The notes under the pieces: generated by a model
Databases searched by the model: none
Told to the model about the DNA's origin: nothing
What the model saw: only the letters and a program-made list of their open reading frames with translations
Made by a program: the position numbers and the translations under genes
Source of the DNA: Candidatus Competibacteraceae bacterium
GTDB taxonomy: Bacteria > Bacteroidota > Bacteroidia > CAIKAF01
DNA: 53,180 nt
Direction of reading: 5' to 3'
Assembly (NCBI GenBank): GCA_014879445.1
Contig: JACSSC010000047.1
Coordinates: 1 to 53,180, forward strand
Part shown: positions 1-53,180 of the stretch, in pieces
How the letters are laid out: each line of letters starts with the position of its first letter
Numbering within the stretch: position 1 is the stretch's first letter

Positions 1-12
1 AGTCAAAATGTA

Positions 13-38
13 AAAATCGCCTTTCAGGCATTTTTTTT
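13..38 (+). terminator. Possible terminator hairpin of a gene upstream of the window
   Basis: A short GCC/GGC stem with a TTTCA loop, flanked by A-rich sequence on the left and a run of T on the right, looks like a weak intrinsic terminator reading rightward. The gene it would serve lies outside the window. The stem is short with one bulge, so this call is tentative. Confidence 0.35.
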
Positions 39-52
39 ATTCCATTACGCTT

Positions 53-70
53 TTGAAAGCTAGCTTTCAA
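53..70. repeat. Perfect 18-bp palindrome
   Basis: TTGAAAGCTAGCTTTCAA is a perfect inverted repeat with no spacer, in the gap between two terminator-like hairpins. It could be a cruciform or protein-binding site, or part of the terminator region. No gene start lies close to it. Confidence 0.5.
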
Positions 71-86
71 CGCTTCTGGAAATAAA

Positions 87-110
87 AAAAATCCGCTTTG
101 CGGATTTTTA
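87..110 (-). terminator. Intrinsic terminator of tRNA-Ser
   Basis: The hairpin pairs AATCCGC with GCGGATT around a 3-base loop. Read on the minus strand it lies 12 bp beyond the 3' end of tRNA-Ser and is followed by a run of T. A-tracts and T-tracts on both sides mean it could work in both directions. Confidence 0.75.
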
Positions 111-120
111 CATTTATTAA

Positions 121-206
<86 letters not shown>

Positions 207-210
207 GCTG

Positions 211-242
211 CAAAAGTAGAATAAAAACAATTAATCACCAAA
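211..242 (-). promoter_or_regulatory. Promoter of tRNA-Ser (-33/-7)
   Basis: On the minus strand TTTG (239-242), a 20-bp spacer and TACTTTTG (211-218) match the Bacteroidetes sigma-factor consensus TTTG-N19/21-TAnnTTTG. The -7 element ends 4 bp before the mature tRNA 5' end, so the primary transcript would start at or very near the mature end. Confidence 0.85.
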
Positions 243-247
243 CGCAA

Positions 248-913
248 TCACTCAAAATTTGTCATATCATGCCATTCCTTATCTGAGTATCCCTCTCTTA
301 CGGTTAATTCAACAGCCAATACATCCAAAATATTAGCATACGTATTCTCTTTCAGCTTTTCAATCTTCGATGGCTTTTTCCATTTTACTTTCGATATACC
401 TTCATTTTTCTGAGGAATCAAGTCAGAATCTTCGGTGTACATGCTATACCAAGATGTTCGCTTTAACTTACGACTCATCGGCGATCCATATGTATGATAT
501 GTATCCGTCAAATGTCGAATGAGCAATAAATTAGTTATACCGCACTCTTCTTTCACTTCACGCAACGCTGTCATTTCAATCTCCTCATCCGACTCCACTT
601 TACCTTTGGGTAAATCCCATTTTCCATTTCTAAAAATAAATAATATTTTATCCTTATCATTTCTTACCAAGCCGCCACCGGCAACAATCAACTGAAAATA
701 TTTTTTAAACCTTCGCCACATCAAAGGCAAATCTGAACCCGTTATACAATAACACAACTTCTCGCTGTTATGATTTTCAAATAATTCAATGACTTGCAAC
801 ATCTCCTCACCGTCATGAAAAGGGAGTACAGTGATCTTTCGGCAGCCGGGAAGATGCTTCACCGGCTTTTCGGCTATAAATAGAATGTTTCCGTTTATAA
901 AAACTTTATACAT
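248..913 (-). CDS. Nudix hydrolase
   Basis: A 221-residue protein with a complete Nudix box at residues 104-126: G-x5-E, then x7, then REV-x-EE-x-G-I, which holds the Mg-binding glutamates. Nudix enzymes cleave nucleoside diphosphates linked to another group; the substrate cannot be read from the box. About 75 residues precede the Nudix fold, longer than in a minimal member, and are not recognised. The gene is divergent from pyrE with start codons only 8 bp apart, so it carries the pyrE promoter within its first codons. Its 3' end abuts the tRNA-Ser promoter. Family assignment is certain, substrate unknown. Confidence 0.92.
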   Translation of the reverse strand: MYKVFINGNILFIAEKPVKHLPGCRKITVLPFHDGEEMLQVIELFENHNSEKLCYCITGSDLPLMWRRFKKYFQLIVAGGGLVRNDKDKILFIFRNGKWDLPKGKVESDEEIEMTALREVKEECGITNLLLIRHLTDTYHTYGSPMSRKLKRTSWYSMYTEDSDLIPQKNEGISKVKWKKPSKIEKLKENTYANILDVLAVELTVREGYSDKEWHDMTNFE

Positions 914-916
914 TTG
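909..916 (+). promoter_or_regulatory. -7 element of the pyrE promoter, overlapping the Nudix start codon
   Basis: TACATTTG matches TAnnTTTG. Its bases 911-913 are also the start codon of the divergent Nudix gene, and its final G is the first base of the upstream in-frame GTG of pyrE. Transcription would begin at about 921-924, at the ATG of pyrE. No good TTTG box is seen at the usual distance. Confidence 0.65.
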
Positions 917-921
917 TGGCT

Positions 922-1569
922 ATGATTTATACTGAAGAAACAAGCGATAAAATTGCAGAATTTTTGCTGCAAATTAAAGCAATTAAATTAGAACCGACCA
1001 ATCCATTTGTTTGGTCATCCGGATGGAAATCGCCTATTTATTGTGACAATCGCATCAGCTTGTCTCACCCTGCCATTCGAACCTATATCCGCCAACAACT
1101 GGTAAAAGCCATCGAAACCCATTTTGAAAAACCACAAACGATTGCCGGAGTGGCTACAGGTGGTATTGCACATGGCGTACTAGTTGCTCAAGAACTTGGA
1201 GTGCCTTTTGTTTACGTTAGGCCTGAAAGCAAAAAACATGGCATGAAAAATCAGGTCGAAGGTCAGCTTCAAAATAAATCTGATGTGGTTGTTGTTGAAG
1301 ACCTCGTCTCTACTGGTAAAAGTTCGTTGGCTGTTGTTGACGTTTTGCGTAACGAAGGATGCGATGTCAAATATATGGTATCCATCTTCGATTATGGGTT
1401 TGAAGAAACCCATATCCTTTTTGAAAAACATAAAGTCAAACTCATCTCACTTTGCGATTATTCACATCTGATAAATAAAGCACTGGAGATGGAATACATC
1501 AAAACCGATCATATTGAATTACTCAAAGAATGGAGAAACAACCCAGCGAATTGGGGTAAATTAGGATAA
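922..1569 (+). CDS. pyrE: Orotate phosphoribosyltransferase
   Basis: This 215-residue enzyme joins orotate to PRPP, giving orotidine monophosphate in pyrimidine synthesis. The PRPP-binding loop VVVEDLVSTGKS is at about residues 123-134, and the substrate lysine region PESKKHG lies before it. I chose the ATG at 922 rather than the in-frame GTG at 916, because the GTG is the last base of a consensus -7 promoter element and would not be transcribed. The mRNA is then nearly leaderless. The SRPBCC gene follows 3 bp after the stop and is probably co-transcribed. Confidence 0.96.
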   Translation: MIYTEETSDKIAEFLLQIKAIKLEPTNPFVWSSGWKSPIYCDNRISLSHPAIRTYIRQQLVKAIETHFEKPQTIAGVATGGIAHGVLVAQELGVPFVYVRPESKKHGMKNQVEGQLQNKSDVVVVEDLVSTGKSSLAVVDVLRNEGCDVKYMVSIFDYGFEETHILFEKHKVKLISLCDYSHLINKALEMEYIKTDHIELLKEWRNNPANWGKLG

Positions 1570-1572
1570 TTT

Positions 1573-1971
1573 ATGACTAGAATTGAAATAGAAAAACGCG
1601 AAATTAATGCTTCACAGGAAGTTGTATTCTCTTACCTTTCTGACTTCAATAATTACAAAGAACTCATGCCAGATTCCGTTTCCGACTGGCAATCAACCAC
1701 CGACCATTGCTCTTTTAAAATTCAAGGACTAGCACGCATCACTATGCGTGTTTCGGAACGTATCCCACAATCTTCTATCTTTATCAAATCTGAAGGCGAA
1801 GGTCCATTCGACTTCACGCTTACCATGCACATTGACCCACACGATAGTTCTTCCTTTGCTCGCATGATTTTCGAAGCTGAAATCAATATGTTTATGCGAA
1901 TGATGGTTGAAAAACCTTTGGGCAGCTTCTTTGGATATCTTTCCAAGCAACTTCAACATAAATTTGCATGA
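1573..1971 (+). CDS. SRPBCC (START-like) family protein
   Basis: A 132-residue protein with the SRPBCC/polyketide-cyclase-like pattern: an early V-F-x-Y-L-S-D-F-x-N-Y helix, alternating strands and a C-terminal amphipathic helix (GSFFGYLSKQL). The fold forms a deep hydrophobic ligand pocket; no ligand is evident. It starts 3 bp after pyrE and is likely translated from the same message, but this arrangement does not prove a link to pyrimidine synthesis. No catalytic residues can be assigned. Confidence 0.8.
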   Translation: MTRIEIEKREINASQEVVFSYLSDFNNYKELMPDSVSDWQSTTDHCSFKIQGLARITMRVSERIPQSSIFIKSEGEGPFDFTLTMHIDPHDSSSFARMIFEAEINMFMRMMVEKPLGSFFGYLSKQLQHKFA

Positions 1972-2095
1972 TATCCTTTTGAGTATATTCAGATTCAGTT
2001 TTTCTCAATTATTTTTATTTTACTAGTATTAAATTTCTAAGAGAATCATCCTTAGTTATTAATATTATTTAACGCTGTCAAAATATCTATATTTC

Positions 2096-2103
2096 TATTT
2101 TTG
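2096..2103 (+). promoter_or_regulatory. -7 promoter element for the first acylase gene
   Basis: TATTTTTG, followed by CAGC, matches TAnnTTTG 43 bp before the ATG. It lies in a 175-bp AT-rich gap with no other recognisable element and no clear TTTG box. Confidence 0.6.
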
Positions 2104-2146
2104 CAGCACAAAAACTATTCTGTTTTACCCCATTTCTTTATCATCT

Positions 2147-4240
2147 ATGAAATATTTTCTACTTTGCCTTTTGATATCATTAGGATTAAGCACAAGTGCC
2201 CAATCAACTTTTTCGTGGGCTGTCCGTAAGGACTCCATCTTTATTGTAAGAGACAGCTGGGGAGTACCTCATATTTATGCACCTACTGACGAAGAAACCA
2301 TATATGGTTTTGTGTGGGCTAGTTGCGAAGATGATTTCAAATCCATGCAAGAAACCTTGCTGATGTCGAAAGGCATGAATGGACGTATCAACGGTATGGA
2401 AGGCGTAAAAACAGATTATGTTGTAGGACTGCTAGGTATTCACGAAACCGTTAAAGAAAAATATGAATCTCAGTTCTCTGATAAATATAAACGCATCATT
2501 GAAGCATCGGCAATGGCTATCAATGAGTATGCACGATTACACCCCGATGAGATTATTGTAAAAAAAGCATTCCCAGTATCTGTTTACGATATTGTGAATG
2601 GATATGTATTGGGTACTACATTTTTAGCTTCTGTTAGTGAATCATTGATGAAAATTTTTGAAGACCGGCTACCTCCATTAGATCCTGGCAAACAATATGG
2701 TTCAAATGGAATTGCAGTGCATGCCAGCCGAACCAATGATGGACAAAATTACATTGCCATTAACTCACATCAACCCCTTGAAGGTCCGTTCAGTTGGTAT
2801 GAAGCACATCTTAATAGTGGCGAAGGAATGAATATGCTTGGTTCTGTTTTGATAGGAGCCATCACGCTCAATCAAGGAGTAAACGAGCATTTGGCCTGGG
2901 CACATACACTAAACTTCAATGACTTCTTCGATATTTATCAACTTACTATGCATCCACGAAAAAAAAACATGTACAAATTTGATGGAGAATGGAAAAAATT
3001 GGAAAAGAAGAAGGTTAAATTAGCTGTAAAACCCAAAAAATGGATGCCTGTCATTCACGTTTCGAAAAGCGCATATTACAGTATCTACGGCCCTGCAATC
3101 AAAACTAAATCCGGCGTATATTCCATACGAGGCATAGCATACAATACCATTGGGGTAGGCGAACAATGGTATCACATGAGTAAAGCACGCAATTTTACTG
3201 AATTTAAAAAAGCCCTTGAAATGCAGCAAATGCCTAATATGAATATTGTTTATGCAGATCGATATGACACAATTTTTTACATATCAAATGGGCTGTATCC
3301 CAAAACCAGAAACCTGAATTATGACTGGAAAAAAATGCTACCGGGCGACACTTCGGCTACACTATGGGAATACAACAACTATTACCGAATTGATGAATTG
3401 CCTCACTATATCAATCCTGATTGTGGTTATGTATTCAATACCAACCATACACCATTTGTAGCTTCAAAAGACGATTGCTCTCTTAGCCCCGATTCGTATT
3501 GTCATACCATGGGCTTTCAAAAACGTCATTTCAACCGTAGTAAGCGACTGATGAACTTAATGGATACGGTAAGCCAATTCAATTGGGAAATATTTAAACG
3601 TATTAAATACGACACCCAATTACCAGATACAATCATCTTTATAACCGAAGTAGAAAAATTTCTTAAAATTGATACAATCGCACATCCCGATTTGGCATTA
3701 TCAGTGCGTGTACTAACAACTGGAGCAAAAAATGGCGACACATCTAATACAAATGTTGCACTTTTCATGTTTGCATTCATGGAACTGATGGATAAAATTA
3801 AGTTCGATGTCGAATTTATTCCATTCAGCATCGAAACCCCTATTGATACATATGTTGAATGTCTTCGAAAAGCACGCGATCACATGTTAAAACATTTTGG
3901 CTCTCTCGAGGTACCTTTTGGCAAGGTACAACGACTGCGTAGAGGGAATATTGACCTGCCTATGCCAGGCCTGCCGGATGTGTTGGCTGCCATGTATAGT
4001 ACAAAACGAAGCGATGGCACTTTGGCACCAAGAGCAGGCGACTGTTACATATTGCTTGCCAAAATTGGAAAACATGGCATAGAAATGGAAAGCGTAAATG
4101 CGTTTGGCACATCCAACAGGCCAAATAGTAAACATTATACCGACCAAATGCAGATGTTTACCAATCAAAAAACAAAACCTATGACCTTGGACAAGGATGT
4201 TATCTGGAAAAATGCAGAAAGAATTTATCATCCACAATAA
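2147..4240 (+). CDS. Penicillin acylase family Ntn hydrolase, secreted (paralog 1)
   Basis: A 697-residue protein with a Sec signal peptide (cleavage after ...STSAQ, about residue 19). The order is that of the penicillin acylase / acyl-homoserine-lactone acylase family: an alpha-chain region with the early motif RDSWGVPHIYA (35-45), a spacer, then GSN at 185-187 where Ser186 would become the N-terminal nucleophile after self-cleavage, followed by INSHQPLEGP and LAWAHT. Family members hydrolyse amide bonds of beta-lactams, acyl-homoserine lactones or other N-acyl compounds; the substrate here is unknown. The next gene encodes a paralog of the same length, 64 bp downstream. Periplasmic or exported. 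Confidence 0.88.
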   Translation: MKYFLLCLLISLGLSTSAQSTFSWAVRKDSIFIVRDSWGVPHIYAPTDEETIYGFVWASCEDDFKSMQETLLMSKGMNGRINGMEGVKTDYVVGLLGIHETVKEKYESQFSDKYKRIIEASAMAINEYARLHPDEIIVKKAFPVSVYDIVNGYVLGTTFLASVSESLMKIFEDRLPPLDPGKQYGSNGIAVHASRTNDGQNYIAINSHQPLEGPFSWYEAHLNSGEGMNMLGSVLIGAITLNQGVNEHLAWAHTLNFNDFFDIYQLTMHPRKKNMYKFDGEWKKLEKKKVKLAVKPKKWMPVIHVSKSAYYSIYGPAIKTKSGVYSIRGIAYNTIGVGEQWYHMSKARNFTEFKKALEMQQMPNMNIVYADRYDTIFYISNGLYPKTRNLNYDWKKMLPGDTSATLWEYNNYYRIDELPHYINPDCGYVFNTNHTPFVASKDDCSLSPDSYCHTMGFQKRHFNRSKRLMNLMDTVSQFNWEIFKRIKYDTQLPDTIIFITEVEKFLKIDTIAHPDLALSVRVLTTGAKNGDTSNTNVALFMFAFMELMDKIKFDVEFIPFSIETPIDTYVECLRKARDHMLKHFGSLEVPFGKVQRLRRGNIDLPMPGLPDVLAAMYSTKRSDGTLAPRAGDCYILLAKIGKHGIEMESVNAFGTSNRPNSKHYTDQMQMFTNQKTKPMTLDKDVIWKNAERIYHPQ

Positions 4241-4304
4241 TGTTTCAGAATTGGAATTGTATTAAACATATTCCCAAGCATAACATTTACCACAAGGCAT
4301 ATTA

Positions 4305-6386
4305 ATGAAAAAAATATTACTTGCATTACTTCTCATCTCTAATCAATGTTTGGCGCAAACATTTGATCAAATAAAACCTGAGTTAATTATTATTGCTCGC
4401 GACACTTTTGGAATTCCATCAATAATAGCTAAAACGGATGCTGAAGTAGCATACGGACTTGCTTGGGCTCATGCCGAAGATGACTTTCAACATATCCAAC
4501 ACAACCTGTTAGCCGCCAGAGGACGCTTAGGTGAAGTACTAGGAAAGGATGGTTTACTTTTTGACTTTGCACTTCAATTCTTTGGGATAGACACTTTCGT
4601 TAAAAACAGATTTGAAGCAGATATTAGTTATGATTTCAAGAAAGTACTAAATGGGTACGTTCAAGGGCTTAATGCATATGCATATGAACATCCGAAGGAA
4701 GTTCTATTACCTAATGCTTTACCATTTACTGAGGTGGATGTAATTTCGGGGTATGTACTAACGCTAACGCTTATGTCAGGTGCCGGCATGACTCTTAAAT
4801 CTATTAAAGAAAATCGAATTGAAGATTTTTTTGCCCCCAATGATCAAGGGTCAAATGCAATAGCTATTGCACCATCGCGTACAATTGATGATAAAGCTTG
4901 GCTGCTTATTAATTCTCACCAACCCATTGAAGGAAGATTTGCTTGGTATGAAACTACGGTTCATAGTGATGAAGGATGGAATATCACTGGAGGGCTTTTC
5001 CCAGGAGGCACGACAATATTTGTTGGCTCTAATCAACATTTAGGATGGGCGCATACCAACAACTTTCACAACTTTGGAGATGTATATCAAATAAAAACAA
5101 AAAAAGGAAATAAAAAAAAGTATTTACTCGATGACGAATGGCATCATTTTCAATTTAAAACAATTCGTTTGAAAATAAAATTGGGGAAACTTATATTACC
5201 CATAAAAAAGAAAACACCTGTTTCTATTCATGGTCCGGTATTCAAAACTAAACATGGTTGGTATGCATTAAAATTTCCATCACATAATGATTTGCGATCT
5301 GCTGAACAATGGTACAGAATGAATAAATCCAATAATTTTGAAGAATTTGAAAATGCCATCAATATGCATGCTCTTCCCATGTTTAATATTATTTATGCTG
5401 ATATAGATGGGAATATTTTTTTTCAATCAGGTGGTAAAATTCCAAATCGTGATACTACGCTTTCATGGAAGCAACCACTCAACGGGAGCAACAGTAGATA
5501 CCTATGGAAAGAGATATTACCAATCAGCAAAATGCCTTCTATATTGAATCCAGAATGTGGTTATGTTTTTAATGCTAATCAAACGCCATTGCATGCAAGC
5601 GGAGAATCTTGCAACTGGAAAGGAAATTTTATTGGAATGCAGTTATTTGATTATAATAGAGGTGAACGAATATCACAACTTCTGAGTAAAAAAAATGATC
5701 GCTTCGAATGGACGGACTTTTTAAGTATAAAATTTGACAAACAATATTCAACAGATGGCTCTTATGCTAAAAATTTTAATTCAGCTTTTTCACTCGATGA
5801 AAAAAAATTTCCAAAATTGGCCGATGCTATTCAACTATTAAAAAAATGGGATAAGAATGGAACATCATCCAGTAATGGTGCTTCGCTGGCAATGGTATTT
5901 CATGATATTCTTATGAAAAAAAGTAAAGGTCCATTTGCCCTTTTAATGATACAAAAACAATCCCTTAGTGAGAAGGATGCAGTTTGGGCGCTATCAAAAT
6001 CAAAAAGGTTTTTAATTAAACATTATCGCAGATTGGATGTTCCTTTAGGCGAAATTCAACGCCATATACGCGGCAACATAAACATACCTGCTAACGGATT
6101 AAGAGAAGTATGCAGAGCTGCCGATTCTAAACTATACGATAAAAGAAAAGGTATATATCGAATAACAAGCGGTGATGGATATATTCAAATGACAAAATTT
6201 GGACAAAATAATATTGAAATATATGCAATCAATGCGTATGGGGCTTCTGCAAAACCAGAGTCCTCTCACTATACCGACCAAATGAAAATGTTTCAAGAAG
6301 AAAAGTTTAGAAAAGTATATTTGGATAAAGACAGCATACTTAAGAAAGCAGTTCAAATCTATCATCCTATAAACCTCAAAAACTAA
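4305..6386 (+). CDS. Penicillin acylase family Ntn hydrolase, secreted (paralog 2)
   Basis: A 693-residue protein with a signal peptide ending ...NQCLAQ (about residue 18). It shares the landmarks of its upstream neighbour: RDTFGIPSI, a spacer, GSN at 182-184 with Ser183 as the predicted nucleophile, INSHQPIEGRF, LGWAHT and a matching C-terminus (SHYTDQMKMF, QIYHP). The spacer regions differ more, so specificity may have diverged. No promoter element is seen in the 64-bp gap, so both copies are probably co-transcribed. Its stop codon lies 1 bp from the stop of the convergent typA gene, with no terminator between them. Confidence 0.88.
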   Translation: MKKILLALLLISNQCLAQTFDQIKPELIIIARDTFGIPSIIAKTDAEVAYGLAWAHAEDDFQHIQHNLLAARGRLGEVLGKDGLLFDFALQFFGIDTFVKNRFEADISYDFKKVLNGYVQGLNAYAYEHPKEVLLPNALPFTEVDVISGYVLTLTLMSGAGMTLKSIKENRIEDFFAPNDQGSNAIAIAPSRTIDDKAWLLINSHQPIEGRFAWYETTVHSDEGWNITGGLFPGGTTIFVGSNQHLGWAHTNNFHNFGDVYQIKTKKGNKKKYLLDDEWHHFQFKTIRLKIKLGKLILPIKKKTPVSIHGPVFKTKHGWYALKFPSHNDLRSAEQWYRMNKSNNFEEFENAINMHALPMFNIIYADIDGNIFFQSGGKIPNRDTTLSWKQPLNGSNSRYLWKEILPISKMPSILNPECGYVFNANQTPLHASGESCNWKGNFIGMQLFDYNRGERISQLLSKKNDRFEWTDFLSIKFDKQYSTDGSYAKNFNSAFSLDEKKFPKLADAIQLLKKWDKNGTSSSNGASLAMVFHDILMKKSKGPFALLMIQKQSLSEKDAVWALSKSKRFLIKHYRRLDVPLGEIQRHIRGNINIPANGLREVCRAADSKLYDKRKGIYRITSGDGYIQMTKFGQNNIEIYAINAYGASAKPESSHYTDQMKMFQEEKFRKVYLDKDSILKKAVQIYHPINLKN

Positions 6387-6387
6387 T

Positions 6388-8214
6388 TCACATGCCTACG
6401 TTGGTTCCTGCTAATGCCTTATTTTTGGCACGGGCACGATCGCTATCAGTAAGTAAAATTTTTCGCAATCTAATACTTTTGGGAGTAACCTCTACATACT
6501 CGTCTTCCTGAATATATTCCAACGCTTCTTCAAGAGAAAAACGAACAGCAGGCGCTATTTTCATTTTATCATCAGAGCCACTTGCACGCATATTCGTAAG
6601 CTTTTTTGTTTTAGTGATGTTAACCACTAGATCAGAGTCGCGGGTATGTTCACCGATTATCATTCCTTCATATACTTCATCGCCCGGATCAACAAAAAAG
6701 AAACCGCGATCTTGCAACTTGTCTAATGCATATGGAATTGCTTGACCATTATCCATAGAAATCAGAGTACCGTTAAACCTACGCACAGGTTCACCCTTCA
6801 TTCTTTCGTATGATTTAAAACGATGCGTAACTACAGCTTCACCAGCTGATACGTTTAATAATGTAGTGCGTAATCCCATAAGGTTTTTAGAAGGTATTTC
6901 AAATTCAAGATGAATCAAATCACCTTTGGGCTGCATAACAAGCATTTCTCCTTTACGAAGTGTAACCTGCTCAATACATTTTCCTGAAAAATTCTCAGGT
7001 ACATCTATAGCTAATGTTTCAACCGGCTCATATTTCTTACCATCCACTTCTTTGATGATGACACGTGGCTGGCCGATTTGCATTTCGTACCCCTCACGCC
7101 GCATGGTTTCGATCAAGATAGACAAATGCAATATACCCCTTCCATATACCATAAATGAATCTTGCGATTGAGTTTCCTCAACACGCAAAGCCAGATTTTT
7201 TTCAATTTCTTTAAATAACCGATCGCGAAGATGACGTGAAGTTACAAACTGCCCCTCTTTTCCGAAGAATGGAGAATTATTAATGGTAAACATCATAGAC
7301 ATTGTGGGCTCATCAATCGTAATAGGCGGAAGCCCCTCTGGATTATCTATACAAGCAACCACATCCCCTATTTCAAATCCATCCAAACCAACAATGGCAC
7401 AAATATCGCCACAATGCACCTCTGATGTTTTAATTTTTCCAAGCCCTTCGAAAGTATATAGTTCTTTAATACGAGATTTGACGATATTACCGTTTCGTTT
7501 AATCAACGAAACCGGTTGATTACTCTTCAAACTTCCTCTAACAATTTTCCCAATAGCAATCCTTCCAATAAAGGTTGAAAAATCAATAGATGTTATCTGC
7601 AACTGTGGTGTACCTTCAGAAATTTTTGGCGCTGGTATGGCTTCCAAAATCACATCTAAAAGTGGCTCGATAGATGTTGTACGCTGACGATGATCTAAAC
7701 TCATCCAGTTTTGCTTGGCAGACCCATATAATGTAGCAAAATCAAGCTGATCTTCTGTAGCACCCAAATTAAACATCAAATCAAACACAGCTTCATGCAC
7801 TTCATCAGGTCGGCAATTTTCCTTATCAACCTTATTAATAACAAGGACGGGCTTTTTGCCTAAAGCAATAGCTTTGCCAAGCACATAACGCGTTTGAGGC
7901 ATAGGACCTTCAAAAGCGTCAACTAATAAAAGTACTCCATCGGCCATGTTGAGCACACGTTCCACTTCACCCCCAAAATCAGCGTGTCCGGGCGTATCAA
8001 TAATATTGATTTTTACTCCTTTGTATGTAACCGATACATTTTTAGAAACAATGGTAATACCGCGTTCACGTTCCAAATCATTGTTATCAAGAATAAGTTC
8101 GCCTGTTTCCTGATTATCGCGAAATAATGCGCAATGATGAAGAATTTTGTCAACTAATGTTGTTTTTCCGTGGTCAACGTGCGCAATGATGGCAATGTTT
8201 CTAATTGGTGTCAT
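6388..8214 (-). CDS. typA: Ribosome-associated translational GTPase TypA/BipA
   Basis: A 608-residue translational GTPase of the EF-G superfamily that binds ribosomes and supports growth under stress. It shows G1 AHVDHGKTT, the RERGITI switch I region, G3 DTPGHADFG and G4 NKVDK, followed by the EF-G-like domains and the BipA C-terminal domain; the length fits the family. I chose the ATG at 8214 (MTPIRNIA...): the reading frame stays open nine codons upstream, but a -7 promoter element at 8231-8238 lies there. It stands alone as a transcription unit. Confidence 0.96.
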
Positions 8215-8230
8215 AAAATAAAAATGGGTG

Positions 8231-8238
8231 CAAAGGTA
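8231..8238 (-). promoter_or_regulatory. -7 promoter element of typA
   Basis: On the minus strand TACCTTTG followed by CACCC matches the TAnnTTTG consensus, 16 bp before the chosen ATG. No TTTG box is visible at 19-21 bp further up. Confidence 0.7.
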
Positions 8239-8391
8239 CAAAATAATTCGTTTAATCGCATGGCCTAATTTCTTTCATGATTAAACAAGAAACATGAATC
8301 TTAGATGATTAGCAATCAAAATAAATATAAGAAAGCAAAGCAGTAATCAAAAAATCCACAACGCCTCTTGCATATAAAGTATAAAAACCCA

Positions 8392-8399
8392 TACCTTAG
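8392..8399 (+). promoter_or_regulatory. Probable -7 element of the M42 peptidase gene
   Basis: TACCTTAG differs from TAnnTTTG at one base and ends 4 bp before the ATG at 8404; a CTTG lies 21 bp upstream. If used, the message would be essentially leaderless. Confidence 0.5.
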
Positions 8400-8403
8400 C
8401 ATC

Positions 8404-9480
8404 ATGAGAAGTGAAAGTAAAGCATTTTTAGAATCCTATCTAAATAATCCATCCCCAACCGGTCAGGAAGTACAAGGTCAACAATTATGGATGAAGTATA
8501 TACAGCCCTATGTTGATACATTCATTTCTGATGTATATGGGAATGTGGCCGGCATTGTCAACCCTGCTGCTCCATATAAAGTAGTAATTGAAGCACATGC
8601 CGATGAAATTGCATATTATGTAAATTTCATTAGCGATAAAGGATATATTTATCTGAAACGAAATGGAGGTTCAGACCCGCTAATAGCACCATCCAAGAGA
8701 GTAAACATACATACCGATAAAGGAATTGTTAAAGCCGTTTTTGGTTGGCCGGCCATTCATATTCGAACACGCGAAAAGGAAGAAGCCCCTACACTTAAAA
8801 CCATTTTTTTAGATTGTGGATGTGAAACACGAGAAGAAGTTGAATCACTAGGAGTACATGTTGGGTGCATGGTAACATTTGAAGACGAAATGTTATGGCT
8901 GAATAATGGAAAATATCTTTGTGGAAGAGCTCTCGATAACCGTATTGGCGGTTTTATTATAGCTGAAACAGCTCGTCGCATAAAAGAAAATAATATTCAA
9001 CTTCCTTTTGGTCTATACGTCGTTAATTCTGTTCAAGAAGAGATTGGGCTTAGAGGTGCCGAAATGATTTCAAGAAGAATCAAACCTGATGTGGCCATTA
9101 TTACAGATGTTTGCCACGACACCCAATCGCCCATGCACGACAAAGAAATGATTGGTGATATTAGTTGTGGAAAAGGACCCGTATTAACCTACGGCCCATC
9201 AGTTCAAAATAAACTGCTGAAAGCCATTCTCCAAGTTGCCTCAGAAAAACAGATTCCTTTTCAGCGCACAACTGCCGACAGAGCTACAGGAACAGATACA
9301 GAATCTTTTGCCTATTCTGCCGAGGGTGTGGCTTCAGCACTTATATCATTGCCCCTGAAATATATGCATACAACCGTTGAAAGTGTTAGAACTGAAGACA
9401 TCCAACATGTAATCAACCTTATGTATGAATTTGTTACACAATTAAAAGGAAATGAAGATTACAATTATTTTTCATCCTGA
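8404..9480 (+). CDS. M42 family metallopeptidase (glutamyl aminopeptidase type)
   Basis: A 358-residue member of the M42 peptidases, which form large cage-like oligomers and trim peptides from the N-terminus. Visible metal and catalytic motifs are EAHADEI (metal His/Asp), CGRALDNRIGG (bridging Asp), VQEEIGLRGA (catalytic Glu pair) and ITDVCHD (metal Asp), with the late metal-binding MHTTVE. The frame is open 12 codons further upstream, but the ATG at 8404 (MRSESKAF...) follows a -7-like element and matches the usual family start. No signal peptide, so cytoplasmic. A single-gene unit as far as can be seen. Confidence 0.9.
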   Translation: MRSESKAFLESYLNNPSPTGQEVQGQQLWMKYIQPYVDTFISDVYGNVAGIVNPAAPYKVVIEAHADEIAYYVNFISDKGYIYLKRNGGSDPLIAPSKRVNIHTDKGIVKAVFGWPAIHIRTREKEEAPTLKTIFLDCGCETREEVESLGVHVGCMVTFEDEMLWLNNGKYLCGRALDNRIGGFIIAETARRIKENNIQLPFGLYVVNSVQEEIGLRGAEMISRRIKPDVAIITDVCHDTQSPMHDKEMIGDISCGKGPVLTYGPSVQNKLLKAILQVASEKQIPFQRTTADRATGTDTESFAYSAEGVASALISLPLKYMHTTVESVRTEDIQHVINLMYEFVTQLKGNEDYNYFSS

Positions 9481-9522
9481 TTCAGGCATTGTTTTTGTAA
9501 TTTCACCTCATAAATATACCAT

Positions 9523-10035
9523 ATGAAAACTATTATCAATTTTATTGCAGTATTCTTTGGATTAACATTCGTGCTTCTGGGCCAAACATACAAAATACCT
9601 CAAGCAACGGTTCAAAACATACAGGGAGGGCAGGTTTCCACCTCTACATTTTCTAACGATGGCAAACCCATCATCATCAGTTTTTGGGCAACCTGGTGCA
9701 AACCATGCATCGCCGAGTTATCGTCTATTGCTGAAAACTACGAAGATTGGCAGGATGAAACTGGAGTAAAACTAATTGCCATTTCAATTGATGATGCTAG
9801 AAATGTGGCAAAAGTGGCACCATTTGTTAATGGGAAATCCTGGGAATATGAAGTATATTGTGATCCAAATGGCGACTTTAAAAGGGCAATGAGCGTAAAT
9901 ACAGTACCACATACTTTTTTGGTTGATGGCAATGGTGACATTGTATGGCAACACAATTCATACAATCCCGGAGATGAAGATGAGTTGTTTAAACTCGTTC
10001 AAAAACTGGCTAAAGGAGAAAAAATAGTTCATTAA
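9523..10035 (+). CDS. TlpA-like thioredoxin family protein, exported
   Basis: A 170-residue protein with an N-terminal hydrophobic signal segment (about residues 1-20) and a thioredoxin fold whose active site is WCKPC (Cys59, Cys62); the cis-proline region TVPHTF follows. This is the TlpA/ResA type of periplasmic disulfide reductase. It starts an operon with a predicted outer-membrane beta-barrel gene (12-bp gap) and an Omp28-type lipoprotein that also has a CxxC, which suggests a shared thiol-redox job in the envelope. Only a poor -7 match is seen upstream. Confidence 0.88.
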   Translation: MKTIINFIAVFFGLTFVLLGQTYKIPQATVQNIQGGQVSTSTFSNDGKPIIISFWATWCKPCIAELSSIAENYEDWQDETGVKLIAISIDDARNVAKVAPFVNGKSWEYEVYCDPNGDFKRAMSVNTVPHTFLVDGNGDIVWQHNSYNPGDEDELFKLVQKLAKGEKIVH

Positions 10036-10047
10036 TTTCTATGTATC

Positions 10048-11763
10048 ATGAAAAAAATTAGCTTGCTGGCGTGTTTCATTTTTACCCTATCAAGTATTGT
10101 TTTCTCACAAAACGACTCCACTGACACCAAAAGAAAAAAAGATAAAAAAGATAAAGAATTCAACTGGGGTTCCATTCATGGAAATTTTGGATTTGATGCA
10201 CAATATTACAACAACGACTCATTGATTGGCGCACCCAACGTGCCTGACAAATTTAGAGCAAACGGATTTCTGAACCTCGTTTATACCAATGGTAATTTCT
10301 CTGCCGGGCTCCGTTATGAGATGTATCTTCCCAAACCCTTGCTTGGATTTGATAGCCGTTTTGAAGGACAAGGCGTTCCGTTCAGATATGCCTCATACAG
10401 AATAGGAGGGCTTGAAGTTACTGCCGGCTCTTTCTATGAGCAATTTGGCAATGGTCTCATTCTTCGATTTTATGAAGAAAGAGCGCTGGGATTTGATAAC
10501 TTTCTTGACGGTTTCAGAGCAAAATATACACCATACAAAGGTATTAACCTTACAGGACTAGTGGGCAAACAGCGCTATTTTTGGGGACACGGCGCTGCTC
10601 TCATTAAAGGAATAGATGGAGAAGTGAATTTTAGTGAGATTTTTTCAAAACTGCAGGATAAAAAAATTAAACTCATATTAGGCGGAAGTTTTGTGAGCAA
10701 ATATCAGGATGACCAAGAAATTCCCAATCCCGATAACCCCAGTCAACTACTTAAACTGCCACTTAATGTTGGCTCATGGGCCGGACGACTAACTTTTGGA
10801 ATTGGTAGATTCCAGCTTAACTCTGAGTTTGCATACAAAATCAACGATCCCAACCGAACCAATCAATATATCTACCGCCCTGGTTCAGCATTTTATCTTT
10901 CTGCCTCTTATGCACAAAAAGGATTAGGCATTACGGTACAAGCGAAAAGAGTTGAAAATTTTGACTTCCGTTCTGATCGTAACGAAACAGGCAATGCATT
11001 ACTTATGAATTTTATTCCTATGCTCAACAAGCAGCATACATACATGCTGGCTGCCACCGTTTATCCTTATGCTGTACAAACCAACGGCGAACTTGGATTG
11101 CAAGCCGATATCAATTACACAACCCCTAAATGGCTTGCAAAAAAATACCCCACTCAAATCAATCTTAACTTTTCGATGGTAAATGCCCTGGATACAAATC
11201 TTACCGGCGATCGTTACGGATACACAACAAATGTATTTGGTTTTGGAAGACGACTTTATATGGATGCAAATATTGAAATAAGTCAAAAAGTTAGCAAATC
11301 TGTTAAATTTAATCTCATGTATATGTACATGTTTATTGACAGAAATTTAGTGCAAGGATTTGGCTATACACCACGCGAAATTCATTCACATATAGTAGTT
11401 GCAGATGTTTCGTACAAATTCAAACCCAAACATACACTAAGATTTGAATTTCAAACCTTACAAACTAAACAAGAATTGGATCACTTAGATGATAGAGTGA
11501 ACGGAAGTTGGGTTATGGGATTAATTGAATACACGTTCGCTCCGTATTTGTTTGTCAGTATTATGGATCAGTGGAACTACGGCAACCCAACTGAAGATTA
11601 TCGTATCCATTATATTACCGGCACAGTAGGATATAATTTCAAATCAACACGCATCAGTTTATCATATGGCCGACAGCGCGAAGGTATTGTTTGTATTGGA
11701 GGCGTATGCCGTCAAGTACCTGCCTCCAACGGCCTTACATTGTCTATTATGAGCAGTTTTTAA
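10048..11763 (+). CDS. Predicted outer-membrane beta-barrel protein (DUF6029-like)
   Basis: A 571-residue protein with a signal peptide (cleavage after ...SSIVFSQ, about residue 21), then a short Lys/Asp-rich stretch (about 26-36) and a long series of amphipathic beta strands with aromatic ends, ending in a terminal Phe (...SIMSSF), the usual signature of a barrel inserted by the BAM machinery. Between TlpA and Omp28 genes this is the position typically held by DUF6029 proteins; I recognise the pattern but cannot confirm the family without a search. No enzymatic motif is visible. A C-terminal pair of cysteines (CIGGVC) may form a disulfide. Confidence 0.75.
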   Translation: MKKISLLACFIFTLSSIVFSQNDSTDTKRKKDKKDKEFNWGSIHGNFGFDAQYYNNDSLIGAPNVPDKFRANGFLNLVYTNGNFSAGLRYEMYLPKPLLGFDSRFEGQGVPFRYASYRIGGLEVTAGSFYEQFGNGLILRFYEERALGFDNFLDGFRAKYTPYKGINLTGLVGKQRYFWGHGAALIKGIDGEVNFSEIFSKLQDKKIKLILGGSFVSKYQDDQEIPNPDNPSQLLKLPLNVGSWAGRLTFGIGRFQLNSEFAYKINDPNRTNQYIYRPGSAFYLSASYAQKGLGITVQAKRVENFDFRSDRNETGNALLMNFIPMLNKQHTYMLAATVYPYAVQTNGELGLQADINYTTPKWLAKKYPTQINLNFSMVNALDTNLTGDRYGYTTNVFGFGRRLYMDANIEISQKVSKSVKFNLMYMYMFIDRNLVQGFGYTPREIHSHIVVADVSYKFKPKHTLRFEFQTLQTKQELDHLDDRVNGSWVMGLIEYTFAPYLFVSIMDQWNYGNPTEDYRIHYITGTVGYNFKSTRISLSYGRQREGIVCIGGVCRQVPASNGLTLSIMSSF

Positions 11764-11775
11764 TTACTATACATT

Positions 11776-12654
11776 ATGAAAAAGTTAATTATTGCCACAT
11801 TCATTTCAGTCATTTTCATGACATCATGCGATTATGTGGACGCACCATACATCCAAATGGGAGCTAATGGTTGTACGATTACAGAACCGACTTTTACTCC
11901 ACGCACCAACCCCGTAAGAAAAATATTGGTTGAAGATATGACTGGTCACCGCTGTGGGAACTGCCCTAGAGCAGCAGAAAAAATGTTGGATCTGTATTCC
12001 AATTACCCAGGTCAAATTGTTGGCGTATCTCTTCATTCCGAACTCTCCGGATATTTTACAGCCCCATTGGCCGATACCGGAAAATTCAGTTATGATTTTC
12101 GAACTGCTTTAGCCAAAGCCATCGATCAAAAATTTGGCGTATCAGCTGTTGGCCTACCTAATGGCCTTGTGAATAGAAAAAAGGTGAGTGGAAACCCAGT
12201 AATATCCCATACACAGTGGGCTAATGAGGCAAGTCAGATTTTAGCTGCTCCACCTGATATGGATATTCAAATTAAACCCTTCTTCAATGCATCAGATAGT
12301 TCATTATGTGCTTATGTTTATGTTGAATGTTTGAATAATCTGAGTGGGAGTTTTAAACTCGCCTGCTATTTGGTTGAAGATGAATTTATCAACTGGCAAA
12401 AAGATTACGCATATCCCGGCGAAAACATTCAATTCTATCATCATGAACATGTACTCAGAGCCCCCCTCTCTACTACCTGGGGAACACTATTAGCCGATGG
12501 ACAAGTAAATACAGGCCAAACTTTTGTGAATGGATATTCCATTACATTTGACCTTGCCCGCTGGAATCCCGACCACTGTAAAGTAATTGCTTTTGTTTAT
12601 AATGAAAATACAGACGAGGTAATTCAAGCCGAAGAACAAAAAATCATCCCTTAA
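11776..12654 (+). CDS. Omp28-related outer-membrane lipoprotein with thioredoxin-like CxxC
   Basis: A 292-residue lipoprotein: signal peptide followed by the lipobox-like MTSC with Cys18. The N-terminal half shows ILVEDMTGHRCGNCP (CxxC at Cys60/Cys63) and a later GLPNGLVNR that fits the cis-proline loop of a thioredoxin-like fold. Omp28 of Porphyromonas is a surface antigen of this family. It is the last gene of the TlpA/barrel operon (12-bp gap). The TTTG box of the rimP promoter begins right at its stop codon. The family call is firm; the redox role is inferred from the CxxC and neighbours. Confidence 0.82.
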   Translation: MKKLIIATFISVIFMTSCDYVDAPYIQMGANGCTITEPTFTPRTNPVRKILVEDMTGHRCGNCPRAAEKMLDLYSNYPGQIVGVSLHSELSGYFTAPLADTGKFSYDFRTALAKAIDQKFGVSAVGLPNGLVNRKKVSGNPVISHTQWANEASQILAAPPDMDIQIKPFFNASDSSLCAYVYVECLNNLSGSFKLACYLVEDEFINWQKDYAYPGENIQFYHHEHVLRAPLSTTWGTLLADGQVNTGQTFVNGYSITFDLARWNPDHCKVIAFVYNENTDEVIQAEEQKIIP

Positions 12655-12684
12655 TTTGCATTTTAAATAAATATCGTATATTTG
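12655..12684 (+). promoter_or_regulatory. Promoter of the rimP-nusA-infB operon
   Basis: TTTG (12655-12658), an 18-bp spacer and TATATTTG (12677-12684) followed by CACC. It gives a leader of about 50 nt before rimP, which holds the hairpin described next. Confidence 0.75.
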
Positions 12685-12706
12685 CACCGAAATATGGGAA
12701 AAGTGG

Positions 12707-12729
12707 AAGGGGACAGTGTCCCCTTTTTT
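12707..12729 (+). promoter_or_regulatory. Terminator-like attenuator hairpin in the rimP leader
   Basis: GGGGAC (12709-12714) pairs with GTCCCC (12718-12723) around a 3-base loop, extended by flanking AA/TT, and is followed by six T (12724-12729). It lies between the promoter and the rimP ATG at 12738, so it cannot be the terminator of the previous operon alone; it would act on the rimP transcript itself. It could stop transcription early or mask the ribosome entry region 8 nt before the ATG. Whether an anti-terminator fold exists is not evident. Confidence 0.75.
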
Positions 12730-12737
12730 ATTGCAAC

Positions 12738-13202
12738 ATGACGACAATTACATACATAGAAAAATTATTACATAAAGAACTTGCCGAAAGGGATTTGTTT
12801 CTCGTTGATTTCTATTCAGAAAACGATAATAGCTTCATTGTTTTTATTGATGGAATGGAAAATGTGACACTAAAACAATGTGCAGAAGTTTCTTCATTGT
12901 TGAGAGAAAAACTTGACGACAACTATGATGAGATAGAAATTACTGTTTCATCACCAGGCCTTGACAGCCCTTTTAAACATCCCAATCAATACAAAAAAAA
13001 CATCAATAAAAAAGTAGAAGTATTACTGAAAGACGGAACAAAACAATCAGGCATACTACTTGATTATCAAACCGAACAACTCACTCTACAGTTGTTTGAG
13101 AAACCCAAAGGAAAAGACAAGTCGAAAAAACCGTCGCTCGGAAATACAATTACCATTCTTACCGAACAAATTAAATATACTAAAAAACAGGTTACATTTT
13201 AA
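12738..13202 (+). CDS. rimP: Ribosome maturation factor RimP
   Basis: A 154-residue protein required for late assembly of the 30S subunit. It has the N-terminal alpha/beta domain with VSSPGLDSPFK, the family signature, and a C-terminal SH3-like barrel containing a Lys-rich insertion (KPKGKDKSKKPS). Operon order rimP-nusA-infB is the standard bacterial one. Translation starts 8 nt after the T-tract of the leader hairpin, with no Shine-Dalgarno sequence. Confidence 0.94.
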   Translation: MTTITYIEKLLHKELAERDLFLVDFYSENDNSFIVFIDGMENVTLKQCAEVSSLLREKLDDNYDEIEITVSSPGLDSPFKHPNQYKKNINKKVEVLLKDGTKQSGILLDYQTEQLTLQLFEKPKGKDKSKKPSLGNTITILTEQIKYTKKQVTF

Positions 13203-13214
13203 AATACAACAATT

Positions 13215-14468
13215 ATGGACAATCTGAATTTGATCGAATCATTTGCCGAATTTAAAGAAGTAAAAAACATTGACAGAGTTACCATGATGAGCATCCTAGA
13301 GGATGTGATAAGAAATATGATAACCAAAAAATTTGGAGATTCAGATAATTTCGATATCATCATCAATGTAGATAAAGGGGACATGGAGATATGGCGCAAC
13401 CGCGAAATTGTTGATGACGAATGGGCTGAAGATAGTTTTGATTTTGATCCCAACAAACATATCAGTTTAGCTGATGCTCAAAAAATTGATTCAGATTTTG
13501 AAATTGGAGAAGAAGTTACAGACGAACTTAAATTAAACGACTTCGGAAGAAGAGCCATTCAAACCATGCGTCAAAACTTAGTTTCACGCATCACCGACAT
13601 GGAAAAAGATAGTGTTTATAAGAAATATACTGAACGTGTTGGCGAAATCATTTCTGGAGAAGTATATCAGGTTTGGCGAAAAGAACTGCTCATTCTTGAC
13701 GATGAAGGGAATGAATTAATTTTACCCAAACAGGAAATGATTCCTACCGATTTTTATAAAAAAGGGGATACCCTGCGTGCCGTAGTTCTGCGTGTAGAAA
13801 TGAAGAACAACAGCCCTCTAATCATTCTCTCCAGAACGTCTCCAGTTTTTCTTGAAAAGTTATTTGAACAAGAAGTACCCGAAGTTTTTGACGGATTAAT
13901 TACAATCAAGAAAATTGTTCGAGTGCCTGGTGAAAGAGCCAAAGTAGCTGTTGAATCATACGACGACCGCATTGATCCGGTTGGCGCATGTGTGGGTATG
14001 AAGGGTTCTAGAATTCATGGCATTGTAAGAGAATTACGTAATGAAAACATTGATGTTATCAACTTTACAAGCAATCAGCAACTTTTCATACAACGTGCAT
14101 TGAGTCCGGCTAAAATCACTTCCATCAAACTCAACGATGAAAACAAATCAGCTGCCGTATATCTCAAGCCCGACCAAGTTTCACTTGCGATAGGCAAAGG
14201 TGGACTGAACATCAAACTAGCAGGTAAGCTTACTGGTTATGAAATTGATGTGTACAGAGAAGATGAGCCAGATTCAGAAGATGTTGCATTAGATGAATTC
14301 AGAGATGAAATAGAAGATTGGATTATTGACGAACTAAAATCTATTGGCTGCGATACCGCCAAAAACGTACTTGAATTATCAGTAGGAGAACTGCTGAAAA
14401 GAACCGATTTGGAAGAAGAAACCATAAAGCATGTTGTGAGTGTATTGAAATCTGAATTTGAGGAGTAA
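13215..14468 (+). CDS. nusA: Transcription termination/antitermination protein NusA
   Basis: A 417-residue NusA: N-terminal RNA-polymerase-binding domain (about 1-125), S1 domain (about 135-205), two KH domains (around VGACVGMKGSRI and SLAIGKGGLNI) and a short C-terminal helical segment with a helix-hairpin-helix-like stretch (about 355-417). NusA slows RNA polymerase and affects pausing and termination, so it could act on the hairpin in the leader of its own operon. The gene lies 12 bp after rimP. Confidence 0.96.
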   Translation: MDNLNLIESFAEFKEVKNIDRVTMMSILEDVIRNMITKKFGDSDNFDIIINVDKGDMEIWRNREIVDDEWAEDSFDFDPNKHISLADAQKIDSDFEIGEEVTDELKLNDFGRRAIQTMRQNLVSRITDMEKDSVYKKYTERVGEIISGEVYQVWRKELLILDDEGNELILPKQEMIPTDFYKKGDTLRAVVLRVEMKNNSPLIILSRTSPVFLEKLFEQEVPEVFDGLITIKKIVRVPGERAKVAVESYDDRIDPVGACVGMKGSRIHGIVRELRNENIDVINFTSNQQLFIQRALSPAKITSIKLNDENKSAAVYLKPDQVSLAIGKGGLNIKLAGKLTGYEIDVYREDEPDSEDVALDEFRDEIEDWIIDELKSIGCDTAKNVLELSVGELLKRTDLEEETIKHVVSVLKSEFEE

Positions 14469-14496
14469 ACTCTATTAAACATACAAGGAGTGGTAG

Positions 14497-14528
14497 TTTG
14501 GGGTTGTGATTAATAAACTGTACTTTTG
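14497..14528 (+). promoter_or_regulatory. Separate promoter for infB
   Basis: TTTG (14497-14500), exactly 20 bp, then TACTTTTG (14521-14528): a full match to the phylum consensus in the 94-bp gap between nusA and infB. The leader would be about 28-30 nt. Confidence 0.82.
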
Positions 14529-14562
14529 TACGGATGGGATAAAATAAGCTGAAAGAAAGAAT

Positions 14563-17319
14563 ATGGCAGAAGCAAAAGCAATGAGATTAAGTAAAGTGGC
14601 CAAGGAGCTGAATGTAGGACTTCAAACTATTGTGGAGTTTCTTGCAAAGGTGGGCCATGATATTGAATCAAATCCCAATACAAAAATTGATGAAGCCCAA
14701 TATGAACTATTGCTGAAAGAGTTTCACGGTGAGAAATTAGTAAAAGAAAAATCAAAAAAAATAGAGCCCCTCACTAGCAAGAAAGAAACTGTATCCATTC
14801 AAGACCGTTCTAAAGAAGCCGATATAGCAAAAGAAGAACCTCCTGCAGATATTCTTATTAAGGATGTGGTAGATACGCCCCCCGTTGAAGAAGTGCATGC
14901 ACCTAGCAAAACACCAGAATTAAAGGTATTAGGGAAAATAGATATTGAAGATAAGCCAAGGCGAGGAAAAAGCAAAACAACAGATAATAAGGATGCTGAA
15001 AAAGCACCGAAACCCAGCAAATCAAAGTCAAAAAAAGAAGCCCCCCAACCTGTTGTCGAAGAATCTTCATCTGTAGCTGAAGAAATTACTCCGCCTTTGT
15101 CAGAAGATGCCACTGAAGAAAAATCAACTATTGTCACACCTGAAGAAATAGAACAGCCGGCAGAAAAAGAAACTGAGCTGATCAGGGCACAAGTAAATAA
15201 ACTGGAAGGCCCTAAGGTACTTGGCAAAATTGAATTACCAAAAGAATCCGCTAAAAATCCATTAGCTGATTTACATAAAGAACATGTAAAGAGCGAGCGC
15301 AAAAAGCGCCAACGAATAAAAAAAGAACCCGTAAAAAAAGTTGAGACAGCCGACCCTGCTAAAAATTTCAAAAAAGACGCACCTAAGAAAGGTACACCTA
15401 AAGAAAAAAAACCAGAATTATCCGAAGAAGATATTCAAAAACAGGTTAAAGAGACACTAGCTCGGCTTAGCGAAAGAACAAAATCTAAATCAGTTAAACT
15501 TCGAAAAATCAAACGCGAAGAAATTCGTGAAAAATTAGAAGAAGAAGCATTAAAAGCTGAAGAAGATAAAAAGATTCTTCATGTTACTGAATTTGTTTCA
15601 GCCAATCAGTTGGCTCAAATGATGGAAGTGCCGGTAACAGATATTATTTCAGCTTGCATGAGTTTAGGGTTGTTTGTTTCCATCAATCAACGACTTGATG
15701 CTGAAACTATATCCATCATTGCCGAAGAGTTTGGATATAAACTTAACTTCGTTTCAGCGGAAATACAGGAGGCTATTGAAGAAGAAGTAGATGACGAAAG
15801 TGAACTAACAGACCGTCCGCCAGTTGTTACTGTGATGGGGCACGTTGACCACGGTAAAACATCACTTCTTGACTACATTCGAAAAGCCAATGTTATAGCC
15901 GGAGAAGCAGGTGGCATTACTCAGCATATTGGTGCCTATAATGTAGTGTTGGAAAATGGAAAACAAATTACATTTATTGATACTCCCGGCCACGAGGCAT
16001 TTACAGCCATGCGTGCACGTGGTGCTCAGGTTACAGACGTGGCCATTATTGTAGTTGCTGCCGACGATAGTGTGATGCCTCAAACGATAGAAGCTATCAA
16101 TCACGCCAAAGCAGCCGGCGTACCTATCGTTTTTGCTATTAATAAAGTTGATAAACCGGGTGCTAATCCTGATAAAATAAGAGAAGCATTGGCAAATATG
16201 AACTTTTTGGTGGAAGAATGGGGCGGAAAATACCAGTGTCAAGAAATATCAGCCAAATTTGGGAAAAATATTGACCAATTGCTTGATAAAGTTCTACTTG
16301 AATCAGAAATGCTTCAACTAAAAGCCAACTCCAATCGCCGTGCAGCAGGAACAGTTATAGAGGCTCAGCTTGATAAAGGTCGCGGTTATGTTACCACTCT
16401 TTTAGTACAAAACGGCACGCTGCATATCGGCGATGTAATGTTGGCCGGGCCATACAGCGGAAAAATTAAAGCTATGCAAAACGAACGTGGTGCAAAAATT
16501 GAAGTAGCTGGCCCTTCCATGCCCGTCCGTATTTTAGGTCTATCTGGTGCGCCACAAGCCGGCGATAAGTTTAATGTAATGACAGACGAACGCGAAGCAC
16601 GTGAAATTGCATCTAAACGACTGCAACTTCAGCGTGAACAAGGATTGCGTGCTAAGAAACATATTACCCTCGATGAAATTGGAAGACGTATTGCTATTGG
16701 TAATTTCCAACAACTGAATATTCTGATTAAAGGTGATACAGATGGTTCAATAGAAGCGCTAACAGATGCATTGCTTAAACTATCTACCGAAAAAATCCAA
16801 GTTAACATTATTCACAAAGCAGTAGGCGCCATCAGCGAGTCGGATGTACTGCTTGCTTCTGCATCTGATGCCATAATAGTGGGCTTTAATGTTAGGCCTT
16901 CTGCCAGCGCACGTAAACTTTCAGAAAAGGAAGAAATAGATATCAGAAACTATTCCGTTATCTATCAAGCCATTGAAGAAGTGAAAGCTGCAATGGAAGG
17001 CATGCTGGCCCCCGAATTTGAAGAAAAAATCATTGGCAATGCTGAAATCAGAGAAGTGTATAATATCAGTAAAGTAGGCGCAGTAGCCGGATGCTATATT
17101 ACTGATGGTAAAATTTCACGTAATTCTAGAATACGGATTATTCGTGATGGCATTGTAATTCATACCGGCAAATTATCATCTCTCAAACGATTTAAAGACG
17201 ATGTAAAAGACGTAACTCACGGTTATGAATGTGGCCTGTCTATTGATAAATTTGATAAAATTCAATCAGGTGATATTGTTGAGGCCTTTGAAGAGATTCA
17301 AATTAAAGCCAAACTATAA
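14563..17319 (+). CDS. infB: Translation initiation factor IF-2
   Basis: A 918-residue IF-2, which places initiator tRNA on the 30S subunit using GTP. An IF2 N-terminal module occupies residues 1-60, followed by a long charged Lys/Glu/Pro-rich linker (about 60-345), a second N-terminal-type module, then the G domain with GHVDHGKT (about 425-432), DTPGHEAF and NKVDK, and domains II-IV. It has its own consensus promoter as well as possible read-through from nusA. A strong terminator lies about 230 bp after the stop. Confidence 0.97.
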   Translation: MAEAKAMRLSKVAKELNVGLQTIVEFLAKVGHDIESNPNTKIDEAQYELLLKEFHGEKLVKEKSKKIEPLTSKKETVSIQDRSKEADIAKEEPPADILIKDVVDTPPVEEVHAPSKTPELKVLGKIDIEDKPRRGKSKTTDNKDAEKAPKPSKSKSKKEAPQPVVEESSSVAEEITPPLSEDATEEKSTIVTPEEIEQPAEKETELIRAQVNKLEGPKVLGKIELPKESAKNPLADLHKEHVKSERKKRQRIKKEPVKKVETADPAKNFKKDAPKKGTPKEKKPELSEEDIQKQVKETLARLSERTKSKSVKLRKIKREEIREKLEEEALKAEEDKKILHVTEFVSANQLAQMMEVPVTDIISACMSLGLFVSINQRLDAETISIIAEEFGYKLNFVSAEIQEAIEEEVDDESELTDRPPVVTVMGHVDHGKTSLLDYIRKANVIAGEAGGITQHIGAYNVVLENGKQITFIDTPGHEAFTAMRARGAQVTDVAIIVVAADDSVMPQTIEAINHAKAAGVPIVFAINKVDKPGANPDKIREALANMNFLVEEWGGKYQCQEISAKFGKNIDQLLDKVLLESEMLQLKANSNRRAAGTVIEAQLDKGRGYVTTLLVQNGTLHIGDVMLAGPYSGKIKAMQNERGAKIEVAGPSMPVRILGLSGAPQAGDKFNVMTDEREAREIASKRLQLQREQGLRAKKHITLDEIGRRIAIGNFQQLNILIKGDTDGSIEALTDALLKLSTEKIQVNIIHKAVGAISESDVLLASASDAIIVGFNVRPSASARKLSEKEEIDIRNYSVIYQAIEEVKAAMEGMLAPEFEEKIIGNAEIREVYNISKVGAVAGCYITDGKISRNSRIRIIRDGIVIHTGKLSSLKRFKDDVKDVTHGYECGLSIDKFDKIQSGDIVEAFEEIQIKAKL

Positions 17320-17550
17320 ACCATATTCACTAATTGATTAGGAATCCTCATCAAAAAGATTTTCACAATTCGGAATTATCATAGCGCTACATGCTATAAA
17401 TAAATCAATTCAATTTCCTAATATACAGAAGGTTATTTTCGTAATTAAAATTGCAAGTTATGAACATATGGATAAAATCCATGATTTCATTTTACAAGCC
17501 AATAAAAAGATTATAATTTCGAACTATTGTTTTTGGTGAATTAAAATTTG

Positions 17551-17583
17551 CCCCCTGTCTGTTAGGCAGGGGGTTAATTTTTT
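17551..17583 (+). terminator. Intrinsic terminator of the rimP-nusA-infB operon
   Basis: CCCCCTG (17551-17557) pairs with CAGGGGG (17567-17573), with two more pairs inside, including a G-T wobble, and a 5-base loop, followed by TTAATTTTTT. It is the strongest hairpin with a T-tract in this half of the window. Confidence 0.85.
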
Positions 17584-17601
17584 AAAGCCATTCAAAATCA
17601 A

Positions 17602-17609
17602 TATTTTTG
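17602..17609 (+). promoter_or_regulatory. -7 promoter element of the glycosyltransferase gene
   Basis: TATTTTTG followed by CC, 16 bp before the ATG at 17626 and just after the infB terminator. No clear TTTG box at the usual spacing. Confidence 0.65.
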
Positions 17610-17625
17610 CCACATCATCATTGGC

Positions 17626-18393
17626 ATGATTTCTCTTAGCGTTGTCATTATAACCTATAACGAGGCCCGTAACATTGTAAGATGTATCAGGTCCGTACAA
17701 TCTATTGCCAATGAAATTGTAGTAATTGATTCTGGCTCTACAGACCAAACTGTGGCATTAGCTGTTAATCATGGAGCAAGGGTTATCAATCATCCATTTG
17801 AAGGACATATCCAGCAAAAAAATTTTGCCGTTTCACAAGCTATTTCGGATTATGTTCTATCACTAGATGCAGATGAAGCTCTCGACGATACTGCTTGTAA
17901 AGCCATTGAGCAATGTTTGAAACATTGGAATGCAGATGGATACACTTTCAATAGAATGAATTCGTACTGTGGACGCTTCATTAAGTATGGGGCATGGTAT
18001 CCCGACACCAAACTCCGACTTTGGGATAGACGGAAAGGCAGATGGGAGGGAATAAATCCACATGACCGATTTCAGATGCAACCGGACACTACTATTAAAC
18101 ATTTGTCCGGTCATATTCTGCATTATTCATATCAAACCGTAGAGGAACACCGTAAGAAAATATCTATTTTCTCGTCTATTGCCGCTGATGCATATTACAG
18201 CAAAGGAATAAAATCAAACAAATTGAAAATTCTTCTGCATCCTTTCAGTCGGTTTATTCGAGATTATTTTATCAAAGCCGGATTCCTTGATGGCTGGAGA
18301 GGTTTCGTAATTGCCCGTCTTACAGCTAAAGAAGTTTACATCAAATACAAGCAACTATTACTTTTGCAACAAAGGCCTAAATCAGATTTTTAG
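17626..18393 (+). CDS. Glycosyltransferase family 2 protein (LPS core type)
   Basis: A 255-residue GT-A fold glycosyltransferase. It shows the N-terminal VVIITYNE, the VVIDSGSTD nucleotide-sugar motif and SLDADE, the DxD-type metal site. The middle segment (YCGRFIKYG.WYPDTKLRLWDR) matches the WaaE/KdtX-like branch that adds sugars to the inner core of lipopolysaccharide. The next two genes encode a chain-length regulator and an O-antigen ligase/polymerase, which supports a surface polysaccharide role. Acceptor and donor sugars are unknown. Confidence 0.9.
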   Translation: MISLSVVIITYNEARNIVRCIRSVQSIANEIVVIDSGSTDQTVALAVNHGARVINHPFEGHIQQKNFAVSQAISDYVLSLDADEALDDTACKAIEQCLKHWNADGYTFNRMNSYCGRFIKYGAWYPDTKLRLWDRRKGRWEGINPHDRFQMQPDTTIKHLSGHILHYSYQTVEEHRKKISIFSSIAADAYYSKGIKSNKLKILLHPFSRFIRDYFIKAGFLDGWRGFVIARLTAKEVYIKYKQLLLLQQRPKSDF

Positions 18394-18394
18394 A

Positions 18395-18402
18395 TACATT
18401 TG
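18395..18402 (+). promoter_or_regulatory. -7 promoter element of the Wzz-like gene
   Basis: TACATTTG directly after the glycosyltransferase stop codon, 28 bp before the ATG at 18431. It suggests the Wzz-like gene can be transcribed separately. Confidence 0.6.
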
Positions 18403-18430
18403 TACCTCATCAAAAAAACTGCATATACCC

Positions 18431-19468
18431 ATGAATAATCAAACTCAGGAGTTTCAATTCAGTTCATTTGGACTAATTTCTTTTTTGGTAAAATGGTGGA
18501 AGCATATTGGCATCGCCACCCTTGTAGGTGCGATTGCTTCCATTATCATATCTTTAACCATGAAAGATCGATTTAAATCAACCGTTGTTTTTTATCCTAC
18601 TACCACGAACTCCATATCAAAAGTTTTGCTTGATGTTTCAGGTAACAATAGACAGGATTTTTTGGAATTTGGAGAAGAAGCTGAAGCCGAGCAAGCGCTG
18701 CAAATATTGCAATCTGATGAAATTAGAGAATGGGTTATTACGCAATATAATCTATATGAACATTACAAAATAAACCCAAAAGGGAAATACGCCAAAACAA
18801 AAATGATGAAGAAATTTGCAAGAAATGTGAATTTCAGGCGTACAGAATTTAACTCTGTAGAAATATCTGTATTGGACGAAAACCCTCTGATAGCTGCCGG
18901 CATGGCTAATGATATTGCGGCACGTCTTGATACAGTTAAGAATAGAATCCAAAAAGAACGTGCCCGCGAAGGACTTAAAATTGTTGAAACCGAATATCGC
19001 GCTATGCAATATGAAATTCAACTTATTGCCGACTCTCTTGATCGTATAAGGCAATTAGGGATTAACGACTATGCTTCACAATCTGAAGTAGTAAACAAAG
19101 AATATGCAGCTGCTGTTTCTCAAGGAAAGCAATCAGCCATCAAAGCCCTAGAAGAAAAGATTGCACTTTTATCCAAATACGGAGGTGCATATGTGGCGCT
19201 TACAGATAATTTAGAACTATATCGCAAACAACTCGCCGAAATTAAATTGAAATATGATCAAGCCCGCGTTGATGCGGAACAACATATACCTCACAAAATG
19301 GTCGTGAATTATGCATACCCTGCCGACAGAAAAACCTATCCCAAGCGATCCATGATTGTTTTGGGCGCTACATTCGCCACCTTTTGCATGACAGTATTCT
19401 TTATTATCGGTTTAGAAAACTGGCGCCGATACAAAAAACATCTGACACAATCTGTTTCATCTAAATAA
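18431..19468 (+). CDS. Wzz/chain-length determinant-like inner-membrane protein
   Basis: A 345-residue protein with the Wzz architecture: one membrane segment near the N-terminus (about residues 27-48, ending SLTM), a long periplasmic part with coiled-coil character (about 170-290, ending in a PAD-like YPADRKTYPKRS) and a second membrane segment (about 307-330). Such proteins set the chain length of surface polysaccharides; there is no C-terminal tyrosine kinase domain. I chose the ATG at 18431; the frame is open 40 codons further but that part lies inside the glycosyltransferase gene and before the promoter element. Confidence 0.85.
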   Translation: MNNQTQEFQFSSFGLISFLVKWWKHIGIATLVGAIASIIISLTMKDRFKSTVVFYPTTTNSISKVLLDVSGNNRQDFLEFGEEAEAEQALQILQSDEIREWVITQYNLYEHYKINPKGKYAKTKMMKKFARNVNFRRTEFNSVEISVLDENPLIAAGMANDIAARLDTVKNRIQKERAREGLKIVETEYRAMQYEIQLIADSLDRIRQLGINDYASQSEVVNKEYAAAVSQGKQSAIKALEEKIALLSKYGGAYVALTDNLELYRKQLAEIKLKYDQARVDAEQHIPHKMVVNYAYPADRKTYPKRSMIVLGATFATFCMTVFFIIGLENWRRYKKHLTQSVSSK

Positions 19469-19470
19469 AC

Positions 19471-20910
19471 TTGACCGAGTCATACAAATTACGTTGGTTT
19501 TATATATTTAGTGCCATTTTTATCGCACTCAATACCCTACTGCTTTATCACGAAATGTATTGGCTCTACCTAACACCTGTTCTTATTGCCATTGTTGGGC
19601 TAGCATTTCTTTCAATTGACAAGCTCTTCTTGATCTGTGCATTTGTAACGCCACTTTCTATTGACCTTAAAGAAGCAGATATGGGTGCAGCTCTTTCCAT
19701 TCCTGCCGAACCACTCATGATTGGAGCTGCCATTATGTTTCTTTTTAAAATATTAGCCGAAGAATCATTACAACGAAAAGCTATACTTCATCCTGTAAGT
19801 ATTACTATTCTCTTATATCTGTTATGGACAGCCATAACAGCTTCCACCAGCGAAATTCCGACTATATCATTCAAGTATTTGGCCACACGTCTTTGGTTTA
19901 TTATTCCATTTTACTTAATGGCTGTTCATATTTTCAAAAAACCCGAACAAATAACACGATTCATTTGGGCATATTGTATTCCGCTTGCAGGAGTTATAAC
20001 TTACACAATCATCCGACATGCTAATTGGGGATTTGAACAAAAGCCCGGTCACTGGGTTATGACTCCCTTTTATTACGATCACACACAATATGCAGCTGCT
20101 TTGGCTATCTTCTTTCCATATATAATAGGATATACGATTCTAAACCGACTTGGACTCTTCTTTAAAATCATTGTAGCTGCTATAGCAGGACTATATGCTG
20201 TTGGCCTGCTTCTGTCCTATTCTCGTGCTTCTTGGCTAAGCATTGCCGGAGCAGCAACAATATTTTTTGCTATTTTTTTTCGCATACGTTGGTGGATGAT
20301 ATTGATGGGAATAACAGGAATGCTCATTCTTTTCTTCTCATTTCAAACTGAAATCATGATGCGGATGGAGAAAAACAAACAAGATTCCTCCGGTCAATTA
20401 AATGAGCACATACAAAGTATGTCAAACATCTCAACTGATGCATCAAATCTTGAACGAATACTTAGATGGAACTGCGCCTGGCGGATGTTTAACGAACGTC
20501 CCATTACAGGATGGGGACCAGGAACGTATGCGTTTGTGTATGCTCCTTTTCAGCGATCTTACGAGCAAACGATTATCAGCACTAATTTTGGTGATGTAGG
20601 CAATGCACATTCTGAATATCTCGGGCCGCTCTCAGAACAAGGGCTTCCTGGCCTGCTTATTTTTATTGCCATCATTATGTTTACAACAATTACAGGTGTT
20701 AATGTATTTTATCGCACTTCTATTCCAAAACACATTCGCTATTTAATCCTTTTTCTATTACTTGGCTTATTCACATACTGGATTCATGGATTTTTGAACA
20801 ACTTTTTAGAAACCGACAAGCTTGCTGTTCCTCATTGGGGATTTATCGCCGCAATTGTAGCTATGGATATTTTATATCCTAGAAAAATTAAACAAAACGA
20901 ATCGCTATAA
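19471..20910 (+). CDS. O-antigen ligase/polymerase family membrane protein
   Basis: A 479-residue polytopic protein with about ten to twelve hydrophobic segments and the Wzy_C-type periplasmic loop region (about residues 290-390: NERPITGWGPGTY and NAHSEYLGPLSEQG, the conserved HSEYL). This family either polymerises or ligates surface polysaccharide chains; sequence alone does not separate the two. The reading frame begins with TTG 2 bp after the Wzz stop; the first ATG is at 19555, inside the first membrane helix, so the TTG start is more likely. The 3' end overlaps the convergent SpoIIE gene by 23 bp. Confidence 0.87.
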   Translation: MTESYKLRWFYIFSAIFIALNTLLLYHEMYWLYLTPVLIAIVGLAFLSIDKLFLICAFVTPLSIDLKEADMGAALSIPAEPLMIGAAIMFLFKILAEESLQRKAILHPVSITILLYLLWTAITASTSEIPTISFKYLATRLWFIIPFYLMAVHIFKKPEQITRFIWAYCIPLAGVITYTIIRHANWGFEQKPGHWVMTPFYYDHTQYAAALAIFFPYIIGYTILNRLGLFFKIIVAAIAGLYAVGLLLSYSRASWLSIAGAATIFFAIFFRIRWWMILMGITGMLILFFSFQTEIMMRMEKNKQDSSGQLNEHIQSMSNISTDASNLERILRWNCAWRMFNERPITGWGPGTYAFVYAPFQRSYEQTIISTNFGDVGNAHSEYLGPLSEQGLPGLLIFIAIIMFTTITGVNVFYRTSIPKHIRYLILFLLLGLFTYWIHGFLNNFLETDKLAVPHWGFIAAIVAMDILYPRKIKQNESL

Positions 20911-22114
20911 AGGCAATATCATCTTTGTATGTCTGCCCCCCCTTAAACGACTCCAATGTAATTAATGTAGTTGTGATAAGTTGATCGACACTCAGCATTC
21001 TATTATCGCTAATCAACGATCTCAACGACTCCTGACCAAAATAGTTTCCGGCATCATCCTGCAAATCAGTTAATCCATCAGTATAGCAAGATAAAAGAGC
21101 TGACGGATGCAAATGAATACTTTTAGTTTTAACAAATGGCATTTCATCAACCATGCCAAGCCCTACACTCCCTTCATGCAAATACTGAATACGATTATCG
21201 TTACATAAAATGGGAGGTAAATGACCTGCATTAACAAATGTGAGCATACGTGACCGTGTATGATACTTAGCCAAGAATGCTGTAATAAATCTTTCTCCTT
21301 TGGCATTCTCTATTACTTTTCTATTCAAAACACAGGTTAACTCTTCAAGCGATGAAATATAATGGAACAATGCTTTCACGTTGGCCTGAAAGTTAGACAT
21401 TAGCAATGCAGCCGAAACACCTTTCCCAGAAACATCTGCTATACATATAGCATATTCATCATCATTCAACTGAAAGAAATCGTAATAATCTCCGCCCACT
21501 TCCGAGTGTGATTTATAAAATGCATCCACTTCTATATCATGAGCACGTGGGAAAGCATGAGGAAGCAGCATATTCTGAACATCAGAAGCAAGCTCAAGTT
21601 CTTTACGAATACGTTCCTGTCGAAGATTCTCTTTTGCCAAATTTTTATTCTCAAAAGCCACATAAATAATGTTAGCCAACGCTTGAATAAATGTTATATT
21701 TTCTTTATTATACAAATCGGTTTCTTCATTTTGATTTCCCCCAATCAATACATATGCAAGCGGTATATTTTTATGAAAAACAGGAATGATTAAATTAAAA
21801 ATTTCAAAAGTTGTATCTGGAATTTCATACACCTCAAGCGGATCATTTATTTTTCTCAAATAATCGTGAATATTGATACTTTGAAAGGCATGTTGATCAA
21901 TACCTGATGCAATCTCTTGCATCATAATCATGTTAGATCTAACGGTGAATACTGCAAAACGTGGGATGCGTAGTTGATTCTTGAGAATAGATGCAAAAAT
22001 CTGAAAAAGTTGTTCCTTTGAAAAATTGGAATTAATGGCTTTGGTTACTTCAAGCAAGGCATTCAGCTTGAAATCTTTTGACGATTTAGAGTTATTTCCT
22101 AATTCATTTGCCAC
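20888..22114 (-). CDS. GAF domain - SpoIIE-type PP2C phosphatase
   Basis: A 408-residue protein with an N-terminal GAF-like domain (about 15-170), a short coiled-coil linker (RQERIRKELELASDVQ) and a C-terminal PP2C/SpoIIE domain with the metal-binding motifs GGDYYDFF and IADVSGKGVSAALLMS, and the late SCYTDGLTD and KDDIAFIAIR. This is the RsbU class: it removes phosphate from a STAS-domain antagonist in partner-switching control. No signal or membrane segment. Its start overlaps the end of lpxD by 11 bp, so it is the last gene of the efp-lpxD operon. A STAS protein lies 30 kb away in this window; no anti-sigma kinase is seen. Confidence 0.9.
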   Translation of the reverse strand: MANELGNNSKSSKDFKLNALLEVTKAINSNFSKEQLFQIFASILKNQLRIPRFAVFTVRSNMIMMQEIASGIDQHAFQSINIHDYLRKINDPLEVYEIPDTTFEIFNLIIPVFHKNIPLAYVLIGGNQNEETDLYNKENITFIQALANIIYVAFENKNLAKENLRQERIRKELELASDVQNMLLPHAFPRAHDIEVDAFYKSHSEVGGDYYDFFQLNDDEYAICIADVSGKGVSAALLMSNFQANVKALFHYISSLEELTCVLNRKVIENAKGERFITAFLAKYHTRSRMLTFVNAGHLPPILCNDNRIQYLHEGSVGLGMVDEMPFVKTKSIHLHPSALLSCYTDGLTDLQDDAGNYFGQESLRSLISDNRMLSVDQLITTTLITLESFKGGQTYKDDIAFIAIRFV

Positions 22115-23069
22115 GTTGTTCGGCTATGATTTTTTCTAACTCATCAATCCGTTTGAGTATTTCAGGTATTCTTTTTACAGATACATATTCCTTCATTCGG
22201 TCTCTAGCTTCACCGGCAGGACTGCCAAAATAGGTTTTTCCTGCTTCTAGCGTTTTGCTCACTCCCGACTGTGCTAAGACGATAGCCCCTTTACCAATCA
22301 CCAAATCCCTGTCAATACCCACCTGCCCCCAAATTAATGCATAATCCTCAATGCGTACAATACCTGATATGCCTACTTGAGCAGCAATAATACAATGCTT
22401 CCCTATGTGTGTATCGTGTCCAACATGCACTTGATTATCTATCTTGGTTCCATCCCCAATAATTGTATCACTGGTTACACCTCTATCAATGGTAGATCCT
22501 GCTCCAATCTCAACATCATCACCAATAATCACAGTACCACAAGTTAGAAACTTTTCATAGGAATCCGGACGTCTTTTCATATAAAAAGCATCCGCTCCAA
22601 TGGTTGTATTAGAATGAATAATAACGCTGTTCCCAATACTTGTATTTTGATAAATTGACACATTAGCATGTATGAGACAACCATCACCAATTATTACATT
22701 TTCACCAATAAAAACACCTGGCTGAATAATCGTTCCTTTTCCAATCTTAGCTGAAGGATGAATCGCTTGAGTTGACGGATGAAAAGTAGTGCGATCTTCA
22801 ATGATCTTCTTAAAACGAGAAAATGGATCAGGATGAAAAAGTAAATTTTTTCCGGTAGGGCAATCAACCTTCTTGTCAATGATTACAACAGATGCCGGAC
22901 ATGAAAGTGCTTTATCGTAGTATTTGGGATGGTCAACAAATGTTACTTCGCCGGGCGAAACAACATGAATTTCATTAATTCCCGTAACCATAAAATTCGG
23001 ATCGCCATTATACTCACAGGATAATTGTTCTGCAAGGGCTGATAAACTGATGGGAGAAGAAAACTTCAT
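22104..23069 (-). CDS. lpxD: UDP-3-O-acylglucosamine N-acyltransferase (second LpxD type)
   Basis: A 321-residue acyltransferase: an N-terminal uridine-binding domain (about 1-95, with the LpxD-type ending NLLFHPDPFSRF) and a left-handed beta helix of hexapeptide repeats (about 98-285) with VHVGHDTHIG, which carries the catalytic His. LpxD adds a 3-hydroxyacyl chain to the lipid A precursor. In many Bacteroidetes a second lpxD copy follows efp, as here, while the principal one sits with lpxC and lpxA; this is probably that second copy, so its substrate may differ. It lies 13 bp after efp. Confidence 0.88.
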   Translation of the reverse strand: MKFSSPISLSALAEQLSCEYNGDPNFMVTGINEIHVVSPGEVTFVDHPKYYDKALSCPASVVIIDKKVDCPTGKNLLFHPDPFSRFKKIIEDRTTFHPSTQAIHPSAKIGKGTIIQPGVFIGENVIIGDGCLIHANVSIYQNTSIGNSVIIHSNTTIGADAFYMKRRPDSYEKFLTCGTVIIGDDVEIGAGSTIDRGVTSDTIIGDGTKIDNQVHVGHDTHIGKHCIIAAQVGISGIVRIEDYALIWGQVGIDRDLVIGKGAIVLAQSGVSKTLEAGKTYFGSPAGEARDRMKEYVSVKRIPEILKRIDELEKIIAEQRGK

Positions 23070-23082
23070 GTAGGATAATATA

Positions 23083-23646
23083 TTATTTTACACGTTCGTA
23101 ATAGGCACGATTTCGGGTATCAACCCTAATTTTTTCGCCTGCATTAATAAAAAGTGGAACTCTGATCTCGGCACCCGTTTCAAGTGTTGCCGGTTTCAAT
23201 GTATTTTTGGCGGTATCGCCTGAAATTCCTGGTTCGGCATATGTAATTTCCAACTCAACAAACTGTGGCAATTCTACATTCAATGGAACTTCCCTATCTG
23301 CATGATACAGTACGTGGACATGTTCACCTTCTTTCATTAAATCGGAATTTTCAATCATATCATCAGATAGCGAAACCTGATCAAATGTATTCGTGTTCAT
23401 AAATACAAATCCATTTTCGTCTTTATACAAATATTGGTGTGGGCGACGCTCTACTGTTGCCACTTCTATCTTTTCTCCACCAGTAAATGTATGTTCGAAT
23501 GTTTTGCCTGTGTTTAAACTCCTGAGTTTAGTTCGTACGTTTGAAGCTCCTCTGCCTGTTTGAAAACGCTGAAAATCAACAATCATTAATAAATCTCCCT
23601 GCATTTCGATGCACATACCCATCTTAAAATCAGCTGTTGTTGCCAT
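23083..23646 (-). CDS. efp: Translation elongation factor P
   Basis: A 187-residue EF-P, which relieves ribosome stalling at polyproline codons. The three beta-barrel domains are complete and end in RVDTRNRAYYERVK, the family signature. The tip of the domain I loop reads FQTGRGASN, so the residue normally modified (Lys in the EpmA or 5-aminopentanol types) is an arginine at position 32; the codon is AGA and the reading is clear. It is the first gene of an operon with lpxD and the SpoIIE phosphatase. Confidence 0.96.
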   Translation of the reverse strand: MATTADFKMGMCIEMQGDLLMIVDFQRFQTGRGASNVRTKLRSLNTGKTFEHTFTGGEKIEVATVERRPHQYLYKDENGFVFMNTNTFDQVSLSDDMIENSDLMKEGEHVHVLYHADREVPLNVELPQFVELEITYAEPGISGDTAKNTLKPATLETGAEIRVPLFINAGEKIRVDTRNRAYYERVK

Positions 23647-23665
23647 TTGCCTTAATTCATTCTCA

Positions 23666-23695
23666 CAAACCTATAAAATCCTTATTAAATACAAA
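23666..23695 (-). promoter_or_regulatory. Promoter of the efp operon
   Basis: On the minus strand TTTG (23692-23695), an 18-bp spacer and TAGGTTTG (23666-23673) stand 19 bp before the efp start codon. Confidence 0.7.
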
Positions 23696-23723
23696 AACAA
23701 AATTTCAAACTTTTAATATGCAT

Positions 23724-23749
23724 AAAAAAGCCGGCTCTTGGCCGGCTTT
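23724..23749 (-). terminator. Intrinsic terminator of the low-complexity secreted protein gene
   Basis: On the minus strand AAAGCCGGC pairs with GCCGGCTTT around a 5-base loop, followed by TTTTTT. It lies 23 bp beyond the stop codon of the upstream minus-strand gene and separates it from the efp promoter. Confidence 0.88.
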
Positions 23750-23772
23750 GATAATTCTATTACTATTTTAGC

Positions 23773-24720
23773 TTATTGTGCGATAATTTCGATAGAGCCA
23801 TCCTGCCAGTTGTGCATATTACTAATGCTCCAATTTCGTGTATTTTGTGGAAAAACATACTGTAGTTCAGGTGTAAACATTTTAGTATTGGCTGTCATAT
23901 AGCGTGGGTCGTTGACCCATTTTACATTATTGATGATAGCAGGACCAGTAACATCAACTATAATATTTCCGGTAAAATTAGTTCCGCTATAAATCACTAA
24001 CCTTGTGCCGGGGGGCACCGCAATGCCATCAAATGTGTACTTAACTGGGTTTGACAAGTATTTGCCTATACGCTCGTATTTGCCGGGTCCCAAAAATTCA
24101 GAATATTTGTCAGACACATATGCTTTTGTAGTATGACTTTCCCAGTATGTATCAGACATAACAAGACCGGTAAAGTGTACCTGTTTTTTTTCAATTCGCT
24201 CTTTTATCAATGTTGAATTGCGAAATGCATCCGGATCGGACGAGTTTTCCAACACTATTCTGCTTCCATCGCTATTTAAAGCATAAATAGTTGAACCAAA
24301 GCTCGGATCATCATACATTACAGTTGGCCCTGACTCGTACTGATTAGCTTGATTTGAATTTGAAAAACTAGATGCTGAGCTAAACGTGTTATAGTTTGTG
24401 TTGTAGCTATAAGTGGGTTGTTGTGTAGAAAATTGATTAGGATTAGAATTATTAGACGAGTTGTTAGAGGAATTGCTATTATTCGAAGTACCTGTTTGTG
24501 CCTGAGGCCTTATAGTTGAGTTAGTGCTTGTCTGCGTACCAACCGGTTTGGTTGTGGTAGTTGTCGGCTGTGTAGTAATCGTATTGCTACGAGTAACATT
24601 GGTTGATTGAGTTGTTTTGCCCATTGATGGCTGAGTATTGCCAGAACCTGCATTCTTAGTTTGAGCCCAGCCCAAAGATACGGGTAAAATGAACAACAAT
24701 AAGTAAAGTAAATGTTTCAT
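23773..24720 (-). CDS. Exported protein with Ser/Thr/Asn-rich linker; function unknown
   Basis: A 315-residue protein. Residues 1-20 are a signal peptide (cleavage after ...LGWAQ). Residues 21-131 are low complexity, dominated by Ser, Thr, Asn and Gln. The C-terminal 185 residues look like compact beta structure: GTRLVIYSGTNFTGN recalls a beta/gamma-crystallin strand pair, and WQDGSIEII ends the chain, but this resemblance is weak and I do not assign the family. I chose the ATG at 24720 because it starts the signal peptide; the frame is open 12 codons upstream. It is a single-gene unit with a strong terminator. Likely surface exposed or periplasmic. Confidence 0.7.
   Translation of the reverse strand: MKHLLYLLLFILPVSLGWAQTKNAGSGNTQPSMGKTTQSTNVTRSNTITTQPTTTTTKPVGTQTSTNSTIRPQAQTGTSNNSNSSNNSSNNSNPNQFSTQQPTYSYNTNYNTFSSASSFSNSNQANQYESGPTVMYDDPSFGSTIYALNSDGSRIVLENSSDPDAFRNSTLIKERIEKKQVHFTGLVMSDTYWESHTTKAYVSDKYSEFLGPGKYERIGKYLSNPVKYTFDGIAVPPGTRLVIYSGTNFTGNIIVDVTGPAIINNVKWVNDPRYMTANTKMFTPELQYVFPQNTRNWSISNMHNWQDGSIEIIAQ
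24328..24660 (-). repeat. Low-complexity coding tract (Ser/Thr/Asn/Gln)
   Basis: This stretch encodes residues 21-131 of the exported protein, built almost only from Thr, Ser, Asn, Gln, Gly and Pro codons without a fixed repeat unit. It resembles a flexible cell-surface linker. Confidence 0.75.
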
Positions 24721-24826
24721 AATGCTCAGAATTAAGTTACAATATACAAAAAACATGAATCAAATCCGAAAAAGGAAAGAACATGTAAACGATATATTTC
24801 AAACAGTGTGCCAAAATTTGAGACAA

Positions 24827-25219
24827 TTATTTAATTGCTACAGCAGAAATTTCAACCCGGGCGCCGGCAGGTAATGCTTTTACAGCCACAGTTTCACGGG
24901 CTGGAGGGTGTGCAGAAAATGCCGTAGAATATACCTGATTGACCAAAGAAAAATCGTCCATATCAGTAAGAAAAATAGTAGTTTTTACAATATGTGAAAA
25001 ATCCATATCAGCTTCCTTCAAAATAGCTGATAAATTATCCATAACCTGTTGAGTATGTTGAGCGATATCTCCTTCAACAATTTTCCCAGAAGATGGATTA
25101 ATAGGAATTTGGCCTGAAATGTATAGAACATTTTGGGCATTTTTAATCATAACGGCTTGACTGTATGGGCCAATGGGTTGAGGAGCATACTGTGTTAAGA
25201 TGACTTCTTTTGAAAACAT
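24827..25219 (-). CDS. ridA: RidA family reactive enamine/imine deaminase
   Basis: A 130-residue RidA/YjgF/UK114 protein. The family removes reactive enamines and imines formed from serine and threonine by PLP enzymes. Key motifs are QPIGPYSQA at the N-terminus, YISGQIPINP, and PARETVAVKALPAGARVEI near the C-terminus, whose Arg binds the substrate carboxylate. The length is standard. It has its own -7 element; the promoters of this gene and of valS lie back to back in the 126-bp gap. Confidence 0.95.
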   Translation of the reverse strand: MFSKEVILTQYAPQPIGPYSQAVMIKNAQNVLYISGQIPINPSSGKIVEGDIAQHTQQVMDNLSAILKEADMDFSHIVKTTIFLTDMDDFSLVNQVYSTAFSAHPPARETVAVKALPAGARVEISAVAIK

Positions 25220-25246
25220 AATCAGAAATATTTAAGGTATAATGCT

Positions 25247-25254
25247 CAAAGATA
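25247..25254 (-). promoter_or_regulatory. -7 promoter element of ridA
   Basis: TATCTTTG on the minus strand, 27 bp before the ridA start codon. Confidence 0.6.
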
Positions 25255-25312
25255 ACAATACATGTTTGAACTAAAAAATAACAACTAAATCCTGAAAGCA
25301 AGGGCTAATTAT

Positions 25313-25320
25313 TAACTTTG
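25313..25320 (+). promoter_or_regulatory. -7 promoter element of the valS operon
   Basis: TAACTTTG followed by CAAA, 25 bp before the valS ATG. No TTTG box at the usual distance. Confidence 0.65.
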
Positions 25321-25345
25321 CAAATAATAAAAAATGAAAGAGTAA

Positions 25346-28006
25346 ATGCAGGAAATGGAAAAAGTATATAATCCGCATACTGTTGAAGACAAATGGTATA
25401 AAGAATGGATGAATCGGGGATTGTTTAGGTCAGTACCAGACGAAAGAGAATCTTTTACAATTTTAATACCCCCACCCAATGTTACGGGTGTGTTGCATAT
25501 GGGACATATGCTTAATAATACCATACAGGATGTGCTAATTCGAAAAGCACGCATGGAAGGGAAGAATGCCTGCTGGGTACCTGGCACTGATCATGCCTCA
25601 ATTGCAACCGAAGCAAAAGTAGTAGCCATGCTCAGAGAAAAAGGTTTGAAAAAATCAGAACTCGGAAGAGATGTCTTTTTACAACACGCATGGGAGTGGA
25701 AAGAAAAGTACGGAGGCATTATTTTGGAACAATTAAAAAAATTAGGTGCAAGTTGTGATTGGGATCGAACCACATTCACCATGGATGATGGATACTATAA
25801 TGCCGTAATTAAGGTTTTTGTTGACTTATACAATAAAGGGCTCATTTATCGTGGCAAAAGGATGATTAATTGGGACTGTGAGGCAAAAACAGCCCTTTCG
25901 AATGAAGAGGTAATCTATAATGAAGCCGGAGAGAATGCTATCATGTATAGTGTTAGATATGAGATTGAAGGATTTGCAAATGGTATTGTCATTGCTACAC
26001 AACGTCCTGAAACCATCATGGGAGATGTGGCTATTGCCGTCAACCCAACGGATGAGCGGTACACACAACTAATCGGGAAAAAAGCTATAGTTCCATTTAT
26101 AGGTCGTCAGATTCCAATTATTGCCGATTCATATGTGGATAAAGCGTTTGGTACGGGCTGCTTAAAGGTAACACCTGCACACGATGTAAATGATTACGAA
26201 ATCGGATTGAGGCATCAACTAAGGGTGATTGATACAATAAATCCAGATGGCACATTGAACGAGCAGTGCGAAATGCCAGAATTTTATGGAAAGGACAGGT
26301 TTGAGGTTCGAAAACTCATGGTAAACAAACTTCGCGAAGCAGGTATCCTGATAGAAGAAAAAAACATTATCAGCAAGATTGGTCGCTCAGAACGGACCAA
26401 CTCGGTTGTTGAACCACGTTTGTCGGAGCAATGGTTTATCCGCATGAAAGAGTTTTCTCAACGTGCATTAGTGGCTGTTGAAAACAATGAAATACAACTG
26501 CACCCCCAAAAATTCAAAAACACATACCGCCATTGGATGGAAAATGTTAAGGATTGGTGTATCTCACGACAACTTTGGTGGGGGCATCGGATACCTGCTT
26601 GGTACTTACCAAACGGACAAATGGTGGTTGCCATGAATGCAGAAGAAGCATATAATAAGGCCAAACATATTCAGCCAAACATAAAATCAGAAGAACTTTT
26701 ACAAGATGAAGATGTTTTAGATACATGGGCATCCTCATGGCTATGGCCCATTGCCGTTTTCGATGGATTTGACAACTTAGACCCTCAAAGTGGAAAGATT
26801 ACGAAAAAAAATAACGAATTGGATTATTATTATCCAACGAGTGTTTTAGTTACAGCACCCGAAATTTTATTCTTTTGGGTGGCAAGAATGATAATTGCCG
26901 GCTATGAATATATGGGAGATATGCCCTTTAAAGATGTTTATCTAACAGGTATTGTACGTGATAAACAAGGAAGAAAAATGAGTAAATCGCTAGGCAACTC
27001 ACCAGACCCTCTTATACTTATTGACAAGTATAGTGCCGATGGAGTAAGAGCCGGTATGCTATTTAGTTCGCCAGCAGGAAATGACCTTTTGTTTGACGAA
27101 TCTCTTTGCGAACAGGGCAGAAACTTCACAAATAAAATTTGGAATGCTCTCAGATTGGTTAAGGGGTGGAGTATTTCAGAACAAGAATCATTAGATGCGA
27201 GCATCACGGCAATTGAATGGTTTGACGCACGTTTCAATCAATCATTACATGAGATTAATGACTTGTTTTCCAAATTCAAAATCAATGAAGCGCTGATGAG
27301 CATTTACAAGCTCATTTGGGATGACTTCTGCTCTTGGTATTTAGAAATGATTAAACCAGCTTTTGGTGAACCTATTGAACGAAAAACATACATACAAACT
27401 TTAAATTTCTTTGATAAACTAATGCGTATTCTGCATCCATTTATGCCATTTATAACCGAAGAAGTTTGGCATTTGATTGATGAGAAAAATGCAAATTCAA
27501 TTATGCAATCTCAATGGCCCAGCATTTCTACAACAAATACTGAGATCCTTAATGCATTTTATTCTTCTCAACAAATTATTACACAAATTCGAAACTATCG
27601 AAAAACCAAAAACATTCCGTTGAAAGAACCTCTTGTACTTCATGCTACAAAACGATTACCATCACTTGAATCCTTCTTTCCTATTATTATAAAGCTCGGT
27701 AATTTATCAGCCATACATGAGGATACAAAAGAGTTATCTAACACATACGCCTTTGTTGAGGGGGAGATTGAATACCATATTCCAGTAACTGGACTCATAG
27801 ATTTGGAAGCAGAATATGAACGAATAAATAAGGAGCTTGTATATTTAGAAGGATTTTTGAGATCTGTATCCGCCAAACTTAATAATCCGGCATTTCTCTC
27901 CAAAGCTAAACCAGAGGTTGTAGCTTCAGAACAGAAAAAGCAAGCTGATGCCGAAGCCAAAATTATTATATTAAAGACCCAGCTTACAACAATTCAATCG
28001 AATTAA
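25346..28006 (+). CDS. valS: Valyl-tRNA synthetase
   Basis: An 886-residue class Ia synthetase that charges tRNA-Val. It has the HIGH box as HMGH at 51-54 after PPPNVTGVL, the KMSKS box (GRKMSKSLGNS, about residue 544), the CP1 editing domain (with TQRPETIMGDVAI and the GTGCLKVTPAHD segment), an anticodon-binding domain and a C-terminal coiled coil (about 815-886) typical of ValRS. It heads an operon with a small membrane protein and rsgA. An in-frame ATG at residue 4 is an alternative start. Confidence 0.97.
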   Translation: MQEMEKVYNPHTVEDKWYKEWMNRGLFRSVPDERESFTILIPPPNVTGVLHMGHMLNNTIQDVLIRKARMEGKNACWVPGTDHASIATEAKVVAMLREKGLKKSELGRDVFLQHAWEWKEKYGGIILEQLKKLGASCDWDRTTFTMDDGYYNAVIKVFVDLYNKGLIYRGKRMINWDCEAKTALSNEEVIYNEAGENAIMYSVRYEIEGFANGIVIATQRPETIMGDVAIAVNPTDERYTQLIGKKAIVPFIGRQIPIIADSYVDKAFGTGCLKVTPAHDVNDYEIGLRHQLRVIDTINPDGTLNEQCEMPEFYGKDRFEVRKLMVNKLREAGILIEEKNIISKIGRSERTNSVVEPRLSEQWFIRMKEFSQRALVAVENNEIQLHPQKFKNTYRHWMENVKDWCISRQLWWGHRIPAWYLPNGQMVVAMNAEEAYNKAKHIQPNIKSEELLQDEDVLDTWASSWLWPIAVFDGFDNLDPQSGKITKKNNELDYYYPTSVLVTAPEILFFWVARMIIAGYEYMGDMPFKDVYLTGIVRDKQGRKMSKSLGNSPDPLILIDKYSADGVRAGMLFSSPAGNDLLFDESLCEQGRNFTNKIWNALRLVKGWSISEQESLDASITAIEWFDARFNQSLHEINDLFSKFKINEALMSIYKLIWDDFCSWYLEMIKPAFGEPIERKTYIQTLNFFDKLMRILHPFMPFITEEVWHLIDEKNANSIMQSQWPSISTTNTEILNAFYSSQQIITQIRNYRKTKNIPLKEPLVLHATKRLPSLESFFPIIIKLGNLSAIHEDTKELSNTYAFVEGEIEYHIPVTGLIDLEAEYERINKELVYLEGFLRSVSAKLNNPAFLSKAKPEVVASEQKKQADAEAKIIILKTQLTTIQSN

Positions 28007-28017
28007 TACAAACGCCT

Positions 28018-28431
28018 ATGCTTACTATTTCTTGGTTTTACGAGACATTTCCACACATTTTGCATGAATGGCCTTTCATGATTTTGGCAGGGAGTTTTTT
28101 TATTGTAACCTGGATTATAAAAGCAAGCGCATTGATGTGGTCGGGTTATGCTCGCTTCTCTAAATCGCTATGGGTTACTCTTATTTCTAATATCTTATCT
28201 CTGGGTGGATTATTCGCAATATTTTTTTTCAATATCAGATATACCCCCGAGCTTTCATATTTCTTTCTTATTACCGCAGGAAGTATGTTCTTTATTGATT
28301 TCGTTATTACATCTCTCTTTACAGGAAAAGGAAGTTGGGTGGGTGGTATATTAGGAATTCTCTTAGCCGACGCACTGATTATTATCAGCACAACCTTATT
28401 TTTTGCTTTTAGATTTTACATACTTGCATGA
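28018..28431 (+). CDS. Small integral membrane protein of unknown function
   Basis: A 137-residue protein with four predicted membrane helices (about residues 17-37, 48-73, 79-98 and 105-135) and almost no soluble part. I do not recognise the family. It begins 11 bp after valS, and its TGA overlaps the rsgA start by 4 bp (ATGA), so it is translationally coupled to rsgA. Position alone gives no function. The hydrophobic pattern, tight spacing and lack of rare features make it a real gene. Confidence 0.8.
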   Translation: MLTISWFYETFPHILHEWPFMILAGSFFIVTWIIKASALMWSGYARFSKSLWVTLISNILSLGGLFAIFFFNIRYTPELSYFFLITAGSMFFIDFVITSLFTGKGSWVGGILGILLADALIIISTTLFFAFRFYILA

Positions 28432-29330
28432 ATGGTCGAGTACTAAAATCAACAGGCAGTTTTTATAAGGTAAATACACCCGATGGCATCATCGAATGTA
28501 AATTAGGTGGAAGGTTACGTCTAGAAGAACTGAAACATACCAATCCGGTTTCGGTTGGTGATATTGTTATACTTTCAGAAGAAGGACTTATAATTGATAT
28601 TGAACCACGCCAAAATTATCTGATACGCAAGTCCGTTAACCTATCAAAGCAAACACATATAATTGCTGCGAATATTGATTTTATTTGGATTGTGGCCACA
28701 TATAAACAACCACGTACTTCAACAGGTTTTATAAATCGCATATTGATTACTGCTGAGGCATATCAAATCCCATGTGGTATTCTATACAATAAAAAAGATT
28801 TACTTAATGATGATGACAAAGATGAAGTTGAGTTTTTAACACATGCATTCAAAAAAATCGGATACCCTGCTTATCTCGTTTCTGCTTATGACAAGTCGGA
28901 TACCGACTTGGTCAGAAATTTGCTAGCCGGAAAAACATCATTATTTACGGGACATTCCGGATCTGGGAAATCCACATTACTCAATGCCATTGATTCTACG
29001 TTAAATATTCGGACAGGCGACATTTCTCGAAAGTTTGAGAAAGGAAAACATACAACCACTTTTGCCGAAATGTTTCTTTTACAATCAGGCGGATATGTAA
29101 TTGACACCCCCGGCCTTAAGGAATTTGGTTTGGCAAGTATGCAAAAAAATGAGATTTCAGGATACTTTCGTGAGATGCAGGCCTTGCGTTCAAAATGCAA
29201 ATTTTATAATTGCATGCATATAAACGAGCCCGATTGTGAAATAATCAGAGGTGTATCCGATGGTCGTATTGCACCATTCAGATACGATGATTACTTAGTA
29301 ATGATTACATCAGACGAAGTCGCAGATTAA
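28428..29330 (+). CDS. rsgA: Ribosome small subunit-dependent GTPase A
   Basis: A 300-residue circularly permuted GTPase that checks maturation of the 30S subunit. An N-terminal OB fold (about 1-70) is followed by the permuted G domain: G4 NKKD (121-124) comes before G1 GHSGSGKS (175-182) and G3 DTPG (226-229). The C-terminal zinc site is Cys257, Cys262, His264, Cys270. It overlaps the upstream membrane protein by 4 bp. Its stop codon overlaps that of the convergent pgk gene. Confidence 0.96.
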   Translation: MNGRVLKSTGSFYKVNTPDGIIECKLGGRLRLEELKHTNPVSVGDIVILSEEGLIIDIEPRQNYLIRKSVNLSKQTHIIAANIDFIWIVATYKQPRTSTGFINRILITAEAYQIPCGILYNKKDLLNDDDKDEVEFLTHAFKKIGYPAYLVSAYDKSDTDLVRNLLAGKTSLFTGHSGSGKSTLLNAIDSTLNIRTGDISRKFEKGKHTTTFAEMFLLQSGGYVIDTPGLKEFGLASMQKNEISGYFREMQALRSKCKFYNCMHINEPDCEIIRGVSDGRIAPFRYDDYLVMITSDEVAD

Positions 29331-30529
29331 GCGGGCTGAGTTTCTTCAATTGCTGCAATGCCTGGCAGCACAATTCCTTCCATATATTCAAGCATTGCAC
29401 CGCCTCCTGTTGATACATAACTGATATCGTCGGCCAAATGGAACAAATTAATTGCGGCAACCGAATCACCTCCTCCAACCAATGAAAATGCCCCTTTCTT
29501 AGTGGCGTTGGCAACCGCATTGGCAATTTCTCTTGTTCCATGCTGAAAAGTAGGCATCTCAAAAACACCCATCGGGCCGTTCCACAAGATAGTTTTAGCT
29601 TGCATGATAACCGACTGAAATTCCTCAATAGCTGTTTTGCCAATATCAAGACCCATAAAACCATCAGATATCAGATTTGTTGGGTAAGTAACAATCTCAC
29701 CGTCTTCAGCAAATTTATCGGAACAAACTGAATCGAATGGCAAATGAACCTGCACACCATGCTCTTTGCATTTGTCTATAATATCTTTGGCCTGATCTAT
29801 CATATTATCTTCAATCAAAGATGCGCCCACCTTACCTCCCAGTGCTTTGATAAAAGTAAAAACCATACCACCGCCAATAATAAAATGATCCACTTTGTCA
29901 GTAAGGTTACGCAAAATATTGATCTTGGATGAAACCTTAGCTCCGCCAATGATAGCAACAAATGGATGATGAATATCAGCCAATACTTTTGAGATATTCG
30001 TTACTTCGTCGGCCATTAAAAATCCCAATGCTTTGCTATCAGGAAAGAATGAAGCGATAACTGCTGTGGAGGCATGTTTGCGGTGAGCCGTTCCAAAAGC
30101 ATCATTCACATAGAATTGGCCTAAAGCGGCCAGTTTTTTTGCAAATTCAATATCTCCTTTCTCTTCTTCAGCATAAAAGCGAACATTTTCAAGTAATAAA
30201 ATATGGCCCATGGGCAAACTACTGGCGGCCTGCAAGGCCTTTTCGCCAATACAGTCAGAAGAAAAATGAACACATTCGCTCCCAAAAATCTGATTCAGAA
30301 CAGGTAGTATATGCTTAAGTGAATATTTATCAGCAGGGCCTTTTGGCCTTCCTAAGTGCGACATAAGGATGGCTGCCCCTCCATCAGAAATGACTTTATT
30401 AATGGTAGGAACTGCAGCTCTGATTCGGGTATCATCAGTAACATGAAAATTCTCATCAAGTGGAACATTAAAATCTACACGAATTAAAACACGCTTATTT
30501 TTGAAATTCAATGAATGTATTGTTTTCAT
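29327..30529 (-). CDS. pgk: Phosphoglycerate kinase
   Basis: A 400-residue glycolytic enzyme that makes ATP from 1,3-bisphosphoglycerate. Signatures are RVDFNVPLD near the N-terminus, SHLGRPKG, GGAKVSSKI in the hinge/nucleotide region and GGGDSVAAI near the C-terminus. I chose the ATG at 30529; a GTG two codons upstream (30535) is possible. It stands alone, 57 bp after the epimerase gene on the same strand, and has its own -7 element. Confidence 0.97.
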   Translation of the reverse strand: MKTIHSLNFKNKRVLIRVDFNVPLDENFHVTDDTRIRAAVPTINKVISDGGAAILMSHLGRPKGPADKYSLKHILPVLNQIFGSECVHFSSDCIGEKALQAASSLPMGHILLLENVRFYAEEEKGDIEFAKKLAALGQFYVNDAFGTAHRKHASTAVIASFFPDSKALGFLMADEVTNISKVLADIHHPFVAIIGGAKVSSKINILRNLTDKVDHFIIGGGMVFTFIKALGGKVGASLIEDNMIDQAKDIIDKCKEHGVQVHLPFDSVCSDKFAEDGEIVTYPTNLISDGFMGLDIGKTAIEEFQSVIMQAKTILWNGPMGVFEMPTFQHGTREIANAVANATKKGAFSLVGGGDSVAAINLFHLADDISYVSTGGGAMLEYMEGIVLPGIAAIEETQPA

Positions 30530-30543
30530 GATCACATTTTGGG

Positions 30544-30551
30544 CAAAGGTA
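30544..30551 (-). promoter_or_regulatory. -7 promoter element of pgk
   Basis: TACCTTTG followed by CCC on the minus strand, 14 bp before the ATG at 30529. Confidence 0.7.
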
Positions 30552-30586
30552 ATATTTCCAAAAAATGAATAAAAGAGTAATAAGAT

Positions 30587-31531
30587 TTAACACATACGAA
30601 GCTGGAAACTTTCGGCAACAAGGCGCAAGCCATCTTCGAGAGATGTACGATCTCGCTTCAGTAATTCATTCATCTTACTAATATCAGGCAATCTGCGCGT
30701 CATATCACCTTCAGGTAAAGGAGGGAGATGTTCGATAGATGATGATGACCCTGTAACCCGAATCACTGTATGAGCTAAGTCCAGAATAGAGATCTCCTGA
30801 TTGCCTCCTATATTTACTACATCATTCACAAACAAATCATTTGAAAAAGCTGCATAACAAGCATCCACATTATCATTAACAAAACAAAAAGTACGTGTTT
30901 GAGTACCATCTCCATAAATCGTTATGGGCTTATTATGCAAAGCTAAGCGCAAGAACTTTGATATTACAAAATCGCTACTTTGTTTCGGACCATAGGTATT
31001 GAAAAAGCGAAAGATTGTATAATCCAATCCAAACTCCTGTTGATAAGAACGGAGAAAAGCTTCACCTACATTCTTAACTACTGCATAAGGAAGACGCGAA
31101 TTCAGAGGAGTTGTCTGTTCATTTTGTGGAAACTCAACCGGTTCGCCATACACTTCAGAAGATGAGGAATAAAATACACGTTTCACCCCTGTATTTTTGG
31201 ATAAAGAAAGAATGTGTTCAATACCTTTGATATCATCAAGTACACTAACTGGATAATTAAGAGTACGCTTTACGCCCACCAATGCAGCATAATGAAACAC
31301 ATAATCAAAATGGAAAGCGTAAAATACGCCCGAAATATCACTAAGATGGTTAACATCACATTTAATAAACCTAAGATTATCGTATTTCTTTGATGAAGGT
31401 AATTTTTCTGGGAATCCTGTACGAAAATTATCAACAATCACTATATCGTGATCTGAGGATTGAGCCAACTTTTCGGCCATAGCGCTACCAATAAAACCTG
31501 CGCCACCTGTTACTAGAATTCTTTTTTTCAT
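30587..31531 (-). CDS. NAD-dependent epimerase/dehydratase (NDP-sugar, extended SDR)
   Basis: A 314-residue extended short-chain dehydrogenase. It has the NAD-binding GGAGFIGS near the N-terminus, the catalytic SSSSEVYG and YAVVK (Tyr-x3-Lys), and RFFNTYGP, all typical of NDP-sugar epimerases, dehydratases and decarboxylases. Specificity cannot be read; it follows rmlA by 3 bp, so a nucleotide-activated sugar for surface polysaccharide is a reasonable guess. Confidence 0.9.
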   Translation of the reverse strand: MKKRILVTGGAGFIGSAMAEKLAQSSDHDIVIVDNFRTGFPEKLPSSKKYDNLRFIKCDVNHLSDISGVFYAFHFDYVFHYAALVGVKRTLNYPVSVLDDIKGIEHILSLSKNTGVKRVFYSSSSEVYGEPVEFPQNEQTTPLNSRLPYAVVKNVGEAFLRSYQQEFGLDYTIFRFFNTYGPKQSSDFVISKFLRLALHNKPITIYGDGTQTRTFCFVNDNVDACYAAFSNDLFVNDVVNIGGNQEISILDLAHTVIRVTGSSSSIEHLPPLPEGDMTRRLPDISKMNELLKRDRTSLEDGLRLVAESFQLRMC

Positions 31532-31534
31532 ATG

Positions 31535-32404
31535 TTACCAGTCCTGTTCTGCGATTTTCATGAGGTATTGTCCATAACCGCTTTTCAGCAATGGTTGGGC
31601 AAGATTTGAGAGTTGTTCTTTTGTAATAAAATTCATGCGATAAGCCACTTCTTCAATACATCCAATTTTCAAGCCCTGTCGCTCCTCAATGACTTGGACA
31701 AACTGGCTTGCCTGCATTAATGATTGGAAAGTACCTGTATCAAGCCATGCTGTACCTCTATCAAGTACCTGCACACTAAGCGTTCCCAACTCTAAATATT
31801 TTCGATTTACATCCGTAATTTCATACTCTCCACGCTTAGAAGGCTTGAGATCCTTAGCAATCTGAACCACTGAATTATCATAAAAATACAAACCTGGTAC
31901 GGCAAAATTTGATTGAGGATGAACGGGTTTTTCTTCAATCGAAACGGCTATTTTGTTTTCATCAAAAGCCACAACTCCATATCGTTCGGGGTCGGATACA
32001 TGATAAGCAAAAATTACTCCGCCCTGTGGGTTACCAATAGATTGCAATTGCGCCGGCATTGCTGTACCATAAAAAATATTATCGCCTAATACTAATGCAG
32101 CTGCATCATTGCCAATAAAATCCTCTCCCAATACAAATGCCTGTGCTAAACCATTAGGAACAAGTTGTGGCTGATAACTAAATGATAAACCAAGCGATTC
32201 GCCTGAGCCAAACAAATGCTGAAAATGAGGTAAATCATGTGGTGTAGAAATAATCAGAATATCGCGAATACCGGCCATCATCAGTGTTGATAATGGATAA
32301 TAAATCATGGGCTTATCATAAATTGGCATAAGCTGCTTACTGATAGCCATTGTAATGGGATACAATCTAGTACCCGATCCTCCTGCTAATATTATACCTT
32401 TCAC
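31535..32404 (-). CDS. rfbA: Glucose-1-phosphate thymidylyltransferase
   Basis: A 289-residue enzyme making dTDP-glucose, the first step to dTDP-rhamnose and related sugars. It shows the N-terminal nucleotidyltransferase motif GGSGTRLYP, then [15 protein letters not shown] and VLGDNIFYG. There is no ATG: the frame can start at TTG (32413) or GTG (32404). I chose GTG because it gives MKGIILAGG, the usual family start. The other genes of the dTDP-rhamnose route (rmlB, rmlC, rmlD) are not in the window; the epimerase gene follows 3 bp later. Confidence 0.94.
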
Positions 32405-32420
32405 CTTGGGCAATTTTATA

Positions 32421-32428
32421 CAAAGTTA
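32421..32428 (-). promoter_or_regulatory. -7 promoter element of rfbA
   Basis: TAACTTTG on the minus strand, 16 bp before the chosen GTG start and 7 bp before the alternative TTG. Confidence 0.6.
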
Positions 32429-32536
32429 TAGATTCCATTCATTTTTTTACAATTCATCGAGTATTTCATTTGCTATACGACCCTATTCACTTACAAAAAA
32501 ACATATTTTAGTACATTCGCACTTGAAACATATGTA

Positions 32537-34360
32537 TTGAAATCATTAATTAACATACAGGTTAAGCACCCTGTTCGCTGGGCGCTGATGATTTGTTTTG
32601 CTGTTGGCATGTTGCAACTTGTTTCTATTCGCTGGTGGGGTGACAACTGGAAGCACACTATTACCAGCGATGCATTTGGATATTATACATATCTTCCATC
32701 GTTATTTATTTATAACGATTTTCAATACACTTATGCACAAGAAGTGCAACAAACTTATCACAAACACAATCAATCACCATTTTTCTTTGCGCCATCACAC
32801 GATGGCATATTAGTAAACAAATATTACGCAGGGACAGCTATTTGTATGGCTCCATTTTTTTTTGTTGCTCATGTTATAACGATTATATCCGGAGGGTCTG
32901 CTGATGGATTCTCATTCTGGTATCAGGTGTGTATTGCATTCGGAACATTATGTTATGCATTAGCCGGTTTATTCTTGCTAAGTAAACTCATGCGTATTAA
33001 AAAGTATTCGCCACCTCTTATAGCATTCGTGCTTGTTTGTATATTCTTATGCACAAATCTGTTCTATTATACAGTGCATGAGGCAGGAATGTCACATGCC
33101 TATTCATTCTTTTTCATTTCATTATTTCTTTATGCGGTTATGTCGTTTTGCCAAAAGCAAAATAAAAGCATACTGTTGTTGCTGGGATTTTCGTTGGGAA
33201 TGATTGTCGTCATTCGACCTGCCAATATTCTCATCATTACAGCGCTTCCATTCTTATTTGAAGATTTGAATCATTTTTCAAAATGGATTCGAAATTTTTT
33301 TTCCAGACCAATCAAGCTTTTTTTTCCGATTCTTTTAATGGTACTCCCCGTACTTATTCAATCAGGATTTTATTTTCTGCAATCTGGTAGATGGTGGGTG
33401 TATTCATATCAGGGCGAATATTTTGACTTCACAAATCCGCAAATATTTGCATCGTTATTTAGTGCCGAAAGAGGGATTTGGGTATGGACACCCTGGCTTT
33501 TATTGCTTATTCCTTCGGTTATACACTCATTTATCAAATGTGAATGGCAAAAAGCATTAAGATTTGTTTTTTTCTTCATTCTTTTGCTCTATGTTCTATC
33601 ATCTTGGCATATATGGTATTATGGTGGGGGATTCGGATTGAGGCCATACATTGATTATTATCCTGTTTTCGCACTAATGATAATATCTTGGTTACAGCAC
33701 TTTTTTCACCAGCCATTGTACAGAAGAATAGTCATTCTGTTTTCTTCATTATGTCTATTTCTTAATCATTTTCAACAGTATCAATACCGCATTGGGATTA
33801 TCCCTTATATGAATACTACCCCTGAGGGTTATAGGCAAATTTTTTTACAAACCGGAAAACAATTCAGGTTTATTATGAGTCCTGATAAAGCACAAACTAT
33901 TGATACATTTTCTACCCATCAGGGGCAATGGTTCATTAACCATTTTGATGGTGAAACAACATGGAACAAAACGCTGGGAATAACGTCAGAACAATTTCAT
34001 TCTCCTCCATCAAGTGTTCAACTTCATATCAAAAACTGGTATTCTCCTGTTTGCACATACATCCTTCCTGATACCATAGAGCCCATTACATATGCTATCA
34101 TACGTGCAAATTTCTTTCAACCACATGCTCGTCACAATACACAAGTTGTATTAAGTGTTGAAAATCAGAATAAAGATATTATACTTTGGAAAGCATATTA
34201 TGTGATTCACCAACTCAGTGAGAAAAATAAATGGATTCCATTTTCTCATGTATTTTATATCCCTGAAGGCATACCACCTGGCAGTAAAATTGAAGTGTAT
34301 TTTTATAAACGGGGGCGTTCAAACATCTACATTGACGATATGCAAGTAGGATTCTATTGA
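32537..34360 (+). CDS. Large polytopic membrane protein, GT-C glycosyltransferase-like
   Basis: A 607-residue protein with about ten membrane segments in residues 12-430, then a soluble C-terminal domain (about 450-607) that looks like an all-beta module. The first periplasmic loop (ITSDAFGYYTYLPSLFIY) has an acidic residue near the first helix, as in GT-C lipid-sugar-dependent glycosyltransferases, but the family match is only by pattern. The frame begins with TTG at 32537; the next in-frame ATG is at residue 18, inside the first helix, so TTG is preferred. Its neighbours rfbA and the epimerase are divergent and fit a surface-sugar locus. It ends 7 bp from the convergent phosphoesterase gene. 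Confidence 0.72.
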   Translation: MKSLINIQVKHPVRWALMICFAVGMLQLVSIRWWGDNWKHTITSDAFGYYTYLPSLFIYNDFQYTYAQEVQQTYHKHNQSPFFFAPSHDGILVNKYYAGTAICMAPFFFVAHVITIISGGSADGFSFWYQVCIAFGTLCYALAGLFLLSKLMRIKKYSPPLIAFVLVCIFLCTNLFYYTVHEAGMSHAYSFFFISLFLYAVMSFCQKQNKSILLLLGFSLGMIVVIRPANILIITALPFLFEDLNHFSKWIRNFFSRPIKLFFPILLMVLPVLIQSGFYFLQSGRWWVYSYQGEYFDFTNPQIFASLFSAERGIWVWTPWLLLLIPSVIHSFIKCEWQKALRFVFFFILLLYVLSSWHIWYYGGGFGLRPYIDYYPVFALMIISWLQHFFHQPLYRRIVILFSSLCLFLNHFQQYQYRIGIIPYMNTTPEGYRQIFLQTGKQFRFIMSPDKAQTIDTFSTHQGQWFINHFDGETTWNKTLGITSEQFHSPPSSVQLHIKNWYSPVCTYILPDTIEPITYAIIRANFFQPHARHNTQVVLSVENQNKDIILWKAYYVIHQLSEKNKWIPFSHVFYIPEGIPPGSKIEVYFYKRGRSNIYIDDMQVGFY

Positions 34361-34367
34361 AAAATAA

Positions 34368-34874
34368 TTAGTCGCTAATTTTACCTCTTGGCCCTAACTC
34401 AATTACCTGCATGTTTAAGATTTTCCCATCCAACAAATCAAAAGTAATCATCGTAATAACCTTGTGCCATCCATGATTTCCGGTAGCGCCAGGATTCAAA
34501 TATAGCCATTGATTATTATTATCAAATTGCACCTTGAGTATATGTGAATGCCCACAAACAAATATTTGAGGATTGTGTTTTTTAGCAAAGGCAAATGCCC
34601 TTTTATCATATCTGCCGGGATATCCCCCAATATGCATCATGCAAACTTTGACATGCTCAAGTTCAAAATAAATCATTTCATTATATTGACTCCGTATAGT
34701 TTGTCCGTCAATATTTCCATAAACAGAGCGAATCATTTTTTTATGACCTAATTGTTGAACTAGATCATAAGAACCCCAATCGCCTGCATGCCATATTTCA
34801 GAGCAGTCGGAAAGGTAATGCAATAATCGCGGATGCAAATACCCATGCGTATCACTTATAAGGCCAATTTTCAT
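34368..34874 (-). CDS. Metallophosphoesterase, YfcE/MJ0936 family
   Basis: A 168-residue calcineurin-like phosphoesterase with the full set of metal ligands: Asp8 and His10 (ISDTH), Asp32 (HAGDWG), Asn54 (GNIDG), a His in MMHIGG and GHSH (108-111). Family members act as phosphodiesterases with no fixed natural substrate. It begins 5 bp after batE on the same strand, so it is probably transcribed at the end of the Bat operon, though no role there is known. Confidence 0.92.
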   Translation of the reverse strand: MKIGLISDTHGYLHPRLLHYLSDCSEIWHAGDWGSYDLVQQLGHKKMIRSVYGNIDGQTIRSQYNEMIYFELEHVKVCMMHIGGYPGRYDKRAFAFAKKHNPQIFVCGHSHILKVQFDNNNQWLYLNPGATGNHGWHKVITMITFDLLDGKILNMQVIELGPRGKISD

Positions 34875-34879
34875 ATCAT

Positions 34880-35626
34880 TTACGGAACAGAAATACGGGC
34901 TAAATGCGTTGCTTCAATCCATCCGGATTTATCTTCAAAAGAAATATTCAACCACTCATTCTTTTCTTTCTGAATATTGATTTTAGTTCCATAATGAAGA
35001 ACAAAAAGCACAACCGACTTATCAGGGCTGCTAAATACAGGCACTTCCGTGTTCATTACGATGGCTTCATTTTTATAAAAATCAACGTAATACCATTGAG
35101 CAAGCAAGGCAGATGATATTGCAGGGAAAAACCAGAACGGGACCAATACAAATAAAATTTTTTTGAGTGTAAACGAGTGTAATAAATAGGTTAAAAGAAA
35201 AGAAACAAAGCTCATAAACAAAAACATAATACTAAGCCATGCCCATTGATCTATCGTGAGCAAATTTCGTAAGTAAAAAAGAAAACCTGTGACGCCGGTA
35301 TAAGTTAAAACCGTTTGCTTATCTGGCAACTGATTACGAACTAAAGAAAGGTTATATCTAATATCTGGATGCGTAGGATTAAGACGAGCAGCTCTTTCGT
35401 AATTCAAAACAGCAAGTGCATAATTTCCGGTCTTAAATGCAGCATTAGCAAGATTATAATACAACACCCAAGAAACTTGCCCTTCATTGGCTAATTGTTG
35501 ATACAACGCCAATGCTTCATCAAATTGTCCTTTACTATATGCTTCATTAGCTGGTCTGAGTTGGATAGTGGCAAATGTTGTAGAATAATAAAAAAAGAAG
35601 ACGAATATAAATAGCTGTTTTTTCAT
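34880..35626 (-). CDS. batE: BatE-like TPR protein with SH3-type C-terminus
   Basis: A 248-residue protein: signal peptide (about 1-19), two to three TPR units (about 27-100, including NLANAAFKTGNYALAVLNYERA), two membrane segments (about 132-154 and 160-180) and a C-terminal SH3-like domain (WLNISFEDKSGWIEATHL). This layout and the place as last Bat gene match BatE. It overlaps batD by 4 bp, showing translational coupling. BatE is thought to help assemble the Bat complex in the envelope. Confidence 0.85.
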   Translation of the reverse strand: MKKQLFIFVFFFYYSTTFATIQLRPANEAYSKGQFDEALALYQQLANEGQVSWVLYYNLANAAFKTGNYALAVLNYERAARLNPTHPDIRYNLSLVRNQLPDKQTVLTYTGVTGFLFYLRNLLTIDQWAWLSIMFLFMSFVSFLLTYLLHSFTLKKILFVLVPFWFFPAISSALLAQWYYVDFYKNEAIVMNTEVPVFSSPDKSVVLFVLHYGTKINIQKEKNEWLNISFEDKSGWIEATHLARISVP

Positions 35627-37425
35627 AGGTTCACATTTTTTTCAATTGATGAAATCAAATTCTCAACCTCATCATATAATCCTGTACCCGCATGAATTGA
35701 AGAAGGTGCAAAACGAGCAAACTCAGAAGCATCTATAACTTGAATAACACGTATTGATATTTCGTGAGACAATGTGTTTTGGATTAACTTATCATAAATC
35801 ACATCACGATTCATTTCGGCAAATGAAATGCGAAACTTATCGGATAAATAAGTCAAGAGTACCTTATTGATTTCTTCGAAATACAAATCTAATTTATTTT
35901 CATCGAGTAATTTTCTCGTTTTTTTCAGGCGCATTACAGCAACCTTATTGGCTTTCCTGGTTCGAATAGATTCCCAATCGGTCTGTCGCATAAAAAGCAC
36001 CTTTCGAAAGACAAAGGTCATCAGAATAAGAATAAATGGTATTACACCAAACAAAAAATAAAGCAATGACCTGAAGAAAAAACGTGTAGATTGATTCTTG
36101 GCCAGTGGTCGGTCGTCAATATATCGAATGTCGGATCCTGTCATGAGTACATCATTTCCTGAAGAAATCTGATTTGTTGCTGCAACACCTTTAACTTGGA
36201 TATGAAATGTATCAGAAACAAGCTCTACATATTTCTTTTGTTTGGGATCGAAAAAGCTAAATTTGACAGGGCCGAATGAATAACTGCCACCAACCCGTGG
36301 CACCATTAATATTTCAAATATTTTCTTACCGGTAACTCCTGTTGAAGTTACTTTATATTTATCAGAAACTTGAGGATCAAACACCTCAAAAGAAGATGGA
36401 AAATCTATAACAGGTTTATCAAGCAACATCAAATTGCCATCTCCTACAATAGAAATTTTAAGAGAAATCGCATCATTTGCTTCAACTTCGGATTTATCCA
36501 ATTCGGCCTGCATGGTATATTTGCCTACGGCATTTCTAAAACTTAGTGGCTTGTTATCTTCGGGAAGCGGCAATACTTTAAAAGAAATTTTTGGACTGCT
36601 AAGATTGATTCTTTCATCTTTTACCTGACCACCATAGAAAAAATCTTCCCACATATTACCGGTTTTCACTACACGTTGAACCAATACCTTAGCGGTAACA
36701 GCGTCAAATATCAAAGAACCGCTTCGTTGTGGGATGAGAATAGATTTTCGCAATGTTGCTACGTTGATGCGTTTACCATTTACTACTTCCTGCCTAAAAC
36801 GTGTGTCAACCGCATCCTCTACATCTTGCACCCAGCCACCTTTTAGTTCAGGATATTTAATTTCCTCAAGCGACACACTATTAAAAATTGAATAAAGTTG
36901 TATGGTAAGTTGAACCTGTTCACCTTCAAACACAGATTGACGATTTGCTGAAGCTGATATATAAATATCACGAGATGTTGGTGTCTGTTGTTGATTAGAT
37001 GATTGAGTGGGTTGAGTTGAAGGGCTAGTTGTATTAGGTGTATTACTCATGGTTGTTCCCCCAACATCAATTTCAACAGAATTTGACTTGACAGTTCGAT
37101 TGCCAGAAACGATGCTTGCGGGTTGGATAGTAATTTTCCCGGCACGTTGAGCAGATAGATAATAGCTAATTTCAGTAGATTGAGACATGGCTCCATTCAC
37201 CACGGTCATATTTTGCGATTGCATCGGTCCGCCCACAACAGAAAAACCATCGAAGTCAGGCGCCCTGAAATCACGCGCCTGCATATTTTCTATACGATAT
37301 GAAATTTTAAAACGCTCACCAACTGCGACTTCCTGTTTGCTAACAACGCACGAAAAAGATTGAGCAACAATTCGTGAAGCTGTTGCCATCAACAACATCA
37401 ATAAAGAAATGCTAATCATCTTCAT
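35623..37425 (-). CDS. batD: BatD, oxygen-tolerance protein
   Basis: A 600-residue protein: signal peptide (cleavage after ...SRIVAQ), several immunoglobulin-like beta domains with the BatD patterns (RFKISYRIENMQ, FEGEQVQLTIQLYS, VGGSYSFGPVKFSFF), a Ser/Thr/Gln-rich stretch (about 127-150) and a membrane helix (about 453-475) before a cytoplasmic tail. I chose the ATG at 37425, which lies 1 nt after the batC stop; an earlier in-frame start would overlap batC. BatD is a periplasmic-facing part of the Bat complex. Confidence 0.9.
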   Translation of the reverse strand: MKMISISLLMLLMATASRIVAQSFSCVVSKQEVAVGERFKISYRIENMQARDFRAPDFDGFSVVGGPMQSQNMTVVNGAMSQSTEISYYLSAQRAGKITIQPASIVSGNRTVKSNSVEIDVGGTTMSNTPNTTSPSTQPTQSSNQQQTPTSRDIYISASANRQSVFEGEQVQLTIQLYSIFNSVSLEEIKYPELKGGWVQDVEDAVDTRFRQEVVNGKRINVATLRKSILIPQRSGSLIFDAVTAKVLVQRVVKTGNMWEDFFYGGQVKDERINLSSPKISFKVLPLPEDNKPLSFRNAVGKYTMQAELDKSEVEANDAISLKISIVGDGNLMLLDKPVIDFPSSFEVFDPQVSDKYKVTSTGVTGKKIFEILMVPRVGGSYSFGPVKFSFFDPKQKKYVELVSDTFHIQVKGVAATNQISSGNDVLMTGSDIRYIDDRPLAKNQSTRFFFRSLLYFLFGVIPFILILMTFVFRKVLFMRQTDWESIRTRKANKVAVMRLKKTRKLLDENKLDLYFEEINKVLLTYLSDKFRISFAEMNRDVIYDKLIQNTLSHEISIRVIQVIDASEFARFAPSSIHAGTGLYDEVENLISSIEKNVNL

Positions 37426-37426
37426 A

Positions 37427-38164
37427 TTACCAATCCTTTTCAACGCTGTTATTATTTTTTCCTTTATCCTTTTGTTGATTTTTAAGCTCTTTCTCTCTGT
37501 TCTTTAAAGCATCGAGTATTCGTTCGGCTTCCTCCTTACTCATTTGTTCCTGATTTTCCTTCTCTTGCTGCTCCTGATTTTTCTTTTCGTCATTTTTTTG
37601 CTCGTCATTTTCAGATTTGTTCTGTTGTTGCTGTTGGTCATCATTATTGTTATTCTGATCTTGCTTGTCGTTCTGTTTTTGCTGCTGTTGCTGTTGTTGT
37701 TGCAACATTTTTCGAGCATACGATAAGTTGTATCGAGCGTCCTCATTACCCGGATTGGCCTTAAGTGATTCTTTATATGCGTCAATTGCTTTCTGATATT
37801 CGCGCTTCTGAAGCATAGTATTACCCAAGTTATAGTATCCTTTTGATTTTAGTTTATCATCAGATATTCCATTGATAGCAGTTTGAAAATGTGTCATGGC
37901 TGAATCAAAGTTCCCTTTTTTATACAGTGAAGTGCCCATATTGAAATGCGCAACAGGATGGTCTGGTTTCTTTCCAATCACTTTCTTATATTCATCAGAT
38001 GCTGCATCAAAATTCCCCTTCTTATATTCAAGATTTCCCTTTCTAATGAACTGTTTATTATTAGAACCAAACCAGGATTGTGCATAGAGATCAGGAGCTG
38101 CAAATATCAGCACGAATAGTGTCGCACACAATATGTATCTAATATCTTTCATATCATTTTTCAT
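37427..38164 (-). CDS. batC: BatC-like TPR protein with Gln/Asn-rich tail
   Basis: A 245-residue protein: signal peptide (about 1-29), three TPR units (about 38-155: GNLEYKKGNFDAA, NMGTSLYKKGNFDSA, NLGNTMLQKREYQKA) and a C-terminal tail (about 155-245) of Gln, Asn, Lys, Glu and Asp, beginning with eight glutamines in a row. Two starts are possible: 38164, overlapping batB by 11 bp, and 38152, which lies 1 nt after the batB stop, the same spacing as other junctions here. BatC is thought to interact with BatA/B in the periplasm. Confidence 0.86.
   Translation of the reverse strand: MKNDMKDIRYILCATLFVLIFAAPDLYAQSWFGSNNKQFIRKGNLEYKKGNFDAASDEYKKVIGKKPDHPVAHFNMGTSLYKKGNFDSAMTHFQTAINGISDDKLKSKGYYNLGNTMLQKREYQKAIDAYKESLKANPGNEDARYNLSYARKMLQQQQQQQQKQNDKQDQNNNNDDQQQQQNKSENDEQKNDEKKNQEQQEKENQEQMSKEEAERILDALKNREKELKNQQKDKGKNNNSVEKDW
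37545..37706 (-). repeat. Gln/Asn codon low-complexity tract in batC
   Basis: Strings of CAA/CAG and AAC/AAT codons, the longest at about 37680-37703, encode the polar tail of BatC. Such trinucleotide runs are prone to length change, and all frames stay open here, which explains apparent overlapping reading frames. Confidence 0.75.
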
Positions 38165-39191
38165 TGGTAATCATATCCATCCGCTTCAACATGCCGGATG
38201 ATTTTTCAATAATAAATGCTTCGACAACAATAAGTAGCAACGCCAAAGCTAATGGCCATTGGAACTGATCTTCGCCATCTTCGTATCTTTTCATAGACAC
38301 TACCTCTTTATCCATTCTTTCAATTTCCTTTTTTATTTGGTCAAGTGCTAAAGTAGGATTATTCCCCTTCACATAAATACCTCCACCTTCAGAAGCAATT
38401 TGTTTGAGGATCTGCTCATTTAATTTCGTAATAACTGTTTGTCCGCTTCGATCCGTTTTATAACCGGTTAATAATCCATTTCTGTATAGAGGTATTGGTA
38501 CTCCCTCTGGTGTTCCGATACCAATAGTATGCACAAAAACATTATTGATTTTAGCTTTACGGGCCAATTCAATGGCCTCTCCTTCATGATCTTCTCCGTC
38601 GGTTATCAATATAATTGCGCCACTATTTTTCCGTTCTTCGGGCAATGTTTCTAAAGAGAGTTGAATGGCAGCTGATAGTGAAGTACCCTGTGTATTCACA
38701 TCATCGGTTGAAATAGCTTGAACCGTCATTTTGGCTGTAGCGTAGTCAATAGTAATAGGCACTTGCTTGCGAGCACTACCAGCAAACACAACAATGCCAA
38801 TGCGATCGCCTCTCAAACGATCAAGCAAAACCGAAATGGCTTGTTTGGCGCGTTCTAAGCGATTGGGCTTAAGATCTTCAGCCATCATACTGTTTGAAAC
38901 ATCCAATGCGATTACGATATCAGCACCTTTAGATTCTATTTCCTGAACTTTCATTCCCATTTTGGGACGTGCCAACGCAACAACAAGCATAAAATAAGCA
39001 GAAATAAAAAAGACATGCTTAATGATAATTTTAAAACGTGAGAAACGTGGGAACATATATAGCTGTATAGCAGAATGTGCCAATAGTTGCATATTTTTTT
39101 TCTTCCATCTGAGAAAAAATATCAAAGCCAAAATCCATACCGGTATGGCAAGTAGCATATAAAAAATCCATGTATGAGAAAATGTAATCAT
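38154..39191 (-). CDS. batB: BatB, VWA-domain membrane protein
   Basis: A 345-residue protein with two N-terminal membrane segments (about 9-27 and 57-74), a von Willebrand factor A domain with the MIDAS motif DVSNS (Asp97-Ser101) and later TDGED, and a C-terminal membrane helix (about 315-332). It pairs with BatA in the proposed Bat complex. It starts 1 nt after the batA stop. Confidence 0.92.
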   Translation of the reverse strand: MITFSHTWIFYMLLAIPVWILALIFFLRWKKKNMQLLAHSAIQLYMFPRFSRFKIIIKHVFFISAYFMLVVALARPKMGMKVQEIESKGADIVIALDVSNSMMAEDLKPNRLERAKQAISVLLDRLRGDRIGIVVFAGSARKQVPITIDYATAKMTVQAISTDDVNTQGTSLSAAIQLSLETLPEERKNSGAIILITDGEDHEGEAIELARKAKINNVFVHTIGIGTPEGVPIPLYRNGLLTGYKTDRSGQTVITKLNEQILKQIASEGGGIYVKGNNPTLALDQIKKEIERMDKEVVSMKRYEDGEDQFQWPLALALLLIVVEAFIIEKSSGMLKRMDMITNEK

Positions 39192-39192
39192 A

Positions 39193-40203
39193 TTATGGAA
39201 TTTGCCTGTAATACAACCATTTCAACAACCATTCAAGTAGAAAAAATATCGAACCAATAGCCACGAACCACCAATATTTTTCTGGACGATTATGATACTC
39301 CATTACCTTTACAATATTCTTTTCCATTCTATCAATCTCTGCATAAATATCACGTAATTTAGATTCGTTTTCTGCTCTGAAATATTTACCGCCTGTAATC
39401 TTTGCCATGTTTTCAAGCAATGCTTCATCAATCTCCACATCAACATAATCATAAATATACTGATTGTTAACATTCCGGGCAACAGGGGATTTTGCTTTTC
39501 CGCGTTTACCTACACCAATTGTATAAACACGTATTCCAAATGTACGTGCAATCTCTGCGGCGGTGGTTGGTGAAACAACACCTGCATTATTTACACCATC
39601 TGTAAGCAAAATAATAACTTTACTTTTAGATTCGCTATTGCGTAAAGAGGAAACAGCTGTTGCAAGCCCCATCCCAATTGCAGTTCCATCAGGTAGCATT
39701 CCATCTTTCAAACCCCTAAGCTGATTAATCAAGGCACCCTGGTCGGTGGTAAGCGGACACATGGTCATACTTTCACCCGAAAATGCAACCAAACCAATAC
39801 GATCATCAGTACGGTCTCTAACAAAGTCCTCGGCAATAACACGCGAAGCTTCCATGCGATTTGGCCGAAAATCTTCAGCCAACATACTTACAGAAACGTC
39901 CATTGATAAGACAATATCAATTCCTTCTGTAGTTGTTTCAGATGTGCCTATATAACCTTGAGGACGAGCCAAGGCAACCAACAAAAAAGAAATGGATAAT
40001 ATTCGAAATACAAAAGGAACGAAAAATGTACGCTGGCGAAATGTTCGTGGCAATTTTTTTAACAATGTGTCTGAAGAAAACAATAAATGTGACGATTGCT
40101 TTAGATGAAAGAAAATATAGAGTATAATACCAATAGGTACAATCAGCAGCAACCATAACAACAAGGGATGTGCAAATAAAATATCAGCTATTGATTTCAT
40201 CAT
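39193..40203 (-). CDS. batA: BatA, VWA-domain membrane protein
   Basis: A 336-residue paralog of BatB: two N-terminal membrane segments (about 14-33 and 60-78), a VWA domain with MIDAS DVSVS (Asp102-Ser106) and TDGVNN, and a C-terminal membrane helix. I chose the ATG at 40203 (or 40200), because the long upstream extension of the frame would run deep into the preceding gene and lacks a membrane or signal pattern. It overlaps that gene by 20 bp. Confidence 0.92.
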   Translation of the reverse strand: MMKSIADILFAHPLLLWLLLIVPIGIILYIFFHLKQSSHLLFSSDTLLKKLPRTFRQRTFFVPFVFRILSISFLLVALARPQGYIGTSETTTEGIDIVLSMDVSVSMLAEDFRPNRMEASRVIAEDFVRDRTDDRIGLVAFSGESMTMCPLTTDQGALINQLRGLKDGMLPDGTAIGMGLATAVSSLRNSESKSKVIILLTDGVNNAGVVSPTTAAEIARTFGIRVYTIGVGKRGKAKSPVARNVNNQYIYDYVDVEIDEALLENMAKITGGKYFRAENESKLRDIYAEIDRMEKNIVKVMEYHNRPEKYWWFVAIGSIFFLLEWLLKWLYYRQIP

Positions 40204-41161
40204 GTTGATCAGATTTATCAGCAGTTTGTTCAACAAATGAAAGCGCTTTTTGATACGCCTGTTCGTGCTCATGCGTATCAGGAAGATATTTCGCAAACTT
40301 AACCAGATCGGCTATAGACAATAATCGAGATAAGCTATGAATTGAATCTGAATGAATATGAAAAAAAGAGACGTCGTGCAGAATTTCTGCAGTTGTCATT
40401 TCTATTGCATCAATATCAAAACGATTATGCAGATATATGCGGATAATATCTGTAAGCTCACTATAGTATTTTTTCACTTCACCCTTTTGCCAGTATTTAT
40501 GTTCAAGTAAATTTTGTAGTGATTGCAATGCAATTACATGAGCAGGAATTAGCGGTTGTTGAGGCGAAAGAGGTTCGTGCTTCTTTCGATTTTTTCTTTT
40601 TTGTATATAAAAATATATTAAAAGAGCGGCTATCAAAATTGCAAATGCAATAAATATGTAACCGATAATTTCATCCCAACCAAAAGGTGGATCAACCGGA
40701 CCTGTAATATCATGGAACCCTTTAAGGGTATCAACAGGCAATGTGGCTGAGAAAAGCTGGAGTGAATCTGTAAAAACAGAAAAAGTGTCGTTGTAACTGA
40801 TATATTGAAAACGAAAGGGTGGAATTGTAAAAACGCCAGAGTCGAAAGATGTAATAATCAAGTTCTGATTATAGTATATGGATCTTTTATCTTGAGAAAA
40901 GGTTGTATCAATTTTTTCTTGTCTTACAATTTCAATTTCTTTAGAAAGATGAGAAGAAAAAACAGGCCAAATTAGGATAGTTTTATCATCTTGCTCAGCA
41001 GACAAGCGAAGCATAACTTGTTGGCCCACTTTAATAGATGAAGAATCAAGCGATGCTGAAACTACAGCATTTTGTGAATGAACAAAGGATGAAATAATCA
41101 GAAAAAATGCAAACATTAATCCCATATTCATCATTGTGCGATATATCCTCGAATACCTCAT
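40184..41161 (-). CDS. Bat-operon membrane protein, BatD-like/DUF4381-like
   Basis: A 325-residue protein: signal peptide (cleavage after ...SSFVHSQ, about residue 30), a beta-rich extracytoplasmic domain (about 31-160) resembling the Bat Ig-like modules, one membrane helix (about 168-187) and a cytoplasmic helical tail (about 205-310) with RIYLHNRFDIDAIEMTTAEIL, which resembles the tail of BatD. A gene of this type commonly sits between DUF58 and batA in the operon and has no agreed name. It overlaps DUF58 by 4 bp and batA by 20 bp. Confidence 0.78.
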   Translation of the reverse strand: MRYSRIYRTMMNMGLMFAFFLIISSFVHSQNAVVSASLDSSSIKVGQQVMLRLSAEQDDKTILIWPVFSSHLSKEIEIVRQEKIDTTFSQDKRSIYYNQNLIITSFDSGVFTIPPFRFQYISYNDTFSVFTDSLQLFSATLPVDTLKGFHDITGPVDPPFGWDEIIGYIFIAFAILIAALLIYFYIQKRKNRKKHEPLSPQQPLIPAHVIALQSLQNLLEHKYWQKGEVKKYYSELTDIIRIYLHNRFDIDAIEMTTAEILHDVSFFHIHSDSIHSLSRLLSIADLVKFAKYLPDTHEHEQAYQKALSFVEQTADKSDQHDEINS

Positions 41162-42033
41162 CTCTTTTTTCCTCTTTTTTTGAATAGATTATGAAGTGGT
41201 TTGATATATGAATGAGAAGTATCAATAGATGCATAATCAATACCAGACCGAGTAAAAAATTGGCGTAATTGTTCATCTCTTTCTCGAGTCAAAGCAAAAT
41301 ATTTATTTCTAACATTTCGGCTACCTGTATCAATCCAAATCATATGACCAGATTCGGCATCTTTCATTTTAACCAATCCGGCTTCCGGCAATTTTTTTTC
41401 AATAGGGTCGTTAAGCTGAAGGCAAATAAGATCATGTTTGCGAGCCGCCATTCGAAGTGCATCTTCAAAGTTATGATCTATAAAATCAGAGATAAGAAAT
41501 GCCGTGCATTTTTTTTTCACTACACGTGTAAAATGACCTAGTGCATGTTGTAAAGATGTTGCAAGTCGTTCAGGTTCAAAATTCAATATATCACGAATAA
41601 TTCGTAACACATGTGCTTTGCCTTTCCGAGGTGGAATAAATTGTTCAACTTGATCTGTAAATAGAATAGCGCCAATTTTATCATTGTTCTGACTGACAGA
41701 AAAAGCAATGACGGCTGCCAATTCGGTAAGTATCTCATTTTTTGTTGCCCGATGACTTCCCGTTAAACCTGAAGCACTCATATCTAGCAAAAGCATAACA
41801 GTAAGTTCACGCTCTTCCTCATACACTTTTACATATGGATGGTCAAAACGAGCTGTTACATTCCAATCAATATTTCTGATATCATCCCCAAACTGATATT
41901 CTCTAACCTCGCTAAACGACATACCACGACCTTTAAAAGCGCTATGATACTCACCTGAAAACATTTCATTTGTGAGCCCTTTAGCTTTAATTTCAATTCG
42001 TCGGACTTTTTTAATTAGTTCAGCAATCTCCAT
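41158..42033 (-). CDS. DUF58 domain-containing protein (VWA-like)
   Basis: A 291-residue soluble protein with the DUF58 signature around residues 45-90: G-x-D-x-R-x-I-D-W-x-x-T-A-R, then YEEERELTVMLLLDMSASG, a degenerate VWA/MIDAS-like site. DUF58 genes almost always follow a MoxR ATPase and precede VWA proteins, as here. It starts 26 bp after the moxR stop. Confidence 0.92.
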   Translation of the reverse strand: MEIAELIKKVRRIEIKAKGLTNEMFSGEYHSAFKGRGMSFSEVREYQFGDDIRNIDWNVTARFDHPYVKVYEEERELTVMLLLDMSASGLTGSHRATKNEILTELAAVIAFSVSQNNDKIGAILFTDQVEQFIPPRKGKAHVLRIIRDILNFEPERLATSLQHALGHFTRVVKKKCTAFLISDFIDHNFEDALRMAARKHDLICLQLNDPIEKKLPEAGLVKMKDAESGHMIWIDTGSRNVRNKYFALTRERDEQLRQFFTRSGIDYASIDTSHSYIKPLHNLFKKRGKKR

Positions 42034-42059
42034 AAAATAAGCTTGATGAATGAAGGCAA

Positions 42060-43055
42060 TTAAGGCACTTCAACAGCATTTAATATGTCGCGAATAATAT
42101 CTTCGGTAGTAATGTTTTCTGCTTCTGCTTCGTAAGTGAGGCCGATACGGTGCCTCATTACGTCATATGAAACAGCTCTTACATCTTCCGGAATAACATA
42201 ACCTCTTCTCTTTATGAATGCATAAGCTTTGGCCGCAAGTGCAAGATTAATGCTGGCACGAGGAGAGCATCCGAAACTAATCAACTGACTATATTGTTCA
42301 AGTTTGTAATCGGAAGGTTTACGTGTAGCATAAACAATATCCACAATATATTTTTCGATTTTCTCATCCATATACACTTCTTTCACCAATCTTCTTGCAT
42401 TAAGAATATCATTGGGATGAAGGATACAGCGAACCACAGGGAAATCATGTGCAATGTTTATACGAATAATTTTCTGTTCTTCTTCCTTTTGAGGATAATC
42501 CAGAACAACCTTCAGCATAAAACGGTCAACTTGAGCTTCGGGCAGCGGATATGTTCCTTCCTGTTCAACAGGATTTTGTGTTGCTAATACCAAAAAAGGT
42601 TCGGGCAACTTAAATGTATGCTCTCCAATAGTAACTTGCCTTTCCTGCATGGCCTCAAGAAGCGCTGATTGAACTTTAGCAGGCGCTCTGTTAATTTCAT
42701 CGGCAAGAATAAAATTCGCAAATACAGGCCCTTGCTTTACTGAGAATTCCTCTTTCTTTTGATTATAAATAACTGTGCCGATTAAGTCGGCTGGTAGCAA
42801 ATCTGGAGTAAACTGAATACGACTAAATTTAGCATCAATTGTCTGCGCCAACGACTTAATCGCTAATGTTTTTGCCAATCCCGGCACGCCTTCTAAGAGA
42901 ATATGTCCATTAGAAAGCAGGCCAATAAGCAGACGCTCTACCATATATTTCTGACCAATGATAACCTTATCAAGTTCCGTCATCAATAATTCAATAAAAG
43001 CGCTTTGCTCTTTAATCCTTTCATTAATTTCGCGAATATCTACAGTTGTATCCAT
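42060..43055 (-). CDS. MoxR family AAA+ ATPase of the Bat operon
   Basis: A 331-residue AAA+ ATPase: Walker A in EGVPGLAKT, Walker B ILADEINRAP, sensor 1 region LATQNPVEQEGTYPLPEAQ and the arginine-finger region QVDRFMLKV. MoxR ATPases act like chaperones for metal or VWA-protein assembly. I chose the ATG at 43055 over a TTG two codons upstream. First gene of the eight-gene Bat operon with a -7 element upstream. Confidence 0.94.
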   Translation of the reverse strand: MDTTVDIREINERIKEQSAFIELLMTELDKVIIGQKYMVERLLIGLLSNGHILLEGVPGLAKTLAIKSLAQTIDAKFSRIQFTPDLLPADLIGTVIYNQKKEEFSVKQGPVFANFILADEINRAPAKVQSALLEAMQERQVTIGEHTFKLPEPFLVLATQNPVEQEGTYPLPEAQVDRFMLKVVLDYPQKEEEQKIIRINIAHDFPVVRCILHPNDILNARRLVKEVYMDEKIEKYIVDIVYATRKPSDYKLEQYSQLISFGCSPRASINLALAAKAYAFIKRRGYVIPEDVRAVSYDVMRHRIGLTYEAEAENITTEDIIRDILNAVEVP

Positions 43056-43080
43056 CTTCAAATCAATATTTGTATGAGAG

Positions 43081-43088
43081 CAAATTTA
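43081..43088 (-). promoter_or_regulatory. -7 promoter element of the Bat operon
   Basis: TAAATTTG followed by CTCTC on the minus strand, 25 bp before the moxR ATG. No good TTTG box at 19-21 bp. Confidence 0.6.
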
Positions 43089-43243
43089 GTCAACTTGCAG
43101 AAATTGATATCTGTGTTCTTAATGAAAGCTGGTTAATTTTTGTTAAGCATATCCCATAACATTCAGAAGCAAACACGACACATGCAAAAGAATTATACGA
43201 CCCATTTAGCGCTATCCGAAAGAAATAGGAAATTGATTATGAC

Positions 43244-43275
43244 AAAAAAACGGCCTCAACATTTATTTGAGGCCG
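43244..43275 (-). terminator. Intrinsic terminator of icd
   Basis: CGGCCTCAA (43251-43259) pairs with TTGAGGCCG (43267-43275) around a 7-base loop. Read on the minus strand it is followed by seven T (43244-43250) and lies 28 bp beyond the icd stop. Confidence 0.9.
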
Positions 43276-43303
43276 GGAAGAATGAATAAATACAGGAAAC
43301 GGC

Positions 43304-44530
43304 TTATGAAAGCGCTATTTTCAAATTTGCATCAAGTGCTTCCAAAAACTCTTCTGTGTAAAGATAATGTTCGCCGTGCGAAACCTGATTACCATGAACA
43401 CAAACGGCAAGGTCTTTTGTCATTTTGCCACTCTCAACTGTTTCGATACAAACTTTTTCTAGCGTTTGGCAAAAATGAATAAGATCGGAATTGTTGTCTA
43501 ATTTACCTCGAAATTCTAAACCACGTGTCCAAGCAAAGATAGAGGCAATGGGGTTGGTTGATGTAGGTTTCCCTTTTTGATGATCACGGTAATGACGTGT
43601 AACCGTACCATGAGCGGCTTCAGCTTCCATGATTTTACCATCAGGTGTAACCAGAGTTGATGTCATCAGCCCTAAGGATCCAAACCCTTGAGCAACTGTA
43701 TCGGACTGCACATCTCCATCATAATTTTTACATGCCCAAACAAAATTTCCGTTCCATTTAAGAGCAGAAGCTACCATATCATCAATCAAACGGTGCTCGT
43801 ATGTAATACCGGCTGTATCAAATGAGGATTTAAATTCGTTGTTATAAATTTCTTCAAAAATATCTTTAAAGCGACCATCATATTTTTTCAGAATAGTGTT
43901 TTTGGTAGAAAGATAAAGTGGCCACTTTTTCTGCAATGCGGTATTAAAACATGAGCGGGCAAATCCACGAATAGAGTCATCGGTATTATACATAGCAAGT
44001 GCAACGCCGTCGCCTTTAAAGTTATATACTTCGTGTTCAATTACCTCACCATTTTCGCTTTCAAAACGTATAGTAAGTTTTCCTTTGCCTTTTGTAACAA
44101 AATCTGTAGCCCTGTACTGATCACCAAATGCATGACGGCCAATACAAATGGGAGCAGTCCAATTAGGAACTAAGCGAGGAACATTTTTACACACAATAGG
44201 TTCGCGGAAAACAGTACCATCTAGGATATTTCGAATTGTTCCGTTAGGCGATTTCCACATTTGCTTAAGCTTGAATTCTTCAACTCTGGCTTCATCGGGA
44301 GTAATCGTGGCGCATTTGATCCCCACGCCATATTTCAAAATAGCGTTGGCTGCATCAATCGTAACTTGATCATTGGTTTCATCACGATATTCAATACCGA
44401 GATCGAAATACTTGATATCTATATCAAGATATGGAAGAATCAGTTTTTCTTTGATAAACTTCCAAATAATTCGGGTCATCTCATCTCCGTCCAGTTCAAC
44501 TACCGGATTAGCCACTTTAATTTTATTCAT
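43304..44530 (-). CDS. icd: Isocitrate dehydrogenase, NADP type, eukaryotic-like subfamily
   Basis: A 408-residue enzyme converting isocitrate to 2-oxoglutarate in the citric acid cycle. The start ([18 protein letters not shown]), [19 protein letters not shown], and [13 protein letters not shown] mark the homodimeric NADP-dependent subfamily shared with eukaryotes, rather than the E. coli type. Length and catalytic segments ([18 protein letters not shown], with metal-binding Asp) are complete. It is 102 bp downstream of the C1 peptidase gene on the same strand and ends with a strong terminator. Confidence 0.96.
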
Positions 44531-44632
44531 AGGAATACATTTCGGTTAAAAATTCAGCCGCAAATTTGATAAAAAGAAACGGAAAGCCAAAAAATACTTG
44601 TACTAGAAACAAAATCGAGGCAAAACTCATTA

Positions 44633-45784
44633 TTACTTAAGTAATTTTTGACGAATAGACGCCGGTATTCCATCTTTATGTACCAAAAAATTCATTGTTC
44701 GAAGTCGCACATATGATTCGGAAGCGAAGAAATATCCGCCACATTCATTAGATGTCTGCCCCCATGAATTTTTCACATGATAATATGTATTACCAAACTG
44801 GTCTTTGTATTTTCCGGTAATCTGCATACCGTGGTCATCAGTTGTTTCGTAATTATCAAAATCCTGCTGGCGCATTTGTTGTGTGATGACACGCTGAGGC
44901 AGCGGACGATTAAAAACAGTATCTTTCTCTTCTTTTGACATTACATCCCAATCCTTTTCGGGAATAATAGCTACGCCGTTTTTATGCGAAAATCCCTTAT
45001 CACTAACATCAGCACCCCAAGCAACGGTAAATCCTTTTGACAAGGCATAATCAAGGGTCTGCATCATTTCTTCCAAAGGCAAGTTATGTACGCGGTCCCA
45101 TGACCAATTATCTGGTATTTCGAGAATAAAAGATGAATAAAAGGGATGATGTGTATAAGAAGTAATATCAATATAATCGTCGGGACGTAAGCCAAGCCAC
45201 TGGCTGAATGAGTCAGGTGTATATGACTTTCCGTTATAGGTAAATGATTCAGGTAATTTCCCGAAATAAGCATCTAGAATACCATTAAGCGCAATTTTCC
45301 AAGCATGAGTAAGATTAGTGTTTTTGTTTTTAATGATAGCATCCGCAAAAGCTTTAATAATTTCATCTAATTCCCCATGATTGATACGCTTCTCTCCATA
45401 AATAGTAGCAGGATACACTTGCTCAGGCATCATTCCATGTGTACGAAACACATTTAGTGGATCATGAAATGCGCCGCCTGGGCCTAGGTTTGAAGAACCA
45501 TGCATACGAACATATTTCACTACCTTATCAAAATAAGTATGCCGCACAACAAACATCTCACTCAAATCAACATCTGGTTTACCTAATCGTTTTAGCTCTG
45601 ATTCTAAAAAAGAAAGAGTAGAAAAACTCCAGCAAGTACTCGACTTGGCCTGATCTTTTACAGAAGTAGCATCATTTTCGTATATCTTGGTAAATAAGAA
45701 ACCGCCGTTCGATTTATTCCGGATTGTTTCCTGAGCTGTTAGACAAAAAGGAATCAAAAACAAAAACAATAAACTATTTTTCAT
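44633..45784 (-). CDS. Secreted C1 (papain-like) peptidase, bleomycin hydrolase/PepC type
   Basis: A 383-residue protein with a signal peptide (cleavage after ...CLTAQ, about residue 18) and a complete C1B catalytic set: Cys51 (SSTCWSFST), His318 (DDHGMQI) and Asn339 (HVKNSWG). The spacing between Cys and His, and SEMFVVRHTYFDK, fit the bleomycin hydrolase / aminopeptidase C branch. Those enzymes are normally cytoplasmic hexamers, so the signal peptide is a notable difference. There is no long propeptide. Divergent from the sensor kinase gene. Confidence 0.9.
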   Translation of the reverse strand: MKNSLLFLFLIPFCLTAQETIRNKSNGGFLFTKIYENDATSVKDQAKSSTCWSFSTLSFLESELKRLGKPDVDLSEMFVVRHTYFDKVVKYVRMHGSSNLGPGGAFHDPLNVFRTHGMMPEQVYPATIYGEKRINHGELDEIIKAFADAIIKNKNTNLTHAWKIALNGILDAYFGKLPESFTYNGKSYTPDSFSQWLGLRPDDYIDITSYTHHPFYSSFILEIPDNWSWDRVHNLPLEEMMQTLDYALSKGFTVAWGADVSDKGFSHKNGVAIIPEKDWDVMSKEEKDTVFNRPLPQRVITQQMRQQDFDNYETTDDHGMQITGKYKDQFGNTYYHVKNSWGQTSNECGGYFFASESYVRLRTMNFLVHKDGIPASIRQKLLK

Positions 45785-45882
45785 ATACTATAACATTTTA
45801 GTTGAATACAAATGTGCAAATTTTAGTTGTTGATTACAAGATTGCAGCTATGTGCAATGAATCAGGTATAGTAAAAAATATG

Positions 45883-45890
45883 TAGGTTTG
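45883..45890 (+). promoter_or_regulatory. -7 promoter element of the sensor kinase gene
   Basis: TAGGTTTG ends 4 bp before the ATG at 45895, so transcription would start at about the start codon and give a leaderless message. No TTTG box at 19-21 bp. Confidence 0.6.
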
Positions 45891-45894
45891 TTGC

Positions 45895-48800
45895 ATGCGC
45901 CTGTTGATTATTATAGCAATGAGTTTTTGCATACTGAATGTACACGCTACTTCATCGGTACGTTTCAGAAAAATTTCTATTGGCGGAGGGCTAACTCAGA
46001 ACACGGTTACAACACTTATGCAAGACGAATATGGTTGTTTGTGGATTGGCTCTCAAGATGGCCTAAATATGTATAACGGAAGTTCATTTCGACACTTTAA
46101 ACACAACTCAAACGACACAAATTCTTTATCTGATAATTTCATTCTCGACCTTTATCAAGATGCCAACGGGCAAATATGGGTTGCTACCCGTAACGGGCTC
46201 AATCTGCTCAACAGAAATACTTTTCAATTTAAGCGATATTATGGCCCTAGTGAAACGAGACGTAAATATCACAACATGTTTTTTAGATTAGCTCCTGTTG
46301 GTCCGGATTTTATTATTTCTCAGCATAACGGTTTTGTTCTAGGACACACTGCTACATTTACATTTTATTCATTAAAAAAAATCATTCATCAATCATTACA
46401 AAACATTAAACTGCAAGACCTATTCCCAACGCAGGATGGGTTTATGATTGCAACAAACCGGGGCTTACTTGTATTTAAATATAATCACGGCTTTCAATTT
46501 ATTCATATTCCACTTATGCAGGGTGAAATTATCAAATCTGCCATGAAATGGAATGATGAAACCGAAATTTGGGTTGGTACAACTCATTCGCTATACAGCG
46601 CAAAAATTGAAAACGGGAATCACACCATCTCCGCAATTTGGGAACATGATGCTGAAAGACAGATAACCTGCATGGAAGAAGCAGATTCTGCAACATGCTG
46701 GATAGGCACACATAATGGTTTATTTATCACCAATCGGTATACACCCGGTTACTCGGCATGCATTCTTCCCGACACTCGTCAGCGTGAAGGAATCTCTTCT
46801 GGAGACATCAATACTTTGCTTCTTGGTGATAACGGATGCATATGGGTCGGAACCATCAATGCAGGTCTTAATATCTATGACCCACAAACAGACCGTTTTC
46901 GATTTATAGAAATTGCTTCGAACGAAAATACCAGTCGTATCAATGCCGCGTGGGGATTATTTCAAACAGACGAAAAAACAATCATTGCGGGCAATTATGA
47001 AGGAATGCAAATTATCCGTTTCAACAAACCCATTAAAGAAATTGCTTCTAGTAATACTACATACTGGACATACGAAACCGAGCCCTTTGAAGCAAAAAAA
47101 ATCAATCAACGAGTAACATACATTCATGGAGATTCGCTATACTATTGGCTAGCTACAAGCGGTAACGGACTCTTTCGCTATGATATTAAGAGCAAAGAAA
47201 TAGTTCAATATTTGCACCATCCACAACGTCCATCCATCTCCAGCAATACCATCTATCATATATCACCCACACGAGACGGCGCGCTTTGGCTTAGCACACA
47301 AGATGGTTTAACCCTGTTTAATCCTGCATTAAACACATTTGAAACAATCAAGACCTCATCATACTCCCCTGAATTAAATGATTTTGTACTTTACACTTAC
47401 GTCTCATTCAATAAAAAATTGCAATTTATCTGTACTGCAAATGGACTCATTGTTGAAGATAAAGAACAGCATACAAGAAAAATTTATCAGCACAACGATA
47501 CGATTCCAGAAAGTATCAGCTTTAACATTACTACTTCGGTATGTGAAGATAAACGAGGATATTTTTGGGTTGCTACACTTGGAGGAGGCATCAATCGTCT
47601 TGATGCGTCAACTGGCACTTTCGAACATTTTGGTCAGGCAGAGGGCCTACTAGATGAAGTAGTTTATACGGTAGTACCCGATGAAGCAGGAAACATTTGG
47701 TTCTCATCCAATACTGCGACAGGAAAAATAAACAGCGCAACATTAGATGTTAGAGTATATCCTATTAACGAAATATTTACACAAGTAGAATTTAGTCAAA
47801 ACTCTTATCACCTTTCAAACGAAGGCACACTATTTTTCGGCGGGTCAAGAGGTATTGTTTTCTTCGACCCCTCTCAGTTTAAAAACAAAGAAAAACCTGA
47901 AAAAGTTTTGCTTAACGATCTACGGCTCAATTTTAGAGGGCTTCGTCCTTCCGACAGTATTTATGTTATTGGTTCACCTCTTTTGCCCCAACGCATTATC
48001 ATGAAGCCAGGTATTCATTCGTTATACACAGAATTTGCAGCCATTGATTACAGAAACCAATCCAATATTCAATTTGCGTACATGCTTGAAGGACATGATG
48101 AACAATGGATTGAACTGCCAACCGGGCAATATTCAGTACTATATTCAGGCCTTCAATTTGGAGATTATATCCTCAAAGTTAAGTACCGACTTAAGGGAGA
48201 GTCATGGTTCCCATTAAGTTTGCAAATACCCATTTCTATTATTCCTCCATTCTATCAAACCCAATGGTTTAGTATCGGTATTTCACTCTTTCTGATTATT
48301 TCCAGCGGATTATTAATTAGATATCTTTCTACTCTTCGCCTAAAACGAAAGCTACGACAAATCGAAACCCAGGCCAAAGTGCAAGAAGAAAGAGCCCGAA
48401 TTTCACGCGAATTACATGACAATATCGGTTCACAACTCACTTATGTAATATCATCGCTCGACAAAATCAACTATCGCCTAACACCTGAAAACACTTTTGA
48501 CGAAAAAGAGAAACTGGAGGCACTAGGTGTATTTGCACGTAAAACAATGAAAGAATTAAGAGAAACAATTCATACCCTTGACAAAAAAAGTTATAATTTA
48601 ATTGAGTTGGTACAAAAAATAAAAGAACTTACAACTACATATGCAACTCATATTGGCATTGAAACCGAAATAACACAATCCATAAAGAAATCATGCACGA
48701 TAGAACCTATCATATTTATACATCTTTATAGAATTGTTCAGGAATCATTACAGAATATATTAAAATATGCACAGGCCACAAAAATATCAGTAGATATTTC

Positions 48801-48996
48801 ATATCAAAGAAAAAAAATCAGTATACGGATTCAAGATAACGGAATTGGATTTGACACTACAGCCCAGTCAAAAGGAAACGGCCTACGAAACATGCAACAA
48901 CGCGTTCAAGAAATTGATGGCAACTGGGAAATAGAAAGTAATCCACAAATGGGTACAACTATTCTCATTAAAGTACCTGTGAGAAATAACACATAA
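45895..48996 (+). CDS. Reg_prop / Y_Y_Y sensor histidine kinase (NarL-type)
   Basis: A 1033-residue sensor. Order: signal peptide (about 1-18); many two-bladed beta-propeller reg_prop repeats (for example CLWIGSQDGLNMYN near 50-63, IWVATRNGLNLLN, IWVGTINAGLNIYD, FWVATLGGGINRLD); a Y_Y_Y domain (about 690-775); a membrane helix (about 785-805); HisKA_3 with phospho-acceptor His841 (SRELHDNIG); and a HATPase domain ending GNGLRNMQQRVQ. The sensory part is periplasmic and large enough to bind a carbohydrate or peptide. Unlike the hybrid kinases of polysaccharide utilisation loci there is no fused receiver or AraC domain. Partner regulator gene is 67 bp downstream. Confidence 0.93.
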   Translation: MRLLIIIAMSFCILNVHATSSVRFRKISIGGGLTQNTVTTLMQDEYGCLWIGSQDGLNMYNGSSFRHFKHNSNDTNSLSDNFILDLYQDANGQIWVATRNGLNLLNRNTFQFKRYYGPSETRRKYHNMFFRLAPVGPDFIISQHNGFVLGHTATFTFYSLKKIIHQSLQNIKLQDLFPTQDGFMIATNRGLLVFKYNHGFQFIHIPLMQGEIIKSAMKWNDETEIWVGTTHSLYSAKIENGNHTISAIWEHDAERQITCMEEADSATCWIGTHNGLFITNRYTPGYSACILPDTRQREGISSGDINTLLLGDNGCIWVGTINAGLNIYDPQTDRFRFIEIASNENTSRINAAWGLFQTDEKTIIAGNYEGMQIIRFNKPIKEIASSNTTYWTYETEPFEAKKINQRVTYIHGDSLYYWLATSGNGLFRYDIKSKEIVQYLHHPQRPSISSNTIYHISPTRDGALWLSTQDGLTLFNPALNTFETIKTSSYSPELNDFVLYTYVSFNKKLQFICTANGLIVEDKEQHTRKIYQHNDTIPESISFNITTSVCEDKRGYFWVATLGGGINRLDASTGTFEHFGQAEGLLDEVVYTVVPDEAGNIWFSSNTATGKINSATLDVRVYPINEIFTQVEFSQNSYHLSNEGTLFFGGSRGIVFFDPSQFKNKEKPEKVLLNDLRLNFRGLRPSDSIYVIGSPLLPQRIIMKPGIHSLYTEFAAIDYRNQSNIQFAYMLEGHDEQWIELPTGQYSVLYSGLQFGDYILKVKYRLKGESWFPLSLQIPISIIPPFYQTQWFSIGISLFLIISSGLLIRYLSTLRLKRKLRQIETQAKVQEERARISRELHDNIGSQLTYVISSLDKINYRLTPENTFDEKEKLEALGVFARKTMKELRETIHTLDKKSYNLIELVQKIKELTTTYATHIGIETEITQSIKKSCTIEPIIFIHLYRIVQESLQNILKYAQATKISVDISYQRKKISIRIQDNGIGFDTTAQSKGNGLRNMQQRVQEIDGNWEIESNPQMGTTILIKVPVRNNT

Positions 48997-48997
48997 A

Positions 48998-49015
48998 ATA
49001 CGACAATTGACGTAT
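48998..49015. promoter_or_regulatory. Candidate operator upstream of the response regulator gene
   Basis: ATACGACAATTGACGTAT is an imperfect palindrome (half-sites ATACGACAA and, inverted, ATACGTCAA, differing at one base) centred on CAATTG. It ends 21 bp before the -7 element. A related copy lies before the next gene. It probably binds the LuxR-type regulator; this is inferred from sequence and position. Confidence 0.55.
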
Positions 49016-49036
49016 CATTATATGTATTGGATGACT

Positions 49037-49044
49037 TAAATTTG
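49037..49044 (+). promoter_or_regulatory. -7 promoter element of the response regulator gene
   Basis: TAAATTTG, 19 bp before the ATG at 49064. No TTTG box at the normal place; the 18-bp palindrome sits just upstream of that position, as expected for an activator-dependent promoter. Confidence 0.6.
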
Positions 49045-49063
49045 TTTTGAAATAAAACAACTC

Positions 49064-49726
49064 ATGAAAAAGATAAAAATAGCCATTGCTGATGATCAGT
49101 CATACTTGCAAAAAACATTACAAGAAACCCTCGGATTATTTGACGATGTAGAGGTAATTCATACTGCATCAAACGGGCAAGAAATATTACACGAATTAAA
49201 CCGTGGATTATCACCAGATATCATACTGATGGACATAAACATGCCAATCATGAATGGGATTGAAGCCACATCAATCATTGCCCAGCAATATCCCAATATA
49301 AAGATTTTGATGCTTACAGTATTTGAAGACGAACATAATCTATTCGACTCCATCATGGCAGGAGCTTGTGGATATTTACTAAAGGATGAAAAACCAACAG
49401 TTCTCCATAATGCTATTCAGGAAGCCATAGAAGGTGGGGCTCCTATGTCTGCAACTATTGCCAATAAGTCGTTGCGCATCATACGCAACGGCCCCCCACA
49501 ACCATCAGAAGATGCTGAGAAGTTCGAACTTTCGAAAAGAGAAATAGAAATACTTGAGAAGATAGCAGAAGGGAAAAATTATCAAGAGATTGCTGACCTT
49601 CTTTTTATAAGCCCAAAAACAGTTCGCAAACACATTGAGAATATCTATCAAAAACTCCGTGTTCACAACAAAGTAGAAGCCATTAACCTAGCTCGAAAAA
49701 ACAAGCTGATACAACTCTTTTTTTAA
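49064..49726 (+). CDS. NarL/FixJ family response regulator
   Basis: A 220-residue regulator: receiver domain (about 1-120) with acidic pair Asp10-Asp11 and phospho-acceptor Asp57 (LMDINMP), plus the switch residues in MLTVFED and the conserved Lys in LLKDEK; a short linker; and a LuxR-type helix-turn-helix (about 150-215, ELSKREIEILEKIAEG, SPKTVRKHIENIYQKL). It pairs with the kinase encoded just upstream. It is transcribed from its own promoter with a candidate operator, suggesting autoregulation. Confidence 0.95.
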   Translation: MKKIKIAIADDQSYLQKTLQETLGLFDDVEVIHTASNGQEILHELNRGLSPDIILMDINMPIMNGIEATSIIAQQYPNIKILMLTVFEDEHNLFDSIMAGACGYLLKDEKPTVLHNAIQEAIEGGAPMSATIANKSLRIIRNGPPQPSEDAEKFELSKREIEILEKIAEGKNYQEIADLLFISPKTVRKHIENIYQKLRVHNKVEAINLARKNKLIQLFF

Positions 49727-49735
49727 AAGCTCAAT

Positions 49736-49753
49736 ATACGACAACAGATGTAT
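49736..49753. promoter_or_regulatory. Candidate operator upstream of the alpha/beta hydrolase gene
   Basis: ATACGACAACAGATGTAT agrees at 15 of 18 positions with the element at 48998-49015, with the left half-site ATACGACAA identical. It ends 22 bp before the -7-like element and 47 bp before the ATG, against 21 and 48 bp at the other gene. Confidence 0.55.
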
Positions 49754-49775
49754 TCAACCATCAATGAAAATTTAT

Positions 49776-49783
49776 TACATTAG
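49776..49783 (+). promoter_or_regulatory. -7-like promoter element of the alpha/beta hydrolase gene
   Basis: TACATTAG, one mismatch to TAnnTTTG, 17 bp before the ATG at 49801. A weak element together with an upstream operator fits a regulated promoter. Confidence 0.5.
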
Positions 49784-49800
49784 TGCAATAAATAACAATC

Positions 49801-50631
49801 ATGAATGCATCTTTTAAAATACGAACAAACGACAACTTACAACTGCAAGGATATACTTACCATAGTTCTCAATCTCCTAGAGTTGTTATTGTTCACGCAC
49901 ATGGCATGGGCGAGCATGCTAGTCGTTACGAACACGTTGCCAATTTCCTTTCAAAAAAAGATATAGCATGGATTAGCATGGACCATCGTGGACATGGATT
50001 ATCTGAAGGGCGACGCGGCCATGCTCCCAACTATGAAGCCCTTATGAATGACGTATTGCTGCTGCACCAAGAAGCAGTAAAAACATATCCCAACACACCC
50101 ATCATTTTGTATGGGCATAGTATGGGCGGAAATCTTATGCTTAATTATTTGATAAGAATGAAACCTGAAATATCCGGGGCTATTATTACATCACCCTATT
50201 TGCGACTAGCCTTTGAACCACCCGGCTGGAAAGTAGCACTTGGAAAATTTTCGGCGGGCATCATTCCTACACTAACACAGCCAACAGGCCTTGATACAAA
50301 AGCACTATCAAGAGACATGCAGGTTGTTAATGACTATGAGAACGACCCGTTAGTACATGATAAAATCAGTTCTGCATTTTTTACCTGTGTTCATGCTGCA
50401 GGCCCCTACGCCATTGAAAATGCTTCATTAATTCAGCAACCTGTATTACTGATGCACGGCACATCAGACCAGATAACATCCCACAAAGCATCAGAAGAAT
50501 TAGCAATCAATAATCCTCAATACATTACTCTAAAACTATGGGAAGGGCTTTACCATGAAATACATAATGAGCCGGAAAAAGAGCAAGTACTAAACATCAT
50601 GAGTGAATGGATTCTCTCACTTCGTTTGTAA
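49801..50631 (+). CDS. Alpha/beta hydrolase, monoacylglycerol lipase-like
   Basis: A 276-residue serine hydrolase of the Hydrolase_4 (lysophospholipase / monoglyceride lipase) group: oxyanion segment VHAHGMGEHASRY, MDHRGHGLSEGRRGH, nucleophile elbow GHSMGG (Ser107), catalytic Asp in HGTSDQI and His in LYHEIHNE. No signal peptide. It lies 74 bp after the response regulator and shares its candidate operator, so it is a probable target of that system. It ends 7 bp from the convergent permease gene. Confidence 0.9.
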   Translation: MNASFKIRTNDNLQLQGYTYHSSQSPRVVIVHAHGMGEHASRYEHVANFLSKKDIAWISMDHRGHGLSEGRRGHAPNYEALMNDVLLLHQEAVKTYPNTPIILYGHSMGGNLMLNYLIRMKPEISGAIITSPYLRLAFEPPGWKVALGKFSAGIIPTLTQPTGLDTKALSRDMQVVNDYENDPLVHDKISSAFFTCVHAAGPYAIENASLIQQPVLLMHGTSDQITSHKASEELAINNPQYITLKLWEGLYHEIHNEPEKEQVLNIMSEWILSLRL

Positions 50632-50638
50632 TAAGGTA

Positions 50639-51724
50639 TTATTTCTGCGCAAATCGAATAAGAATAACACCTACAACCACAAAACAAAAATTGGGTAGCC
50701 AAACTGCAAGCCATGGTTGCAACAACCCATTTAATGCAAAAGTTGTAGTAATACGCATCATGAAAATGTACGAAAAAGCCATTGCTACTCCCATGGCAAG
50801 ATGAAACCCTATGCCTCCCCTGACCTTACGACTCGCAATGGGCACAGCAATAAGCGTAAGAATAATTGTTGAAAAAGGATTCGCATTTCTTTGATTTTTC
50901 TCAATCAAATAATAATTAATAAACTCCGAACCTTTTGACTTCTCCTCTTCAATGAATGCATGTAGCTCATTATTGCTCATAGTTTCAATTTTTTTGAGAT
51001 CGTGCTTAAAGAATGAAGGCGTAAATGCAAAGGTCGTATCCATCAAAGCCCCACGCCTAACTGATTCATTCATTCCATCAAAGCTGCGGATAATATAATC
51101 ATGTAACTGCCAATTGCCCGTTAAACTATCATACACAATATGACCGCTCATAATTTTAAGTACTAATCTATCATCCTGCATCTTTTCATAGGCAAACTTA
51201 GAAGCCCTGTTAGCACGCAAATCATACCTCTCAACAAAAACAAATTCACCGCGACTCAGCTGTCGGTGAAAATTAGTAGAGGTTTCTGATCTTTTGGAAA
51301 AATATTTTTTCTCAAAATCCACCCTGATTTCATTAGATCGGGGCAAAATGAAATTTGTAAGCCCCCAACTAACAGCAGCAATAAGAAACGCAGAGAAAAG
51401 AAAGGGTACAAGCAAACGCCAATAACTGATTCCGGTAGCAAGAATGGATATAATCTCCAGACGACTTGCCATACGTGAAGTAAAGAAGATAACTGAAATA
51501 AAAACAAAGAGCGGGCTAAACAAATTCCCAAAATAAGGTATGAAATTAAGATAATAATGAAAGAGAACTTCATTCCATTTAGGAGCATAACCGGGTCTGC
51601 CAATCAATCCATCGAGTTTCTCTGACACATCAAATACTACCGTGAGCGCTAAAATTAGAGAAATGGCTACTACAAAAGTAGTCAGAAACTTAATAATGAT
51701 ATAACGATCTATTTTCTTCAGCAC
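50639..51724 (-). CDS. LptF/LptG family permease (YjgP/YjgQ)
   Basis: A 361-residue inner-membrane protein: three N-terminal helices (about 12-115), a periplasmic beta-jellyroll domain (about 130-255) and three C-terminal helices (about 270-355). LptF/G with LptB move lipopolysaccharide from the inner membrane to the bridge proteins. The frame is open to an ATG at 51769, but a full promoter (51731-51762) lies inside that extension, so I chose the GTG at 51724 (VLKKIDRYI...). Which of LptF or LptG it is cannot be said. A lone gene in the window. Confidence 0.9.
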   Translation of the reverse strand: MLKKIDRYIIIKFLTTFVVAISLILALTVVFDVSEKLDGLIGRPGYAPKWNEVLFHYYLNFIPYFGNLFSPLFVFISVIFFTSRMASRLEIISILATGISYWRLLVPFLFSAFLIAAVSWGLTNFILPRSNEIRVDFEKKYFSKRSETSTNFHRQLSRGEFVFVERYDLRANRASKFAYEKMQDDRLVLKIMSGHIVYDSLTGNWQLHDYIIRSFDGMNESVRRGALMDTTFAFTPSFFKHDLKKIETMSNNELHAFIEEEKSKGSEFINYYLIEKNQRNANPFSTIILTLIAVPIASRKVRGGIGFHLAMGVAMAFSYIFMMRITTTFALNGLLQPWLAVWLPNFCFVVVGVILIRFAQK

Positions 51725-51730
51725 AGTAAA

Positions 51731-51762
51731 CAAAAGTAACCTGATTTTATGAGGTTGACAAA
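51731..51762 (-). promoter_or_regulatory. Promoter of the LptF/G permease gene
   Basis: On the minus strand TTTG (51759-51762), exactly 20 bp, then TACTTTTG (51731-51738), a full consensus match. The -7 element ends 6 bp before the GTG start, so the message is almost leaderless. Confidence 0.8.
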
Positions 51763-51825
51763 CCCACAAAAGGTAGGTTATATGAACTTTTTTTTAAAAA
51801 CATATGAAATTACTGAATAAATATC

Positions 51826-51833
51826 TAAATTTG
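51826..51833 (+). promoter_or_regulatory. -7 promoter element of the STAS gene
   Basis: TAAATTTG, 26 bp before the ATG at 51860. No TTTG box at the usual distance. Confidence 0.6.
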
Positions 51834-51859
51834 TTAAGTTAATCAAGAATAGAAAGCGT

Positions 51860-52231
51860 ATGAGTTTTCAAGTAGAAAATAATGAACATTTTGTAATGTT
51901 GAAATCCACAGTTGAAAAACTGGATAGTTCTGTATCACCTGATTTGAAAGCAGAGATTGTATTTCAGAATGGGAAAGGAGAGAAAAATATTGTAATTGAC
52001 CTAAGTGATGTAAAATACATTGATTCTTCAGGGCTTAGTGCTATTTTAGTGGCCAATCGTCTTTGCAAAGGGTGTCAGGGCGTGCTGGTACTAACTGGAG
52101 TTAATGATTCTGTCATGAAACTAATCACCATTTCTCAACTCGACACCATACTCAATATCATTCAGAATCCAAATGAAATTATAGATTTCATTATCATGGA
52201 CAATATTGAAAATGATTTAACCGGCGAATAA
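51860..52231 (+). CDS. STAS domain anti-sigma factor antagonist
   Basis: A 123-residue single STAS domain of the SpoIIAA/RsbV type. The phosphorylation loop YIDSSGLSAIL (Ser56/Ser57) is present. In the family, the unphosphorylated form binds an anti-sigma kinase; a PP2C phosphatase restores that form. A GAF-SpoIIE phosphatase is encoded at 20888-22114, but no kinase is in the window, so pairing is a guess. The C-terminus is slightly longer than minimal and acidic. Confidence 0.92.
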   Translation: MSFQVENNEHFVMLKSTVEKLDSSVSPDLKAEIVFQNGKGEKNIVIDLSDVKYIDSSGLSAILVANRLCKGCQGVLVLTGVNDSVMKLITISQLDTILNIIQNPNEIIDFIIMDNIENDLTGE

Positions 52232-52256
52232 TTTTTTTTGTTTCTCAAGTTTTTTA

Positions 52257-52264
52257 TACATTTG
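52257..52264 (+). promoter_or_regulatory. -7 promoter element of the T9SS cargo gene
   Basis: TACATTTG, 31 bp before the ATG at 52296; a TTTG box lies 16 bp upstream (52237-52240), shorter than the usual spacer. Confidence 0.6.
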
Positions 52265-52295
52265 ACTAATTCATTTAACTCCTAAATTTAATCAC

Positions 52296-53141
52296 ATGAA
52301 AAAAGGATTACTTTATGTTACCGGAATTTTGGTTGCCGGTACACTGAATGCACAGAATTGCATTCCTGATTACAACCCTAGTGCAACTACACTTGGTTTT
52401 GACCCCAACCCAATCGTGGGCTCTGTAGAGGGTGTGCCTTACGATGAAGTTGTAACCATCGTACTTCCTAGACAAGTAGATAACACTTTAACACCAACTC
52501 CTGGAGATTCTATTCCGCTATGTAAGATAGAAATTCTGAGTGTGTCAGGTGTGCCTTCTGGATATAATTACGAAGTTTGGGCCACAACACTAGGATCAGG
52601 TACTGCATATAATGTGTTGGCATTAACTGTGGATACAATTCCAGTTCACCCGACTAACCCCCTTACCCGTGGATGTTTGCGTCTTAGCAACAGCAATCCT
52701 CCCGGTCCCACTATTGATCCTTTAATTGATTCAATTCCAATTACTGTTATTATTGCAGCTTGGGCTAACCTTGGGTTTGGTTGTACCTCACTTGAATCTG
52801 TTGGCGGAACAGATACATTTATTGTAAAACTTCCAGTTAAGGATGCCGTTTTTGCCAGTGTTGAAACCGAGATTGAAAACGAAGTATTTGCTGTGTATTC
52901 TAACTACCCTAACCCTGCAAATCAACAAACTACCTTGAGTTTCACTACTCCTGTTGCTGCACCCGTTCAAGTTACCATTATGGATGCATTAGGCCGACAG
53001 GTTTTTGCCACTTCATTCACTAGTAAACAAGGTATTAATACATTGCCTGTAAGTACTCAAAATCTGAGATCCGGTATGTATCTATATACCATTCATTACA
53101 ATGGCAAAGCAATAACTAAAAAGCTGATTGTAAACAAATAA
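52296..53141 (+). CDS. Secreted protein with type IX secretion C-terminal sorting domain
   Basis: A 281-residue protein: signal peptide (cleavage after ...GTLNAQ, about residue 19), an unrecognised beta-rich region with four cysteines (about 20-185), and a type A sorting domain (about 205-281) with YPNPANQQTTLSF, VTIMDALGRQV and LRSGMYLYTI...KKLIVNK. The domain directs export by the PorSS/T9SS machinery and is usually cut off at the surface. No enzymatic motif is seen. Its gene ends near the window edge, followed by a palindrome. Confidence 0.92.
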   Translation: MKKGLLYVTGILVAGTLNAQNCIPDYNPSATTLGFDPNPIVGSVEGVPYDEVVTIVLPRQVDNTLTPTPGDSIPLCKIEILSVSGVPSGYNYEVWATTLGSGTAYNVLALTVDTIPVHPTNPLTRGCLRLSNSNPPGPTIDPLIDSIPITVIIAAWANLGFGCTSLESVGGTDTFIVKLPVKDAVFASVETEIENEVFAVYSNYPNPANQQTTLSFTTPVAAPVQVTIMDALGRQVFATSFTSKQGINTLPVSTQNLRSGMYLYTIHYNGKAITKKLIVNK

Positions 53142-53162
53142 TCTAATAATTTATTATGAAAA

Positions 53163-53180
53163 GCCACACATATGTGTGGC
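53163..53180 (+). terminator. Perfect palindrome at the window edge, probable terminator
   Basis: GCCACACATATGTGTGGC is a perfect inverted repeat preceded by AAAA, 21 bp after the T9SS cargo gene. A following T-tract would make it an intrinsic terminator, but the window ends here. Confidence 0.6.

Follow-up and report, generated by a model that had tools for sequence, protein, structure and literature searches.

A candidate NarL-type operator in the place of the −33 element upstream of a Bacteroidota response regulator gene

Related two-component systems and the locus

HisKA_3 kinases, of the Reg_prop/Y_Y_Y or another type, and LuxR-type regulators form common two-component systems in Bacteroidota. 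In Firmicutes, the regulators VraR, LiaR and DesR have HisKA_3 partner kinases and are autoregulated. NarL of Escherichia coli prefers 7-2-7 inverted repeats, and it activates napF from −40 to −49 and yeaR from −38 to −47 (PMC4549865). On the promoter side, sigma-A promoters of Flavobacterium carry a −7 box, TAnnTTTG, at −12 to −5 (PMC9723704); neither 'LuxR' nor 'response regulator' occurs in the main text of that paper. A literature search of open-access text found no described operator or target site for the group of regulators considered here. The element analysed below fits a known kind, the NarL-type operator, with an apparently undescribed recognition sequence and regulon.

The window (the whole stretch of 53,180 nucleotides that was analysed) holds a co-directional trio of genes for a sensor kinase, a response regulator and a hydrolase, with gaps of 67 bp and 74 bp between them. 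The relevant features are:

45895–48996, forward strand: sensor histidine kinase, 1033 aa (Pfam scan: Reg_prop propeller, Y_Y_Y, HisKA_3, HATPase_c)
48998–49015, forward strand: site 1, predicted operator ATACGACAATTGACGTAT, an 18-mer in the kinase–regulator gap
49037–49044, forward strand: −7 box TAAATTTG, six of six positions matching TAnnTTTG, 21 bp downstream of site 1
49064–49726, forward strand: NarL/LuxR-type response regulator, 220 aa (Pfam: Response_reg and GerE; recognition region ISPKTVRKH)
49736–49753, forward strand: site 2, ATACGACAACAGATGTAT, with a perfect left half-site TACGACA (49737–49743) and a degenerate right half
49776–49783, forward strand: −7 box TACATTAG, five of six positions matching TAnnTTTG, 22 bp downstream of site 2
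49801–50631, forward strand: alpha/beta hydrolase, 276 aa (Pfam Hydrolase_4; S33 family, monoacylglycerol-lipase-like)

The regulator has the NarL/FixJ layout of a receiver domain followed by a GerE helix-turn-helix (PF00072, 6.3e-23; PF00196, 5.1e-21). It adjoins a HisKA_3-type partner kinase (PF07730 and PF02518 within 45895–48996), and a similar kinase adjoins most of its homologues. Its nearest solved structures are VraR (E = 1.6e-34), ChrA, DesR and NarL. The system is akin to VraR/LiaR/DesR in that VraR and DesR are among these structures, and also in its HisKA_3 partner kinase and predicted autoregulation; it differs from them in phylum, kinase architecture and recognition sequence.

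Site 1 and the regulator promoter

A preliminary description of this DNA had pointed out paired 18-bp elements in the two intergenic gaps, and these hold up: sites 1 and 2 are identical at 15 of 18 positions, and site 1 is a near-palindrome that pairs at 8 of 9 positions. Its observation of near-equal spacings was likewise accurate, the −7 boxes lying 21 and 22 bp, and the ATG codons of the regulator and hydrolase genes 48 and 47 bp, downstream of their respective sites. The core of site 1 (48999–49014), TACGACA-AT-TGACGTA, consists of inverted heptamers with a 2-bp gap. The same 7-2-7 frame is found in the class-wide site set, whose consensus heptamer is TA[C/A]G[G/T/A]CA (elsewhere given as TACGNCA), and site 1 scores 26.2 bits (12.7 + 13.5) against a matrix built from that set. 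This arrangement resembles the NarL/NarP sites of E. coli (napF, yeaR), in which inverted heptamers with a 2-bp gap likewise serve a GerE-domain response regulator. By contrast, the heptamer is TACGNCA rather than of the TACCCCT type, indicating that the operator shares NarL architecture only and is not a NarL site. The Bacteroidota promoter with its −7 TAnnTTTG, the Reg_prop/Y_Y_Y HisKA_3 kinase and the lack of a nitrate link further set it apart from NarL/NarP.

The preliminary description had proposed comparing the same gaps in related genomes, and the outcome favours the element. ATACGACAATTGACGTAT recurs unchanged (18 of 18 positions) in the kinase–regulator gap of the orthologues in G003 and G001, whose regulators are 78% and 65% identical in protein sequence to that of the window. 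All three same-genus genomes with the regulator carry the operator before the regulator gene, the conservation that autoregulation would predict. In other families the element varies and the frame is kept: ATCCGTCAATTGACGTAT (G238), ATACGTTAAATGTCGTAT (G047), ATAAGCCAAATGACGTAT (G181) and ATACGGCAAATGCCGTAT (G250). A further operator subtype is ATACGCA-N4-TGCGTAT. Among 48 close regulators (score at least 175 bits), an ATA-N12-TAT palindrome lies upstream of 22 genes, compared with 1.6 in dinucleotide shuffles, and was not found upstream of the other 26; for more distant regulators the count is 4 of 44 (shuffles 1.0). Two genomes, G108 and G139, have operator targets elsewhere but no palindrome before their own regulator. 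A tree of 90 regulators places 27 of the 28 operator bearers in one fully supported group of 65 rows.

Two minor observations concern operator variants. Tandem operators, ATACGGCATTTGCCGTAT and ATACGGCAAATGCCGTAT, precede the regulator gene of G250 (C12, upstream of the regulator at 76154–76810). The subtype ATACGCA-N4-TGCGTAT correlates with an aromatic recognition-helix residue after IS (Fisher p 0.001); this covariation was dropped as evidence of direct binding because it goes back to only 2–3 evolutionary changes and is lost when independent pairs are compared.

The distance between operator and promoter is nearly invariant: 13 of 14 perfect cases, and 15 of 17 five-of-six cases, have a −7 box TAnnTTTG 21–23 bp downstream of the operator. 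When the −7 box is placed at −12 to −5 (PMC9723704), the operator reaches from about −52 to −34 and is centred at −42.5 to −43.5. It thus occupies the position of the −33 element, as a class II site (centre about −42) does, and transcription of the regulator gene is predicted to start near 49049. The promoter is like those of Flavobacterium in its TAnnTTTG −7 box (PMC9723704) and unlike them in that the operator stands in for the −33 element. Because a centre near −43 is combined with a 7-2-7 repeat, and because E. coli NarL activates from sites about 40–49 bp before the start (PMC4549865), class II activation, with a dimer of the regulator bound at the operator, appears most likely. The sites are observed, as are their conservation, the spacing and the co-occurrence with the regulator gene; from these we infer the following course. 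The Reg_prop/Y_Y_Y HisKA_3 kinase would phosphorylate the regulator, and a dimer would then bind TACGACA-AT-TGACGTA through its GerE domains, with the centre some 43 bp ahead of the transcription start and in place of the −33 box. The bound dimer would recruit sigma-A RNA polymerase to a promoter with a −7 box only, resulting in positive autoregulation. Autoregulation through site 1 is well supported by these sequence features. We consider it highly likely that site 1 serves the downstream regulator gene as its operator and confers positive autoregulation, with the hydrolase gene probably also raised through site 2. Such a site offers a concrete model for activation at Bacteroidota promoters, in which an activator site substitutes for the −33 box.

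Activation by the regulator had been inferred in the preliminary description; the geometry (a centre near −43, no −33 box) supports it, and it is from this geometry that the probable sign is read. NarL-family sites at other positions do repress, for example at frdA (PMC4549865), and negative autoregulation from the same operator sites is conceivable. We regard it as unlikely, since the operator lies upstream of the promoter, stands 21–23 bp from the −7 box and takes the place of the −33 box, and a repressor requires neither this spacing nor this replacement. It could also be supposed that the elements act in RNA, as weak hairpins in a kinase–regulator–hydrolase mRNA, for the arms of site 1 are able to pair and both sites lie between co-directional genes. 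That reading is highly improbable, because elsewhere the element is found upstream of the promoters of unlinked genes and of divergently placed ones and hence outside the transcript of its target.

Site 2 and the hydrolase gene

Compared with site 1, a predicted target of activation by the regulator, site 2 is a poor palindrome with only one good heptamer. It scores 7.4 bits, the left half giving 12.7 and the right half −5.3, that is, below background. Transcription of the hydrolase gene is predicted to start near 49788. In G003 the hydrolase gene also adjoins the regulator gene, and ATACCGTATTTTATGTAT stands in the position of site 2, at 6 bp from the −7 box; we read it as a displaced remnant rather than an operator. 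Elsewhere, the hydrolase orthologues mostly do not adjoin the regulator, and no operator site was found before those in G001, in the wider family or in the named genomes. As the right half is degenerate and the orthologues have no functional equivalent, control of the hydrolase by the regulator is plausible but species-specific. By virtue of the same arrangement, the weaker, half-conserved site 2 would let the regulator raise hydrolase transcription, probably in the window's species. The proposal in the preliminary description that the hydrolase is a second target thus keeps its perfect half-site and 22-bp spacing, and is weakened by the degenerate right half, the G003 remnant and the orthologues lacking a site. 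We grade this control as moderately supported and lean slightly towards it, within the window's species or its close kin.

Against this has to be weighed the account that site 1 is an operator and site 2 is decayed or a chance match, and that the hydrolase gene owes its expression to read-through transcription starting at the regulator promoter or to a weak promoter of its own. The below-background right half, the merely displaced remnant in G003 and the siteless orthologues in G001 and other genomes all fit decay, and read-through would suit three co-directional genes that stand 67 and 74 bp apart. What speaks for control by the regulator is that the −7 box of the hydrolase gene keeps exactly the canonical spacing of 22 bp, which neither chance nor decay needs, and that so good a match is rare. 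In the window's own genome (2.69 Mb), a pattern search for ATACGWCAATTGWCGTAT that tolerated up to 3 mismatches gave no more than 6 places, sites 1 and 2 included; by our own arithmetic, the chance of such a match in the 74-bp regulator–hydrolase gap is about 1e-4. We therefore hold decay or chance to be a serious contender, if a somewhat less probable one.

Counts of the bare motif show no genome-wide enrichment, with the 6 places in the own genome set against 7 for the reversed control. Among 295 genomes, the bare 18-bp pattern occurs at 29 places, hardly more than the 22 of its reversed control. Since such counts prove nothing alone, the argument draws on where the sites lie, on their conservation and on their distance from the promoter. 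Of the four remaining own-genome places, at least two fall within genes, and the near matches at C34:132371, C48:58569, C41:503 and C15:32544 were taken as chance because they lie inside coding sequence. A reading of the elements as a dispersed repeat was rejected in view of the small number of copies and their position upstream of promoters.

The operator–promoter module across the class

When operator and −7 box were combined into the composite ATANGNCANNTGNCNTAT-N22-TANNTTTG, one mismatch being allowed, 41 matches were found in 295 class genomes. The reversed pattern gave 2, and a spacer of N26 instead of N22 gave 5. A genome scan for sites at this distance from −7 elements had been suggested in the preliminary description; the signal emerges with the −7 box included (41 versus 2 reversed) and not with the bare motif (6 versus 7 in the own genome). 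The regulator, counted as present at roughly E 1e-53 or better, is carried by 18 of the 19 genomes with a composite, compared with 41 of 295 overall (Fisher 1.3e-16, not phylogeny-corrected). When places at the regulator gene were left out, it was carried by 15 of 16 composite genomes (Fisher 1.6e-13, not phylogeny-corrected). Composite-bearing genomes are drawn from many families. Together with conservation and the near-invariant −7 spacing, this genome-wide co-occurrence lends strong support to the earlier suggestion that the LuxR/NarL-type regulator has its operator on its own gene.

Genes downstream of the composite mostly start with a signal peptide or lipoprotein signal, typically 34–66 bp past the site; examples encode an OmpA-PD40 protein, a T9SS cargo protein, an FGE-sulfatase-like protein and a PQQ propeller. 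The same module would accordingly be expected, class-wide, to drive mostly signal-peptide proteins and lipoproteins, and the recurring element very probably serves this regulator family to switch on its own genes as well as its targets. A broader proposition seems to us fairly probable: that the module is the target site, and marks the regulon, of a whole Bacteroidota clade of NarL-type regulators with mostly Reg_prop/Y_Y_Y or other HisKA_3 kinases. Besides the regulator gene, the regulon would comprise genes for proteins that are secreted or sit on the cell surface; in the window's genus it would also include a short terminator-ended transcript upstream of slyD that may be a small RNA. A predictive site with fixed promoter spacing permits the regulon to be listed genome by genome, test promoters to be chosen and questions about the kinase signal to be framed.

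The preliminary description had placed the kinase gene outside this control. No composite site was found upstream of the kinase in the window, but the rule is not general, for in G082 a perfect composite operator precedes a Reg_prop kinase-like gene. In that genome a single palindrome is flanked by composite promoters both ways (G082:C251:7128–7205; L238/L254); one faces the Reg_prop kinase-like gene, the other the gene of a 67-aa LuxR-type helix-turn-helix protein.

Further places were noted in the window's own genome. At G000:C61:12499 (L269:1501–1710), ATTAGGCAAATGTCGTAT is followed at 22 bp by AAAATTTG ahead of a 47-aa signal-peptide ORF that resembles the remnant of a longer gene. At C5:22927 (L134:3428), ATACGACAAATGACGCAA lies 75 bp upstream of a gene for a secreted PD40 propeller protein, and no −7 box follows it with the canonical spacing.

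Each of the four genomes of the genus has an operator-like palindrome and, 22 bp on, a −7-like box; an intrinsic terminator comes within about 70 nt and closes a stretch of 60–70 nt. This terminator-ended element is located as follows:

G000: L268:1501–1620 (G000:C48:7178–7297)
G003: L107 (G003:C318:5442–)
G001: L272 (G001:C66)
G002: L264 (G002:C217:8182–)

It lies upstream of slyD in three of the four; in G003 the contig ends there and slyD opens another contig. TTAACACAACCATTCAAAGGAAAAGCTAA, ahead of the terminator, is common to G000 and G003. An Rfam search of the element gave no credible match, and a possible small RNA gene near slyD is suggested. As G002 has the element and lacks a regulator orthologue, dependence of the slyD-upstream transcript on the regulator is uncertain.

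That G002 keeps operator-like palindromes without a regulator orthologue also counts against the main reading. The palindromes might belong to another DNA-binding protein, such as a NarL-type paralogue or a global surface regulator, and be linked to the regulator by neighbourhood alone; several operator-bearing genomes do have more than one close regulator. Yet sites away from the regulator gene co-occur with the regulator in 15 of 16 genomes from many families, and the sites favour the kinase–regulator gap of the clade and are rare before more distant regulators, which makes another protein an improbable owner and the regulator itself the preferred one. In G002, ATACTGCATATGCAGTAT with TACATTTG at 22 bp lies upstream of a gene for a 426-aa secreted protein (G002:C98:4818; L257), which points to a different NarL-type regulator whose heptamer is shifted.
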